Shown here: in pieces, positions 1 to 42,379 of the stretch
How positions within the stretch are numbered: the first letter of the stretch is position 1
Layout of the letters: the number at the start of each line of letters is the position of its first letter
IMG/VR virus record: IMGVR_UViG_3300024259_000006
Location: 1-42,379 of that record
DNA length: 42,379 bases
From: a virus
Strand: one strand, 5' to 3'
Notes under the pieces: generated by a model
Seen by the model: only the letters and a program-made list of their open reading frames with translations
The model's database searches: none
Told to the model about the DNA's origin: nothing
Position numbers and translations under genes: made by a program

Positions 1-94
1 CCCTTTCCTTTATCCAACACTTCAGACAGTAAAAGGGATGCCCAAGTCCACCACATCCTCCAGCACAAGGGGCATACTTTGGTTCTTCTTTCAT
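1..94 (-). CDS. 5' part of the junction-spanning zinc-ribbon-like gene (duplicate view)
   Basis: This is the beginning of the gene fully visible at 42146-42346, seen again because the window ends overlap. It is not a second gene. Its ATG at 92-94 overlaps the TGA at 91-93 of the upstream gene. Confidence 0.85.
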   Translation of the reverse strand, partial: MKEEPKYAPCAGGCGGLGHPFYCLKCWIKER

Positions 95-127
95 TCCACA
101 TTCTCCCCATAAGGATCTTTCCTAGAT
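1..127. repeat. 127-bp direct terminal repeat, left copy (circularity overlap)
   Basis: Bases 1-127 are identical to 42253-42379. The matched length of exactly 127 is a common assembler k-mer size, so the simplest reading is that the two ends are the same place on a circular or circularly permuted molecule and that the unique length is 42,252 bp. Reading frames and the leftward operon continue smoothly across the join, which supports this. A true short direct terminal repeat cannot be excluded from sequence alone. Confidence 0.95.
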
Positions 128-321
128 CTTTTCCTCTTCCCTGTGTAGTTAGTAGCATCCCAGAGATAGATAGCCATTATCTCTGAGACCTCCTGGAAGT
201 CTTTCTCCTTCCCCTCTAAGTCTGCAATGAAGAGTTCCCAGGTAGCTTTGAACTTGTTATAGATAAGTTCATAGTCCATAAGTCCAGTACACCAACCGTA
301 GATTTTTTCCTTATTCACCAT
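91..321 (-). CDS. hypothetical early protein (76 aa)
   Basis: No family recognised. The protein is rich in aromatic and charged residues (for example IYGWCTGLMDYELIY) and ends in a basic patch, KRKRSRK. An upstream in-frame start at 363 would add 14 residues, but the ATG at 321 is preceded by AGGGAG at good distance and gives only a short overlap with the upstream gene. The stop overlaps the ATG of the next gene (ATGA), so it sits in the coupled leftward operon. Confidence 0.65.
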   Translation of the reverse strand: MVNKEKIYGWCTGLMDYELIYNKFKATWELFIADLEGKEKDFQEVSEIMAIYLWDATNYTGKRKRSRKDPYGENVE

Positions 322-493
322 ACTTCTCCCTAAGAGTATCCTCTTCTCCGTATCTCCTCCCACAAGGATGCGCTCTACTCCTACCTATATGCTCTTCGCA
401 ATAGTAGAGTTCACAGACTTGGCAGTAGAAGTAGTCTAACTCATCACCTTCCTCGAAGCAGGTAGCACATTCGCAGGCAATTGGGGCAGTCAT
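311..493 (-). CDS. AN1-like zinc finger protein (60 aa)
   Basis: The whole protein is essentially one zinc finger. Ligand order is C9-x2-C12-x11-C24-x2-C27-x4-C32-x2-H35-x6-H42-x-C44, which follows the AN1-type layout (C-x2-C ... C-x1-2-C-x4-C-x2-H-x5-H-x-C) with one extra residue between the two histidines. AN1 fingers bind two zinc ions and are best known from eukaryotic and archaeal proteins, so a stand-alone phage copy is notable. The start is supported by AAGGAGGAGG about 6 nt upstream. What it binds is unknown. Confidence 0.75.
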   Translation of the reverse strand: MTAPIACECATCFEEGDELDYFYCQVCELYYCEEHIGRSRAHPCGRRYGEEDTLREKYGE

Positions 494-494
494 G

Positions 495-665
495 TTATTC
501 CTCCTCCTTAGGTATTGAACAAGCTAAGGTACCCCAATAAGAAATACAAAATAAGAGTAAAAAATCTGTTTCAATGTTCCCTAAGAAAACTAGTAGTACC
601 GTAATTCCAGCACCTAGAGCAGCACTTACTTGAGTAGATATAAGCTTCTCATAGTTAGTCTTCAT
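495..665 (-). CDS. small membrane protein (56 aa), two hydrophobic segments
   Basis: Short ORF in the gap between the AN1-like gene and the next gene. It starts MKTNYEKLISTQVSAALGAG, then runs through a hydrophobic stretch (ITVLLVFLG), a short polar link (NIETD) and a second hydrophobic stretch (FLLLFCISYWGTLAC), ending IPKEEE. AAGGAG lies about 8 nt before the ATG and its stop abuts the ribosome site of the AN1-like gene, so it fits the operon exactly. A two-segment hairpin membrane protein of this size could be holin-like or act on the host envelope; there is no direct evidence for either. Confidence 0.6.
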   Translation of the reverse strand: MKTNYEKLISTQVSAALGAGITVLLVFLGNIETDFLLLFCISYWGTLACSIPKEEE

Positions 666-819
666 TAATTAACTCCTTAGTTTCTTTACGTTTTGTTTTG
701 GGAATACACCAACATACCCAAAGGGGTTCATAGGTGTTAACTTTTTTAGGTATGTTAACTTGCATAGGTCTTTTACACCTAGGACAAGTAGGGATAAAGT
801 TAGTAAATTTATCGCTCAC
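655..819 (-). CDS. small zinc-ribbon protein (54 aa)
   Basis: Probably starts at the GTG at 817-819, which overlaps the TGA of the sulfotransferase-like gene (GTGA) and has GGAG just upstream; a TTG at 840 is the alternative. It contains CPRCKRP and later WVCWC, a plausible four-cysteine zinc ribbon, then a lysine-rich tail. Function unknown. Confidence 0.65.
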   Translation of the reverse strand: MSDKFTNFIPTCPRCKRPMQVNIPKKVNTYEPLWVCWCIPKTKRKETKELINED

Positions 820-1670
820 TTCTCCACTCCCTTCAAGCAAGTCTCCAACTTCTTAACACAATCCTCATAAGAACCATGTCCAAGGAGTTGAAGGAGATAT
901 CTCAAGTCTTTCTTATAAAGTCCAAAAACCCTAAGACACTCAGTATAAAAAGCTGCATCCTGCTGCATCCATCTTTTATCATAAAAGATCCTGCCATACT
1001 TCCCTTCCATGTGAGAGCCTAACTCCTCTAGCTTCTCCTCTTCCTTATGAGCTACCACTTGGTATCTCACTTCATTATTCCCAGCCATGATATGTGTATC
1101 AGTCTCTTGCCACTTCTCCAAGAGGGGTTTCATAAAGGGGATACCGCAAATTCTACATACATGGGAAGTGAACCATACAGGGTCTAGAGAGAGTAGCTTA
1201 TAAGGGAAGAAGTAAACGTGCTGCTTCCTCTGGAGGTGTTCCATAATACCCTTATGTTTCTCTATCCAACTAGCTATAGCACTTTCTATAGTATCATAAG
1301 GTCTCCTAGTTCTTTGCTCCCAGAGCCAAGCTACAGCAAATGCTTGAGGTTCCTTAGAGATAACGAAGTTCCTTAGAGTATGCTCACTAGAGAGGGGTAG
1401 CTTCCTTACATTCTTAGAGGAGTCAACTAGGATTTCACACTTATAATGCTTAAAGCAGAAGTCATAGAAGTTTTCCTTCCTATCCCACTCAGCGTAGACT
1501 TTACAAACCTCCTTACATACCGGACAGTTATACTCCTTATGTGGTTCATAGAGAATATGCGCTTCCCCAAGACCTCTGATGATTCTTTGTGAGTTCAGCA
1601 TGAGGTTAGCTATACTACTCCCGCAGTAGGAAGTTCCATAGATGTAGATGACTTGTTTTCTCTTACTCAT
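816..1670 (-). CDS. sulfotransferase-like protein (284 aa)
   Basis: It resembles PAPS-dependent sulfotransferases (P-loop fold). Near the N-terminus, IYGTSYCGSS (about 10-19) matches the 5'-phosphosulfate-binding loop; LVDSSKN (81-87) matches the conserved DSSK segment; VYFFPYKLLSLDP (about 152-164) matches the YEdLl-x-dP region. An insert holds CPVCKEVC (49-56), possibly a metal site. Sulfotransferases move a sulfuryl group from PAPS onto sugars, peptides or small molecules; the acceptor here is unknown. It lies in the early operon, while the phage also encodes several glycosyltransferases late, so sulfation of a glycan is one possibility. The family call rests on motifs only. Confidence 0.65.
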   Translation of the reverse strand: MSKRKQVIYIYGTSYCGSSIANLMLNSQRIIRGLGEAHILYEPHKEYNCPVCKEVCKVYAEWDRKENFYDFCFKHYKCEILVDSSKNVRKLPLSSEHTLRNFVISKEPQAFAVAWLWEQRTRRPYDTIESAIASWIEKHKGIMEHLQRKQHVYFFPYKLLSLDPVWFTSHVCRICGIPFMKPLLEKWQETDTHIMAGNNEVRYQVVAHKEEEKLEELGSHMEGKYGRIFYDKRWMQQDAAFYTECLRVFGLYKKDLRYLLQLLGHGSYEDCVKKLETCLKGVEK

Positions 1671-1693
1671 TTTTATTCTCTCTACTTAGTAGT

Positions 1694-1876
1694 TCACGCC
1701 TTATCACGGTTCTGTAGCCCATCTAAACGTTTAATAAACATTCTTCTAGCTTCTTGAATTACGGGTACAAAAGATTCAAAGCCTTTTGTATCACATCTGA
1801 TTTCTTTATAACAAGTTACCTCAAGTCTATCTAGTGCAAGTAAGTATTCTTCAATACTAGGATATTCTTTACTCAT
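1694..1876 (-). CDS. hypothetical early protein (60 aa)
   Basis: No family recognised. A mostly helical, charged small protein (begins MSKEYPSIEEYLLALDRLEV). The ATG is preceded by GGAG and overlaps the end of the DUF3987-type ATPase gene by 8 bp, indicating coupled translation. Confidence 0.65.
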   Translation of the reverse strand: MSKEYPSIEEYLLALDRLEVTCYKEIRCDTKGFESFVPVIQEARRMFIKRLDGLQNRDKA

Positions 1877-3089
1877 TACTCCAAGACTCCTTATTATAAT
1901 GCCAGATTCTCTTCATCCTAGTTGACTTATTATTCTTTAACTCTTCATCTGGGATAATAAGCTCAGCTTCTTGTAAAGTAGCTAACACATCCCATAGTTT
2001 AGAAGCTTGCATCTGTCCACTCATTTTCCTGAGAAGGGCACTATGCTCTATAGTACCTGCTGCCTTGATAATACGTAAGACTTTCTCATTAGTCTCCCCT
2101 GCTATAGTACCCTGGAGGATTTGCATAAAATGCGGGAGAGTTTTCTCTAACTCCTCACATAGCTCAATAGCTTCCTTCATATCTGAGACAGTTATCGTTA
2201 GCTCCTGCCTCTTGGATGCAGCAATACAAGTAGCTAGCTTTATCGCTAACTCCCCTACCCTAGAGTAAAAGCCAATAACATCATCTGTCTTTGTGAAACT
2301 ATTGATTCTATTCTTCGTATACCAGGGTCCATAGTATTCTCCAGCGGGGGTACTTGAGAGAGGGTAAATTCCCGTGATCTTATTTATAGCTCTAAGATCG
2401 TGGATGAGTTTAGCTCTTAGCTCAGGAGATTCCTCCGTTAGGTCAGGGAATGGGTTATTTCTTAGCTCCAATTCCCTAGTCGGAATAATAAACTGAATCC
2501 TCCCAAAGAACCCACCTTCTCCAGCACATTGATTAGTGGCTAGCTTAAGCCATTGGGGTGTAGTTCCTCCTAGGATATTCAAGTAACTCATTGGTACATC
2601 TATCCTACCTCCGCCTCTAGTCTGACCATGGAATTCCTGCTCTGGGTCATTAAGAACTGTTAGGGCTGCAACTAGCTCTAAGTTCTTAATATCTCCAAGG
2701 AAAACCTTTAGCTCCTCAGCATTAAAGTAAGCTGATCCCTTCTGATCTTCCTCGAATCTCTCAGATAGGATATCCTCTAGAGCTTGTGCTGTTATCTTAG
2801 GTGGACCAACATAAAGAGCAGGAAGGGCTTCTCTATACAAGCGGAAGCCAAACTTAATAGCAGAACTCTTCCTATCAAGTCCACTCTTTCCAGCTAAGAT
2901 AATGTATTGATTTGGGTAGGTGTTAAAATTCCCTCTATGCACGTGGACATTTCTATCTAATGTCGCTGCTATCAGGGAAATAGCTACCCACTTATGATAC
3001 ATAGCACAAGCTTCATGGTCTTTAGTGAGTTGGAGGTAGGTTTTTATCCAGTCATTTAGCTGGCGTTCCACTAACTCCTCGCTTTCCAT
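1869..3089 (-). CDS. DUF3987-type primase/helicase-like ATPase (406 aa)
   Basis: Resembles the DUF3987 group of phage and plasmid P-loop proteins, often found beside PolA genes and thought to act as replicative helicase or primase-helicase partners. The nucleotide loop is AGKSGLDRKSS (66-76), in the GxSGxxRKS form often seen in phage members rather than a textbook GxxxxGKS. YFNAEEL downstream is a plausible Walker B region, and TPQWL after a GG is also typical. The C-terminal part (from about 330) looks like a winged-helix segment (EHSALLRKMSGQMQASKL). It is followed by the polymerase-side genes in the same operon. No other helicase was recognised, which makes this the best candidate replicative ATPase. 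Confidence 0.65.
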   Translation of the reverse strand: MESEELVERQLNDWIKTYLQLTKDHEACAMYHKWVAISLIAATLDRNVHVHRGNFNTYPNQYIILAGKSGLDRKSSAIKFGFRLYREALPALYVGPPKITAQALEDILSERFEEDQKGSAYFNAEELKVFLGDIKNLELVAALTVLNDPEQEFHGQTRGGGRIDVPMSYLNILGGTTPQWLKLATNQCAGEGGFFGRIQFIIPTRELELRNNPFPDLTEESPELRAKLIHDLRAINKITGIYPLSSTPAGEYYGPWYTKNRINSFTKTDDVIGFYSRVGELAIKLATCIAASKRQELTITVSDMKEAIELCEELEKTLPHFMQILQGTIAGETNEKVLRIIKAAGTIEHSALLRKMSGQMQASKLWDVLATLQEAELIIPDEELKNNKSTRMKRIWHYNKESWSNE

Positions 3090-3502
3090 TCCCCACAGAA
3101 GTCACTAGCTGCTGTGTTGCGTCCACCTCTACCTGTGTATGGGAACCTATGGCATGCTCCTACTTGGTTCTCCTTTAGCTCTAAGCTTTTCCAATACTTA
3201 CAAGTCTCACAGAACTCAACGTAGTCAGGCATATCTTCTACTATTTCTAGAGGATTACTATCTGAAAGTTCTCTCGGTGCATACTCTATAATAGCTTCCT
3301 CTGGCTTTTGCTCTAGGAGCCACCTCACTTGATCCTTAGTAAGCGCATCCTCTCCTTGTGTGCTAAGCAAGAGAACACCCTTATCTTTAGGACAAAGCCA
3401 GATTTCAAACTCCTCACTCCAACCTGGTTTATTCCTCCAAGCTGAGAACCTATATCTATTCTCATACTTCTCTGCTGTGATGTAGATTGTGGATTGTTTC
3501 AT
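3071..3502 (-). CDS. hypothetical protein with C-terminal zinc-ribbon (143 aa)
   Basis: The N-terminal 90 residues are unrecognised. The C-terminus has CETCKYWK, then GACHRFP and finally DFCGEW, a Cys-rich pattern often seen in phage proteins of unknown role and likely to bind zinc. The ATG overlaps the TGA of the polymerase gene (ATGA) and its end overlaps the start of the DUF3987-type ATPase, so the three are coupled. A role in replication is suggested only by position. Confidence 0.7.
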   Translation of the reverse strand: MKQSTIYITAEKYENRYRFSAWRNKPGWSEEFEIWLCPKDKGVLLLSTQGEDALTKDQVRWLLEQKPEEAIIEYAPRELSDSNPLEIVEDMPDYVEFCETCKYWKSLELKENQVGACHRFPYTGRGGRNTAASDFCGEWKARS

Positions 3503-5784
3503 TTCACATCCTCCAATTCATACCAGTTCTTCCCATAAGAAGCATCATAAGGAATCACGAATGTCTTTCCTTCTATAGTAGTAGGGATATTGAAGATAGT
3601 ATCTAGAACTTTCTCCCCTAAGAATTTCTCCACCTCCTCATCCCTTAGTTGAAAATCAATCTCATCATGCACCTGTAAGAACATAGCTCCATCCCAAGCT
3701 TGAGATGTAAAGATATTCTCCGCGCGAATAAGAGCTATGTTGATGATGGTTGCTACTGTATGCTGAGGGATAAAAGAAAGTCCACTCTTCACAAGGTTAT
3801 GGTCTACTCGTCCAAGGAAGAGTCTCCTATATCCAAAGGGAGTTGTAAGAGTTCTAGTGCTTCTAAGTTTCTCTTCAACTTCTCCCTGCCATCCAAGAAT
3901 TCGTGGAAAGTTTTCAAAATAAAGATCATAAAGTCTAGTCGATTCGTTAAGAGGCATTCCAGTATTAGCGGAATGTCCTCGGGCTGTAAGTCCATAGTTA
4001 AAACCGTGAGTTCCATTACCTTTAGCAGCTTGTCTTTCGTCCTTGGTGACGTCCTTGAGTTCTTTATTAAAGAACCAGCTTGCATTAAGCGTATGGATAT
4101 CTCCTCCGGTTTCAAAGACATTAATCATCCTTTCTTCTTTAGCTAGGTATGCTGTTACTCTAGCTTCCGCTTGAGCTAAGTCAACCTTAAACCAAGTGTA
4201 GCCTTCCTCCGGGATAAAGATCTTACGGATCTTATCTCTAGGTTGATTCTGGAGATTAGTTCCAGAGTTCATCACGATGTTCTTACCGCTACTAAGCCTT
4301 CCGGTTACAGGAGCACTTGTAAGAGAGTCCTTCTTCATGGTAGCTCCTACACCATAAGATGTGTGCATTCTACCCTTTTGTAAGGGGACTCTAAGGTAAG
4401 TTCCTAGCTTCTTCCCTAACTTCCTGATCTTAAGTATTCGAGCTAAAGCATTAGAGGGTGTTCTCTTCATAAAGGAGAGAAGAGTCTCTTCATCTGTAGC
4501 TAATCCTCCCTTTCCACTCCTCTTCTTAGGGAGCTTAAGATGCTCATATAGGAAATACTTAAGGGAGTTACTTGGGTTAGCGTTAACAAAACCACCAGCC
4601 TCTGTAGAGAGGAGTATCTCTTCTGTTAGCTTTACAGCTTCAGCCTCAAGAGTTTGCCTTGCTCTCTCCTCCTTATCTATGGGAACTCCCCTACATTCTA
4701 TAGCTATAAGAGAATCTATAAGTGGACGAGTTACCTTCTCATAGTATTCCCAGACATTAGCTTCCTTCATCTCCTCTTCTATCTTCTCTGCTGCCTCATA
4801 AGTAGCTAAGCAGTCATAGCAATTATAGCTCCAAAACTCCTCTTGACTTCCCTTACTCTTATACCCATAGTAACCTATGTCAGTGTACAATGATGTAAGA
4901 GTATCTAAATCCTTGGGTAACTCGGAATACAGTGCGTGGAAACCTGCCATTGTGTCTAGATATAAGGGCTGTACTTTTAAGTGATACAGGTATAGGAGTA
5001 CTCCGCAATCGAACTGGCCGTGTTGAGCTATCTTCTTTATCTTCTCGTCCTGCATTATCTTCCCAAGCTTCTTCCATATCTCAACTTCCTCCCACTCATT
5101 ATAAAAGTGCTGATACTTCCCTCTTACTTTCTTACTAAAAGGAATACAAATACTAGAAGTAGAGCTAGTAGCGATACCAAATGTAGTAATATGCACATGG
5201 GAACCTTCCTCCTTAGCTCTTGTAGTCTCTAGATCAAAGGAGATTTTATCCCCTATATTATCCAGATACTGCATTACTCCTTGGAAAGAGGGAGCTAGGA
5301 CTAGCTTCCTTTCCTTCTGAGTAAAGGGAATATTCCACTCTCTCTTTACTTTCTCTAAGTCATTCAGGAAGATAGCTTCTAGCTTTTGATTACGCATAAT
5401 AGAGGCGGGGTGATAAGTTGGAATAATCTTACTTCCCCAAGCCATTGTTAGAATACTACCTCTCCACTTATCCAATCTATATCTAGAAGGAGCTACCATA
5501 GAAAGAGCTATCTTCCCCATAGGAACTATACACTTAGGAAGTTCTATCCTTATAAGGGGGAAGATTTTCTTAGTGTGATAGGATACTAGCTCCTCCTGTG
5601 TGCTATTCCTCTTACTCCCTAGACAAAAGAAAGAACACAAGTGAAGTGGAATCCCTGCTTGCTCTAAGTATTTCTTAAAGAGCCTAGCATGTCCACCTAC
5701 CATTACTTCCTGTGCTCTTTCCTCCTGTCCTTCTGGAGAGTCAAAGATAAACCAGATAGGTCCGGTTCCTTTTCTATGTTGCAT
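3499..5784 (-). CDS. polA: DNA polymerase I family protein with N-terminal uracil-DNA-glycosylase-like domain (761 aa)
   Basis: Three domains. Residues about 10-150 resemble family 4/5 uracil-DNA glycosylases (PEGQEE near 18, and the HPASIM motif at 125-130). Residues about 175-335 form a 3'-5' exonuclease: SFDLETT with D184 and E186, then QHGQFD, then Y320-x3-D324. Residues about 340-761 are a family A polymerase: motif A KVDLAQAEAR (D535), motif B from R584 to YG598, and motif C VHDE (706-708). No 5'-nuclease domain is present. Motif B has one extra residue between Lys588 and Tyr597 compared with the usual R-x3-K-x7-YG spacing, and the position of the E. coli Phe762 equivalent is Thr/His. 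This is the phage replicative polymerase. SD AAGGAG precedes the ATG. Confidence 0.93.
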   Translation of the reverse strand: MQHRKGTGPIWFIFDSPEGQEERAQEVMVGGHARLFKKYLEQAGIPLHLCSFFCLGSKRNSTQEELVSYHTKKIFPLIRIELPKCIVPMGKIALSMVAPSRYRLDKWRGSILTMAWGSKIIPTYHPASIMRNQKLEAIFLNDLEKVKREWNIPFTQKERKLVLAPSFQGVMQYLDNIGDKISFDLETTRAKEEGSHVHITTFGIATSSTSSICIPFSKKVRGKYQHFYNEWEEVEIWKKLGKIMQDEKIKKIAQHGQFDCGVLLYLYHLKVQPLYLDTMAGFHALYSELPKDLDTLTSLYTDIGYYGYKSKGSQEEFWSYNCYDCLATYEAAEKIEEEMKEANVWEYYEKVTRPLIDSLIAIECRGVPIDKEERARQTLEAEAVKLTEEILLSTEAGGFVNANPSNSLKYFLYEHLKLPKKRSGKGGLATDEETLLSFMKRTPSNALARILKIRKLGKKLGTYLRVPLQKGRMHTSYGVGATMKKDSLTSAPVTGRLSSGKNIVMNSGTNLQNQPRDKIRKIFIPEEGYTWFKVDLAQAEARVTAYLAKEERMINVFETGGDIHTLNASWFFNKELKDVTKDERQAAKGNGTHGFNYGLTARGHSANTGMPLNESTRLYDLYFENFPRILGWQGEVEEKLRSTRTLTTPFGYRRLFLGRVDHNLVKSGLSFIPQHTVATIINIALIRAENIFTSQAWDGAMFLQVHDEIDFQLRDEEVEKFLGEKVLDTIFNIPTTIEGKTFVIPYDASYGKNWYELEDVK

Positions 5785-5786
5785 AC

Positions 5787-6032
5787 TTAACTCCTTAGGA
5801 AAGCTTCCATAGCATCCCTCTTACTCTTCCCTTTTCCGAGGAGATTCCTTACATGCTTTGTCTTAGTATCATAAAAAGCTAACCTAACTTCATGACCCTC
5901 TTCTGAGACCTTAAAGGAGAGAATCCCTCCCATTTCCTCATGGATTTCAGCTAGCTCCTTATGTAGCTCACTCGTCCTCATAATCCTTTTCCTTTCGCTT
6001 AGATACTTAGGGATGTCTAGGGGTTTCCACAT
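5787..6032 (-). CDS. hypothetical early protein (81 aa)
   Basis: No family recognised. Basic, helical protein with a short Gly/Lys-rich segment (LLGKGKSKRDAMEAFL) near the end that recalls dsRNA-binding-like or regulatory small proteins, but this is weak. Three starts are stacked (GTG, GTG, ATG); the ATG at 6030-6032 has AGGAGG about 8 nt upstream and overlaps the stop of the ParB-like gene. It sits directly upstream of the polymerase gene. Confidence 0.6.
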   Translation of the reverse strand: MWKPLDIPKYLSERKRIMRTSELHKELAEIHEEMGGILSFKVSEEGHEVRLAFYDTKTKHVRNLLGKGKSKRDAMEAFLRS

Positions 6033-6613
6033 CACCACTTCCTCCTATTCCTTCTCTTCTTCGCCATATCTTTCATCTTCTTAATCTTCTGCACAAAGGC
6101 AGTCTTAGAGAGTACAGTATCCATCTTATCTGGATGCTCGAAGAGGAACTTCCCAATAGAAATCAACTCATGCATAGCTCCCTCAGAGATCTGAAAGAAC
6201 TCAGCAGCTTTCTTCTGAGTCCAACCTTCATCTGAAGTACTCCCTTGCTTCCCTTTCCCTAGGGACTGGATAAAGAGATAGTGTAGCATATATACGCCTA
6301 GCATTCTCTCTTGCCAGCTTACCATATTGTGGCGCTTCTTATTAGCGATCTTCTCTAGTTCAAGGGTATACTCTGAGCTACTAAGCTTACTAACATCATA
6401 CACGAAGTAGAACTTGATTCCTAAGTGAGAGAGTGCAGCATACCTCTTCTTTCCATCTACAATCCTAAGCTTCCCTTCTTCATTATACTCAATAAGAAGT
6501 GGCTGAAGAAGTCCTACCTTCATAAAGGACTTGATGATAGCATCAATATCCCCCTTTAGCTCTGGCTGCTGTACTTCAACTTCACTCTCATGCGCGAGGA
6601 GCAACTTACTCAT
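6032..6613 (-). CDS. ParB/Srx-like nuclease-fold DNA-binding protein (193 aa)
   Basis: N-terminal ParB-type domain: IDAIIKSFMKVGLLQPLLI (23-41) followed by LRIVDGKKRYAAL (49-61), matching the GxxxPL... IVDGxRRxxA pattern. A helix-turn-helix-like part follows (WTQKKAAEFFQISEGAMHEL, about 131-150), and the tail is strongly basic (KKRRNRRKW). Phage ParB-like proteins may bind specific sites or act as CTPases or nucleases; no parA is present, so a partition role is unlikely. It may regulate transcription or act at the origin. SD AAGGAGAG lies before the ATG. Confidence 0.75.
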   Translation of the reverse strand: MSKLLLAHESEVEVQQPELKGDIDAIIKSFMKVGLLQPLLIEYNEEGKLRIVDGKKRYAALSHLGIKFYFVYDVSKLSSSEYTLELEKIANKKRHNMVSWQERMLGVYMLHYLFIQSLGKGKQGSTSDEGWTQKKAAEFFQISEGAMHELISIGKFLFEHPDKMDTVLSKTAFVQKIKKMKDMAKKRRNRRKW

Positions 6614-6704
6614 TTTCTCTCCTTCCTAGTAGAAAGGGGAGTCATGTAACTAGCAATTAACTCTATGTGTTTTTCTAGTACACAACTCCCCCTCCCGTTA
6701 GAAA
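6614..6704. other. 91-bp spacer inside the early operon
   Basis: The only sizeable gap between 4 and 11.8 kb of the otherwise overlapping leftward operon. Apart from the ribosome site of the ParB-like gene (AAGGAGAG), no promoter or clear terminator was seen. It could be an mRNA processing or regulatory point separating the SSB-like gene from the ParB-PolA segment. Confidence 0.35.
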
Positions 6705-7076
6705 CTAAGCCTTAAGAAGTGCCTTGACTTCATTCTTTGGCGCACCATTATACTCGGTGACGGTAATAAGTGCCTTAACATGAGCACCCATAGCATCAGC
6801 ATACTCAAAGGAATCATCTTCCCCAACTTCAACTTCAGTAGCCATGATGAATCTCGCTACCATAGAGGGAACATGAAAGGGAACAGTACACCAAACAACC
6901 TTACCATCGTATTCTGGATGAGCTTCATCACTACACAGCATAGTGACATTAAGATACTCGTTACCCTTAGCTGAAGTCTTAACCTCTACGTTAGAAATAT
7001 CAAACTCATACTTACCAGCTTCCATCGGACCTTCTGCCTTGATTGCATTACCAAGTCCAGGGACTGTGATACCCAT
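6705..7076 (-). CDS. DUF669-like, putative single-stranded DNA-binding protein (123 aa)
   Basis: The pattern PMEAGKYEFDISNVEVK followed by SAKGNEYLNVTMLC and DGKVVWCTVPF resembles the DUF669 family of phage OB-fold-like proteins, which are found with Sak4-type ATPases and PolA and are considered SSB-like. A TTG at 7115 would add 13 residues; the ATG at 7076 with a purine-rich leader (GAGAG) is the better start. It is separated from the ParB-like gene by about 90 bp with no gene. Binding of single-stranded DNA during replication or annealing is inferred from family resemblance and neighbours. Confidence 0.6.
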   Translation of the reverse strand: MGITVPGLGNAIKAEGPMEAGKYEFDISNVEVKTSAKGNEYLNVTMLCSDEAHPEYDGKVVWCTVPFHVPSMVARFIMATEVEVGEDDSFEYADAMGAHVKALITVTEYNGAPKNEVKALLKA

Positions 7077-7105
7077 TCTTTTCTCTCTTTCTTTTCTAGA
7101 AGGAA

Positions 7106-8023
7106 TTAAATACAATAATCATCCTGACAGGAACAGCTCTCCTTTCTTTTTCTAGCGTGAGTGATAGAGCTACAAAAGTCTGTGAGGAATTTCTTTAATG
7201 TAGTGCAACGTGCTTGAATATCTTTTGAAGGTTTTCTATAAGCATTAGTACCTAAGTAATTCCAAGTAAGCTTCCCTCCAGAGTTTGCCAGAATAACAAA
7301 AGCTTCTCCACTCTGTATAAGAAACTCCCAACCAACAAGATTCTCTGGATTCCAGTTATCCTCCACCTCATACTCAAGGACTTTATTATCCTTAATGGTG
7401 ATAGAGGAGAGTTTCTTTGCTTTCCATTGCTTGAACTCTGCGTTCGTACAACGTCCCCAGTAATTCCCTTTAATATGCACAAGATAAGGCGTACCCACAA
7501 TACTAACTCTCTGAGCATAGGGATCTTTTGTATACTCATGCTCCAACTTAAACCAATCCCCTAGCTTTGTATTCTCTAAGGTGCAAAGTTCCTCCCCTTC
7601 CATACTCTCTTCCCACTCCTTAATAGGAATCCAGGGATTCTCTTCCTCTTTATCAACTTCATCCTCCCCTACAACTCTACGGGGAGTGAAGTTATCTAGG
7701 TAGTATGTTCCAAAGGGAGCAGTACCTCCAGGATACTTAGTATCCCAGAATTTCTTAAACTTCTCAGGCTCATCAAAGAACATAGCTTGAGTACCTTCTC
7801 TAGCATAAGTAGTAGTTCCCTCTAAGATAACTCTAGTCCCAAGGGAAGCTTTAGCAAACTCTCTAGCTTCCCTTATAGTCTTAAATCCAAATAGCTTCCC
7901 AAATTTAGGAGTTGTCTCTCTTCCAATCTTATAACGTAAGGCATGGTCTTTCGTGATAGCTGAGGTATAACACTTCCCGCAAGAACAGTTAGTATGCTTC
8001 TTCACAACCTTATACACCTTCAT
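7106..8023 (-). CDS. hypothetical protein with cysteine clusters at both ends (305 aa)
   Basis: No family recognised. The N-terminus has NCSCGKCY (12-19) and the C-terminus SCSCQDDYC, which could combine to bind metal. The middle has a segment FKTIREAREFAKASLGTRV and several Trp-rich strands (WNPENLVGWEF), suggesting a mixed alpha/beta fold. The ATG at 8023 has GGAGAAG upstream. It lies between the Sak4-like ATPase block and the SSB-like gene, so a role in DNA metabolism is possible but not shown. Confidence 0.65.
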   Translation of the reverse strand: MKVYKVVKKHTNCSCGKCYTSAITKDHALRYKIGRETTPKFGKLFGFKTIREAREFAKASLGTRVILEGTTTYAREGTQAMFFDEPEKFKKFWDTKYPGGTAPFGTYYLDNFTPRRVVGEDEVDKEEENPWIPIKEWEESMEGEELCTLENTKLGDWFKLEHEYTKDPYAQRVSIVGTPYLVHIKGNYWGRCTNAEFKQWKAKKLSSITIKDNKVLEYEVEDNWNPENLVGWEFLIQSGEAFVILANSGGKLTWNYLGTNAYRKPSKDIQARCTTLKKFLTDFCSSITHARKRKESCSCQDDYCI

Positions 8024-8040
8024 TTTCTTCTCCTTTTCCT

Positions 8041-8307
8041 TTAGAAATGATAGTTAGGCTCAGATAGTCTACCCTCTACCCAATAGATAATGTCTTTCTC
8101 TACCTCAGAAATCTTTAGTCTATCCTTATACTCCGGCTTGATTTTAAGTTGATGAGCTAACTCCCTCTTAGCAACTTCCTTAGAGGAATGCTGCCAACAA
8201 GAAGCTACACTAGGCATATCACGACCATACTTCCCAATGAACTTCATCTTCTTATAAGGCTCTTTCTTCTTTGTTAGAATTTCAATAACATAGTATCTTG
8301 TACTCAT
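8041..8307 (-). CDS. hypothetical early protein (88 aa)
   Basis: No family recognised. Basic N-terminal half (ILTKKKEPYKKMKFIGKYGR) and an acidic tail. The ATG overlaps the TGA of the Sak4-like ATPase gene (ATGA), so it is translated with it. Confidence 0.65.
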   Translation of the reverse strand: MSTRYYVIEILTKKKEPYKKMKFIGKYGRDMPSVASCWQHSSKEVAKRELAHQLKIKPEYKDRLKISEVEKDIIYWVEGRLSEPNYHF

Positions 8308-9044
8308 ACTGAAGCCCTCACTTTCTCTAAAATCCTCTCAAAGCTAGCTTCCTCATAAGTATCCAAACACCCCCATCTACTCTTAGCGAAGTGTTTCTTA
8401 GCTGGAGTTGTCCTTACCTTATAAGACATAACTCCCTTCTCCTCTGTAGGCTCAAAGTGATATACTTCATCAAACCAGGAGAATAGCTCAGAAGGTGCAT
8501 TCTTCCCCGTAATTCTAGGGAGAAAATTAATACTCTTAGTTAGCTCATTCTGTAGAATCTGCTCATGTGCAGTAACATACACATTACAAGGGAGATTCTT
8601 GAACATAATAAGGAGTCTCTTCATTACAGCTATAAGCTCTTGGTAGTCAGGAAGAGTTGGTGCTCTTTTCTTCCTACCATTCTCCATAGAGGGGTTTAGC
8701 TTCTGGAGTTTCTCCATTATACTTAGCTCTAAGGCTGTAATAGAATCCAAGCATACAGAAGCAAAAGGGAGATCCTTAGCAAACTCTTGTAGCTTCTTCT
8801 CAAAGATATCCCAAGCACTATTTACTAACTTCCCTCCTTGAATCTGATCCCAAGCATCTTGGTATAAGTCAAACTCTATATCACACCCCCTAAGAGTAAT
8901 ATACCCACCATCAAAGTCAAAGAGATATCTTGGTGCTGGGAACTCTCTATAGAAGTATGTTTTTCCGCTTCCAGGTTGCCCCCATCCTAGGACTTTTAGC
9001 TTTAAGTCCTCTGGGTTAAGAGAAATATCTTTAAGATTTGGCAT
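8304..9044 (-). CDS. Sak4-like RecA-fold ATPase (246 aa)
   Basis: Phage nucleotide-binding protein of the AAA_24/Sak4 type, a minimal RecA-fold core. Walker A is GQPGSGKT (22-29). Walker B is ASVCLDSI, with D100. VYVTAHE near 150 matches the sensor strand typical of the family. Sak4 proteins load on single-stranded DNA and support annealing or strand exchange, usually with an SSB partner; a DUF669-like SSB candidate lies three genes downstream and a Cas4-like nuclease two genes upstream, making a coherent recombination set. A very strong ribosome site (GGAAGGAGGAG) precedes the ATG. Confidence 0.82.
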   Translation of the reverse strand: MPNLKDISLNPEDLKLKVLGWGQPGSGKTYFYREFPAPRYLFDFDGGYITLRGCDIEFDLYQDAWDQIQGGKLVNSAWDIFEKKLQEFAKDLPFASVCLDSITALELSIMEKLQKLNPSMENGRKKRAPTLPDYQELIAVMKRLLIMFKNLPCNVYVTAHEQILQNELTKSINFLPRITGKNAPSELFSWFDEVYHFEPTEEKGVMSYKVRTTPAKKHFAKSRWGCLDTYEEASFERILEKVRASV

Positions 9045-9204
9045 TCTTTTCTCCTCCTTCCAAGAGAGTAAGGGCTTTCTTTAGGCAAGAAGCACAGATA
9101 AAGAAGTCAATTTCTTCATCAAAAGTATGTGCGGAAGCTTCAAAAGCTACAATATTATCACTCTTTCCACATTCATCACAACCACAAGAGAATAATACTC
9201 TCAT
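9031..9204 (-). CDS. small zinc-ribbon protein (57 aa)
   Basis: Short ORF between the nuclease and Sak4-like genes. The protein begins MRVLFSCGCDECGKSDN and later has FICASC, giving two cysteine pairs suited to one zinc ion, then a Lys-rich end. Its ATG overlaps the TGA of the nuclease gene (ATGA at 9201-9204) and its end overlaps the start of the Sak4-like gene while containing that gene's ribosome site. This arrangement strongly favours a real coupled gene. Possibly a partner of the recombination proteins on either side. Confidence 0.7.
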   Translation of the reverse strand: MRVLFSCGCDECGKSDNIVAFEASAHTFDEEIDFFICASCLKKALTLLEGGEKNAKS

Positions 9205-10028
9205 ATCTCCACACTCTCCACATTAAAGTAAGCCTCTATAACATCCTCCGTAGCTCCGTGAATACAAAGCGGAGCATAAGGACAACCACCATAATCCTTA
9301 CACTTACTCTCATTCATGGGGAAGAAGTTATGTTCTATACATAGCTCAATAATATTAGTCCAGAAGTGAAAGTTCCTCACAAAGTCCTCATACTGATGTT
9401 GTGTTCTAGGACAATGTTGCCTCCTAAAGCGGTTTGTCTTTTTCTTCACATCTACTGCATTAATATAAACCCCAGCACACTCCCCGATAATCTCCTTAGC
9501 GGCAAAGGAATAAGAAGTCATCTGGATATTCGGGTTAAACTGTCTAAAGAAGAAGTCAGTAAGGGGCCAACTTGAAGTCTTATGATCCACAACATAAGTA
9601 AGATTCATCCACTCAACTATAAGGTCAATCTTCCCGGAGAGGAATCTCCCTTCCCCCATAGGAAGTAAGTAAGCTTTCTCTATATAAAGAATCTTATCCC
9701 AAGGATCGGCATTCTTGTAGTTCTGAATATATGCCCTAACTAACTCCCTCCCCTTCTCCTTAGTCCTAAGTTCATCCCTAGGGGAGTCTACATAAGAGTC
9801 AAAAGAAGCTATACATTCCTCCTCCTCTGCACCGGAGTAAAATAACTCCAGCCCTGTATGAAAGCAAGTCCCAAAAGCAAAGCATAGCTCACTCTTCTTA
9901 CTCTCTAAGTCAAGCATGTAGATGTAATACCCTTTCCTAGGACAAGTGAAAGCATCCAGGCAGGAAGGATCATATGTCCTCTCTAGGAAGTTCTCAGCTG
10001 CATGAGTTCTAAGAGTTTCTAGTTTCAT
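9201..10028 (-). CDS. PD-(D/E)XK nuclease, Cas4/RecB-like, with Fe-S cysteines (275 aa)
   Basis: Nuclease core: H57 in FGTCFHTGLE, D135 in SGKIDLIV, then VVDHKTSS with D148 and K150, and a downstream Gln (Q169) in NIQMTSYS, as in RecB/Cas4 exonucleases. C29 plus a C-terminal cluster (C243, C249, C255 in KCKDYGGCPYAPLC) match the four-cysteine iron-sulfur site of Cas4/AddB-type enzymes. Such phage enzymes are thought to resect DNA ends for recombination or genome processing. There are no cas genes nearby, so CRISPR adaptation is not implied. It is coupled by overlaps to both neighbours. Confidence 0.85.
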   Translation of the reverse strand: MKLETLRTHAAENFLERTYDPSCLDAFTCPRKGYYIYMLDLESKKSELCFAFGTCFHTGLELFYSGAEEEECIASFDSYVDSPRDELRTKEKGRELVRAYIQNYKNADPWDKILYIEKAYLLPMGEGRFLSGKIDLIVEWMNLTYVVDHKTSSWPLTDFFFRQFNPNIQMTSYSFAAKEIIGECAGVYINAVDVKKKTNRFRRQHCPRTQHQYEDFVRNFHFWTNIIELCIEHNFFPMNESKCKDYGGCPYAPLCIHGATEDVIEAYFNVESVEI

Positions 10029-10234
10029 ATCTCCACACTTTCTATCCTTTTCTTACCCTGCTTAGAGGAAGCTACCTTTTCCTTTAGCCCTTTTACGGAT
10101 ATCTTCTTCTTACTAACCTCCCCCTCCAGGGGAGTAGAGAGAGCCTTTAGTCTAGCTGGCCTAAGGAGAAGGACATACTTCTCTAACTCCTGCATGGAGA
10201 GTTTTGATATTTGAGTCTCATTCAGGAGGTTCAA
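10025..10234 (-). CDS. hypothetical basic early protein (69 aa)
   Basis: No family recognised. An N-terminal helical part (ISKLSMQELEKYVLLLRPAR) is followed by a Lys-rich tail, suggesting a nucleic acid contact or a SAP-like helix pair, though the latter is speculative. Overlaps the nuclease start by ATGA and the upstream gene by 17 bp. Confidence 0.6.
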   Translation of the reverse strand: MNLLNETQISKLSMQELEKYVLLLRPARLKALSTPLEGEVSKKKISVKGLKEKVASSKQGKKRIESVEI

Positions 10235-10403
10235 TATCCAACTCCTTAAAAGAATCCTCTAAGGAATCCAAGTCCCTAAGGAGTCTAGAGACCTTATTCT
10301 TCTTATCAAAACCATCTGCAGAGAGAGAAAGATGGTGCTTATCTACCTCTGTAGGGAATTGCTTAAGGAAGGAAGCTAATGCTCTAGAGAAATATTCACT
10401 CAC
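10218..10403 (-). CDS. hypothetical early protein (61 aa)
   Basis: No family recognised. Start chosen at the GTG at 10401-10403, which has AGGAGAG about 6 nt upstream and lies 8 bp inside the upstream gene's end; an ATG at 10448 would cause a longer overlap and lacks a good ribosome site. The sequence is charged and helical (VSRLLRDLDSLEDSFKELD). Confidence 0.6.
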   Translation of the reverse strand: MSEYFSRALASFLKQFPTEVDKHHLSLSADGFDKKNKVSRLLRDLDSLEDSFKELDIEPPE

Positions 10404-10788
10404 AAGTTTCTCTCCTGAAAGTATCTTTAAGTTGTAGGGAGATAGCATTCCAAAGAGCTATAGCTTCCTGCTTCCCCTTCCTGTTAGGAGTACTCCAATC
10501 ACAATTCATAGATTCCGTACAAGCTACCCAACGCCACTTATCTCCACCGCAGATAATTCCTCTAGCTCCACAAAAAGGACAATCTTCCAACTTTTCAGGA
10601 GCAGACATAAGAAGGGTAAGATCCTTTTCCCAATCTGTGTAATACCACTCTCTATTACTCTCTGTCCTAACTCTTTTAGAACCAGGAGGATCATACCCCT
10701 TAGACTTAACAACAATCCCAACTTCCCCATGTCCACAAAGAAACTCGCTTCCCCTTTTATCAATCTTTACATAATCACCAATTTTCAT
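10396..10788 (-). CDS. Lar-like zinc-ribbon protein (130 aa)
   Basis: The C-terminal half has the signature of the Lar (restriction alleviation) family: DCPFCGARG, then ACTESMNCDW, then EAIALWNAI. The family is named after Rac prophage Lar, which eases type I restriction, but most phage relatives are uncharacterised. The N-terminal 60 residues (GDYVKIDKRG, GIVVKSKGYD) look like a small beta-barrel domain; a similar arrangement appears in the protein at 11852-12310, so the two may be related. Start supported by the ATGA junction with the next gene. Confidence 0.7.
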   Translation of the reverse strand: MKIGDYVKIDKRGSEFLCGHGEVGIVVKSKGYDPPGSKRVRTESNREWYYTDWEKDLTLLMSAPEKLEDCPFCGARGIICGGDKWRWVACTESMNCDWSTPNRKGKQEAIALWNAISLQLKDTFRRETCE

Positions 10789-11225
10789 CCTTCTCTCCTT
10801 TCAAGTGGGAGTAATTCATCTGTTGGCACCTCACTCCAAGAATATTTCTTATAAAAATCAGGATTCTTATAGAGGAGATATGCTCTATGGTTTGAGTGGA
10901 TTCTCTTTTCCCCTACCCATAAGGGAGGGAACTCTGCGCCTAGCTTATACTCTACTGCTAGCTCATAGACTTCTTTCCAAATGTCAGAAGTAAGTCCTCT
11001 ATAGTCCGCTATAGCAGCAGAGGAAGCTACATAGTGAGACAGGGAAGCTTCGCAATTAATCCAAGAAACCATACAATCCCATTCATCCTCTAGGCAATTC
11101 ATTGTATAATTTCTTAAGATTCCATTCAACATAGAAAAAGAGGAATCCCTAACCTCAAGGAGAGTATCATCATCCAGGAGATTCAGGCTAGCTGAAAAGT
11201 TAGGAAAGGGGAGGAGAGTTATCAT
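10785..11225 (-). CDS. putative DNA glycosylase/endonuclease V-like family protein (146 aa)
   Basis: Start at the ATG at 11223-11225, overlapping the upstream TGA (ATGA) with a GGGGG ribosome site. The N-terminus LLPFPNFSASLNLLDDDTL, the middle W/RG region, and the C-terminal PPLWVGEKRIHSNHRAYLL with NPDFYKKYSW match a widespread actinobacterial and phage family (LPYPDF... P-x-WLGD-x3-H-x-SHRAxLL-x-K-x-P-x-Y) sometimes annotated as MSMEG_6728-like or pyrimidine dimer glycosylase-like. Enzymatic function of that family is not settled. DNA repair or base removal is the most likely theme. Confidence 0.5.
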   Translation of the reverse strand: MITLLPFPNFSASLNLLDDDTLLEVRDSSFSMLNGILRNYTMNCLEDEWDCMVSWINCEASLSHYVASSAAIADYRGLTSDIWKEVYELAVEYKLGAEFPPLWVGEKRIHSNHRAYLLYKNPDFYKKYSWSEVPTDELLPLERREG

Positions 11226-11785
11226 GTTTTTTCCCCCAATACAATATCCGCCCACTCTATATGCCCAAGGAGGAAGTTCTCTAACCTATGAAACTCCTCA
11301 TTCTCAATATACTTTTCTTCAATGGAAGGGCTTTCAGAAGGCTCATATCTTTGTCGGAACTTAATAGTAGCATGCCCCTTTCCATACTGCAAGTTCCAAT
11401 ACTTATTCCAGCCCCAAACATCAGCAAGCCTAGTACCCCCAAACTCTGCCATAAAGCAAAACTGCTCGGAGAAGTCCTCTACATACCTAGGATCATCTTC
11501 CTCAAAGTAAAGATCATCAATTGCCCAAGCACACATAGTACAGTCAATCATACAATGTGGACAACCGAAAGGAATATTAATCTCTATAGTATTATACTCC
11601 TTATACTTTGCTACTTTCAAGGAGCTAATACAAGGAATATCAAAGAAAAAGTAACTCCTCATGGACATTTTCCTTAGTCCTCTAATGATAGCTAGGAGAT
11701 TAGTATTCCTCTCCTTGATTTGCTCCGCATCCTCTACGGAAGTCTCTACTTGCTCTAAGATATCCTTTTCCATCCCTGTTAGCAT
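11222..11785 (-). CDS. hypothetical protein with CxxC pair (187 aa)
   Basis: No family recognised. Contains CPHCMIDCTMC in the middle, a tight four-cysteine cluster that could bind zinc or an iron-sulfur centre. The N-terminal 40 residues are probably coiled coil (ILEQVETSVEDAEQIKERNT). The ATG at 11785 has AAGGA about 8 nt upstream. Its end overlaps the next gene by ATGA. Confidence 0.65.
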   Translation of the reverse strand: MLTGMEKDILEQVETSVEDAEQIKERNTNLLAIIRGLRKMSMRSYFFFDIPCISSLKVAKYKEYNTIEINIPFGCPHCMIDCTMCAWAIDDLYFEEDDPRYVEDFSEQFCFMAEFGGTRLADVWGWNKYWNLQYGKGHATIKFRQRYEPSESPSIEEKYIENEEFHRLENFLLGHIEWADIVLGEKT

Positions 11786-11851
11786 CTTAGAATCCTTTCC
11801 AAAAAGTAAAGTCTACCATCTCGAAGTCTGGAGTGAGGAAGCTAGCAAGAG

Positions 11852-12310
11852 CTAAGAGGAAGGACATTCTTTCCCTTTCTTAATCCAGGAAGCTACCTTA
11901 TTCCAGATAAAAATAGCATCCTCTTCCGTAGCTCTCCTAGGAGCAGAGAAATCACAAGAGTTATCATCACAAACAATTCTAAAAGAACCAGAACAAGAGA
12001 GGAAATAATTACTCCCGCAGATAGGACAAGCTACTACCTCTAACTTCTTCCTATAATGCAACTTGAGTCTCTTAGGATAGCATCCTACGTTAGTTCCTGT
12101 AATCTTCCTAAACCAGATAAGAGTTTCCTCATGATCAGTAGAGGTATCAATACCATAAACAATCCCATACGCTCCGAAGTCAGGGTAATTCTCATCAACA
12201 CACTCAACAACATCCCCAATCTTAAATTCCATTTCTTTCTCCTTTTCCTTTTTCCCACAAAACTTACAATAACCATAATCATCAAAAGTAGAGCATTCAC
12301 AATGTAACAT
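11852..12310 (-). CDS. Lar-like protein with extra N-terminal zinc ribbon (152 aa)
   Basis: The C-terminal part has VACPICGSNY, then IVCDDNSCDFSAP, then EEDAIFIWNK, the Lar-like pattern. The middle (FKIGDVVECV, GAYGIVYGID) resembles the small barrel of the protein at 10396-10788. The first 26 residues add a separate Cys cluster (HCECSTFDDYGYCKFCGKK). An internal ATG at 12232 has a much better ribosome site (AAGGAGAAAG), so a shorter 126-aa product may also or instead be made. Confidence 0.65.
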   Translation of the reverse strand: MLHCECSTFDDYGYCKFCGKKEKEKEMEFKIGDVVECVDENYPDFGAYGIVYGIDTSTDHEETLIWFRKITGTNVGCYPKRLKLHYRKKLEVVACPICGSNYFLSCSGSFRIVCDDNSCDFSAPRRATEEDAIFIWNKVASWIKKGKECPSS

Positions 12311-12311
12311 T

Positions 12312-12686
12312 CTAAATCTCTGCTGAAAGTATCTCTTTTTTCTTCCCTTTCCCTACCTTATGCAGCTTAGTAGAGAACTTCTCTTGACAAGAGAGACAGT
12401 AACCCCCGGCGCATAGTCTCATGTTATGATGACAAGAAGGACAAAGCGGTGAGTCATCAAACGGTAGGACAACATTCTCCCTTATAAAGAGAGTCTTATC
12501 CATAAAAGGAAAATACCAGGGGCCGGTATAGCATTCTGTTGTCTTGAAGCGGAAAGCCTTTAACTTAACCCCGCCCCGTAAGAGAGAAAGTGCATCCTCT
12601 TTACTAAAATCCCCTATAAAGCTATACGCATTCTCCGTTTTACAGGAGGGCGCATCTTCCAGGGAGAAAAGCATTCCTTGTGGCAT
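12312..12686 (-). CDS. hypothetical protein with C-terminal zinc ribbon (124 aa)
   Basis: No family recognised. The C-terminal part CPSCHHNMRLCAGGYCLSCQE carries four to five cysteines in zinc-ribbon spacing, followed by a Lys-rich tail. The N-terminal part is unrecognised. Ribosome site AAGGAAAAGG precedes the ATG. Upstream lies a short repeated leader element containing CGCTACGCTC. Confidence 0.65.
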   Translation of the reverse strand: MPQGMLFSLEDAPSCKTENAYSFIGDFSKEDALSLLRGGVKLKAFRFKTTECYTGPWYFPFMDKTLFIRENVVLPFDDSPLCPSCHHNMRLCAGGYCLSCQEKFSTKLHKVGKGKKKEILSAEI

Positions 12687-12709
12687 TTCCTTTTCCTTTC
12701 CCTTAGTCC

Positions 12710-12723
12710 GAGCGTAGCGAGGC
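12710..12723 (-). repeat. short repeated leader element, copy 1 (GAGCGTAGCGA core)
   Basis: GAGCGTAGCGA occurs at 12710-12720 and again at 12955-12965, each time just upstream (leftward sense) of a ribosome site and an ATG. The flanks are similar (TTAGT before, GC after). Copies could be an mRNA element for processing or translation control, or a small mobile repeat. Confidence 0.6.
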
Positions 12724-12741
12724 GAGTTGAGTACTCTCTTC

Positions 12742-12936
12742 TTAGGACTTCTTTGCTAGCTTCTTCTCAATATCCAAGTTATCCCATAGGACTTTTTGTT
12801 CTCCTTCTTGGGATAGCTCTATGGCGATAATCATGTCTCTATTTAGACTAAATCTCCGCATTTCCGCCTTGGTGAGAAACATATGTAATCGCCAGATATC
12901 CCCAGCAAACCAAAGTACTTGGAATAGTTTAGGCAT
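12742..12936 (-). CDS. hypothetical early protein (64 aa)
   Basis: No family recognised; aromatic N-terminus (MPKLFQVLWFAGDIWRLHMF) and charged C-terminus. A clear GAGGAGAAGG ribosome site precedes the ATG, and a second copy of the CGCTACGCTC leader repeat lies just upstream. Confidence 0.6.
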   Translation of the reverse strand: MPKLFQVLWFAGDIWRLHMFLTKAEMRRFSLNRDMIIAIELSQEGEQKVLWDNLDIEKKLAKKS

Positions 12937-12954
12937 TTCCTTCTCCTCTTTAGT

Positions 12955-12968
12955 GAGCGTAGCGAAGC
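12955..12968 (-). repeat. short repeated leader element, copy 2
   Basis: Second copy of GAGCGTAGCGA, between the 121-aa and 64-aa genes, in the same relation to the following start codon as copy 1. Confidence 0.6.
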
Positions 12969-12980
12969 CTAGGGGACTAC

Positions 12981-13346
12981 TTAGCTAACTTTACTCTTTA
13001 CTAACTCTTGCAGACATTCATGCATAATATCAATATCCCCGCAGTCTTTCCAATCTTCCCCGACAAAACCCCAACAAGAGGAAACATATTCCCATTGACC
13101 GCAAGAAGTACATTTAATTTCCCCAACAATACCCCAAACTCCCTCTCGTGCTATTCTATCCACTTCAAGTCTTTCTTGCCTTTTCAACTCCTCTTCGGGA
13201 ATTTCAGGATTTACTTCGGGATTATACATATCCCCAAGAAGATACTCCAAATCAACATTTTCATCCGGCAGAACTCTTATCCTAAGAAGTCCTTTTTTAA
13301 CCGCATCCTGAAAGGCATTCTTAACTTCCTGATTAGACATACTCAT
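12981..13346 (-). CDS. hypothetical protein, first large gene of the early operon (121 aa)
   Basis: The C-terminal half (GVWGIVGEIKC, SCWGFVGEDWKDCG, IMHECLQEL) matches a motif seen in many uncharacterised phage proteins (YGIVGE ... WGFVGxD ... D-x-M-x-E-x-L). The N-terminus is helical. GGAGG about 7 nt before the ATG supports the start. As the first substantial gene after the main leftward promoter it is likely made very early and abundantly. Confidence 0.7.
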   Translation of the reverse strand: MSMSNQEVKNAFQDAVKKGLLRIRVLPDENVDLEYLLGDMYNPEVNPEIPEEELKRQERLEVDRIAREGVWGIVGEIKCTSCGQWEYVSSCWGFVGEDWKDCGDIDIMHECLQELVKSKVS

Positions 13347-13360
13347 CTTACTTCCTCCAG

Positions 13361-13453
13361 CTAAAAAGAAAGGGTTGCTAGCTTTTTTCTCTTTGGACTT
13401 CTAAAGCTTTGCGCAAGGGCTTGTTTTTTGGGGCCTCCTTGAAAAAGAGCCAT
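13361..13453 (-). CDS. possible 30-aa basic leader peptide
   Basis: A short ORF in the early mRNA leader: MALFQGGPKKQALAQSFRSP followed by KRKKLATLSF. AAGGGAG lies close (3-4 nt) to its ATG and the stop sits immediately before the ribosome site of the 121-aa gene. It could be a small basic protein or a leader that tunes translation of the operon. Only ORF structure and position support it. Confidence 0.35.
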   Translation of the reverse strand: MALFQGGPKKQALAQSFRSPKRKKLATLSF

Positions 13454-13529
13454 TTTCTCCCTTGGTTATTCAGTGAAGTTATTTTATTTGAGGAAACCAA
13501 CCCCCTTGAGGAATCCGGCATCTACCCCT

Positions 13530-13558
13530 ATGATACACGACGGAACCGCACTTGTCAA
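13530..13558 (-). promoter_or_regulatory. sigma70 promoter of the leftward early operon
   Basis: Reading leftward: TTGACA (13553-13558), 17-bp spacer, TATCAT (13530-13535). The -35 is perfect and the -10 has 5 of 6 consensus bases. Transcription would start near 13523 and run about 13.5 kb through the junction to the terminator at 41623-41660. Confidence 0.88.
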
Positions 13559-13579
13559 GCGAAAATCCTCAAATTTTCT

Positions 13580-13590
13580 TGAAAAACCAG
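13580..13590 (+). repeat. iteron-like repeat 1 (TGAAAAACCAG)
   Basis: First of three exact 11-bp copies in the control region. Copies 1 and 3 share a longer match: TTGAAAAACCAGAATTCTCA here and CTGAAAAACCAGAATTTTCA at copy 3. Confidence 0.7.
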
Positions 13591-13774
13591 AATTCTCACA
13601 TAACAACGTAACCCCCTGCTATCACACAACATAAGGGGGGTAATTACCAAAAAAAGGGGGGGTAGCCTTAGAGAGAGTCTCTTGGCATGAAACCGGCTTA
13701 GCGCATACGATAACATACTTATATATATATTTATATATATGTTATATTTAATATGTAGGATATCCCTACACTAA

Positions 13775-13797
13775 AATGTGAGACTTATCCTCACATT
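13775..13797. repeat. perfect inverted repeat AATGTGAG/CTCACATT
   Basis: Two 8-bp arms around a 7-base centre. Beside it (13754-13770) is another inverted repeat, TGTAGG/CCTACA. There is no T-run, so a protein-binding site is more likely than a terminator. Confidence 0.6.
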
Positions 13798-13856
13798 CCC
13801 CTACCCCCTATAGGGGATCGAGTATAGGGACACATACCAGAGACCCCCCTAAAAAC

Positions 13857-13867
13857 TGAAAAACCAG
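13857..13867 (+). repeat. iteron-like repeat 2 (TGAAAAACCAG)
   Basis: Second exact 11-bp copy, same orientation as the others. Confidence 0.7.
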
Positions 13868-13934
13868 CCTTTTTCGCGTCATAACCCCTACACCTACCCC
13901 AACATACGACAAAAAATGGTTATTCATTTTTCAC

Positions 13935-13945
13935 TGAAAAACCAG
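13935..13945 (+). repeat. iteron-like repeat 3 (TGAAAAACCAG)
   Basis: Third exact 11-bp copy, followed by AATTTTCA as in copy 1 (one base different). Confidence 0.7.
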
Positions 13946-14101
13946 AATTTTCAATAGAACCCCTTGTCATAAGCTTCCCGCTACCTTAGTGTTATGACTA
14001 GAGAAAGAATCCTCAGAAAATGGCCTTTTTTTCGGCCAAAAAGAACAACCGTGATTAATGTGCCATTTGAGACTACGTTTGTAAAGAAACTGACCAGGGG
14101 A

Positions 14102-14127
14102 AATCCCCTATGCTCGGTTAGGGGATT
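14102..14127. repeat. perfect inverted repeat AATCCCCTA/TAGGGGATT
   Basis: Two 9-bp arms around an 8-base centre in the control region. No T-run on either side, so not a standard terminator; operator or origin structure possible. Confidence 0.55.
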
Positions 14128-14418
14128 CTTGTACTTTGCCCCAACTGGATAGAAAATAACCACCCCCGCTTTAGTAGGATACGGCGTGCATAGCGTACCC
14201 GACCTTTTTTGTCGTATTAAATACTGCCCGACCGGCGAGGTCAAACTACCCCTTTTTTCAAGATTTTGCAGGAATTCATACTCGCCTTCTAAGGCCCTAT
14301 CTCCCCTTACCCTACGCGAGTAGGGGTAGCCCCTAGATATCGCGCCCTACCCCCCTAGGATTGCGCCATTTCAAGCCTACCGAAATCCTACCCCCTCCAT
14401 AACCCCCAGACCAAGCCT

Positions 14419-14433
14419 CTTTACATTATATAG
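14419..14433 (+). promoter_or_regulatory. CTTTACATTATATAG element, copy 1 (candidate phage promoter)
   Basis: Exact 15-bp match to 17551-17565, which lies just upstream of the terminase genes. Contains TATATA, a possible -10, but no recognisable -35 at the right distance. It lies about 90 bp before the sigma70 promoter of the 14599-14946 gene. The intervening 14434-14510 is purine-rich and has no gene. Confidence 0.45.
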
Positions 14434-14510
14434 AGCAAATCCGCAACTCTAACCTCTAGCCTGACTCTAGGAGGGAGAAAAGAAAAAGGAAAGAAAAAGG
14501 AAAAAGTTCC

Positions 14511-14538
14511 TTGACAAGCCATTTCTATATGGTATACT
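14511..14538 (+). promoter_or_regulatory. sigma70 promoter of the 115-aa gene
   Basis: TTGACA (14511-14516), 16-bp spacer, TATACT (14533-14538). Predicted start of transcription near 14545, which coincides with an in-frame ATG; see the gene entry. Confidence 0.85.
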
Positions 14539-14598
14539 TCACCTATGGCAAGGAAAAGGAGTCTCATTCATCTGGCTAGAAGAAAAAGGAGTAGGAAA

Positions 14599-14946
14599 AT
14601 GGACATTATCAATGTGGAGTTTGACGCCCCTAAGGTCAACATTGCAAAGATTGCAGACGGAACTAACTCAAAGGATGGAATCTGGACCGTAGTTGATGGC
14701 TTTCTTACGTCTATTGAAAGTCAAGGTCGAGCTAGGCGCACTTGTGAAGTGGTTAAGTACGCTATTGGTGATACAGCGTTCGACCTTGTTGAGGTTACGG
14801 ATGCCAACATCACCGAAATCAACATTCTCTCTCGTAGTATCGCTAATAAGATGTTCTCCCACGATGTTCGCAAGAAATATCCTGAACTTTACCCTGCTAA
14901 GGTTGGTGGCGGGAAAACCAAGCAGATTGCCGCAGAACTCATCTAA
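14599..14946 (+). CDS. hypothetical protein in its own transcription unit (115 aa)
   Basis: No family recognised. Composition is typical of a soluble mixed alpha/beta protein (begins MDIINVEFDAPKVNIAKIAD). The start chosen has AAGGAG 7 nt upstream. An in-frame ATG at 14545 would add MARKRSLIHLARRKRSRK, a very basic extension, but it lies at the predicted transcription start and would need leaderless translation. The gene has its own strong sigma70 promoter and a strong terminator, is the only rightward gene in the control region, and faces the leftward small-gene cluster. That setting suits an abundant early protein, perhaps a regulator or host-takeover factor; this is inference. Confidence 0.7.
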   Translation: MDIINVEFDAPKVNIAKIADGTNSKDGIWTVVDGFLTSIESQGRARRTCEVVKYAIGDTAFDLVEVTDANITEINILSRSIANKMFSHDVRKKYPELYPAKVGGGKTKQIAAELI

Positions 14947-14977
14947 GCATATCAAAAGGTAGCACAAACCTTGCCAT

Positions 14978-15008
14978 GGTCCCTAGGCTGTCCCTAGGGG
15001 CCTTTTTT
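14978..15008 (+). terminator. intrinsic terminator of the 115-aa gene
   Basis: Stem GGTCCCTAGG with CCTAGGGGCC (10 pairs, one T-G), loop CTGTC, then TTTTTT. Ends the rightward single-gene unit. Confidence 0.88.
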
Positions 15009-15034
15009 ATTGCCCATATGTGCAGAAACAAAGA

Positions 15035-15070
15035 AAGCCCCCTAACCTAAATGGCTAGGAGGCTTTTCTT
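15035..15070 (-). terminator. bidirectional terminator between converging units
   Basis: Stem AAGCCCCCTAACC (15035-15047) with GGCTAGGAGGCTT (15053-15065), two wobble pairs, T-rich on both strands (TTTTCTT rightward, TTTCTTTG leftward). It closes the leftward small-gene cluster and backs up the terminator at 14978-15008. Confidence 0.75.
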
Positions 15071-15078
15071 ATTGGTTC

Positions 15079-15300
15079 TTATCCTCTACTTAGCTTCCGT
15101 TGGATTCTCTTGAGATAATCCTCTCTACATTCCCAAGAGTACTCATCATCCTCGTCTATCTTCATCCAAGCTAGTACGTCAAACATTGTTTGTAGCTTCA
15201 TCCTTTGACAGCAGGAGAGTTTAGTTCTGCCTCTTGCTGTCCTCTTGGGGGGCATTTGACGCAGTGTGTAGTCGAAGATACTCCAGAAGTTCTTGTTCAT
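15079..15300 (-). CDS. hypothetical protein (73 aa)
   Basis: No family recognised. Start at ATG 15300 (MNKNFWSIFDYTLRQMPPKR), chosen over an upstream in-frame start because it begins just after the stop of the previous gene. Basic middle with two adjacent cysteines, acidic segment DEDDEYSW near the end. Last gene of the leftward small-gene cluster. Confidence 0.6.
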   Translation of the reverse strand: MNKNFWSIFDYTLRQMPPKRTARGRTKLSCCQRMKLQTMFDVLAWMKIDEDDEYSWECREDYLKRIQRKLSRG

Positions 15301-15304
15301 TGTC

Positions 15305-15586
15305 CTAACCTTTCTTGATAACCATACCATCCCTAAAGGGAATAACCTTGCCATCCCGTAGCGTCACATACCATAAGAAGTCCTCTTGGTGAATCCGAAA
15401 GCCTAAATCAAGCTCCTCGCTTGCCTGATTCATCCTTTGCTTTGTGGTGAGAGTATACCAACCGCCGGAGTTTAGGATAATACCATTATGCCCACACTCT
15501 ACAATGGTGGTATGATGGTATGTTACAATCAATCTTCCCTCATACTGTAATACGCCCGTGTTACCCTTCTTAGCTAACTTTACCAT
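15305..15586 (-). CDS. hypothetical protein of a common phage family (93 aa)
   Basis: Start at ATG 15586 with AGGG about 7 nt upstream; a TTG two codons earlier is the alternative. The pattern VTYHHTTIVECGHNGIILNS, then TLTTKQRMNQ, then WYVTLRDGKV resembles a small protein family found in many phages (a beta-rich fold with a TTK-x-R-x-N motif), function unknown. Confidence 0.65.
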   Translation of the reverse strand: MVKLAKKGNTGVLQYEGRLIVTYHHTTIVECGHNGIILNSGGWYTLTTKQRMNQASEELDLGFRIHQEDFLWYVTLRDGKVIPFRDGMVIKKG

Positions 15587-15755
15587 CTTCAAGCCCTTTC
15601 ATGGCTCTCCGACACTCCTCTTGAAACTCCACATTGCCTTTGATATGCGCCAAGGCAAACAATAACCCCAAGTGAGTCAATTGCTTTTCCATCTCTGGAA
15701 TATCTCCGTTTTCCTTTGCGAGCCTAGCGGCGGTTGCGAGTTGCCTAGGATTCAT
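15570..15755 (-). CDS. hypothetical helical protein (61 aa)
   Basis: No family recognised; predicted all-helical (MNPRQLATAARLAKENGDIP). Overlaps the genes on both sides by a few bases. Confidence 0.6.
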   Translation of the reverse strand: MNPRQLATAARLAKENGDIPEMEKQLTHLGLLFALAHIKGNVEFQEECRRAMKGLEDGKVS

Positions 15756-15873
15756 CCTCTACCCTTTCCAATTTCCTCAACTTATCGAGAGTCTCTTGAC
15801 ATTGCGCCAAGAGACTAGTGTAACGCTTTATGAGTCTTTCCATTTCCTTTATCAGGCTATCTGTTGTTGGCAT
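15745..15873 (-). CDS. small coiled-coil protein (42 aa)
   Basis: Short ORF: MPTTDSLIKEMERLIKRYTS followed by a Leu-rich heptad-like stretch (LLAQCQETLDKLRKLERV). AAGGA lies upstream of the ATG, and its TAG overlaps the start of the next gene, as elsewhere in this cluster. Likely forms a helical dimer; function unknown. Confidence 0.5.
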   Translation of the reverse strand: MPTTDSLIKEMERLIKRYTSLLAQCQETLDKLRKLERVEDES

Positions 15874-15876
15874 GGT

Positions 15877-16080
15877 CTATTCCTTGTTATACAGTTTGCC
15901 GATAATTCCCCCTTGGCATGCCTTGTCTGTTGGAATTGTTACAATCATCTTGGGTTCTACATCCAGAATTCCTATACTACTTTGAGAGTCTAGCATTTCC
16001 CACGTCCAGCGCTTGCCTTTGGGCTTGCTTCGGTCAAGGCTACCACGTTCTAGGGTTACTCTCATCCTGTAAGTTGCCAT
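15877..16080 (-). CDS. hypothetical protein (67 aa)
   Basis: Start at ATG 16080 (MATYRMRVTLERGSLDRSKP) with AGAGGT upstream; the longer in-frame reading lacks a good site. Contains a Trp-rich strand (KRWTWEM) and a beta-rich C-terminus. No family recognised. Confidence 0.6.
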   Translation of the reverse strand: MATYRMRVTLERGSLDRSKPKGKRWTWEMLDSQSSIGILDVEPKMIVTIPTDKACQGGIIGKLYNKE

Positions 16081-16145
16081 AATTCTACCTCTCAAGTTAG
16101 GCCATGCCATATTACATGGCCTTTGGGGATTGCATATCATTCTCT

Positions 16146-16349
16146 TTAGGGATGCAGCCTAGATGAGAGGACATCGGCTTTCAACAAAAGCCTAGCCTTG
16201 ATCGGTGCATCATCTTGGATACTCGAAAGCATATCAGCGACACCTTCACAATAATGCGCCCATTCATGGGAAAGTTGCGACTTCTCCTGATTGGCCCGAC
16301 TTGCCTGGTTCAATCGCTTTTCGATAATGCAATAGTCAACGCTAATCAT
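16146..16349 (-). CDS. hypothetical helical protein (67 aa)
   Basis: No family recognised. Predicted helical, with LSHEWAHYCEGVADML in the middle. The ATG has an AGGAGATAGGAAAG leader. Confidence 0.6.
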   Translation of the reverse strand: MISVDYCIIEKRLNQASRANQEKSQLSHEWAHYCEGVADMLSSIQDDAPIKARLLLKADVLSSRLHP

Positions 16350-16402
16350 CTTTCCTATCTCCTAAAAGCCTAGGGCCAATTCCCTAGGCGGTCTTGTGAA
16401 TG

Positions 16403-16645
16403 CTATACCTTGGACCAACCGCCGGGAGCTTGCCAATTCTCGACAATCTCAAAGCGTAACTTTGCGGCTGATTTGATTGTAACATCCCGTCCCGTATCTA
16501 GGTTAGTCGCTCTGTAATGAGTCCTACCAGGCGCATACGGGTTCCTTCCTTGTCTCTGGACTTCCTCCTCAAGCCTAACCTTGACAAGCCTACCAGAAAT
16601 CCGCGCAACGTACACCTTGTCGATTGCAATGTCTTTCTTGAGCAT
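16403..16645 (-). CDS. hypothetical protein of a common phage family (80 aa)
   Basis: VYVARISGRLVKVRLEEE, then RYRATNLDTGRDVTIKSAAKL-type sequence, matches a small protein seen across many phage genomes (ARVSGRL ... V-x-NLxTGR ... KSAAKxR). Function unknown. Start at ATG 16645 with GGAG nine bases upstream; a TTG at 16669 would add eight residues and overlap the mini-gene upstream. Confidence 0.65.
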   Translation of the reverse strand: MLKKDIAIDKVYVARISGRLVKVRLEEEVQRQGRNPYAPGRTHYRATNLDTGRDVTIKSAAKLRFEIVENWQAPGGWSKV

Positions 16646-16665
16646 AGGTCTAATCTCCGTATTGT

Positions 16666-16746
16666 TCAATGAGAATCACAATACTCCGCGCAAATTTCCG
16701 GCTCAAAGATCAACTCTCCGCAAATCTCGCAATAGTGCTCTGCCAT
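16666..16746 (-). CDS. candidate 26-aa zinc-knuckle peptide
   Basis: Tiny ORF: MAEHYCEICGELIFEPEICA then EYCDSH. Four cysteines and terminal His fit a single zinc site. CGGAGAG is well placed before the ATG. Length makes the call uncertain, but the CxxC pairs match the zinc-ribbon theme of this genome. Confidence 0.5.
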   Translation of the reverse strand: MAEHYCEICGELIFEPEICAEYCDSH

Positions 16747-16792
16747 TATTCTACTCTCCGAAAGAAGTAACGTTCACCATCCCAAACGCCCA

Positions 16793-16814
16793 AAAGGCTA
16801 CCCCGTAGGGTAGC
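16793..16814 (-). terminator. hairpin with TACG loop, possible weak terminator or attenuator
   Basis: Read leftward: GCTACCC, loop TACG, GGGTAGC, then CTTTTG. The closing C-UACG-G is a UNCG-type tetraloop, which is very stable in RNA. The T-run is short, so it may slow or only partly stop transcription after the 88-aa gene. Confidence 0.5.
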
Positions 16815-16831
16815 GATTTGGAAGCTTGAAG

Positions 16832-17098
16832 CTAATCTACTGCCGAATATACATCGTTGACATGCTCGGTCGTTAGACGCTCACTAAAGGGGTAGAACTT
16901 GCCTTGCTTCCAATAGCCTTTATAGCTATTGGGAGTGTCGCCAACTTCAAGTGCCGGTATTTTACTCGGGTTTGTGTACGTTGTAATAGAGGCTTCGCAA
17001 AAGTCTATATGAATACAATGGCAACCCGGAAACTTCAAGCTTTGTGCCTTCATAAGCCTTTGTACGTCTGCATCATTTGCCACTTGCGTATAGATCAT
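16832..17098 (-). CDS. hypothetical protein, first gene of leftward small-gene cluster (88 aa)
   Basis: No family recognised. Contains FPGCHCIHIDFCEAS in the middle, a Cys/His cluster. Start at ATG 17098 with TTGGAG about 10 nt upstream; a GTG at 17140 would lie at the predicted transcription start and require leaderless translation. Confidence 0.6.
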   Translation of the reverse strand: MIYTQVANDADVQRLMKAQSLKFPGCHCIHIDFCEASITTYTNPSKIPALEVGDTPNSYKGYWKQGKFYPFSERLTTEHVNDVYSAVD

Positions 17099-17147
17099 GC
17101 CACTAATCTCCAAAAGAAGTAACGCTATCCTCTGCTTCACTGACTGA

Positions 17148-17175
17148 ATTTTACCATATCAAGAAAGAATGTCAA
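17148..17175 (-). promoter_or_regulatory. sigma70 promoter of the leftward small-gene cluster
   Basis: Reading leftward: TTGACA (17170-17175), 16-bp spacer, TAAAAT (17148-17153). Transcription would begin near 17141 and run to the terminator at 15035-15070. Confidence 0.82.
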
Positions 17176-17550
17176 GCTTATTATTCTGGAATCCCCATCT
17201 TTTGTTTTGGACTTGCATCTAGTATCCTAGAATCAGTCTAATAAGTTAGACTCCAGCCTTGTCCCATAGAATGTAAAGTCTATTAGCAACTTCCATGCCA
17301 AACTCCAGCCCGGGCCACAAGAGTATCATTTACTCTTGAGAACAATCACTTACTATCAACCCAAAGCCCTCCCCCACGGTCCCCCCGCGGCCCCCCGATG
17401 TATGTATGTTGCCTCTCCCCTAAAAAATTTTAATTTTACACCCATGAGTTTTCTCCACTTAGATAGGGGAAAGGTAGGGGTTTAGCTTCTTCCCATGAGG
17501 GTTCTTTACAAGGGGGGTTTATGTGGTATTATAGCTCTTAGACTTTAGGG
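17176..17550. other. non-coding leader between leftward cluster and structural operon
   Basis: No gene seen. It holds a perfect inverted repeat AGTCTAA/TTAGACT (17235-17252), a weaker leftward relative of the CTTTACATT element (17263-17278), another perfect inverted repeat CAAGAGTA/TACTCTTG (17318-17338), and a strongly C/G-rich stretch (about 17360-17400). These could be operator or packaging-related sites; the terminase genes follow directly. Confidence 0.5.
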
Positions 17551-17565
17551 CTTTACATTATATAG
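17551..17565 (+). promoter_or_regulatory. CTTTACATTATATAG element, copy 2, upstream of terminase (candidate late promoter)
   Basis: Exact copy of 14419-14433. It lies 25 bp before the terminase small subunit start codon, the right place for the promoter of the structural operon. No good sigma70 -35 is present at 16-18 bp, suggesting a promoter that needs a phage activator. Confidence 0.5.
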
Positions 17566-17589
17566 GGCTTCTCGGAAAAGGAGAGAGTT

Positions 17590-18153
17590 ATGGAAGAAGT
17601 TAAAAAGCTAATAGAGAAAGATAGTGAGCTGTCTGATTTTGGCCTTCTTGAGGAGAAGGTTGTATTGGATAGTATTCCTGCGCTGAAGGATTCACTTAAG
17701 ATTAATAGTAATCAGCGGGAAGCTATGTATATGTTGATTACAGGGGTTTCTAAAGAGGAAGTAGCGAGAAGTTTGGGGATTGGTTATAAGGTTGTTAATA
17801 GGATGCTGGAGAATCCCCTCTTTAGGGCTGAGTTAGCTAGAATGCAGCATAGGCTTGAGGAGAAGACGTTAGCTAGTATTGCTAAGAGTAGGGCTGTGGA
17901 GGTAGCTAAGGCTGTTATTAGGGAAGCTGCTCCGGATAGTGCGAAGAATCTTGTTAAGTTATCTAATGAAGCTGAGAGTGAGCAGACTAAGCTTAAGGCT
18001 AATACTGAGATTCTTGATAGGGCTGGAGTTGGTGGGAGAGTTGAGACTTCAGCGACGAATAATAATGTTTATATTGAGATGAATGAAGGTATGGCTGCCT
18101 TCTTTGAGCAGACTGGAACTAAGGGTGGAACTATTGAAGTTGAGAGTATATGA
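17590..18153 (+). CDS. terS: terminase small subunit (187 aa)
   Basis: N-terminal DNA-binding part with a helix-turn-helix (NQREAMYMLITGVSKEEVAR, then LGIGYKVVNRML), followed by helices (MQHRLEEKTLASIAKS, ILDRAGVGGRVE) typical of phage small terminases. It recognises the packaging site and recruits the large subunit, whose gene overlaps it by 4 bp. AAAAGGAGAGAG precedes the ATG. First gene of the rightward structural operon. Confidence 0.78.
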   Translation: MEEVKKLIEKDSELSDFGLLEEKVVLDSIPALKDSLKINSNQREAMYMLITGVSKEEVARSLGIGYKVVNRMLENPLFRAELARMQHRLEEKTLASIAKSRAVEVAKAVIREAAPDSAKNLVKLSNEAESEQTKLKANTEILDRAGVGGRVETSATNNNVYIEMNEGMAAFFEQTGTKGGTIEVESI

Positions 18154-19814
18154 GATCCACTAAGTTAACTCCTAAGACTCTTGAGAAACTTAAGTATTAT
18201 GTCTTGGGGTCTTTTAAGAATTTCTGTCATATAGTTTGGAGTAATGAGTGGTTTGATATGGATTTCCATGGGCCACTTTGTGACTTCCTGCAAGATGGGA
18301 ATTCGGAAGATAAGCAGATTATCATGCCGCGCAGTCATCTTAAGACTACTATTGTTACTCAGCTTTACTCTATCTGGAGAGCACTTAATAACCCGGAAAT
18401 CAGAATCCTTATAGTTCAGAACTCAGAAGCTAATGCTATTAAGACTGTTAGAGGGATTAGGCAGATCCTAGAGGATAATGGGCAGATTCAAGCCCTTTTC
18501 TCCGAGCTAATTCCTACGAATAAGAGGAAAGTAAAGTGGACTGACTCGGAAGTTACTCTTGTTAGGAAGGGTTCTTTTAGGGAGCCAACTTGGGAAGCAG
18601 CCGGGACGAATAGTAATGTTGTCTCTAAGCACTATGATCTTATTATAGAAGATGATACTTGTGCTCCTAGGAAGGATGAGATGCGTGGTGGGGGTTCTTC
18701 TCTTGAGCATATGGAGATCATGCCTTCTAGGGATGAGATTGAGAAGGCAGTTGGTTTTCATAAGCTGACTATGCCCCTTGCTGTTGATCTTAAGAATTTC
18801 CAGAGGTTGTTTGTTGGGACAAGATGGGCACCTTATGATACTATTTCTTATATCCTTGAGTCTGAGTCCTCCCCTAAGGATGATGCAGGGAATGAAGTTA
18901 GGTTTTATGATACCTTTGATGTAAAAGCTATAGATGATGTAGGGAATCCGAGATACAAGAGGATGGATCATAAGGGACTTAATTCCTTAAAGAAGAACTT
19001 AGGGAATTATATGTTTCATATGCTTTATTTGAATACTCCTCTTGATAGCTCGCATATGAAGTTCAAGCCTGGGAATATAAAGTACTTCACTCATGTTCCT
19101 GTAGCTGGTGGGACTGACTTTGTGCTTGACTTAGAGGAAGTTGATAAAGATCCAGTTGTTACTATAGATCCGGCTGATCCTCCTACAGGGAAGAAAGATC
19201 AGTGTAATAGTGCTGTGGTTTGTGCCGTTGATAGTGAGAAGGGCTTGTTTGTCCTGGATTATAAGGCAGGGCATTTCACAGAGAAGGAAATCATAGAAGC
19301 ATCCTTTATCATGGCCGATCAGTTTGATGCTTTTGTTATTAGGATTGAGACAGATAGATACCCGCATATGATAGCTTCCTTTCAGATAGCTAAGCGGAAG
19401 CATATGGCAGCTAGGTTTAATCAGGGCTTACCTAAGAAGACATACTCCATTCAGGGAGTCAAGAGTAAGGGTAGGAATAAGGAAACTAGAATAATGCGCC
19501 TAGCTCCTATAGCTGATTATGGACTCCTCTTCCTGAGAAGGCATATGACTGAGCTAGAGAAGGAAATGTTCACATTCCCTAATGGAGCTACAAATGATAT
19601 CCTTGATGCGCTAGCGTATCAAGTTGATGGTACTATGAGAATCCCCTCTTACGAAACTCCTATTGAGCCGGTTGTGCTACCTGCTAATACTATCTCATTT
19701 GAGGAGATTATGGGATCTGTGAATAATAGAGTGCGTTCGGCTGGAAATAGCTACGACTCTTTATTCGCTAATCAAAGAGGGGATTCTCAACTTTCTCTTT
19801 CTAGGTGGAACTAA
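18150..19814 (+). CDS. terL: terminase large subunit (554 aa)
   Basis: DNA-packaging motor with N-terminal ATPase and C-terminal nuclease. The ATPase loop is MPRSHLKTTIVTQLYSIWRA (from about residue 53), the family's variant Walker A. Walker B is YDLIIEDDT, followed by FVGTRW as a coupling motif. The RNase H-like nuclease starts at VVTIDPADP (first acidic residue) and ends with NDILDALAYQ. Packaging of headful or site-specific type cannot be decided from these motifs. Confidence 0.95.
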   Translation: MRSTKLTPKTLEKLKYYVLGSFKNFCHIVWSNEWFDMDFHGPLCDFLQDGNSEDKQIIMPRSHLKTTIVTQLYSIWRALNNPEIRILIVQNSEANAIKTVRGIRQILEDNGQIQALFSELIPTNKRKVKWTDSEVTLVRKGSFREPTWEAAGTNSNVVSKHYDLIIEDDTCAPRKDEMRGGGSSLEHMEIMPSRDEIEKAVGFHKLTMPLAVDLKNFQRLFVGTRWAPYDTISYILESESSPKDDAGNEVRFYDTFDVKAIDDVGNPRYKRMDHKGLNSLKKNLGNYMFHMLYLNTPLDSSHMKFKPGNIKYFTHVPVAGGTDFVLDLEEVDKDPVVTIDPADPPTGKKDQCNSAVVCAVDSEKGLFVLDYKAGHFTEKEIIEASFIMADQFDAFVIRIETDRYPHMIASFQIAKRKHMAARFNQGLPKKTYSIQGVKSKGRNKETRIMRLAPIADYGLLFLRRHMTELEKEMFTFPNGATNDILDALAYQVDGTMRIPSYETPIEPVVLPANTISFEEIMGSVNNRVRSAGNSYDSLFANQRGDSQLSLSRWN

Positions 19815-21622
19815 TGTCTGAAGATATGGATACAAGGCAGGAATTCTCTGAGACTCCTTCTATTGCTAAGTGGAGGAATCTTATTGACCAAGCTCAGCAT
19901 TATAAGGAGAAGTATGGGAACTCCAGGGCTTGGAAGAGATATAGGCAGTATGTTAGGGGGCATTTTGGTGGGTATACTCCTGGGTCTCTTGAGACTGCTC
20001 CTGATTTTGGTATCCTACCGTATAACGTAACCTATGCTCAGATGAATACCCTTGTGCCGAATATCTACTATCGGAATCCTTATATAAACATAACTCCTAG
20101 ATTCGGCTCAGGGATGGACTTCCAGAGTAAGGCTGTTGAGGGAATTATAAACTGGCTTGTGCATGAGTTGGACTTTAAGGGGACATTTAAGAGAGCTATT
20201 AAAGATTGTTATACTTGCGGGAGAGGGATTATAAAGTGCGGGTATGACTCACAGTATGCTCTTGACCTAGAGAATGGTAGGAGTAGGGGTGAGTTAGCTC
20301 AGATGAATAGGAAAGGAACTAGGAGGATTCAGTATAATGCTAAGGTTCTTCCTGGAATGCCTTGGTTACTTAGGACTAATCCTGATGCTTTCTTGGTTCC
20401 TTTTGGGATTCTTGGAATAGATGATTCCCCTTGGTTGGATCATGTTATTCTGCGGAATACTATTGACCTTAGGAATGATCCCTTTTATACGAATGTAAAG
20501 GATGTAGGTAGGACTCACTTTAACGCTATGTACGCGACTAAGAATAATGAGTCCTTTTATAATGATATTGATAATGAAATAGATATCACCGAGATGCATG
20601 AGATTAGGGACATGAGTAGAGGGGAAGTGCAAACTCTTGTCTTTGGTACGCAGGCTAATCATAGGGTTATAAGGAAAGCAGAGCATGATCCTATGCAGAT
20701 AGATGGTCCTCCTTTTGTTGACTTTACTTTTAATGAGGATCCGGAATACTACTGGAATCCAAGTGATGCAGCTCTCCTTGAGCCACAGCAGCTTGAGTTG
20801 AATGACGCTAGAACGCAGGCCATGAGACTTAGGAGACTTCTGCTCTCTAGAATCCTAGTAGATGAAGGTATGATCTCTGATGAAGAGATAGCTAAGATGG
20901 TTGGTCCTATGCCTGATGCTGTGGTTAGGATTAAGGGTACTCCTAATGCTAGCTTTACGCAGCTTAATCATCATATTCCGCAGGACTTACTCCAATGGAC
21001 TAACGCTATTGTTGATGATGTAGAGGGACTTACAGGTATCGGTAAGAATCAGCAAGGTGGTTTTGCTGGAGCTAGGACTACCGCTACGGAAGTTTCTCAA
21101 GTAGCTGCTGGAGCTAACCTCAGACTCTCTGAGAGAAGAGATATCGTAGGTGATGCTATTGGTAGAGCCTCTAGGAAAACACTCCAGACTATCTTTAAGT
21201 TCTGGGACCAGGAGAGAGTTGTTGAGGTGGTTGGTATAGAGGGAGCTAAGTATTGGGTCTCTGTTACCCCTTCTCAACTTAAGCATGAGTATAACTTAAA
21301 GGTAGATGTTGAGTCACTTACTCCTATGAGTAAGGAAGCTAAGAAGAGGGATATTCTTAATGTCCTACAGGTTGTAGGGAATAATCCTAGGGTTAATGTT
21401 GATTATCTTATGAACCTACTCCTCAGGGAGTATGACTGGATTGATGCCCTTAAGGTTCTCCCGGAAGCTCCTGAGAGTCAAGCTCTCTCACAGCAAGGGC
21501 AGGCTCTTCCCTTTAATGATTTCCAGACTCTTCAAGGTGGACTTGCAGGTAATCCTACAGCCTTAGGACAGAGGGCTGAGACAAATGCTAATGTTCTTAG
21601 AGGGAGGCTTAGGAGTGCCTAA
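19814..21622 (+). CDS. portal protein (602 aa)
   Basis: Forms the twelve-part ring at the capsid vertex through which DNA enters. Placement after terL, length, and features such as ILPYNVTYAQMNTLVPNIYY near the N-terminus and the helical stem-like region with LTGIGKNQQGG, ARTTATEVSQVA and GRASRKTL are typical of podovirus-type portals. ATG at 19814 follows AGGTGG and overlaps the terL stop; a GTG three codons earlier is the alternative. Confidence 0.88.
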   Translation: MSEDMDTRQEFSETPSIAKWRNLIDQAQHYKEKYGNSRAWKRYRQYVRGHFGGYTPGSLETAPDFGILPYNVTYAQMNTLVPNIYYRNPYINITPRFGSGMDFQSKAVEGIINWLVHELDFKGTFKRAIKDCYTCGRGIIKCGYDSQYALDLENGRSRGELAQMNRKGTRRIQYNAKVLPGMPWLLRTNPDAFLVPFGILGIDDSPWLDHVILRNTIDLRNDPFYTNVKDVGRTHFNAMYATKNNESFYNDIDNEIDITEMHEIRDMSRGEVQTLVFGTQANHRVIRKAEHDPMQIDGPPFVDFTFNEDPEYYWNPSDAALLEPQQLELNDARTQAMRLRRLLLSRILVDEGMISDEEIAKMVGPMPDAVVRIKGTPNASFTQLNHHIPQDLLQWTNAIVDDVEGLTGIGKNQQGGFAGARTTATEVSQVAAGANLRLSERRDIVGDAIGRASRKTLQTIFKFWDQERVVEVVGIEGAKYWVSVTPSQLKHEYNLKVDVESLTPMSKEAKKRDILNVLQVVGNNPRVNVDYLMNLLLREYDWIDALKVLPEAPESQALSQQGQALPFNDFQTLQGGLAGNPTALGQRAETNANVLRGRLRSA

Positions 21623-21866
21623 TTACGATTATACCTGTTCGTCTTGCTTGAACGAATGGACAGAAAACGTTATGATAGCTCAGCGGAATAGAGTAAAGTG
21701 TTCCTGTGGGGAGAAAGCTACTCTTCAGATTAGAGCACCCGGTGTTTCTGCCTTTAAGCCAATGTGGTTTAGGGATATAGATGTTAAACCTATGTTTATT
21801 AGTTCTAAGAGAGAACTGAAAGATGAATGCGACAAGCGAGGACTCATTGCAACAAGACTCACATAA
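21615..21866 (+). CDS. FmdB-like zinc-ribbon protein (83 aa)
   Basis: Starts at GTG 21615 inside the end of the portal gene, giving MPNYDYTCSSCLNEW, the usual beginning of FmdB-type zinc ribbons, with CSCG completing the four ligands. Such proteins are common next to phage portal or capsid genes; function unknown. The C-terminus has KPMWFRDIDVKPMFI, often seen in phage versions. Confidence 0.75.
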   Translation: MPNYDYTCSSCLNEWTENVMIAQRNRVKCSCGEKATLQIRAPGVSAFKPMWFRDIDVKPMFISSKRELKDECDKRGLIATRLT

Positions 21867-22254
21867 GGCGAGAGTTACTATTACTTTCTATGACAATGCT
21901 CCTGAAGAAGTTGAGTTATCGGAGTTCTTTTCCGGCGCTCTTGTTAATAGAGTAGGTGCTGCTGTTCAGAAAGCATATCAACAGAGAGTTACTAAGCAAC
22001 TTGTTCTTAGGAATAGAGCTAGAGTTACTGAGGATATGAAAGCGGAGAGGGAGAAGAAAGAGAAAGAGAAGAAGGATGAGATAGCTTTCATTAAGCAGAG
22101 TATGTTGAACTCTGAAGAACGTCTTGATGAACTTGATCCTAAGAGAGTAAAAGAAAGGGATCAAGCCTTAGAGAAGAGTAATATAACAGAAGCTCTACAG
22201 AAGCTCCGCGAGGGAGCTAGTGAAGTTACCATAGAGAAGAGAGAGGAAATTTAA
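21823..22254 (+). CDS. hypothetical highly charged coiled-coil protein (143 aa)
   Basis: No family recognised. About half of the central region (ERVEK-rich, for example AEREKKEKEKKDEIAF) is charged and likely coiled coil. It overlaps the zinc-ribbon gene before it and ends at the ATG of the scaffold gene, so it is probably an assembly factor. Confidence 0.65.
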   Translation: MNATSEDSLQQDSHKARVTITFYDNAPEEVELSEFFSGALVNRVGAAVQKAYQQRVTKQLVLRNRARVTEDMKAEREKKEKEKKDEIAFIKQSMLNSEERLDELDPKRVKERDQALEKSNITEALQKLREGASEVTIEKREEI

Positions 22255-22946
22255 TGTCTGAAGAGAAAAGCGAGAAAACAACTGAGGAACAGCTTAGCGA
22301 GTTGCGTGTAGAGTTGGAAGCTGCACAAAAGAAAGTTGATGAACATGCCGCTACGAATAGTACTCTTAAGGAGGAACTCACTCAGCAGCAGCTTAATACT
22401 CTGAGTGATCCTAATTATCTTGCTTACTTGTCTGAGTCCCAGGGAAAGGCCAGTTCTACAAGCGAGGATACAGACCTCGACGACCTGAATGGCGCTGAGC
22501 TTACTAGATATCTTAAGGATAGAGATGCTAACCTCGAAGCTAGAATGAAGGAGCATTTTTCCTCCGAGCTAGCTCAAAGAGATCAAACTATCTCTGCCCT
22601 TAGGAGTCAGAATGACCTGGAAGTTACAAAGGCACGCTTCTCTGATTTCGCTGAAGGACTTGAAGATCCTGCTTATAAAGCTAGAGCTATTGAGATTTCT
22701 AATGAGAACCCCAATTGGGGTGGCGTGCAGATTAGGAATCAAATGAAGCTTGAGGCTGACTCTAAGGCTCTGAAGGAACTCCAGAGTAAGGAAGAGAAAG
22801 CGGTAGAGGAAAAAGCTACAAAGAGTGAGAAGGGTGCTATAGCTGCTGTTATAGCCGAGAGTGAAGACTTGACTGGATTTGAAAAAGTCGTCAAAGCTAA
22901 TGAGCTTTGCGAACAAGGAAATGGTGTACTTGATAGGAAGGACTAA
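22254..22946 (+). CDS. putative scaffolding protein (230 aa)
   Basis: Acidic, helical, coiled-coil protein directly before the major capsid gene, with no hydrophobic core pattern (begins MSEEKSEKTTEEQLSELRVE). Position, composition and length fit phage scaffolding proteins that shape the procapsid and are then removed. No protease gene was found nearby. Confidence 0.75.
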   Translation: MSEEKSEKTTEEQLSELRVELEAAQKKVDEHAATNSTLKEELTQQQLNTLSDPNYLAYLSESQGKASSTSEDTDLDDLNGAELTRYLKDRDANLEARMKEHFSSELAQRDQTISALRSQNDLEVTKARFSDFAEGLEDPAYKARAIEISNENPNWGGVQIRNQMKLEADSKALKELQSKEEKAVEEKATKSEKGAIAAVIAESEDLTGFEKVVKANELCEQGNGVLDRKD

Positions 22947-22949
22947 ATA

Positions 22950-23951
22950 ATGCCTCCGAGCCTTACTAGGGTTTTTGATAACCTTTATGCAACTACTATT
23001 GAAATCCGTATGAAAGAGTTGCAGAATGTACTCTATGAGAGGAATCCTCTCTGGATGCATCTCAAAGCAGGTGGTAGTACTCAGCAGCAGAATGGTGGAG
23101 CTTTTATCCAGCATCCCTTGCAGTATGCTGAGAATAACTCTGTGACGTCTATTGGTAAAGCTGGTACTGTTGCTCTTAGTGATCCTGAGTTCTTGACTAA
23201 TGATAAGTGGGATTGGAAATATATCACTGGTCATATTATTCGGGACTTTACGGAGGAGCAGAAGAATTCGGGTACTGCTGCTAAGTTGAATCTTGTGGCG
23301 GCTAAGTTTGAGAATCTTAAGGATTCTTACGCGGATTACATGGAAGAGAAAGCCTTTGCTGATGGTACTGGTAATGGTGGACTTGATATTGGTGGTCTTG
23401 CACTTATTGTTGCGGATGATCCTACTACGGGAACTGTGGCGAATATCAATCGTGCCACTAACTCTTGGTGGAGGAATCAGACCACTAACATGACGGCTAT
23501 CTCAGTCTCGACTGGTCTCTTGGGTGAGATGGAAACTATGTTTAATGACTGTGGTAAGTTGTCTGGTGGAGCGCGGCGCTTCCCGGATATGATTACTACC
23601 ACGCAGAGTATTTATGAAACGTATAAGGCAGAAGCGCCTGAGATTTCCAGGATTCAGCTCTCTAAGGATGGTCCTTATGGTAAGCTGGTTGATCTTGGCT
23701 TTGGTGATGTAGCTTTTCGTGGTGTTCCGGTTATGTGGAGTCACAAGGCTCCTGCTGGTAAGATGTACTTCACGAATAGTTCTGTCCTTAAGTTTACTGT
23801 GGATGGGAATGCTGACTTTGCCTTGGGTGATTGGATTGCTATTCCTAATCAGCCCACGCGGAAAGTAGCTCACTCCCTTGTTGCAGGTAACTTGACCTGC
23901 TCTAATTGCGCCAAGAATGGCGTCCTCTTTAACATCGGTGATACCGCGTAG
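22950..23951 (+). CDS. major capsid protein (333 aa)
   Basis: HK97-fold-type coat protein by position and by motifs found in phage coat proteins: FIQHPLQYAENNSV, ADDPTTGTVANINRATNSWW, then DMITTTQSIYETY and VPVMWS. It follows the scaffold gene and precedes the decoration protein. Two cysteines near the C-terminus (LTCSNCA) are unusual for a coat protein. Confidence 0.88.
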   Translation: MPPSLTRVFDNLYATTIEIRMKELQNVLYERNPLWMHLKAGGSTQQQNGGAFIQHPLQYAENNSVTSIGKAGTVALSDPEFLTNDKWDWKYITGHIIRDFTEEQKNSGTAAKLNLVAAKFENLKDSYADYMEEKAFADGTGNGGLDIGGLALIVADDPTTGTVANINRATNSWWRNQTTNMTAISVSTGLLGEMETMFNDCGKLSGGARRFPDMITTTQSIYETYKAEAPEISRIQLSKDGPYGKLVDLGFGDVAFRGVPVMWSHKAPAGKMYFTNSSVLKFTVDGNADFALGDWIAIPNQPTRKVAHSLVAGNLTCSNCAKNGVLFNIGDTA

Positions 23952-23965
23952 AAAGGAGTAGGACA

Positions 23966-24727
23966 ATGAGTAAGACCTATTATAGCAATCCTAGAGTTCT
24001 TGACGGTGCTTCTACTCCTCCTGAGTTTGGCCTGCATGATACGGCTACAGCTCTGGAAGGTATGAAAGTTGGTACTCGTATTCGTGATGGCGAGCGGACT
24101 TTCTTTCTCGCTAAAGCGGGTGCTGCTCTTGATGCTGGTAAACTGCTTGAGAGTGCTGTCTTTGGTGGTGCCGCTACTGCTGCACAGGTTGATCTTACTG
24201 TTGCTGCTGGTGCCGTTGGTGATACTACCATTACCGTTACGGTAGCCAATAGTCAGGCTAAGGATCTCTTTGCTGAGGGTTATGTTAGCATTGTGAGTGA
24301 TACTAATGCTCATGGCGCTGGGCAGAACTTTAAGGTTAAGAGTCACGCTGCTCTGACTGCTACTGCTTTGCCTCTTGAAGTTTATGATGGTGTTGGACTT
24401 GCCTTTACTGCTGATTGTAAAGCTTCTCTGCAAGTTAACCCCTTTATGAATGTTAAGGAGACAGCAGTTACTACGGCAGTAGGTTTCCCGGTTGGTGTTC
24501 CCCTTGTTGATGTAGCCAGTGGTTCTTACTTCTGGTGCCAAACTTGGGGTCCGGCAACTGTTTGGACTTCTTCTACTGTGACTAAGGATAGTCGGATGGA
24601 TCGTTCTCTTACCGCTGGTCAGAGTGTTACCCGTGGCGCTAATACTGTTGTTAGTGCTATTGGTAACTCTATCCAGGCCGGTAGCGCGAATGATTATCCT
24701 CTCATGAATCTCACACTCTTCCCGTAA
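23966..24727 (+). CDS. putative capsid decoration or head-fibre protein (253 aa)
   Basis: Follows the coat gene with a good ribosome site (AAGGAG). Ala/Thr/Val-rich, beta-strand-like (AAQVDLTVAAGAVGDTTITV) and with few charged residues, as expected of an exposed capsid protein. RTFFLAKAGAALDAGKLLES is a segment seen in phage proteins encoded right after the coat gene. Confidence 0.7.
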   Translation: MSKTYYSNPRVLDGASTPPEFGLHDTATALEGMKVGTRIRDGERTFFLAKAGAALDAGKLLESAVFGGAATAAQVDLTVAAGAVGDTTITVTVANSQAKDLFAEGYVSIVSDTNAHGAGQNFKVKSHAALTATALPLEVYDGVGLAFTADCKASLQVNPFMNVKETAVTTAVGFPVGVPLVDVASGSYFWCQTWGPATVWTSSTVTKDSRMDRSLTAGQSVTRGANTVVSAIGNSIQAGSANDYPLMNLTLFP

Positions 24728-24737
24728 GGGATACTTT

Positions 24738-24797
24738 GGGTAGCTCTGGGGGGTTCTTACCTTTTCCAGCCCTCTGGGGCTACCCGCTACCTTTTCA
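24738..24797 (+). terminator. possible partial terminator after the capsid genes
   Basis: GGGTAGC (24738-24744) can pair with GCTACCC (24779-24785), with GC-rich internal pairing, followed shortly by CCTTTTC. The long loop and short T-run make it a weak terminator that would reduce expression of downstream tail genes relative to capsid genes. Confidence 0.45.
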
Positions 24798-24809
24798 TAG
24801 GAAAACACG

Positions 24810-25031
24810 ATGCTCAAGATTACAAAGTTCATTCGAGAAGTATGCCGCGGTAATAATAACTGTTTTGAGAAGGTTGTTCAGGATGATGATACTTCCGGTA
24901 TTCCTTCTGATTCTCCTTCTAAGGCGCAAGTTAGATACCAGAGCACTGATACATCCTGGTGGTTTTACAGCATGGATGCTACCGCCTGGCTTCCCCTGAA
25001 TGACGACGCTAAGACTCTTTATGATGCTTAG
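24810..25031 (+). CDS. hypothetical head-region protein (73 aa)
   Basis: No family recognised. Chosen over a competing frame because it has a regular composition (MLKITKFIREVCRGNNNCFE ... WWFYSMDATAWLPLNDDA) and abuts the next gene. Ribosome site is weak (TAGGAAAA). Confidence 0.6.
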   Translation: MLKITKFIREVCRGNNNCFEKVVQDDDTSGIPSDSPSKAQVRYQSTDTSWWFYSMDATAWLPLNDDAKTLYDA

Positions 25032-25041
25032 GGATTAAGAA

Positions 25042-25374
25042 ATGGCTAAGGGACGAAATAGTATATACATGATGGGTCTTGGTGACAAGCACTCTCATGG
25101 TATAACTACTACCGGAACCTCGGATATTATCCCGGCTAATATTAATAGGCAGATGTTGATAATCCAAAATATCTCTGCTGTTAGAGTCTCCATGAACTTA
25201 GGAGCTACTGCTGAGAAGAATAAGGGGATTGTCTTAGAGCCTGCTGTTGGTGGGAGGATTAGCTCTACTTCCTCCTATGAGCTTTCCGCTAGGCGCGGGA
25301 ATCTTTTCCTTGGGATTATCAAGGGAATTGCTGACTCTGGTACTGCTACAGTTAGAGTTATTGAAGGTCTTTAA
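25042..25374 (+). CDS. structural protein, duplicated family copy 1 (110 aa)
   Basis: Beta-rich small protein (MAKGRNSIYMMG ... INRQMLIIQNISAVRVSMNL ... KGIVLEP). The next gene encodes a homologue of exactly the same length with the same landmarks, so this is a tandem duplication. Probably a head or head-tail surface protein; its precise role is unknown. Confidence 0.75.
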   Translation: MAKGRNSIYMMGLGDKHSHGITTTGTSDIIPANINRQMLIIQNISAVRVSMNLGATAEKNKGIVLEPAVGGRISSTSSYELSARRGNLFLGIIKGIADSGTATVRVIEGL

Positions 25375-25392
25375 CCTTTTAAGGTAAGTAAG

Positions 25393-25725
25393 ATGGCTAA
25401 AGCTAGAGATCGTAAGTTTATGATGGGTAAGGTTACTCATACTAAACCTACCATTGCAGTTACGGATACAGAACTCCTTGCAGAGAATGTAGATAGACAA
25501 TGGGTTCTTATTCAGAATATCACAGCGGCTAGGATCTCCATTAGCTTTGATGGTGCTGCTTCTGCTGGTACTGGGATTGTGCTAGAGCCTGTTAATGCTG
25601 GTGGACAGATTACTGAGGCTAGTGTTTTTGAAATGTCACAAGGGTTGGGTAATCTTTCCCTTGGTGCTATTAACGCTGTTTCCGCACTTGGGAATGTTCT
25701 TCCTCTTGTGTCTGAGGGTGAGTAA
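25393..25725 (+). CDS. structural protein, duplicated family copy 2 (110 aa)
   Basis: Paralogue of the preceding gene: MAKARDRKFMMG, VDRQWVLIQNITAARISISF, GTGIVLEP line up with MAKGRNSIYMMG, INRQMLIIQNISAVRVSMNL, NKGIVLEP. The DNA is well diverged, so the duplication is old and both copies are probably functional. Confidence 0.75.
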   Translation: MAKARDRKFMMGKVTHTKPTIAVTDTELLAENVDRQWVLIQNITAARISISFDGAASAGTGIVLEPVNAGGQITEASVFEMSQGLGNLSLGAINAVSALGNVLPLVSEGE

Positions 25726-25726
25726 G

Positions 25727-26242
25727 ATGGTTGACTCAAACTTTGTGCAGCAAGCACTCCTTGCTACTACTGCTAAGGAGGTCGCGGAAACTGAGCATCA
25801 TCTTCATAATAGAGAAAGGTGGTTTGGTTTAGCTGGTACCCCCTCTGCAACTCACGGAGGGGATGAAGCTACCCTTCTTCCTTATCAAGCTACTTCCGGT
25901 AATGCGGATTTTGGTACTGAGATTCTTCTCCTTGGGATAGATGATACTCCTGCTATTTCTGGAATGACTAGATTCGATGCCCATAGACTTATGGTAGAAG
26001 CAGCTTCTAATGCTAACCCTTTTATCATTAGACTCATCACTGGCTCTGATACAGTTGGTGCTGCTGAAGCTGCTGGAGACTACACAGACTTTATGATTAC
26101 AGATGCTAGGAAAGGCTCCCCTGTTGATATTATTGACACTAGGGGATATTGTAATGTTGATAAAGTCTGGCTTAAGGTTATGAATGCTACAAATGGCGCA
26201 ACTATCGACTTCTTCATTGGTATCCATGAGTACGAGGTATAG
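25727..26242 (+). CDS. hypothetical structural protein (171 aa)
   Basis: Start at ATG 25727 with GAGGGTGAG upstream; the open frame extends further back but inside the previous gene. Contains EILLLGIDDTPAISGMTRFD and a beta-rich C-terminus (VDKVWLKVMNATNGATIDFF). No family recognised; likely part of the capsid or connector by position. Confidence 0.7.
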   Translation: MVDSNFVQQALLATTAKEVAETEHHLHNRERWFGLAGTPSATHGGDEATLLPYQATSGNADFGTEILLLGIDDTPAISGMTRFDAHRLMVEAASNANPFIIRLITGSDTVGAAEAAGDYTDFMITDARKGSPVDIIDTRGYCNVDKVWLKVMNATNGATIDFFIGIHEYEV

Positions 26243-26250
26243 AGGTTACT

Positions 26251-27876
26251 ATGGCTAATGAGATTCAATTCACTTATCCTGCTGGCTCTACTCTTTACTT
26301 TAGAGTAAGAGCAGCTGATGGGGATGTTTGGAATACCTCTGGCGCTGCCTTTGAAGATTGGGCTGGTGGGAATGTTACAGACTATGATGTAGCTCTTGTC
26401 GATGAAGATGGGGGTTATTATGTTGGTGATTTTCCTGCTAGTATAAGTGCGGGATTTTATACTACTCAAGTCTTTCTCCAAGCTGGCGGGAGTCCTGCTG
26501 TTGGGGATCTTCCTATTGGTGAAGAGTTTAACTTTGCGTGGGATGGTACTAATAAGCAATTTGTTATTAATGAAGATGGACTTGTGGATGTAGGTGCTAT
26601 TGAGGGTACTCAGGCTTCTACTCTTATTGACGTAGCTACTTCCTCTAGAGCTGTCCCTTCTGACGTAACTACGGCGCATTCTACTACAGATACTCTTATA
26701 GGTACTACTGAGAGTAATATCCGTGGATCAGATAATGACGATCTTAAGGATATCTCAGATCAGCTTGATGCTATCTCCCCCCCTTCTGTTATTGCTGCTG
26801 CTGTCTGGGATCTTGATATTTCTACTAAGACTATCTCTGGCATAGCTGGAGAGAGACTTAACGCTGCTGCTACCTGTGCGGGAATTGGTGCTTCTACTGG
26901 AACTATTACAGTTCAAAGTCTCTCCCTTACGCCCCTGGATGGCGCGATTGTTTGGCTCACAACAGATGCTGGTGGGTCAAATAGAGTTGCGGGCTTCAAG
27001 ACTTCTAACTCCTCCGGCATAGTAACCTTCCTCGTGGATGCCTCCACTACTTACTACATTTGGAGTAAACTCGATGATTATCTTGACGTAAGCGCACAGA
27101 GTTGGGATACAAGTGCTACCCTTACTGCTGATGTAGCTATGACTGCTACCTCTGTCCCAACTGACAGTATCCCGAAGATGACCCTCTCCGAGCTACGCGA
27201 GGAAGTAAGACTTGTCCTGGGTAGGAACTCAAGTGGTGGAATAGAAAGCTTCGCTGATTCTCGTATTGATAAGTTCATCAACTTCGGGCAAAGGCGAGTT
27301 GCTGATGCCTTTACTTTCGAGGAAATGCTCTTTGTTTACTCTTGTACGGTAACTGCTTCTCAGAAGGAGTATCTCTATCCTGATAACATGAAGGATATTT
27401 ATGATCTTGTTATGCATGATGGGACTAATTCCCGGAAGTTGACCTACTTGAATACGCGGGAGTTTGATACCGTTATCGCAAAGCCGGATGAGTATGCTGA
27501 GAAACGCTCAACTTGGTATGTTGATTATGGTACTATGTTTGAACTCTATCCTATCCCGGATGCCGCGTATACTCTCATCATGCGGGCCTCTACCTACCCT
27601 AGTGATCTTATAGAGGATACTGAAACATCTGCTCTTAATAGGAAGGATCAACTCCTTATAGCTCTTGCTGTTGCAGAAGGACTTGATGCTCTCTTCGAGG
27701 AGGATAGAGCTACCTTCTGGAGAAAAAAAGCAGAAGGACTTATGCAAGTTGCTGTCGCGACAAATAAGAATCTCGGGGATTGGACTCCGGTTTCCCGAGG
27801 ATTCGTGAATACCTTCAATGCTTCAACTTCTGGTCTTGATGCTACAAGCCCTTGGACTCCTTATAATAGGACATAA
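26251..27876 (+). CDS. composite structural protein: fibre-like N-terminus plus head-tail adaptor-like C-terminus (541 aa)
   Basis: Two parts. Residues about 1-305 are beta-rich with motifs of phage fibre or baseplate proteins (VRAADGDVWN, IAAAVWDLDISTKTISG) and an Ig-like or carboxypeptidase-regulatory-like segment (LTPLDGAIVWLTTDAGGSNR). Residues about 310-541 resemble podovirus connector/adaptor proteins: MTLSELREEVRLVLG, RIDKFINFGQRRVADAF, FELYPIPDAAYTLIMRA, DQLLIALAVAEGL. The two usually occur on separate proteins, so this is probably a fusion. The adaptor part would sit under the portal ring. Confidence 0.65.
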   Translation: MANEIQFTYPAGSTLYFRVRAADGDVWNTSGAAFEDWAGGNVTDYDVALVDEDGGYYVGDFPASISAGFYTTQVFLQAGGSPAVGDLPIGEEFNFAWDGTNKQFVINEDGLVDVGAIEGTQASTLIDVATSSRAVPSDVTTAHSTTDTLIGTTESNIRGSDNDDLKDISDQLDAISPPSVIAAAVWDLDISTKTISGIAGERLNAAATCAGIGASTGTITVQSLSLTPLDGAIVWLTTDAGGSNRVAGFKTSNSSGIVTFLVDASTTYYIWSKLDDYLDVSAQSWDTSATLTADVAMTATSVPTDSIPKMTLSELREEVRLVLGRNSSGGIESFADSRIDKFINFGQRRVADAFTFEEMLFVYSCTVTASQKEYLYPDNMKDIYDLVMHDGTNSRKLTYLNTREFDTVIAKPDEYAEKRSTWYVDYGTMFELYPIPDAAYTLIMRASTYPSDLIEDTETSALNRKDQLLIALAVAEGLDALFEEDRATFWRKKAEGLMQVAVATNKNLGDWTPVSRGFVNTFNASTSGLDATSPWTPYNRT

Positions 27877-27878
27877 AG

Positions 27879-28817
27879 ATGGCTGGTAGATGCCTTAATG
27901 TTATAACAGGACTTGATCCCTCTTGGAGTTTACAGAGTAACGCTCTCGCGGCCTGTGCTCTTACAACTCCTGGGGTTGATCCTGATTGGAGTCTGCTGAC
28001 GTTTGAGAAGTTTGATTGCGGAGTTGCGTGCTCCACGAATAAGTGTAATGCCTGTGAAGTTCCTATTCCTGATACGCTTTATGTTACACTCTCTGGGCAG
28101 ACTGGTAATTTCGCGCCCGCGAATGGAACTCATACAGTCCCTTGGAGTATTAACTGCACTTGGACTCTTCCTATAAGTGGCACTACTCTTGCTGTTACGT
28201 TATCTTACTTAGCTAACTTCTGGACTATTGTTGTTCTTGATAGTGTGGATTCCTCTACTAATACTTTTATCGGACCCAATACTCCTTGTAATCCTGCTAC
28301 CCCCGGTGGAGCTGGTGGAGGTGGCGGAGGTTATGAACCTGGAACTCCTGGTGGTGGAACTACTACAGTTGATGAGGTAGAACCTACCTCTGCCCCTACT
28401 GCTGCTCCTACAAGCCCGCCTACTGTTCCTCCTACTATAGCGCCTACTTCTCCTATTATTAATACTTGTAATACTTGTGATCCTAAGATTCCTGACACTA
28501 TTACAGCTACCTTCTCTGGTCTTGGCGGTTCTTTTGCTGTAGCTAACGGCGTACAGGAATTAGATTGGGTTGGTGGATGTACTTGGGAAAACCTCACAGG
28601 GGTTCCTGGTTATTATATCGTTCTAACTTATAGTGTAGGTCGTTGGCGGGTAGAATTGCAAAGTGCCGTCTCAGGACCACTCTGTTCTAAGTCTTGGGTT
28701 GGTAGTGCAGCACTTTGTGATATAGATGATACTTATGCGGAAGATCTTTGTAATGATGATGATTGTAGTCCTAGTTGTGCTTTATCTGTAGGTGCTACTT
28801 GTGTTGTTTCTACTTAG
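27879..28817 (+). CDS. cysteine-rich surface protein with two repeated domains and a Thr-Pro linker (312 aa)
   Basis: Two homologous domains (about 56-135 and 197-275). Each begins with a CxxC (CNACE, CNTCD), continues PDTLYVTLSGQTGNF or PDTITATFSGLGGSF, then an AnG, and a CTW. The linker (140-192) has Gly runs and a Thr/Pro-rich part (APTSPPTVPPTIAPTSP), a pattern typical of flexible, often glycosylated spacers. It is encoded immediately before the glycosyltransferases. It could be a virion adhesin; no family is recognised. Confidence 0.65.
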   Translation: MAGRCLNVITGLDPSWSLQSNALAACALTTPGVDPDWSLLTFEKFDCGVACSTNKCNACEVPIPDTLYVTLSGQTGNFAPANGTHTVPWSINCTWTLPISGTTLAVTLSYLANFWTIVVLDSVDSSTNTFIGPNTPCNPATPGGAGGGGGGYEPGTPGGGTTTVDEVEPTSAPTAAPTSPPTVPPTIAPTSPIINTCNTCDPKIPDTITATFSGLGGSFAVANGVQELDWVGGCTWENLTGVPGYYIVLTYSVGRWRVELQSAVSGPLCSKSWVGSAALCDIDDTYAEDLCNDDDCSPSCALSVGATCVVST

Positions 28818-28832
28818 GAAAAGGAAAAGGTG

Positions 28833-29906
28833 ATGATTAGGAGATGTTGGAAAGGATTCTTTCTTAAGGAAGAAGGGGATACTACCTTCTGTAAGTTCTC
28901 TGGGAAGTATATAGATCCCGCTGAGTGTCTTACTTGTAAGAGTTCTGTGGGGTTTATTAGAACTGAGGATATTAAGGCTGATTCCTCTAAGCCTACAGTT
29001 GTCTTTGTGTGCGATAGACCCGGGTGGACCTTTGATTTAGTTTCTAATAACATTGCTAAAGCTATCTCTTCCTTTTGTACGGTTAAGATTATTTGTCAGA
29101 CAGACCCTATGTTTATTCGGGATCTTCAGCAAGAAGCTGATCTCTGGTTCTTTCATAATATCCTCCCCGCTGAGACAGCTCAGAAGGATAATTATATTGT
29201 CAAGATAGCTGGGCAGAGAAGTCTTGATATGTACCTTAAGAAGGGTGGGTATGGTAGGGAAGCACTTAGGACTGTTCTTGATGGTAGGCATGTTGTAGCT
29301 CTTTCCGCGGGTTTAGCTTCTCAAGTAGAAGACCTAGCCGAGAGTGTTACTATCATCCCTAATGGTCTTGATATTGATACCTTTAAGAGAACTAGGAAAA
29401 CAGAGATAGCTCCCTTTACTATAGGATTCGCTGGGAATATCACAGGAGTTAAGAAGCTAGCTTATAAGGGTTTCCCTTATGTTTCTATTATCTGTGATGA
29501 AGAGAATATAAAGCTACGTCCAGCTATCTACAACGAGAGAACTAATAAGCCTACTGTTACTTATAACGAGATGCCGAGATTTTATAATAACATCTCTTGC
29601 CTTGTTCATCCTTCTGTTGGGGAAGGGAGTAGTAACGTAATCATGGAAGCCCTAGCTTCAGGGACTCCAGTTATTACCACTAAGGTTGGGTACCACGGTG
29701 AGATGCTGAAGAGTTTTAAGAATGTTATCTTTATCAAACGTTCCCTAGAGGAGATAAGGGGAGCAGTTAAGTTCCTAGCTAATAACCCTAAGATAGCTCG
29801 AAGTATTGGTGATGCTGGTAGAAAGTTTGCGGAGAAGCATCATAACCTACATAAGCTAACCCCACTCTGGAAGAATGTTATTCTAACTGCCTTGGAGGAC
29901 AACTAA
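28833..29906 (+). CDS. GT4-type glycosyltransferase with N-terminal Cys module (357 aa)
   Basis: Transfers a sugar from a nucleotide donor with retention. Two-lobed GT-B fold: VTIIPNGLDIDTFK (about 172-185), IGFAGNITG, and the donor site HPSVGEGSSNVIMEALASG with E264 and E272 (E-x7-E). The first 40 residues form a separate module: C5, C20, C32 and C35, with RCWKGFFLK and FCKFSGK. The same module starts the glycosyltransferase at 31502. Start at ATG 28833 with AAGGTG upstream. Confidence 0.82.
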   Translation: MIRRCWKGFFLKEEGDTTFCKFSGKYIDPAECLTCKSSVGFIRTEDIKADSSKPTVVFVCDRPGWTFDLVSNNIAKAISSFCTVKIICQTDPMFIRDLQQEADLWFFHNILPAETAQKDNYIVKIAGQRSLDMYLKKGGYGREALRTVLDGRHVVALSAGLASQVEDLAESVTIIPNGLDIDTFKRTRKTEIAPFTIGFAGNITGVKKLAYKGFPYVSIICDEENIKLRPAIYNERTNKPTVTYNEMPRFYNNISCLVHPSVGEGSSNVIMEALASGTPVITTKVGYHGEMLKSFKNVIFIKRSLEEIRGAVKFLANNPKIARSIGDAGRKFAEKHHNLHKLTPLWKNVILTALEDN

Positions 29907-31318
29907 TGAAACTCTCAGTCCTTGTCCTCTCTTGTGAACGTGTTAGAGCTATGCAGCTTATTACTAAGAGGTTGTATGAGTTAGCTCCCTTTGAAGTTAT
30001 TATTATGGATAACTCTATCCGGGAAGTAGCTAAGGAATCAGTTAGGGTTCTTGCTAATAAGTATGGCTTTAAGGTTATTCAAGAAGAGCATACTCCCTTT
30101 AATTTGTCTGGTATGCGGAACCTTGGGATAGAAGCAGCTACTGGTGATGTACTTGTTTTCCTGGACTCAGATATAGTCCCCATTAATGATGACTTCCTTG
30201 AGAAGATAGAGGAGTTTCATAAGCATAACAAGAAGCTACTTATCCACGCTAGGTATAAGGGTGGGAAAGATACAGCTAGGCTTACATATGTAGCTGAGAA
30301 GCCAACTATCTTTGATAAGCATAGGATTTATAGCATAGAGAAGGGTAGACCCTGGAGAGCATCCTCTGGTGGGAATTGCTCTATAAGAAAAGATATACTT
30401 GGTGATGTTAGATTTGATACAAGATATACTGGAGGTTGGGGTTGGGAAGATGCTGACTTTACGCGGCAACTCTGGGATAAGAATATTGATATTGTCTTTG
30501 ATCCAACTATCTGTGCTAAGCATATAGAGCATCCTATTGTTAAGACAAATGCTGCTAGTAACTACGAGAAGTTTTGGGAGAAGTGGAATCCTGAGACCTT
30601 TACGAGATTCCAAGAGCTAATAGTCAGGAAGAACCTTCCTTCCCCTAGACCTGAGCTGGGGAGATACTTTAAGCATTTTGAGCAGGACTTTCACTCTGAG
30701 AAGAGAGTACTTGATATAGGCTGTGGTAAAGGACTTTTTTCGCATTATATCTCCTCTAAGTATGGGTGTGAAGTTACAGCACTTGATACGTATGCTGCTA
30801 ATGGGAATAGACCAGAGGATCTTGATGTTAATGAAGAATTCAAGTCCTTCACAAAGGATGGAGTTAATATAGTAACTGGGGATATTCGAGAGTATAAGAA
30901 TGACTATCCTTTTGATGTTATCTTTGCTCGGATTTCCATGCATCATATTATTCATACTACTCAGAGATTAGGTCCAGAAGCCAAGTGTTGGGAAGATCTT
31001 GTTGCTGTCTTTACTAAGATATACAAACTCCTCAAGGATAAGGGAACCTTTTATATCATCGATGTTCTCCCTGTTCCTGAGAAGAATGTGCATTACGCTA
31101 GGAATATGGCTAATGGTGTAAAGCCTGGGAGTAAACATACTCCACAAGAGTGGATGAGGGGACTCTTAGCTGCGGGGTTTGAGAACTTTGAAACCAGACA
31201 TATCTGGCCTTCTAAGAGTAGGTATCCTGAGCAGAGTAAGGCTATGAGTATTAAGAATAGGATGGATAAGTTTGGGTATAAGTACATCATGCAAGTTAGA
31301 AAGGGTATTCATGTCTGA
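29906..31318 (+). CDS. GT2 glycosyltransferase fused to SAM methyltransferase (470 aa)
   Basis: Residues about 1-225 are a GT-A glycosyltransferase: SVLVLSCERV, FNLSGMRNLGIEAATGD, DSD at 87-89 (metal and donor binding), and GGWGWEDADF (about 176-185) with the acidic pair. Residues about 250-470 are a class I methyltransferase with motif I VLDIGCGKG (268-276) and IIDVLPVPEK. The enzyme may add a sugar and methylate it or the chain end, a common way to cap or control glycan length. Overlaps the GT4 gene at TAATGA and has no Cys module of its own. Confidence 0.85.
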   Translation: MKLSVLVLSCERVRAMQLITKRLYELAPFEVIIMDNSIREVAKESVRVLANKYGFKVIQEEHTPFNLSGMRNLGIEAATGDVLVFLDSDIVPINDDFLEKIEEFHKHNKKLLIHARYKGGKDTARLTYVAEKPTIFDKHRIYSIEKGRPWRASSGGNCSIRKDILGDVRFDTRYTGGWGWEDADFTRQLWDKNIDIVFDPTICAKHIEHPIVKTNAASNYEKFWEKWNPETFTRFQELIVRKNLPSPRPELGRYFKHFEQDFHSEKRVLDIGCGKGLFSHYISSKYGCEVTALDTYAANGNRPEDLDVNEEFKSFTKDGVNIVTGDIREYKNDYPFDVIFARISMHHIIHTTQRLGPEAKCWEDLVAVFTKIYKLLKDKGTFYIIDVLPVPEKNVHYARNMANGVKPGSKHTPQEWMRGLLAAGFENFETRHIWPSKSRYPEQSKAMSIKNRMDKFGYKYIMQVRKGIHV

Positions 31319-31505
31319 AGAGAGGTTTAGGCTTAGGGCTTTTATCAAGGAACTTGTTGAGTTTAATTATTCCGATCTCCCTGAAGGTATACGAGATATC
31401 TTCCTCTCCAGAGCATCTTGGTGGCTTACTATGGTTAAAGAGCATCCTGAGAAACTTGCTAAGGCTAAGCAAGAAGCTACTGAGGAGCTATTGTATCACA
31501 TATGA
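31311..31505 (+). CDS. small helical protein between the glycosyltransferases (64 aa)
   Basis: Start at ATG 31311 inside the end of the previous gene. Helical and charged (MSEERFRLRAFIKELVEFNY). No family recognised; overlaps the next gene by 4 bp, so it is expressed with the glycan enzymes and could be an accessory subunit. Confidence 0.6.
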   Translation: MSEERFRLRAFIKELVEFNYSDLPEGIRDIFLSRASWWLTMVKEHPEKLAKAKQEATEELLYHI

Positions 31506-32638
31506 TATCCAGATGCCATAAAGGACTTTTCCTTAAGAAAGATTCAGAGGGTTTATTCTGTAAGCACTACGGAGTAAAGCTTCCGAATCTTACCTCTATA
31601 TGTATGCTTTGTAAGGCAGGGCAGTATCCCCTTACTACTGTAAAGAAGGAGTCTGGTTGTCCAACGTGTAGACAGAGAAAGATGGATTTTGATAACTCTA
31701 TTGGAGGTTTTCGCTTCTCTGTTGTAGTGGTAGCTAGAGATGAAGGACTTGAGGTAGAAAAGACAGTCCTAAATCTCTTAGCTTGCGGAGTCGATGAAGT
31801 TGTGCTCATTGACGATGCTTCTTCAGATAACTCTTGTAAGGAGTTTACCCCTCAAGTTATTCTGCACCGTAATAAGGTAGCGCTTGGTCCAGGGATCTGT
31901 AGAAACATAGGAGGTGATATAGCAAGTGGTGAGGTTATAGGATTCTTTGATGCTCATATGGAGAGTCTACAATCCCTGAGACCTTTTGCTAAGAAAGCTC
32001 TTGATTATAACGCATTCATGTGTGCTACATATAAACCTCTCTACGCTAAGAGAGACTTCACTTACTACGGTGGAAGGCTTGTATTTGAGGAACCTCATAA
32101 GGAATGTTTTAGGATTTTTGCGAATAACAAAAAGCTGGATAATCAAATCTCTGAAATCCATGCAGTAGTTGGAGCTGCTTATGCTATTAGAAAGGACACT
32201 TGGCTCTCTATAGGGAAGTGGATTCCTACACTCTCCTGGGGATATAATGAGCAAGCTATGAGTATGAAGGCTTGGTTTGCTGGTGTTCCTATGTATGTGG
32301 ATTATCAGACAGAAGTTAGGCATATGAATAAGGAGAGATTTAACTGGGAGTTTGATGACCTAGCTATAAAGAGTCACGCTAATAGACTTCTTGTGAATAG
32401 AATTCTCTTTGAGGATCAGACATTTGAGGACTTCTGGGTTAGGAACTTTAAGAAGAAGCATCCCCTTAAGGTAGTTGACTACGCTCTAAAGGAGAGTGCT
32501 AGACATGGGATCTTGAAACTACGGGATGAATTCAGAAAGATAAAACAAAAGAGTGATGCAGAGTTCTTTGCATCTTGTGTTAAGAAGGGTGGGAAGTCTG
32601 TGAATATGACATTACTAGGATTAGATAATGGCAACTAA
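31502..32638 (+). CDS. GalNAc-transferase-like GT2 glycosyltransferase with N-terminal Cys module (378 aa)
   Basis: GT-A fold. FSVVVVARDEG (72-82), VLIDDASSDNS (101-111), LGPGICRNIGGDIASGEVI, then FFDAHMES with D150 and H152. The D-x-H metal site with this context is the form found in polypeptide GalNAc-transferases (GT27), which use DxH rather than the usual DxD; WGYNEQAMSMKAWFAG is the acceptor-side acidic motif. The N-terminal module (MISRCHKGLFLK, FCKHYG, CMLCK) matches that of the GT4 at 28833, and a second pair CPTC (53-56) follows. A protein acceptor is possible but unproven. Confidence 0.8.
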   Translation: MISRCHKGLFLKKDSEGLFCKHYGVKLPNLTSICMLCKAGQYPLTTVKKESGCPTCRQRKMDFDNSIGGFRFSVVVVARDEGLEVEKTVLNLLACGVDEVVLIDDASSDNSCKEFTPQVILHRNKVALGPGICRNIGGDIASGEVIGFFDAHMESLQSLRPFAKKALDYNAFMCATYKPLYAKRDFTYYGGRLVFEEPHKECFRIFANNKKLDNQISEIHAVVGAAYAIRKDTWLSIGKWIPTLSWGYNEQAMSMKAWFAGVPMYVDYQTEVRHMNKERFNWEFDDLAIKSHANRLLVNRILFEDQTFEDFWVRNFKKKHPLKVVDYALKESARHGILKLRDEFRKIKQKSDAEFFASCVKKGGKSVNMTLLGLDNGN

Positions 32639-32849
32639 AGAGGACTTGATTCTTGAACGTGTAGGGGAAGTTAAGGAAGATGTTAAGTTGCTTTTTCATA
32701 AACTAGATGAACTACCCTGCAAGCACGTAGCTATTAAGGTAGCTAGGCTAGAGGAGAGAAGTAAGGCAAAAGATCTTAGAGTTGTAACACTCTGGGGTTT
32801 TGTGACTGGAGCTATTCTCTGGATCGCTAAGTTGGAGTTTCTTAAGTGA
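32628..32849 (+). CDS. small membrane protein, holin/XhlA-like (73 aa)
   Basis: N-terminal amphipathic or coiled-coil helix (EDLILERVGEVKEDVKLLFH), then a single C-terminal membrane segment (VTLWGFVTGAILWIAKLEFL). This layout resembles XhlA-type haemolysin/holin accessory proteins. It is followed by a lipoprotein-like gene, so the pair could be part of lysis. Family match is by layout only. Confidence 0.5.
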   Translation: MATKEDLILERVGEVKEDVKLLFHKLDELPCKHVAIKVARLEERSKAKDLRVVTLWGFVTGAILWIAKLEFLK

Positions 32850-33181
32850 AATACTTTCCCTTTCTTCTGGTACTTCTGGTTTTTCTTATGGGTTGTGGTC
32901 TTTTTACTCCACGTCCTATGCAGACTGTAGAGAAGTATCTTCCTTCGCCTGCTCCTAATATAAGGGTTGTAGTTCCCAAAGCTCCCCCTACAGTAGGTAG
33001 CTTGGTAGGTGATCTTTCCTTCTCTAAAATTATCAGCGCAGGTCTTTTAGCTGTTGGTTGTCTTATCTTCCTCTTTGCAGGTTCTGATGGACCTAAGGAG
33101 TTTCGAGCTAGACTTATCCTGTATATCTTTAGTGGCCTCTGCTTAGGTGGAGTCATGTTTATTCTTTTGTTTAGGAGTTAG
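32846..33181 (+). CDS. putative lipoprotein with two membrane segments, possible lysis protein (111 aa)
   Basis: Signal peptide with a lipobox (LVFLMGC, C17), then a Pro-rich periplasmic part (YLPSPAPNIRVVVPKAPPTV) and two hydrophobic segments (KIISAGLLAVGCLIFLFAG and LILYIFSGLCLGGVMFILLF). A lipid-anchored protein with added membrane spans suggests a role in envelope disruption or superinfection exclusion. Overlaps the previous gene by 4 bp. Start is well defined by the signal peptide. Confidence 0.55.
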   Translation: MKYFPFLLVLLVFLMGCGLFTPRPMQTVEKYLPSPAPNIRVVVPKAPPTVGSLVGDLSFSKIISAGLLAVGCLIFLFAGSDGPKEFRARLILYIFSGLCLGGVMFILLFRS

Positions 33182-33183
33182 GA

Positions 33184-34050
33184 ATGACTGTTCCTACTGT
33201 ATCTTGGGATGAAACTGCACCCGCTGGTGGAGCTAATCTCGCTGAGGGTGATGATAGAATCCGAGAGTTAAAGACGCAGATTCGTGAAGTTGTGGATATT
33301 GACCATAAGTTTGACTCTTCCGGTCAAGATGCAGACATGGGTAAGCATACGCAGATTACTATGCTACTCTCTGGTGCTGATCCTACCGCTGTAGCGGGGG
33401 AGATGTTTCTATATCAGAAGCTAACTGGTGGGATTAACGAGTTCTTTATCCGGGATGATGTGGGGAATATTATCCAAGTAACAGATGGAGGTGTTCTCAA
33501 TGCGGTTAATCTTACAGGGAATGAAACTGTTGCTGGCGAGAAGACCTTTTCTGCTGACGCTACCTTCTCTGCTGATGTAGCTATTGGAGTTGATCTCTCT
33601 GTTGCTGGAGATACTGAGCTTACAGGGACTCTTGATGTTACAGGTGCTATTACTCTAGATGGAGCAGTTACGCTTTCCTCTACCTTTGATGGTGGAGCTA
33701 CTAAGCTGACTAATATCCTTGATGGAGTAGCTAATACTGATGCTGCTACTGTTCTACAAGTTGCAGCTAGAATGCAGCATGATATAGGAACTTATCTTGG
33801 TACTGGAGTAGCTCAGAGTATTACGGGAGTTGGGTTCCAGCCTTCTATTGTTATTGTATACTCTCAGTCTACGGGTGGTGTTGTTCCTATGATTAAGACC
33901 TCCTCTGATCCTGGAGTTTACTCTAAGAGCTTTAATGGCTTCTGGGTTACAGATCATATCAAGGCACTAGATGCTGACGGCTTTTCTGTGGGTACAGATG
34001 GTGAAGTGAATGGTAATGGTATTACTTACACTTATATTGCATTGGCGTAA
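33184..34050 (+). CDS. tail fibre-like protein (288 aa)
   Basis: N-terminus (PTVSWDETAPAGGANLAEGD, then DRIRELKTQIREVV) matches the attachment domain found in many phage fibres (W-x4-P-x-G ... GDDRIRxLKxxIR). The middle is a repeating beta-strand shaft (DATFSADVAIGVDLSVAGDT, ELTGTLDVTGAITLDGAVTL). The C-terminal 90 residues (about 195-288) would be the binding head. It is the most likely receptor-binding protein, along with the 312-aa protein. Confidence 0.75.
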   Translation: MTVPTVSWDETAPAGGANLAEGDDRIRELKTQIREVVDIDHKFDSSGQDADMGKHTQITMLLSGADPTAVAGEMFLYQKLTGGINEFFIRDDVGNIIQVTDGGVLNAVNLTGNETVAGEKTFSADATFSADVAIGVDLSVAGDTELTGTLDVTGAITLDGAVTLSSTFDGGATKLTNILDGVANTDAATVLQVAARMQHDIGTYLGTGVAQSITGVGFQPSIVIVYSQSTGGVVPMIKTSSDPGVYSKSFNGFWVTDHIKALDADGFSVGTDGEVNGNGITYTYIALA

Positions 34051-34052
34051 TT

Positions 34053-35579
34053 ATGCCTGAGAAAAGAGAATACACAGGGATTTTCGCTCCTGCTGCTGGA
34101 CTTAACTTTCATATTCCTTCTACTATGATTAGTAACGAGGAAACTCCTTCTTGTGATAATGTTATCCTAGATAGGAATGTGGTTAAGAAGGGGAGAGGAG
34201 CTAAGGTTCTCGGAGATACGGCGAATACTCCATTAGCTTCTGCTGTTATGGCTATGAACTCCTCTAATGATAAGCTTATTATCCATACTCTGGATACTAC
34301 TTATTCTTATGTAAGTGGTTCTACTTTTACAGATATAAGTGATGCTCCTTTCACAGGTACGGATACTAACTTTTACTCAGCTCAAGTTATGGAAGGTGAG
34401 TATATCTTCACTAATGGGGTTGATGCTGCTAGGACTTGGGACTTTGTTGCCGCTAATGTTAGTGTCCTTGGAGGTTTGCTTAATAAGCGTCCTAAGGTTC
34501 TCCTTGTGTTCGGTGAGAGGATGTGTTATTATAATTATGTAGAGGGTGGTAATACATTCCCAACTACTAATCTCTTCTCCATTATTGGTGATCCTGCTGA
34601 CATAACAGGACCAGGAAGTGGTGAGGATGATCTAGCTAACATAATGGCCGGTGATGATGAGATTCTCAATGCAAAGAAACTTGGTGGATATGTAATTATC
34701 TATGGCGGAAAATCTATTGTCATTCAAGAATATCGTGGGGATGTTAATAATCCTTTTTCTTATACTCTTAGAATACCTGATAAGGGGTTAGCTGCTCCTA
34801 GGGCTCTTATTAATATAGACGGTAGAAAGCATATTTTCCTGGGTTTGGATGATATTTATGTTTATACGGGTGGGAGTGAGTTAGGTAACTTAGGCCCGAA
34901 AGTCAGGGATGAACTCTTTGACACAATGAACCCAGAGAATATCTCTAAGAGTTTCATGGAGTATACTCCTAGGGAGAAGAAGTTTAGATTATACTATCCT
35001 AAGAATGACTCTACTACTCCTAACGCTTATATAGAATATTACCTAGATGAAGAGAAGTGGAGTAAGGGAACTGGTGAGTTCACAGCGGTTGGCTCTTACA
35101 TCCGTCCCTCGGACTTAACTTGGAATACCGCGGAAGGAACTTGGGATGATAACCTAGGTACTTGGGATTCCATTGGGAATCTATCTCAAGCTGAGATTAA
35201 TATCCTAGGTGATGAAAATGGAACTATCTACACTTCCGAGGATTCCCTCAATCAAAAGGGTTCAGCTTATGATGCTAATTGGCAAACTAAAGACTTCACC
35301 ACTGGACCCGGATATAGGAGAACACTTACTCATTGGTTGGAGGTATACTTTGAAGCCAGAGGATCTTCTGTTACTATCTCTACCTCAGTTGATGAAGGAG
35401 TCTCTTGGGAAGAACACTCCACCGTCACCCTCACAAGTGGATGGGAGAAGTATAGATTAGATATGTTTATAAATGCAGATCAACTTAGACTTAGGTTTAG
35501 GAATAACACAATTGGGCAGACCTTTGAGCTAAGGCAACTAGAACTTGGATACAGGAGAGCATCTGATCGTGGCAATTAA
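34053..35579 (+). CDS. tail nozzle/stabilisation-like structural protein (508 aa)
   Basis: A beta-rich protein with repeated strand motifs (KLIIHTLDTTYSYVSGS, RMCYYNYVEGG, YVIIYGGKSIVIQEY, HIFLGLDDIYVYTGG), as in the beta-propeller-like nozzle proteins at the end of podovirus tails (P22 gp10-like role). Position after the fibre and before the internal virion proteins fits. The C-terminus (HWLEVYFEARGSSVTISTSV) resembles a carbohydrate-binding-like sandwich. Confidence 0.65.
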   Translation: MPEKREYTGIFAPAAGLNFHIPSTMISNEETPSCDNVILDRNVVKKGRGAKVLGDTANTPLASAVMAMNSSNDKLIIHTLDTTYSYVSGSTFTDISDAPFTGTDTNFYSAQVMEGEYIFTNGVDAARTWDFVAANVSVLGGLLNKRPKVLLVFGERMCYYNYVEGGNTFPTTNLFSIIGDPADITGPGSGEDDLANIMAGDDEILNAKKLGGYVIIYGGKSIVIQEYRGDVNNPFSYTLRIPDKGLAAPRALINIDGRKHIFLGLDDIYVYTGGSELGNLGPKVRDELFDTMNPENISKSFMEYTPREKKFRLYYPKNDSTTPNAYIEYYLDEEKWSKGTGEFTAVGSYIRPSDLTWNTAEGTWDDNLGTWDSIGNLSQAEINILGDENGTIYTSEDSLNQKGSAYDANWQTKDFTTGPGYRRTLTHWLEVYFEARGSSVTISTSVDEGVSWEEHSTVTLTSGWEKYRLDMFINADQLRLRFRNNTIGQTFELRQLELGYRRASDRGN

Positions 35580-35859
35580 TACAGCTAGTAGAGATCCGAT
35601 TGATCCTATTCTTCCGAAGTTAGAGAAGAGAAGGGATGTTATAGAGTGGGCTGATGATCTTAACTTTAACCTAGTTGAGATCCTTAGGAAGGTATCTTAT
35701 GATATCCTGAATGGCGCTTCTCAGTTTCAAGTATCCTCTACTATTCCTACTGTAGATGATATAGAAGAGGGTGGAGTTGTCTTTTATGATGATGGTGCAG
35801 CTACGCAAAGGATGTATACGAAACTAAATGGCTCCCTTAGATATGTAACTCTTTCTTAG
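35569..35859 (+). CDS. hypothetical tail protein (96 aa)
   Basis: Start at GTG 35569 inside the end of the previous gene, with AGGAG somewhat far upstream. Short protein with PTVDDIEEGGVVFYDDG and RMYTKLNGSLRYVTLS, a C-terminal strand pattern common in small phage structural proteins that bind fibres. No family recognised. Confidence 0.6.
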   Translation: MAINTASRDPIDPILPKLEKRRDVIEWADDLNFNLVEILRKVSYDILNGASQFQVSSTIPTVDDIEEGGVVFYDDGAATQRMYTKLNGSLRYVTLS

Positions 35860-35868
35860 GAGAAAGTG

Positions 35869-36753
35869 ATGGGATTGTTTGATAGTGTTATTAAGAATAC
35901 TTCTAGGGCACTTGATCCGGCTGGATTGCTGAGTGGTACTCTTGGGAGTGGTTCTCCTGGAAGTGTAACTACAAGAGCTTCTGGTACAGCAGGCCAACAA
36001 GCTGTTTCTCAAGAGCTAGCTGACTTCCTAAGGGAAAGAATCGGTCAGGGACTTCCGGGATATGAAGGTCAGCAGATTGCCCCTCTCACTGATCTTCAAC
36101 AGGCGGGAATTCAGGGAGTCTCTGACTTTGCTTCCTCTGATAACTTTGCAACACAAGGTGTGGAGGATCTCTTTGGTTCTCTTACAGATGAACAAGCTAG
36201 AGCTGATTTTGAGGAGTTTACTCGTCCTCTTATTGGCTCCCTACGGGCTGATACTGATGCCTTCCTTAAGGAGCAAGGTCTTGCTAATGTAGGTACTAGA
36301 GCCTCAGAGGGAGTTGATAGGCTTAGAGGGCAGGGACAGTTTGCCCTTGATAATATGGCCCTTCAAGCTCAGCAACAAGCTATACAAGCTAATAGACAAC
36401 TTAGAGCTGGCTTAGCTCCTACTGCCATGCAAGCAGCACAAGCTCCCCTCACAGCAGCACAAGCACAACTCCAAGCTGGAGCCTTGCAGCAACAGCAAAG
36501 GCAAGCTGAGTTGACTTCTCAGTTCCAGGAATTCCAGAGGACAACTCCTGAGCTTAACCCCCTTATCAACCAAGCATTAGCTTTCCTTGGACTTAATCAA
36601 ACTGATACAATCGTCCAGCAGCCCCAGCAGAGTGGACTTGCTGGATTCCTCCAGGGTGTAGCTCCTGGTGTTGGGCTTGGTTTAGGTCAAGGACTCTTTG
36701 GCGGAAGTTCTACAGTAGCTTCTCAACTTCCAGTAGCCCCAAGACAATTCTAG
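35869..36753 (+). CDS. internal virion protein, small (294 aa)
   Basis: Start at ATG 35869 (AGGAG 6 nt upstream). N-terminal Gly-rich helix, then long Gln/Ala-rich helices (QAQQQAIQANRQLRAG, AAQAQLQAGALQQQQ), and a C-terminal Gly-zipper-like segment (GLAGFLQGVAPGVGLGLGQG). Such composition is typical of podovirus internal ejection proteins that form a membrane channel. Confidence 0.7.
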   Translation: MGLFDSVIKNTSRALDPAGLLSGTLGSGSPGSVTTRASGTAGQQAVSQELADFLRERIGQGLPGYEGQQIAPLTDLQQAGIQGVSDFASSDNFATQGVEDLFGSLTDEQARADFEEFTRPLIGSLRADTDAFLKEQGLANVGTRASEGVDRLRGQGQFALDNMALQAQQQAIQANRQLRAGLAPTAMQAAQAPLTAAQAQLQAGALQQQQRQAELTSQFQEFQRTTPELNPLINQALAFLGLNQTDTIVQQPQQSGLAGFLQGVAPGVGLGLGQGLFGGSSTVASQLPVAPRQF

Positions 36754-36762
36754 GAGAATATA

Positions 36763-37707
36763 ATGGCTGTTATTAATCTACAACCTGAACCTACTGTTGG
36801 CTCTCAGATAGGCTCTGCTCTTGGTGCGGGACTTCAAGGCTTCGCTGCTGGGAAGCAAAGAGCTAAGCAGAATAAACTTCAACAGGATCAGTTTGATCTC
36901 TTGAGGAAGAATACCGAAGATCAGATTAAGACTAGAGAGCAAGAAAGAAAGATTCAACTTGAGAGGAATACTCTTAACATTATAAAGATCATGGCAGATA
37001 ATGCTAATGGTCAACGTCCTGGTATGGATTTCTTTAATGATGCTGTTAAGAGTGTTTCATTCTTTAAGCGTCGTGAGGATGCTGCTCTTTACTTTGAGAA
37101 TGCTCAGAAGCTAAAGGCGCAGGAAGCTGATAATAAAGTCCTTATGGCTCAAAGACTTGCTGAAGCTACAGCTAAAGGTAGAGCTAGTGGGACTCCTAAG
37201 ACGAAAGAGGAAACTACTGAAGGAATTTCCCCACTTAATCTTAGTAGACTCTTGACAGCTAGAGCTAAGGCTGCTGAACGTAAGGATGAAGTTGGGCAAG
37301 ATATTAGTTTTGCTGAAGGTGTGGCTAATGTTTTTCTTCCTGAATCCCTAGAGTTTCGTGGTCCAAGATCTAAAGCCAGCTCTAAAGAAGAAGCTGCTAT
37401 TGGTAAGCTAATCGCTAAGGGCTTGGCTAAACCTAATGCTGGGGAAGTTCGCGGACCTCTTAGACCTAAGGCTCTTACTGCTGAGGAAGTTAAAGCTCTT
37501 AATCTTGATATTCCTAAAATTAATAGGGAAAGACTTAACGTTGGAACACCTCAGAGAATCTCTGGCTTAACTCAAACTCCCAAGAAAACCACTAAGTCTC
37601 TTATCTCTTTCAAAGACCCTAGGACTAATAAGTGGCGAAAAGCTAACGTAACTCCTGAGCAACTTAAGAGACTTCAAGCTGAAGGTATTGAAGTAAGGAA
37701 TAATTAA
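36763..37707 (+). CDS. internal virion protein, medium (314 aa)
   Basis: Begins with a Gly-rich amphipathic helix (TVGSQIGSALGAGLQGFAAG), then a charged coiled coil (KQNKLQQDQFDLLRKNTEDQ) and a basic C-terminus (DPRTNKWRKANVTPEQLKR). Adjacent to two other ejection protein genes and ends at the ATG of the largest one. No enzymatic motif seen. Confidence 0.7.
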   Translation: MAVINLQPEPTVGSQIGSALGAGLQGFAAGKQRAKQNKLQQDQFDLLRKNTEDQIKTREQERKIQLERNTLNIIKIMADNANGQRPGMDFFNDAVKSVSFFKRREDAALYFENAQKLKAQEADNKVLMAQRLAEATAKGRASGTPKTKEETTEGISPLNLSRLLTARAKAAERKDEVGQDISFAEGVANVFLPESLEFRGPRSKASSKEEAAIGKLIAKGLAKPNAGEVRGPLRPKALTAEEVKALNLDIPKINRERLNVGTPQRISGLTQTPKKTTKSLISFKDPRTNKWRKANVTPEQLKRLQAEGIEVRNN

Positions 37708-40700
37708 TGTCCATTCTCGATGAACTAGAGATTGTCGAAGAACCTTCTAAGAAAACTTCTGTCCTGGATGAATTGGAGATTGTTGAGACTCCTGAAGTTC
37801 CTAAGGCTGCTCTTGTAGAAGGAGAGAGTATAGTTATCCAAGAGGATGATCCTACTCTTTTAACTCCAGAAGTAGAAACATTCCAAGAACCCCTCCCCAA
37901 GGATGATACATTTGATCCTCCAGAGGGGAGGTTTGGGAATAGAAATCCTAGAGAACTAGAACCCATCTTCAACTATGAAAGTGCTAGGGAACTCTCTGGC
38001 TTTAGGGGTTTCTCTGATGTAACTCTAGCTGAAGGTGGGCAAGCAGCTCAGGATCTTTGGATTGGTGCTGCTACTCTGCTAAATCTAGCTGGCTTTAAGA
38101 TTCCTGGAGCTATCTTAGGTGAGCTTGGGTATAAGATTCCAGAACCTACTACTACTCAAGGACAACTTATCAAGGGTGCAGCAGGAGCTGTTGGTACAGC
38201 TATTGGTCCTTTTGCTGCTGCTTCTAAGATAACTTCTGCTATCCCTAAAGCTATTCCTGTGCTTACTAATGTTCCAGCAGGAAGTAGACTTGGCGCAGCT
38301 ATTACGAATACCGCTAGCCATGCACTTAACTTCGCTATTGCAGATGCTATTGGTAGCGTAAATGCTGGACTTGCTGAGAGAACTCAAGGCTTTTATGAAG
38401 GTGCTAAGTCAGGTGGTATTCTCTCACTTAATCAATTCGTCCCAACTAAGGTAGCTAGAGGTGTAGCTACTTCCCTTGGAATGGGTGGTTATGCTTGGGC
38501 ACAAGGTGCTTCTCCTGAGGAGATAGCTTTTAATGGTGCTTTTGGTTGGCTTATTGGGAGTGGTTCTCCCTCTGCTACTGATACTTTTATAAAGGCTAGG
38601 ATAGCTAAGTCTGGTCTTCTTGAAGGTCTGGGTGGTAGAGATGGAATTGAATTACTTTCTCAAGCTGATGATATTCTAAAGACTATTAACAGCAGGAAGC
38701 TAAAGAGTGGCATGACTGCTGATGATGCTTGGGTAGTTATGGGAGGGACTAACCAGAAGGTGCAGAATAACATTAACTTCGAAGCTTATAAAGCTACTCC
38801 TGTAACTCCTAAAGCTATTAAGGCAGCTGGTTCTCTTAAGGCTCTTAAAACTAAGGCGTTGAAGAAGTGGAGACTTGAAAAGCTAGACTCCATGACCGAG
38901 GTGGTTAAGAATTTTATTCGCTCTCCTCTTTTTGAGGTTTCTGAGGATCTTTCTGTAATTTCTGTAAGGGATCTCTTCAAGCCTAAGTTGAATACTACTG
39001 GGCTCTCAAGGAAAGTTAATACTAAGCTTATCAGACAGACTCTAGAGAAGCTCCCTAATGCTCAGCTTAAGAAACTTGAGCTAGCTATTGCTGAGACTTA
39101 TGCTGCTCCTGCTCCGCAAGTTTTTCCCCTTAGCACGGAAAGAAATCCTAGACTCCTTAATCCAGGCTCTGTAGGTAAGAAGATGGTTAGAGCTACTATG
39201 GATGCTTGGGGTAATACTTTTGGTACTGGTCTAGCTTCTCTAGAAAGGGGACGTTTTGGGGAATTATTCCTAGATGAAGGTTCTCTTACTACTAACTTCT
39301 TTAGGAGTAGTACACAAGCTAGAGTAGAGCAATATCTACGCTATGAGTATCTCAGGAGAATCAAGCAGGTTATTGGTTCAGGTGAAGGTATCGCTAGGGA
39401 TGGTGCTTACTACATGGATGGTACTACTAGAGTGGAGTCTATCCCAGGGAGTACTATTCAAAAGAAGTTCTCTAGGAAAAAGCTAAACAACATGGTACAT
39501 AGTTTCCGTGATAAGGTAGCTATGTCTGAGCCTGAGTATAGGGCTTTAGCTTTACAGGTAACTGGTAAGGATTCTGCTAAGGATATGACCACTGCTGAGC
39601 TTGGTAAGTTTGCAGTTGAGTTGGGTAGAGTTGGTGGACTTGATGCTCCTGTTGGACTTACTAGGAATGTTAAGCGGGTTGATGATGCAGTTATTCTTCA
39701 GAAGTATGGTAGAGAAAAGCTTGATGCCCTTAAGCAACTAAGGAAGTATTATGACATTGAGCTAGATAGAATCAACGCAGTTAACAAGCATATCGGACAA
39801 CCTCAAATTCCTAGACGTCAAGATTACTTCACTCATACAATGGAGGTTTTGAAGAAGAATCCCCTTACTGAGCCTATTCTAGCTGAGTCTGTGAAGAGAA
39901 ATCCTGTTAGGGACTTCCCTTATGGTAAACCCAGAACTGGACAGAGTGGTTGGATTCCTAATCTCTGGGCAGGCGTAGAGTCCTATATGGTCGCTGCTAC
40001 TACCTATGGGAATAATAGCTCCATCATAAGTGCTGAGAGACAACTCGCTTTCCTTAAGAAGATGCAGAACTACAGAGCTGCCCTTGCTAAGAAGGGTAAG
40101 ACTCTTCCTGAACCTTATGCTCAGTATCAGGATTGGGACTTACATAGCATGCAGAATACTCTTAGTACTTATCTTAGGACTTATACTAACACAAAGGGAA
40201 AAGCTAATACCCTAGGTATGCAGTTCCTTGATGGTTTTAATGGTGCTGTGAAGAAAGCTGTAGAGAGAATCCCCGGAATCAAGAATAAGCCTGAGGTAGC
40301 TAAGAGATTCCAGATTGAGAATCATCAGCAACTAGTGAATAGCTTTATCTCTGTGCACCACGCTGCTATGCTAGGTCTTAGGGCTGATGTAGCTATAAGG
40401 AATGCAGCTCAGCCTATTCTTACTATGCTATACACAAGCCCTAGGGATCTTATCAAAGCTATCGCTACTAGCAAGACAAAAGCGGGTAGAGCTAGACAAG
40501 CTAAGAATGAAGTTCTCTTCGGGAGAGAAAGCACCTATGCTGAAATTGCCGCTGAGAATACTAGTCCTATGGCGGGAGAGTTACTTAATAAGTCTCTCTT
40601 CTTACATAGGGGTGCTGATAAGCATAATGTGCAGGTTTCTTTTGAAGCTGGTTATCAATGGGCTAAGAGAACAAAGGGACTTGGTGAAGCTGATGCTCTT

Positions 40701-41132
40701 AAGTGGGCTAATAGGATAGCTGCTAAGACGCAGTTTATCTACGGACAAAGTAATCGCGGACCTCTTTCAGATTTCTTTGGAACTTCTAGATCACTTGGTA
40801 GAGTAGCTTCTATCTACACTAGCTGGCCTAGGAACTTTGCAGAAGCTATGATTACTTCTGCACAAATGGATGGAGGGAAGAAGCTTGGAAAGTATATGGT
40901 AGCTGCTACTCTAGCTGGTTATGCTGGGAAATACTATGGAGTAAACGTAGACGCTTATACAGGCATGGAAGCACTTGAAAGTCTCCCAGGAATAACTACA
41001 TTCCAAGAGCCTGTTGTCCTCACTTCCCCTATCCCTATACCCCTAGCTGCAAAAGAACTCAAGCAACTCTTAGATGGTGATAAAGAACTAGCAGATCTTT
41101 TCTTTTACTTGGATAAGGACAAACTGAAATGA
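37707..41132 (+). CDS. internal virion protein, large (1141 aa)
   Basis: The largest gene, last of the ejection cluster. The N-terminus has a tandem motif (SILDELEIVEEP, then SVLDELEIVETP) within the first 30 residues, an acidic linker, and Gly/Ala-rich membrane-like stretches (AAGAVGTAIGPFAAASKI). The rest is helical and lacks recognisable transglycosylase or polymerase motifs. By analogy it is stored in the capsid and ejected with the DNA. Confidence 0.75.
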   Translation: MSILDELEIVEEPSKKTSVLDELEIVETPEVPKAALVEGESIVIQEDDPTLLTPEVETFQEPLPKDDTFDPPEGRFGNRNPRELEPIFNYESARELSGFRGFSDVTLAEGGQAAQDLWIGAATLLNLAGFKIPGAILGELGYKIPEPTTTQGQLIKGAAGAVGTAIGPFAAASKITSAIPKAIPVLTNVPAGSRLGAAITNTASHALNFAIADAIGSVNAGLAERTQGFYEGAKSGGILSLNQFVPTKVARGVATSLGMGGYAWAQGASPEEIAFNGAFGWLIGSGSPSATDTFIKARIAKSGLLEGLGGRDGIELLSQADDILKTINSRKLKSGMTADDAWVVMGGTNQKVQNNINFEAYKATPVTPKAIKAAGSLKALKTKALKKWRLEKLDSMTEVVKNFIRSPLFEVSEDLSVISVRDLFKPKLNTTGLSRKVNTKLIRQTLEKLPNAQLKKLELAIAETYAAPAPQVFPLSTERNPRLLNPGSVGKKMVRATMDAWGNTFGTGLASLERGRFGELFLDEGSLTTNFFRSSTQARVEQYLRYEYLRRIKQVIGSGEGIARDGAYYMDGTTRVESIPGSTIQKKFSRKKLNNMVHSFRDKVAMSEPEYRALALQVTGKDSAKDMTTAELGKFAVELGRVGGLDAPVGLTRNVKRVDDAVILQKYGREKLDALKQLRKYYDIELDRINAVNKHIGQPQIPRRQDYFTHTMEVLKKNPLTEPILAESVKRNPVRDFPYGKPRTGQSGWIPNLWAGVESYMVAATTYGNNSSIISAERQLAFLKKMQNYRAALAKKGKTLPEPYAQYQDWDLHSMQNTLSTYLRTYTNTKGKANTLGMQFLDGFNGAVKKAVERIPGIKNKPEVAKRFQIENHQQLVNSFISVHHAAMLGLRADVAIRNAAQPILTMLYTSPRDLIKAIATSKTKAGRARQAKNEVLFGRESTYAEIAAENTSPMAGELLNKSLFLHRGADKHNVQVSFEAGYQWAKRTKGLGEADALKWANRIAAKTQFIYGQSNRGPLSDFFGTSRSLGRVASIYTSWPRNFAEAMITSAQMDGGKKLGKYMVAATLAGYAGKYYGVNVDAYTGMEALESLPGITTFQEPVVLTSPIPIPLAAKELKQLLDGDKELADLFFYLDKDKLK

Positions 41133-42103
41133 AGATCCTCCTACTAAGCGAAGAAGGCGAGCTTCTCTCCCTTGGTATGCGTCTTAAGAAACACGACGTA
41201 GCGATGTATATTGATAACTCTCTCTTCTCCCTCAGGGGTAAGGGGATTCTTCCTATTGAGAGTTCTCCAGATGTTACCCTCTCATATAAGAGGAAGAGAT
41301 ACTCTAGATACTTAGCGGATCTCCTACATAAATATACTCCTGAGTTAGTTATCCTAGAGAAAGCCTTTGGCTACCTAGAGAAGCAGATAAAGAAGGCAGG
41401 TATCCAAACTTGGGGAGCTAATGAATGGAGTATGCTACTCAATGGTAATGCTGAGTATAGAGAAGAGATAAAGAAGCTACTCCCCCTAGAGGACTTTAAT
41501 GGGGATGCTTATGGCTTTCTTTGGAATGGAGAGCCTTCCCTTCTGCATACTATAGAGCTAACTCCCGGTTTCATGCCAGGGAATGTCGGCCCTCAAGTCA
41601 TAAGCTCCGTAAAAGTAGACATAAAAAAAGAGCATGGAGAAGAAAAACTCTCCATGCTCTATGCGCTACTACGGAAGAATGATTATAAGGGATTTGTGTA
41701 TGTTAATAAGCGGGATCTTTTTCTTGGGTATGATTACTCTTTGGCTTCTTCGCTAACTGAGAAAGTAGTAGACCCAATTCATATGCTACTACCCCAAAAC
41801 GGTAGCCAGCTTCTGCATCATACTGGTACAGCCAAGTCTTTATTGCTTTCGCTATCTCCTTACCCGTCGGGTCTTTTCTCTCCTTCTCTTCTTCCTGTTG
41901 AACTTTCTCCTGAGATGTTGAAGCATCTTTCTCTTCTAGATATTGCTCAAGATCAAGGAGCTTTTCATTTAGGCGTGACAAATGGCCTGCTTGGTTATAT
42001 AACAACGTATGGATCTTACGGAGAATTGAGTCGCCGTCTCCAGAGAACTGCAAAGAATCTGTTAACTCTTGTAGCATCTTTGCAATATCGAATAGATATT
42101 TAA
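41129..42103 (+). CDS. ATP-grasp/PurD-like protein, C-terminal part overlapping an opposite-strand gene (324 aa)
   Basis: Residues about 1-195 resemble a short glycinamide ribonucleotide synthetase-like ATP-grasp protein: MKILLLSEEGELL, GKGILP (37-42), PELVILEKAFGYLEKQIKKA, GIQTWGANEWSMLLNG then EYREE, PGNVGPQV, and NDYKGFVYVN. The bulk of the usual ATP-grasp core is missing or very short. From about residue 192 the sequence is Leu/Ser/Pro-rich and lies exactly antisense to the 148-aa early gene, so this tail may be read-through without function. Start overlaps the end of the 1141-aa gene by ATGA. Such proteins ligate carboxylates to amines; the substrate is unknown. Confidence 0.5.
   Translation: MKILLLSEEGELLSLGMRLKKHDVAMYIDNSLFSLRGKGILPIESSPDVTLSYKRKRYSRYLADLLHKYTPELVILEKAFGYLEKQIKKAGIQTWGANEWSMLLNGNAEYREEIKKLLPLEDFNGDAYGFLWNGEPSLLHTIELTPGFMPGNVGPQVISSVKVDIKKEHGEEKLSMLYALLRKNDYKGFVYVNKRDLFLGYDYSLASSLTEKVVDPIHMLLPQNGSQLLHHTGTAKSLLLSLSPYPSGLFSPSLLPVELSPEMLKHLSLLDIAQDQGAFHLGVTNGLLGYITTYGSYGELSRRLQRTAKNLLTLVASLQYRIDI
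41623..41660 (-). terminator. strong intrinsic terminator of the leftward early operon
   Basis: Perfect 12-bp stem AGAGCATGGAGA/TCTCCATGCTCT with an 8-base loop (read leftward GTTTTTCT), followed on the leftward strand by TTTTTTT (A-run at 41623-41629). It lies 43 bp after the stop of the 148-aa gene. No T-run follows on the rightward strand. It sits inside the rightward ATP-grasp-like reading frame. Confidence 0.9.
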
Positions 42104-42149
42104 TAAGTACTATAGTGCATAAGCCTATAAGTAGTGCAAGGATATTCAT
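41703..42149 (-). CDS. membrane-anchored coiled-coil protein, last gene of the leftward operon (148 aa)
   Basis: One N-terminal membrane segment (MNILALLIGLCTIVLIKYLF), then coiled coil (LSRLNEKLLDLEQYLEEK, VQQEEEKERKDP) and a Tyr/Leu-rich C-terminal part. The ATG overlaps the upstream TGA (ATGA) and the gene is followed by a strong terminator, so it is very likely real despite being antisense to the end of the ATP-grasp-like frame. Topology recalls spanins or superinfection-exclusion proteins, but neither is demonstrated. Confidence 0.75.
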   Translation of the reverse strand: MNILALLIGLCTIVLIKYLFDIAKMLQELTDSLQFSGDGDSILRKIHTLLYNQAGHLSRLNEKLLDLEQYLEEKDASTSQEKVQQEEEKERKDPTGKEIAKAIKTWLYQYDAEAGYRFGVVAYELGLLLSQLAKKPKSNHTQEKDPAY

Positions 42150-42346
42150 CCTCTCCTCCTATTTCTATACGCCTTAAGAACAGGAATAGTCTCCGCAGGA
42201 TACTCTCCATCCTTCTCCGTAAAAGCATCCTCCATCTTATGAAAGTCCTTACCCCTTTCCTTTATCCAACACTTCAGACAGTAAAAGGGATGCCCAAGTC
42301 CACCACATCCTCCAGCACAAGGGGCATACTTTGGTTCTTCTTTCAT
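42146..42346 (-). CDS. small zinc-ribbon-like protein spanning the circular junction (66 aa)
   Basis: Unrecognised 66-aa protein. The N-terminal half has cysteines in the arrangement CAGGCGG followed by C-L-K-C, which suggests a small metal-binding knuckle; the C-terminus is basic (RNRRRG). Its ATG overlaps the stop of the upstream gene (ATGA, seen in the window's left copy at 91-94) and its own TGA overlaps the ATG of the next gene at 42149. It is therefore translationally coupled on both sides within the leftward early operon. The same start region appears a second time at 1-94 because of the terminal repeat. Function unknown. Confidence 0.75.
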   Translation of the reverse strand: MKEEPKYAPCAGGCGGLGHPFYCLKCWIKERGKDFHKMEDAFTEKDGEYPAETIPVLKAYRNRRRG

Positions 42347-42379
42347 TCCACATTCTCCCCATAAGGATCTTTCCTAGAT
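42253..42379. repeat. 127-bp direct terminal repeat, right copy
   Basis: Second copy of the first 127 bases of the window. It holds the start codon and first codons of the junction-spanning leftward gene and the last codons of the gene upstream of it. Confidence 0.95.

Follow-up and report, generated by a model that had tools for sequence, protein, structure and literature searches.

The last late gene of this phage genome and the putative last gene of its leftward early operon share 401 bp on opposite strands, and both frames stay open over this stretch far beyond chance. The overlap is best explained by genuine antisense overprinting, in which a young leftward gene has probably been added over the end of an old rightward gene. 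The window, i.e. the whole stretch of DNA analysed, is the entire IMG/VR virus record IMGVR_UViG_3300024259_000006 with 42,379 bp. The two ORFs and their shared part lie where an earlier note on this sequence had placed them, and the locus is composed as follows (coordinates, strand, feature).

37707..41132, plus strand: upstream late gene, 1141 aa, whose stop overlaps the start of the rightward gene (ORF coordinates)
41129..42103, plus strand: last late gene (rightward gene), 324-aa degenerate PurD/GAR-synthetase-type ATP-grasp protein without the ATP-binding lobe (full-length homologues, PurD model matches)
41629..41660, minus strand: intrinsic terminator, leftward only, within the rightward codons KEHGEEKLSMLY (12-bp perfect stem and TTTTTTT)
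41703..42103, both strands: antisense overlap, 401 bp (codon position 1 opposite position 1, position 2 opposite position 3)
41703..42149, minus strand: putative last gene of the leftward early operon, 148-aa orphan with a predicted membrane segment at residues 2-20, followed by a charged region (start signals, stop avoidance)
42146..42346, minus strand: upstream leftward gene, 66 aa, cysteine-rich, whose stop overlaps the start of the 148-aa gene (ORF coordinates)

The gene content of the record (terminase, portal, major head protein, P22-like stabilisation protein and family A DNA polymerase) identifies it as a podovirus-like tailed phage. Its kin in GenBank are only distant, with best matches of about 20-30% identity, and queries with the terminase and the capsid protein likewise returned distant kin only. 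The first 127 bp are repeated exactly and in direct orientation at the end (1-127 = 42253-42379), so that the record probably represents a closed circle of 42,252 bp. As its length of 127 bp coincides with a word size often used in assembly, this is a putative terminal repeat. The late genes occupy 17.6 kb to 42.1 kb in rightward orientation, and the early genes extend leftward, starting at about 14.2 kb, across the circle junction to 41.7 kb, where the labels early and late are assigned from gene content. The structural module also contains glycosyltransferase-like and methyltransferase/glycosyltransferase-like genes (28830-31318).

Direct searches with the 324-aa protein and the 148-aa ORF (Pfam, PHROGs, NCBIfam, PDB sequences, phage tblastn and IMG/VR peptide scans) returned nothing, and a comparison of E. 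coli PurD with the 324-aa protein gave nothing useful. Near kin were reached with an IMG/VR scan using a DNA-polymerase alignment, followed by searches inside the whole records found. In this way homologues of the 324-aa protein were detected in 9 of 26 related viral records, with 22-27% identity and E values down to 1e-22. The earlier note had placed the end of the family similarity near residue 195, where the overlap begins, but several of the homologue alignments span residues 1-323/324. The overlapped part contains at least 15 residues that are invariant in the alignment, among them L209, E211, P246, H266, D271, G286, G295, E299, R303, T307, L311, Q319, Y320, R321 and D323, and it ends with QYRxD. 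Identity to the relatives is 27.1% in the overlapped residues 192-324 versus 23.4% in the remainder, and the rightward protein keeps 18 of 26 conserved columns in the overlap and 13 of 25 outside it. A degradation of the rightward C-terminus by overprinting was also considered, but this idea was rejected, since conservation is no lower in the overlapped part than elsewhere in the protein.

The last residues of the rightward protein resembled by eye what we took to be a PurD tail, and E. coli PurD was therefore used to find phage PurD-like proteins. This search revealed an unannotated 443-aa PurD-like ATP-grasp ORF in MW202796.1 (a phage from Manatee Spring), located at 42140-43471 directly after annotated structural genes, and relatives of this protein on about 280 IMG/VR contigs. 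Two of the lobe-bearing homologues, L195 (427 aa) and L197 (416 aa), match both GARS_A and GARS_C above the Pfam cut-offs, and the closer kin of the window protein (341-370 aa) keep GARS_C and have no GARS_A match. For GARS_C, relatives L180 and L198 scored 35.9 bits against a cut-off of 34.8, and homologues pass or approach this cut-off. The 324-aa protein itself has no Pfam match; its GARS_C domain is evident from the Pfam scores of the homologues, the column-by-column alignment and the model matches, and its residues 1-120 align with the family over the N-terminal pre-ATP-grasp domain. What it does not contain is the ATP-binding lobe (GARS_A, with the catalytic lysine and the metal-binding acids): about 55-65 residues with the KPSGN lobe, present in L195, L197 and MW202796, are missing, and the metal motif LEFTARFGYD has become LFLGYDYSLA. 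The description of the protein as ATP-grasp-like was thus correct for its ancestry, which is of the PurD type, but the ATP-binding lobe has been lost in this subfamily. Because of this loss, GAR synthetase activity of the 324-aa protein is unlikely, and we regard it as probably a degenerate ATP-grasp protein that is non-enzymatic or altered in role. The 341-370 aa phage proteins of L190-L193, L196 and L198, with PurD N- and C-terminal domains and no ATP-binding lobe, represent a degenerate ATP-grasp lineage.

Structure prediction agreed with this assignment. The AlphaFold model built with a 14-sequence alignment had a pTM of 0.78 and a mean pLDDT of 72, with values of about 80-90 over most of the N-terminal domain (61-70 at residues 41-60), 54-75 over most of the overlapped part and 44 at the last few residues; without the alignment pLDDT was 32. 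All best PDB matches of the model in Foldseek were GAR synthetases (E 6.7e-12), where it has to be considered that the alignment included lobe-bearing relatives and the model is thus not independent of homology. The family profile matched PurD structures with an E value of 3.6e-31.

The evidence for the leftward gene is of a different kind. Its start overlaps the 66-aa gene in an ATGA and is preceded by a GGAGG ribosome site GGAGGAGAGG, its N-terminus is hydrophobic (Kyte-Doolittle 2.23 across residues 2-20), and its stop is followed after 43 bp by the terminator, so that the coupled start, membrane segment and terminator described in the earlier note are all present. The start of the rightward gene overlaps the stop of the 1141-aa gene in an ATGA and has AAGGA 9 nt ahead. 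When the rightward protein was held fixed and its codons were drawn by late usage, 9.3 +/- 2.0 leftward stops were expected (minimum 3 in 5,000 draws) and none was observed; with either protein fixed and the codon usage of the phage itself, 8-9 stops were expected in the opposite frame, again with none observed. The leftward frame was open in 0-1 of 20,000 resamplings, a result to be read as that of a test on one genome picked from many scanned. Among 10,001 other codons the longest stop-free antisense run in the same phase was 79 codons, compared to 131 here. Inside the rightward gene, this antisense phase is interrupted by 13 stops over the first 191 codons, whereas the last 131 codons are free of them (Fisher p 0.001). 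In 11 relatives, 2-14 stops occur in this phase over the homologous stretch.

Coding scores of both overlapping frames were higher than those of antisense controls. The leftward codon score is ordinary, however, once only stop-free frames are compared (p 0.14), and it was therefore dropped as independent evidence. Likewise, the composition of the leftward protein is what the T-rich third positions of the rightward gene would yield, given a stop-free frame. Searches with the 148-aa protein covered phages, IMG/VR, 30 related records and 84,980 genomes and revealed no homologue, where the single-protein scans reach close relatives only; such a restricted distribution is that of a younger frame. 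Both frames are under constraint, the rightward one as judged from its homologues and the leftward one from its avoidance of stops. Taken together, there is a good chance, in our view roughly four in five, that the leftward gene is translated and functional. The earlier note had ranked it as the surer of the two genes, and this order has to be reversed: the rightward C-terminus is better proven, and the leftward gene rests on local signals and stop avoidance.

The terminator is a hairpin at 41660-41629 with a perfect 12-bp stem followed by seven T, which are present on the minus strand alone. Genome-wide, we detected three strong terminators (rightward 14978-15002, leftward 15066-15034 and leftward 41660-41629), and once 15.0 kb is passed on the circular map, the last of these is the only leftward one. 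To meet it, the leftward transcript must reach 474 bp into the late gene. No comparable embedded hairpin was found in the nine relatives scanned. A strong rightward terminator was found neither from 17.6 kb to the record end nor onward round the circle until about 15.0 kb, in a pattern scan that misses other terminator types. The facing strong terminators at 14978-15066 mark another convergent transcription boundary.

In the relatives, the overlap between the convergent early gene and the ATP-grasp gene measures 13 (L190), 13 (L191), 18 (L192), 44 (L195) and 9 bp (L196), as taken from ORF lists, with the small convergent gene clearly common to L190-L192. The tail-to-tail contact is thus probably old and the 401-bp overlap derived. 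The last leftward gene of the relatives encodes a protein different from the 148-aa orphan, and the possibility that the orphan is an extended form of their small convergent gene was rejected because no similarity was found. The leftward gene begins shortly past the rightward stop, in a region that in the relatives still codes for the end of the ATP-grasp protein. For the neighbouring 66-aa cysteine-rich protein no homologue was found in 13 related records. In L181, L183 and L198, small membrane-protein and lipobox ORFs, holin-/spanin-like by eye, follow the late-strand ATP-grasp gene; in the window, no such ORF was recognised at the corresponding place.

Other explanations of the overlap were weighed against this evidence. 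The earlier note had left open whether the two genes are overprinted or whether an old and real leftward gene is overrun by a late gene that lost its stop, with everything after about residue 195 being a meaningless shadow. The overlapped rightward sequence is indeed Leu/Ser-rich and pyrimidine-rich, as an antisense shadow would be. However, the C-terminal 133 residues are conserved as protein in the relatives, which do not keep the leftward gene, and Pfam recognises GARS_C at the same place in them. The earlier note had named such a pattern of conservation as a refutation, and for the shadow reading it is one. With the leftward protein fixed, stop-free synonymous resampling matched 7.6 +/- 2.0 of the 26 conserved columns, at most 15 in about 2,900 draws; the observed 18 exceed every resampling, and the rightward similarity is thus not a shadow of the leftward gene. 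Furthermore, the rightward ORF ends at the YRxDI motif of the family (YRIDI here), and the proteins of the relatives continue for about 15-25 residues beyond it, so that the window ORF is shortened and not extended. A lost stop is therefore extremely improbable, and of the two possibilities it is overprinting that is supported.

A stronger competitor is that the rightward gene alone is coding and the leftward ORF has stayed open by chance, the operon ending in an untranslated 3' tail that reaches to the embedded terminator. The searches without a homologue, the amino-acid make-up expected of a shadow of the rightward gene once stops are excluded, and the relatives, whose last leftward gene is a different protein with only a short overlap, are all consistent with this. 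The number of stops expected, the resamplings and the control runs described above nevertheless argue against it, as do a strong ribosome site and an ATGA coupling exactly at the start and a terminator soon after the stop, and we consider a chance frame unlikely. It might also be possible that the overlap is mainly regulatory: antisense RNA from late rightward read-through would shut off the early operon in an excludon-like manner, and the leftward protein would be incidental. The head-on gene layout, the long stretch without a strong rightward terminator and the extension of the leftward transcript into the late gene fit such a role. But a leftward frame that stays open calls for a reason at the protein level, and terminators of other types could have escaped the pattern scans. 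As the main explanation it appears slightly less probable still than the chance frame, although it is compatible with overprinting, and silencing of the early operon by late read-through is speculative.

Overprinting thus remains the favoured reading and could work as follows. The rightward late gene is an old, conserved descendant of a PurD-type gene that is complete through its C-terminal GARS_C domain. Its ATP-binding lobe has been lost in the phage lineage, probably leaving an altered or non-enzymatic protein that is made together with the virion genes. A younger 148-aa leftward gene would then be kept open over the last 401 bp of the late gene, and a small membrane-anchored protein may be translated from it early, via the coupled start just past the rightward stop. 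The leftward transcript would end at the terminator embedded in the rightward coding sequence, and early and late messages would be separated in time. As to the origin, it is an even question whether overprinting arose on the C-terminal domain of the late gene, where convergent genes already overlapped slightly, with the terminator taken from the late gene and late transcription possibly silencing the early gene.

Gene finders usually drop one of two long antisense frames, and the frame that would be dropped here is probably real. The case can be compared with relatives that have a much shorter overlap of 9-44 bp. If the overprinting reading is true, the codons of the late gene carry two proteins and a terminator at once. 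In addition, phages carry a family of PurD-derived proteins that have lost the ATP-binding lobe and yet are conserved where the structural module ends, which points to a non-metabolic role for proteins that would otherwise pass as auxiliary metabolic genes.

With PurD/GAR synthetase (GARS_N, GARS_A, GARS_C) the window protein has in common the domain order and a C-terminal domain ending in YRxDI(G), and PurD structures are the first matches of both its AlphaFold model and the family profile. It differs in length, with 324 aa compared to about 430 in PurD, and in being without the ATP-binding lobe and the metal-binding acidic motif. The phage PurD-like ATP-grasp proteins (the 443-aa ORF of MW202796.1 and its about 280 IMG/VR relatives) are likewise located after the structural module on the late strand; those of the MW202796.1 type keep the ATP-binding lobe, whereas the nearest kin of the window protein (341-370 aa) are without it. 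Antisense genes with experimental support have been reported in bacteria, such as pop opposite ompA (PMC7103648) and laoB (PMC5810103). They are likewise long antisense ORFs on an established gene with restricted distribution, but they are fully embedded, whereas the pair described here is predicted from sequence and arranged tail-to-tail in a tailed phage. In a survey of Podoviridae, antisense overlaps of more than 50 nt were annotated in 21 of 347 reference genomes (PMC7017920). These belong to the same class of arrangement, but the survey is based on annotation, whereas the present pair is backed by homologues on one side and by the stop-avoidance test on the other. Among viral overlaps, antisense frames account for 6.6% (PMC8903798). 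Overlaps of the antisense kind are already known from phages, and this locus is a long, two-sided example of them.
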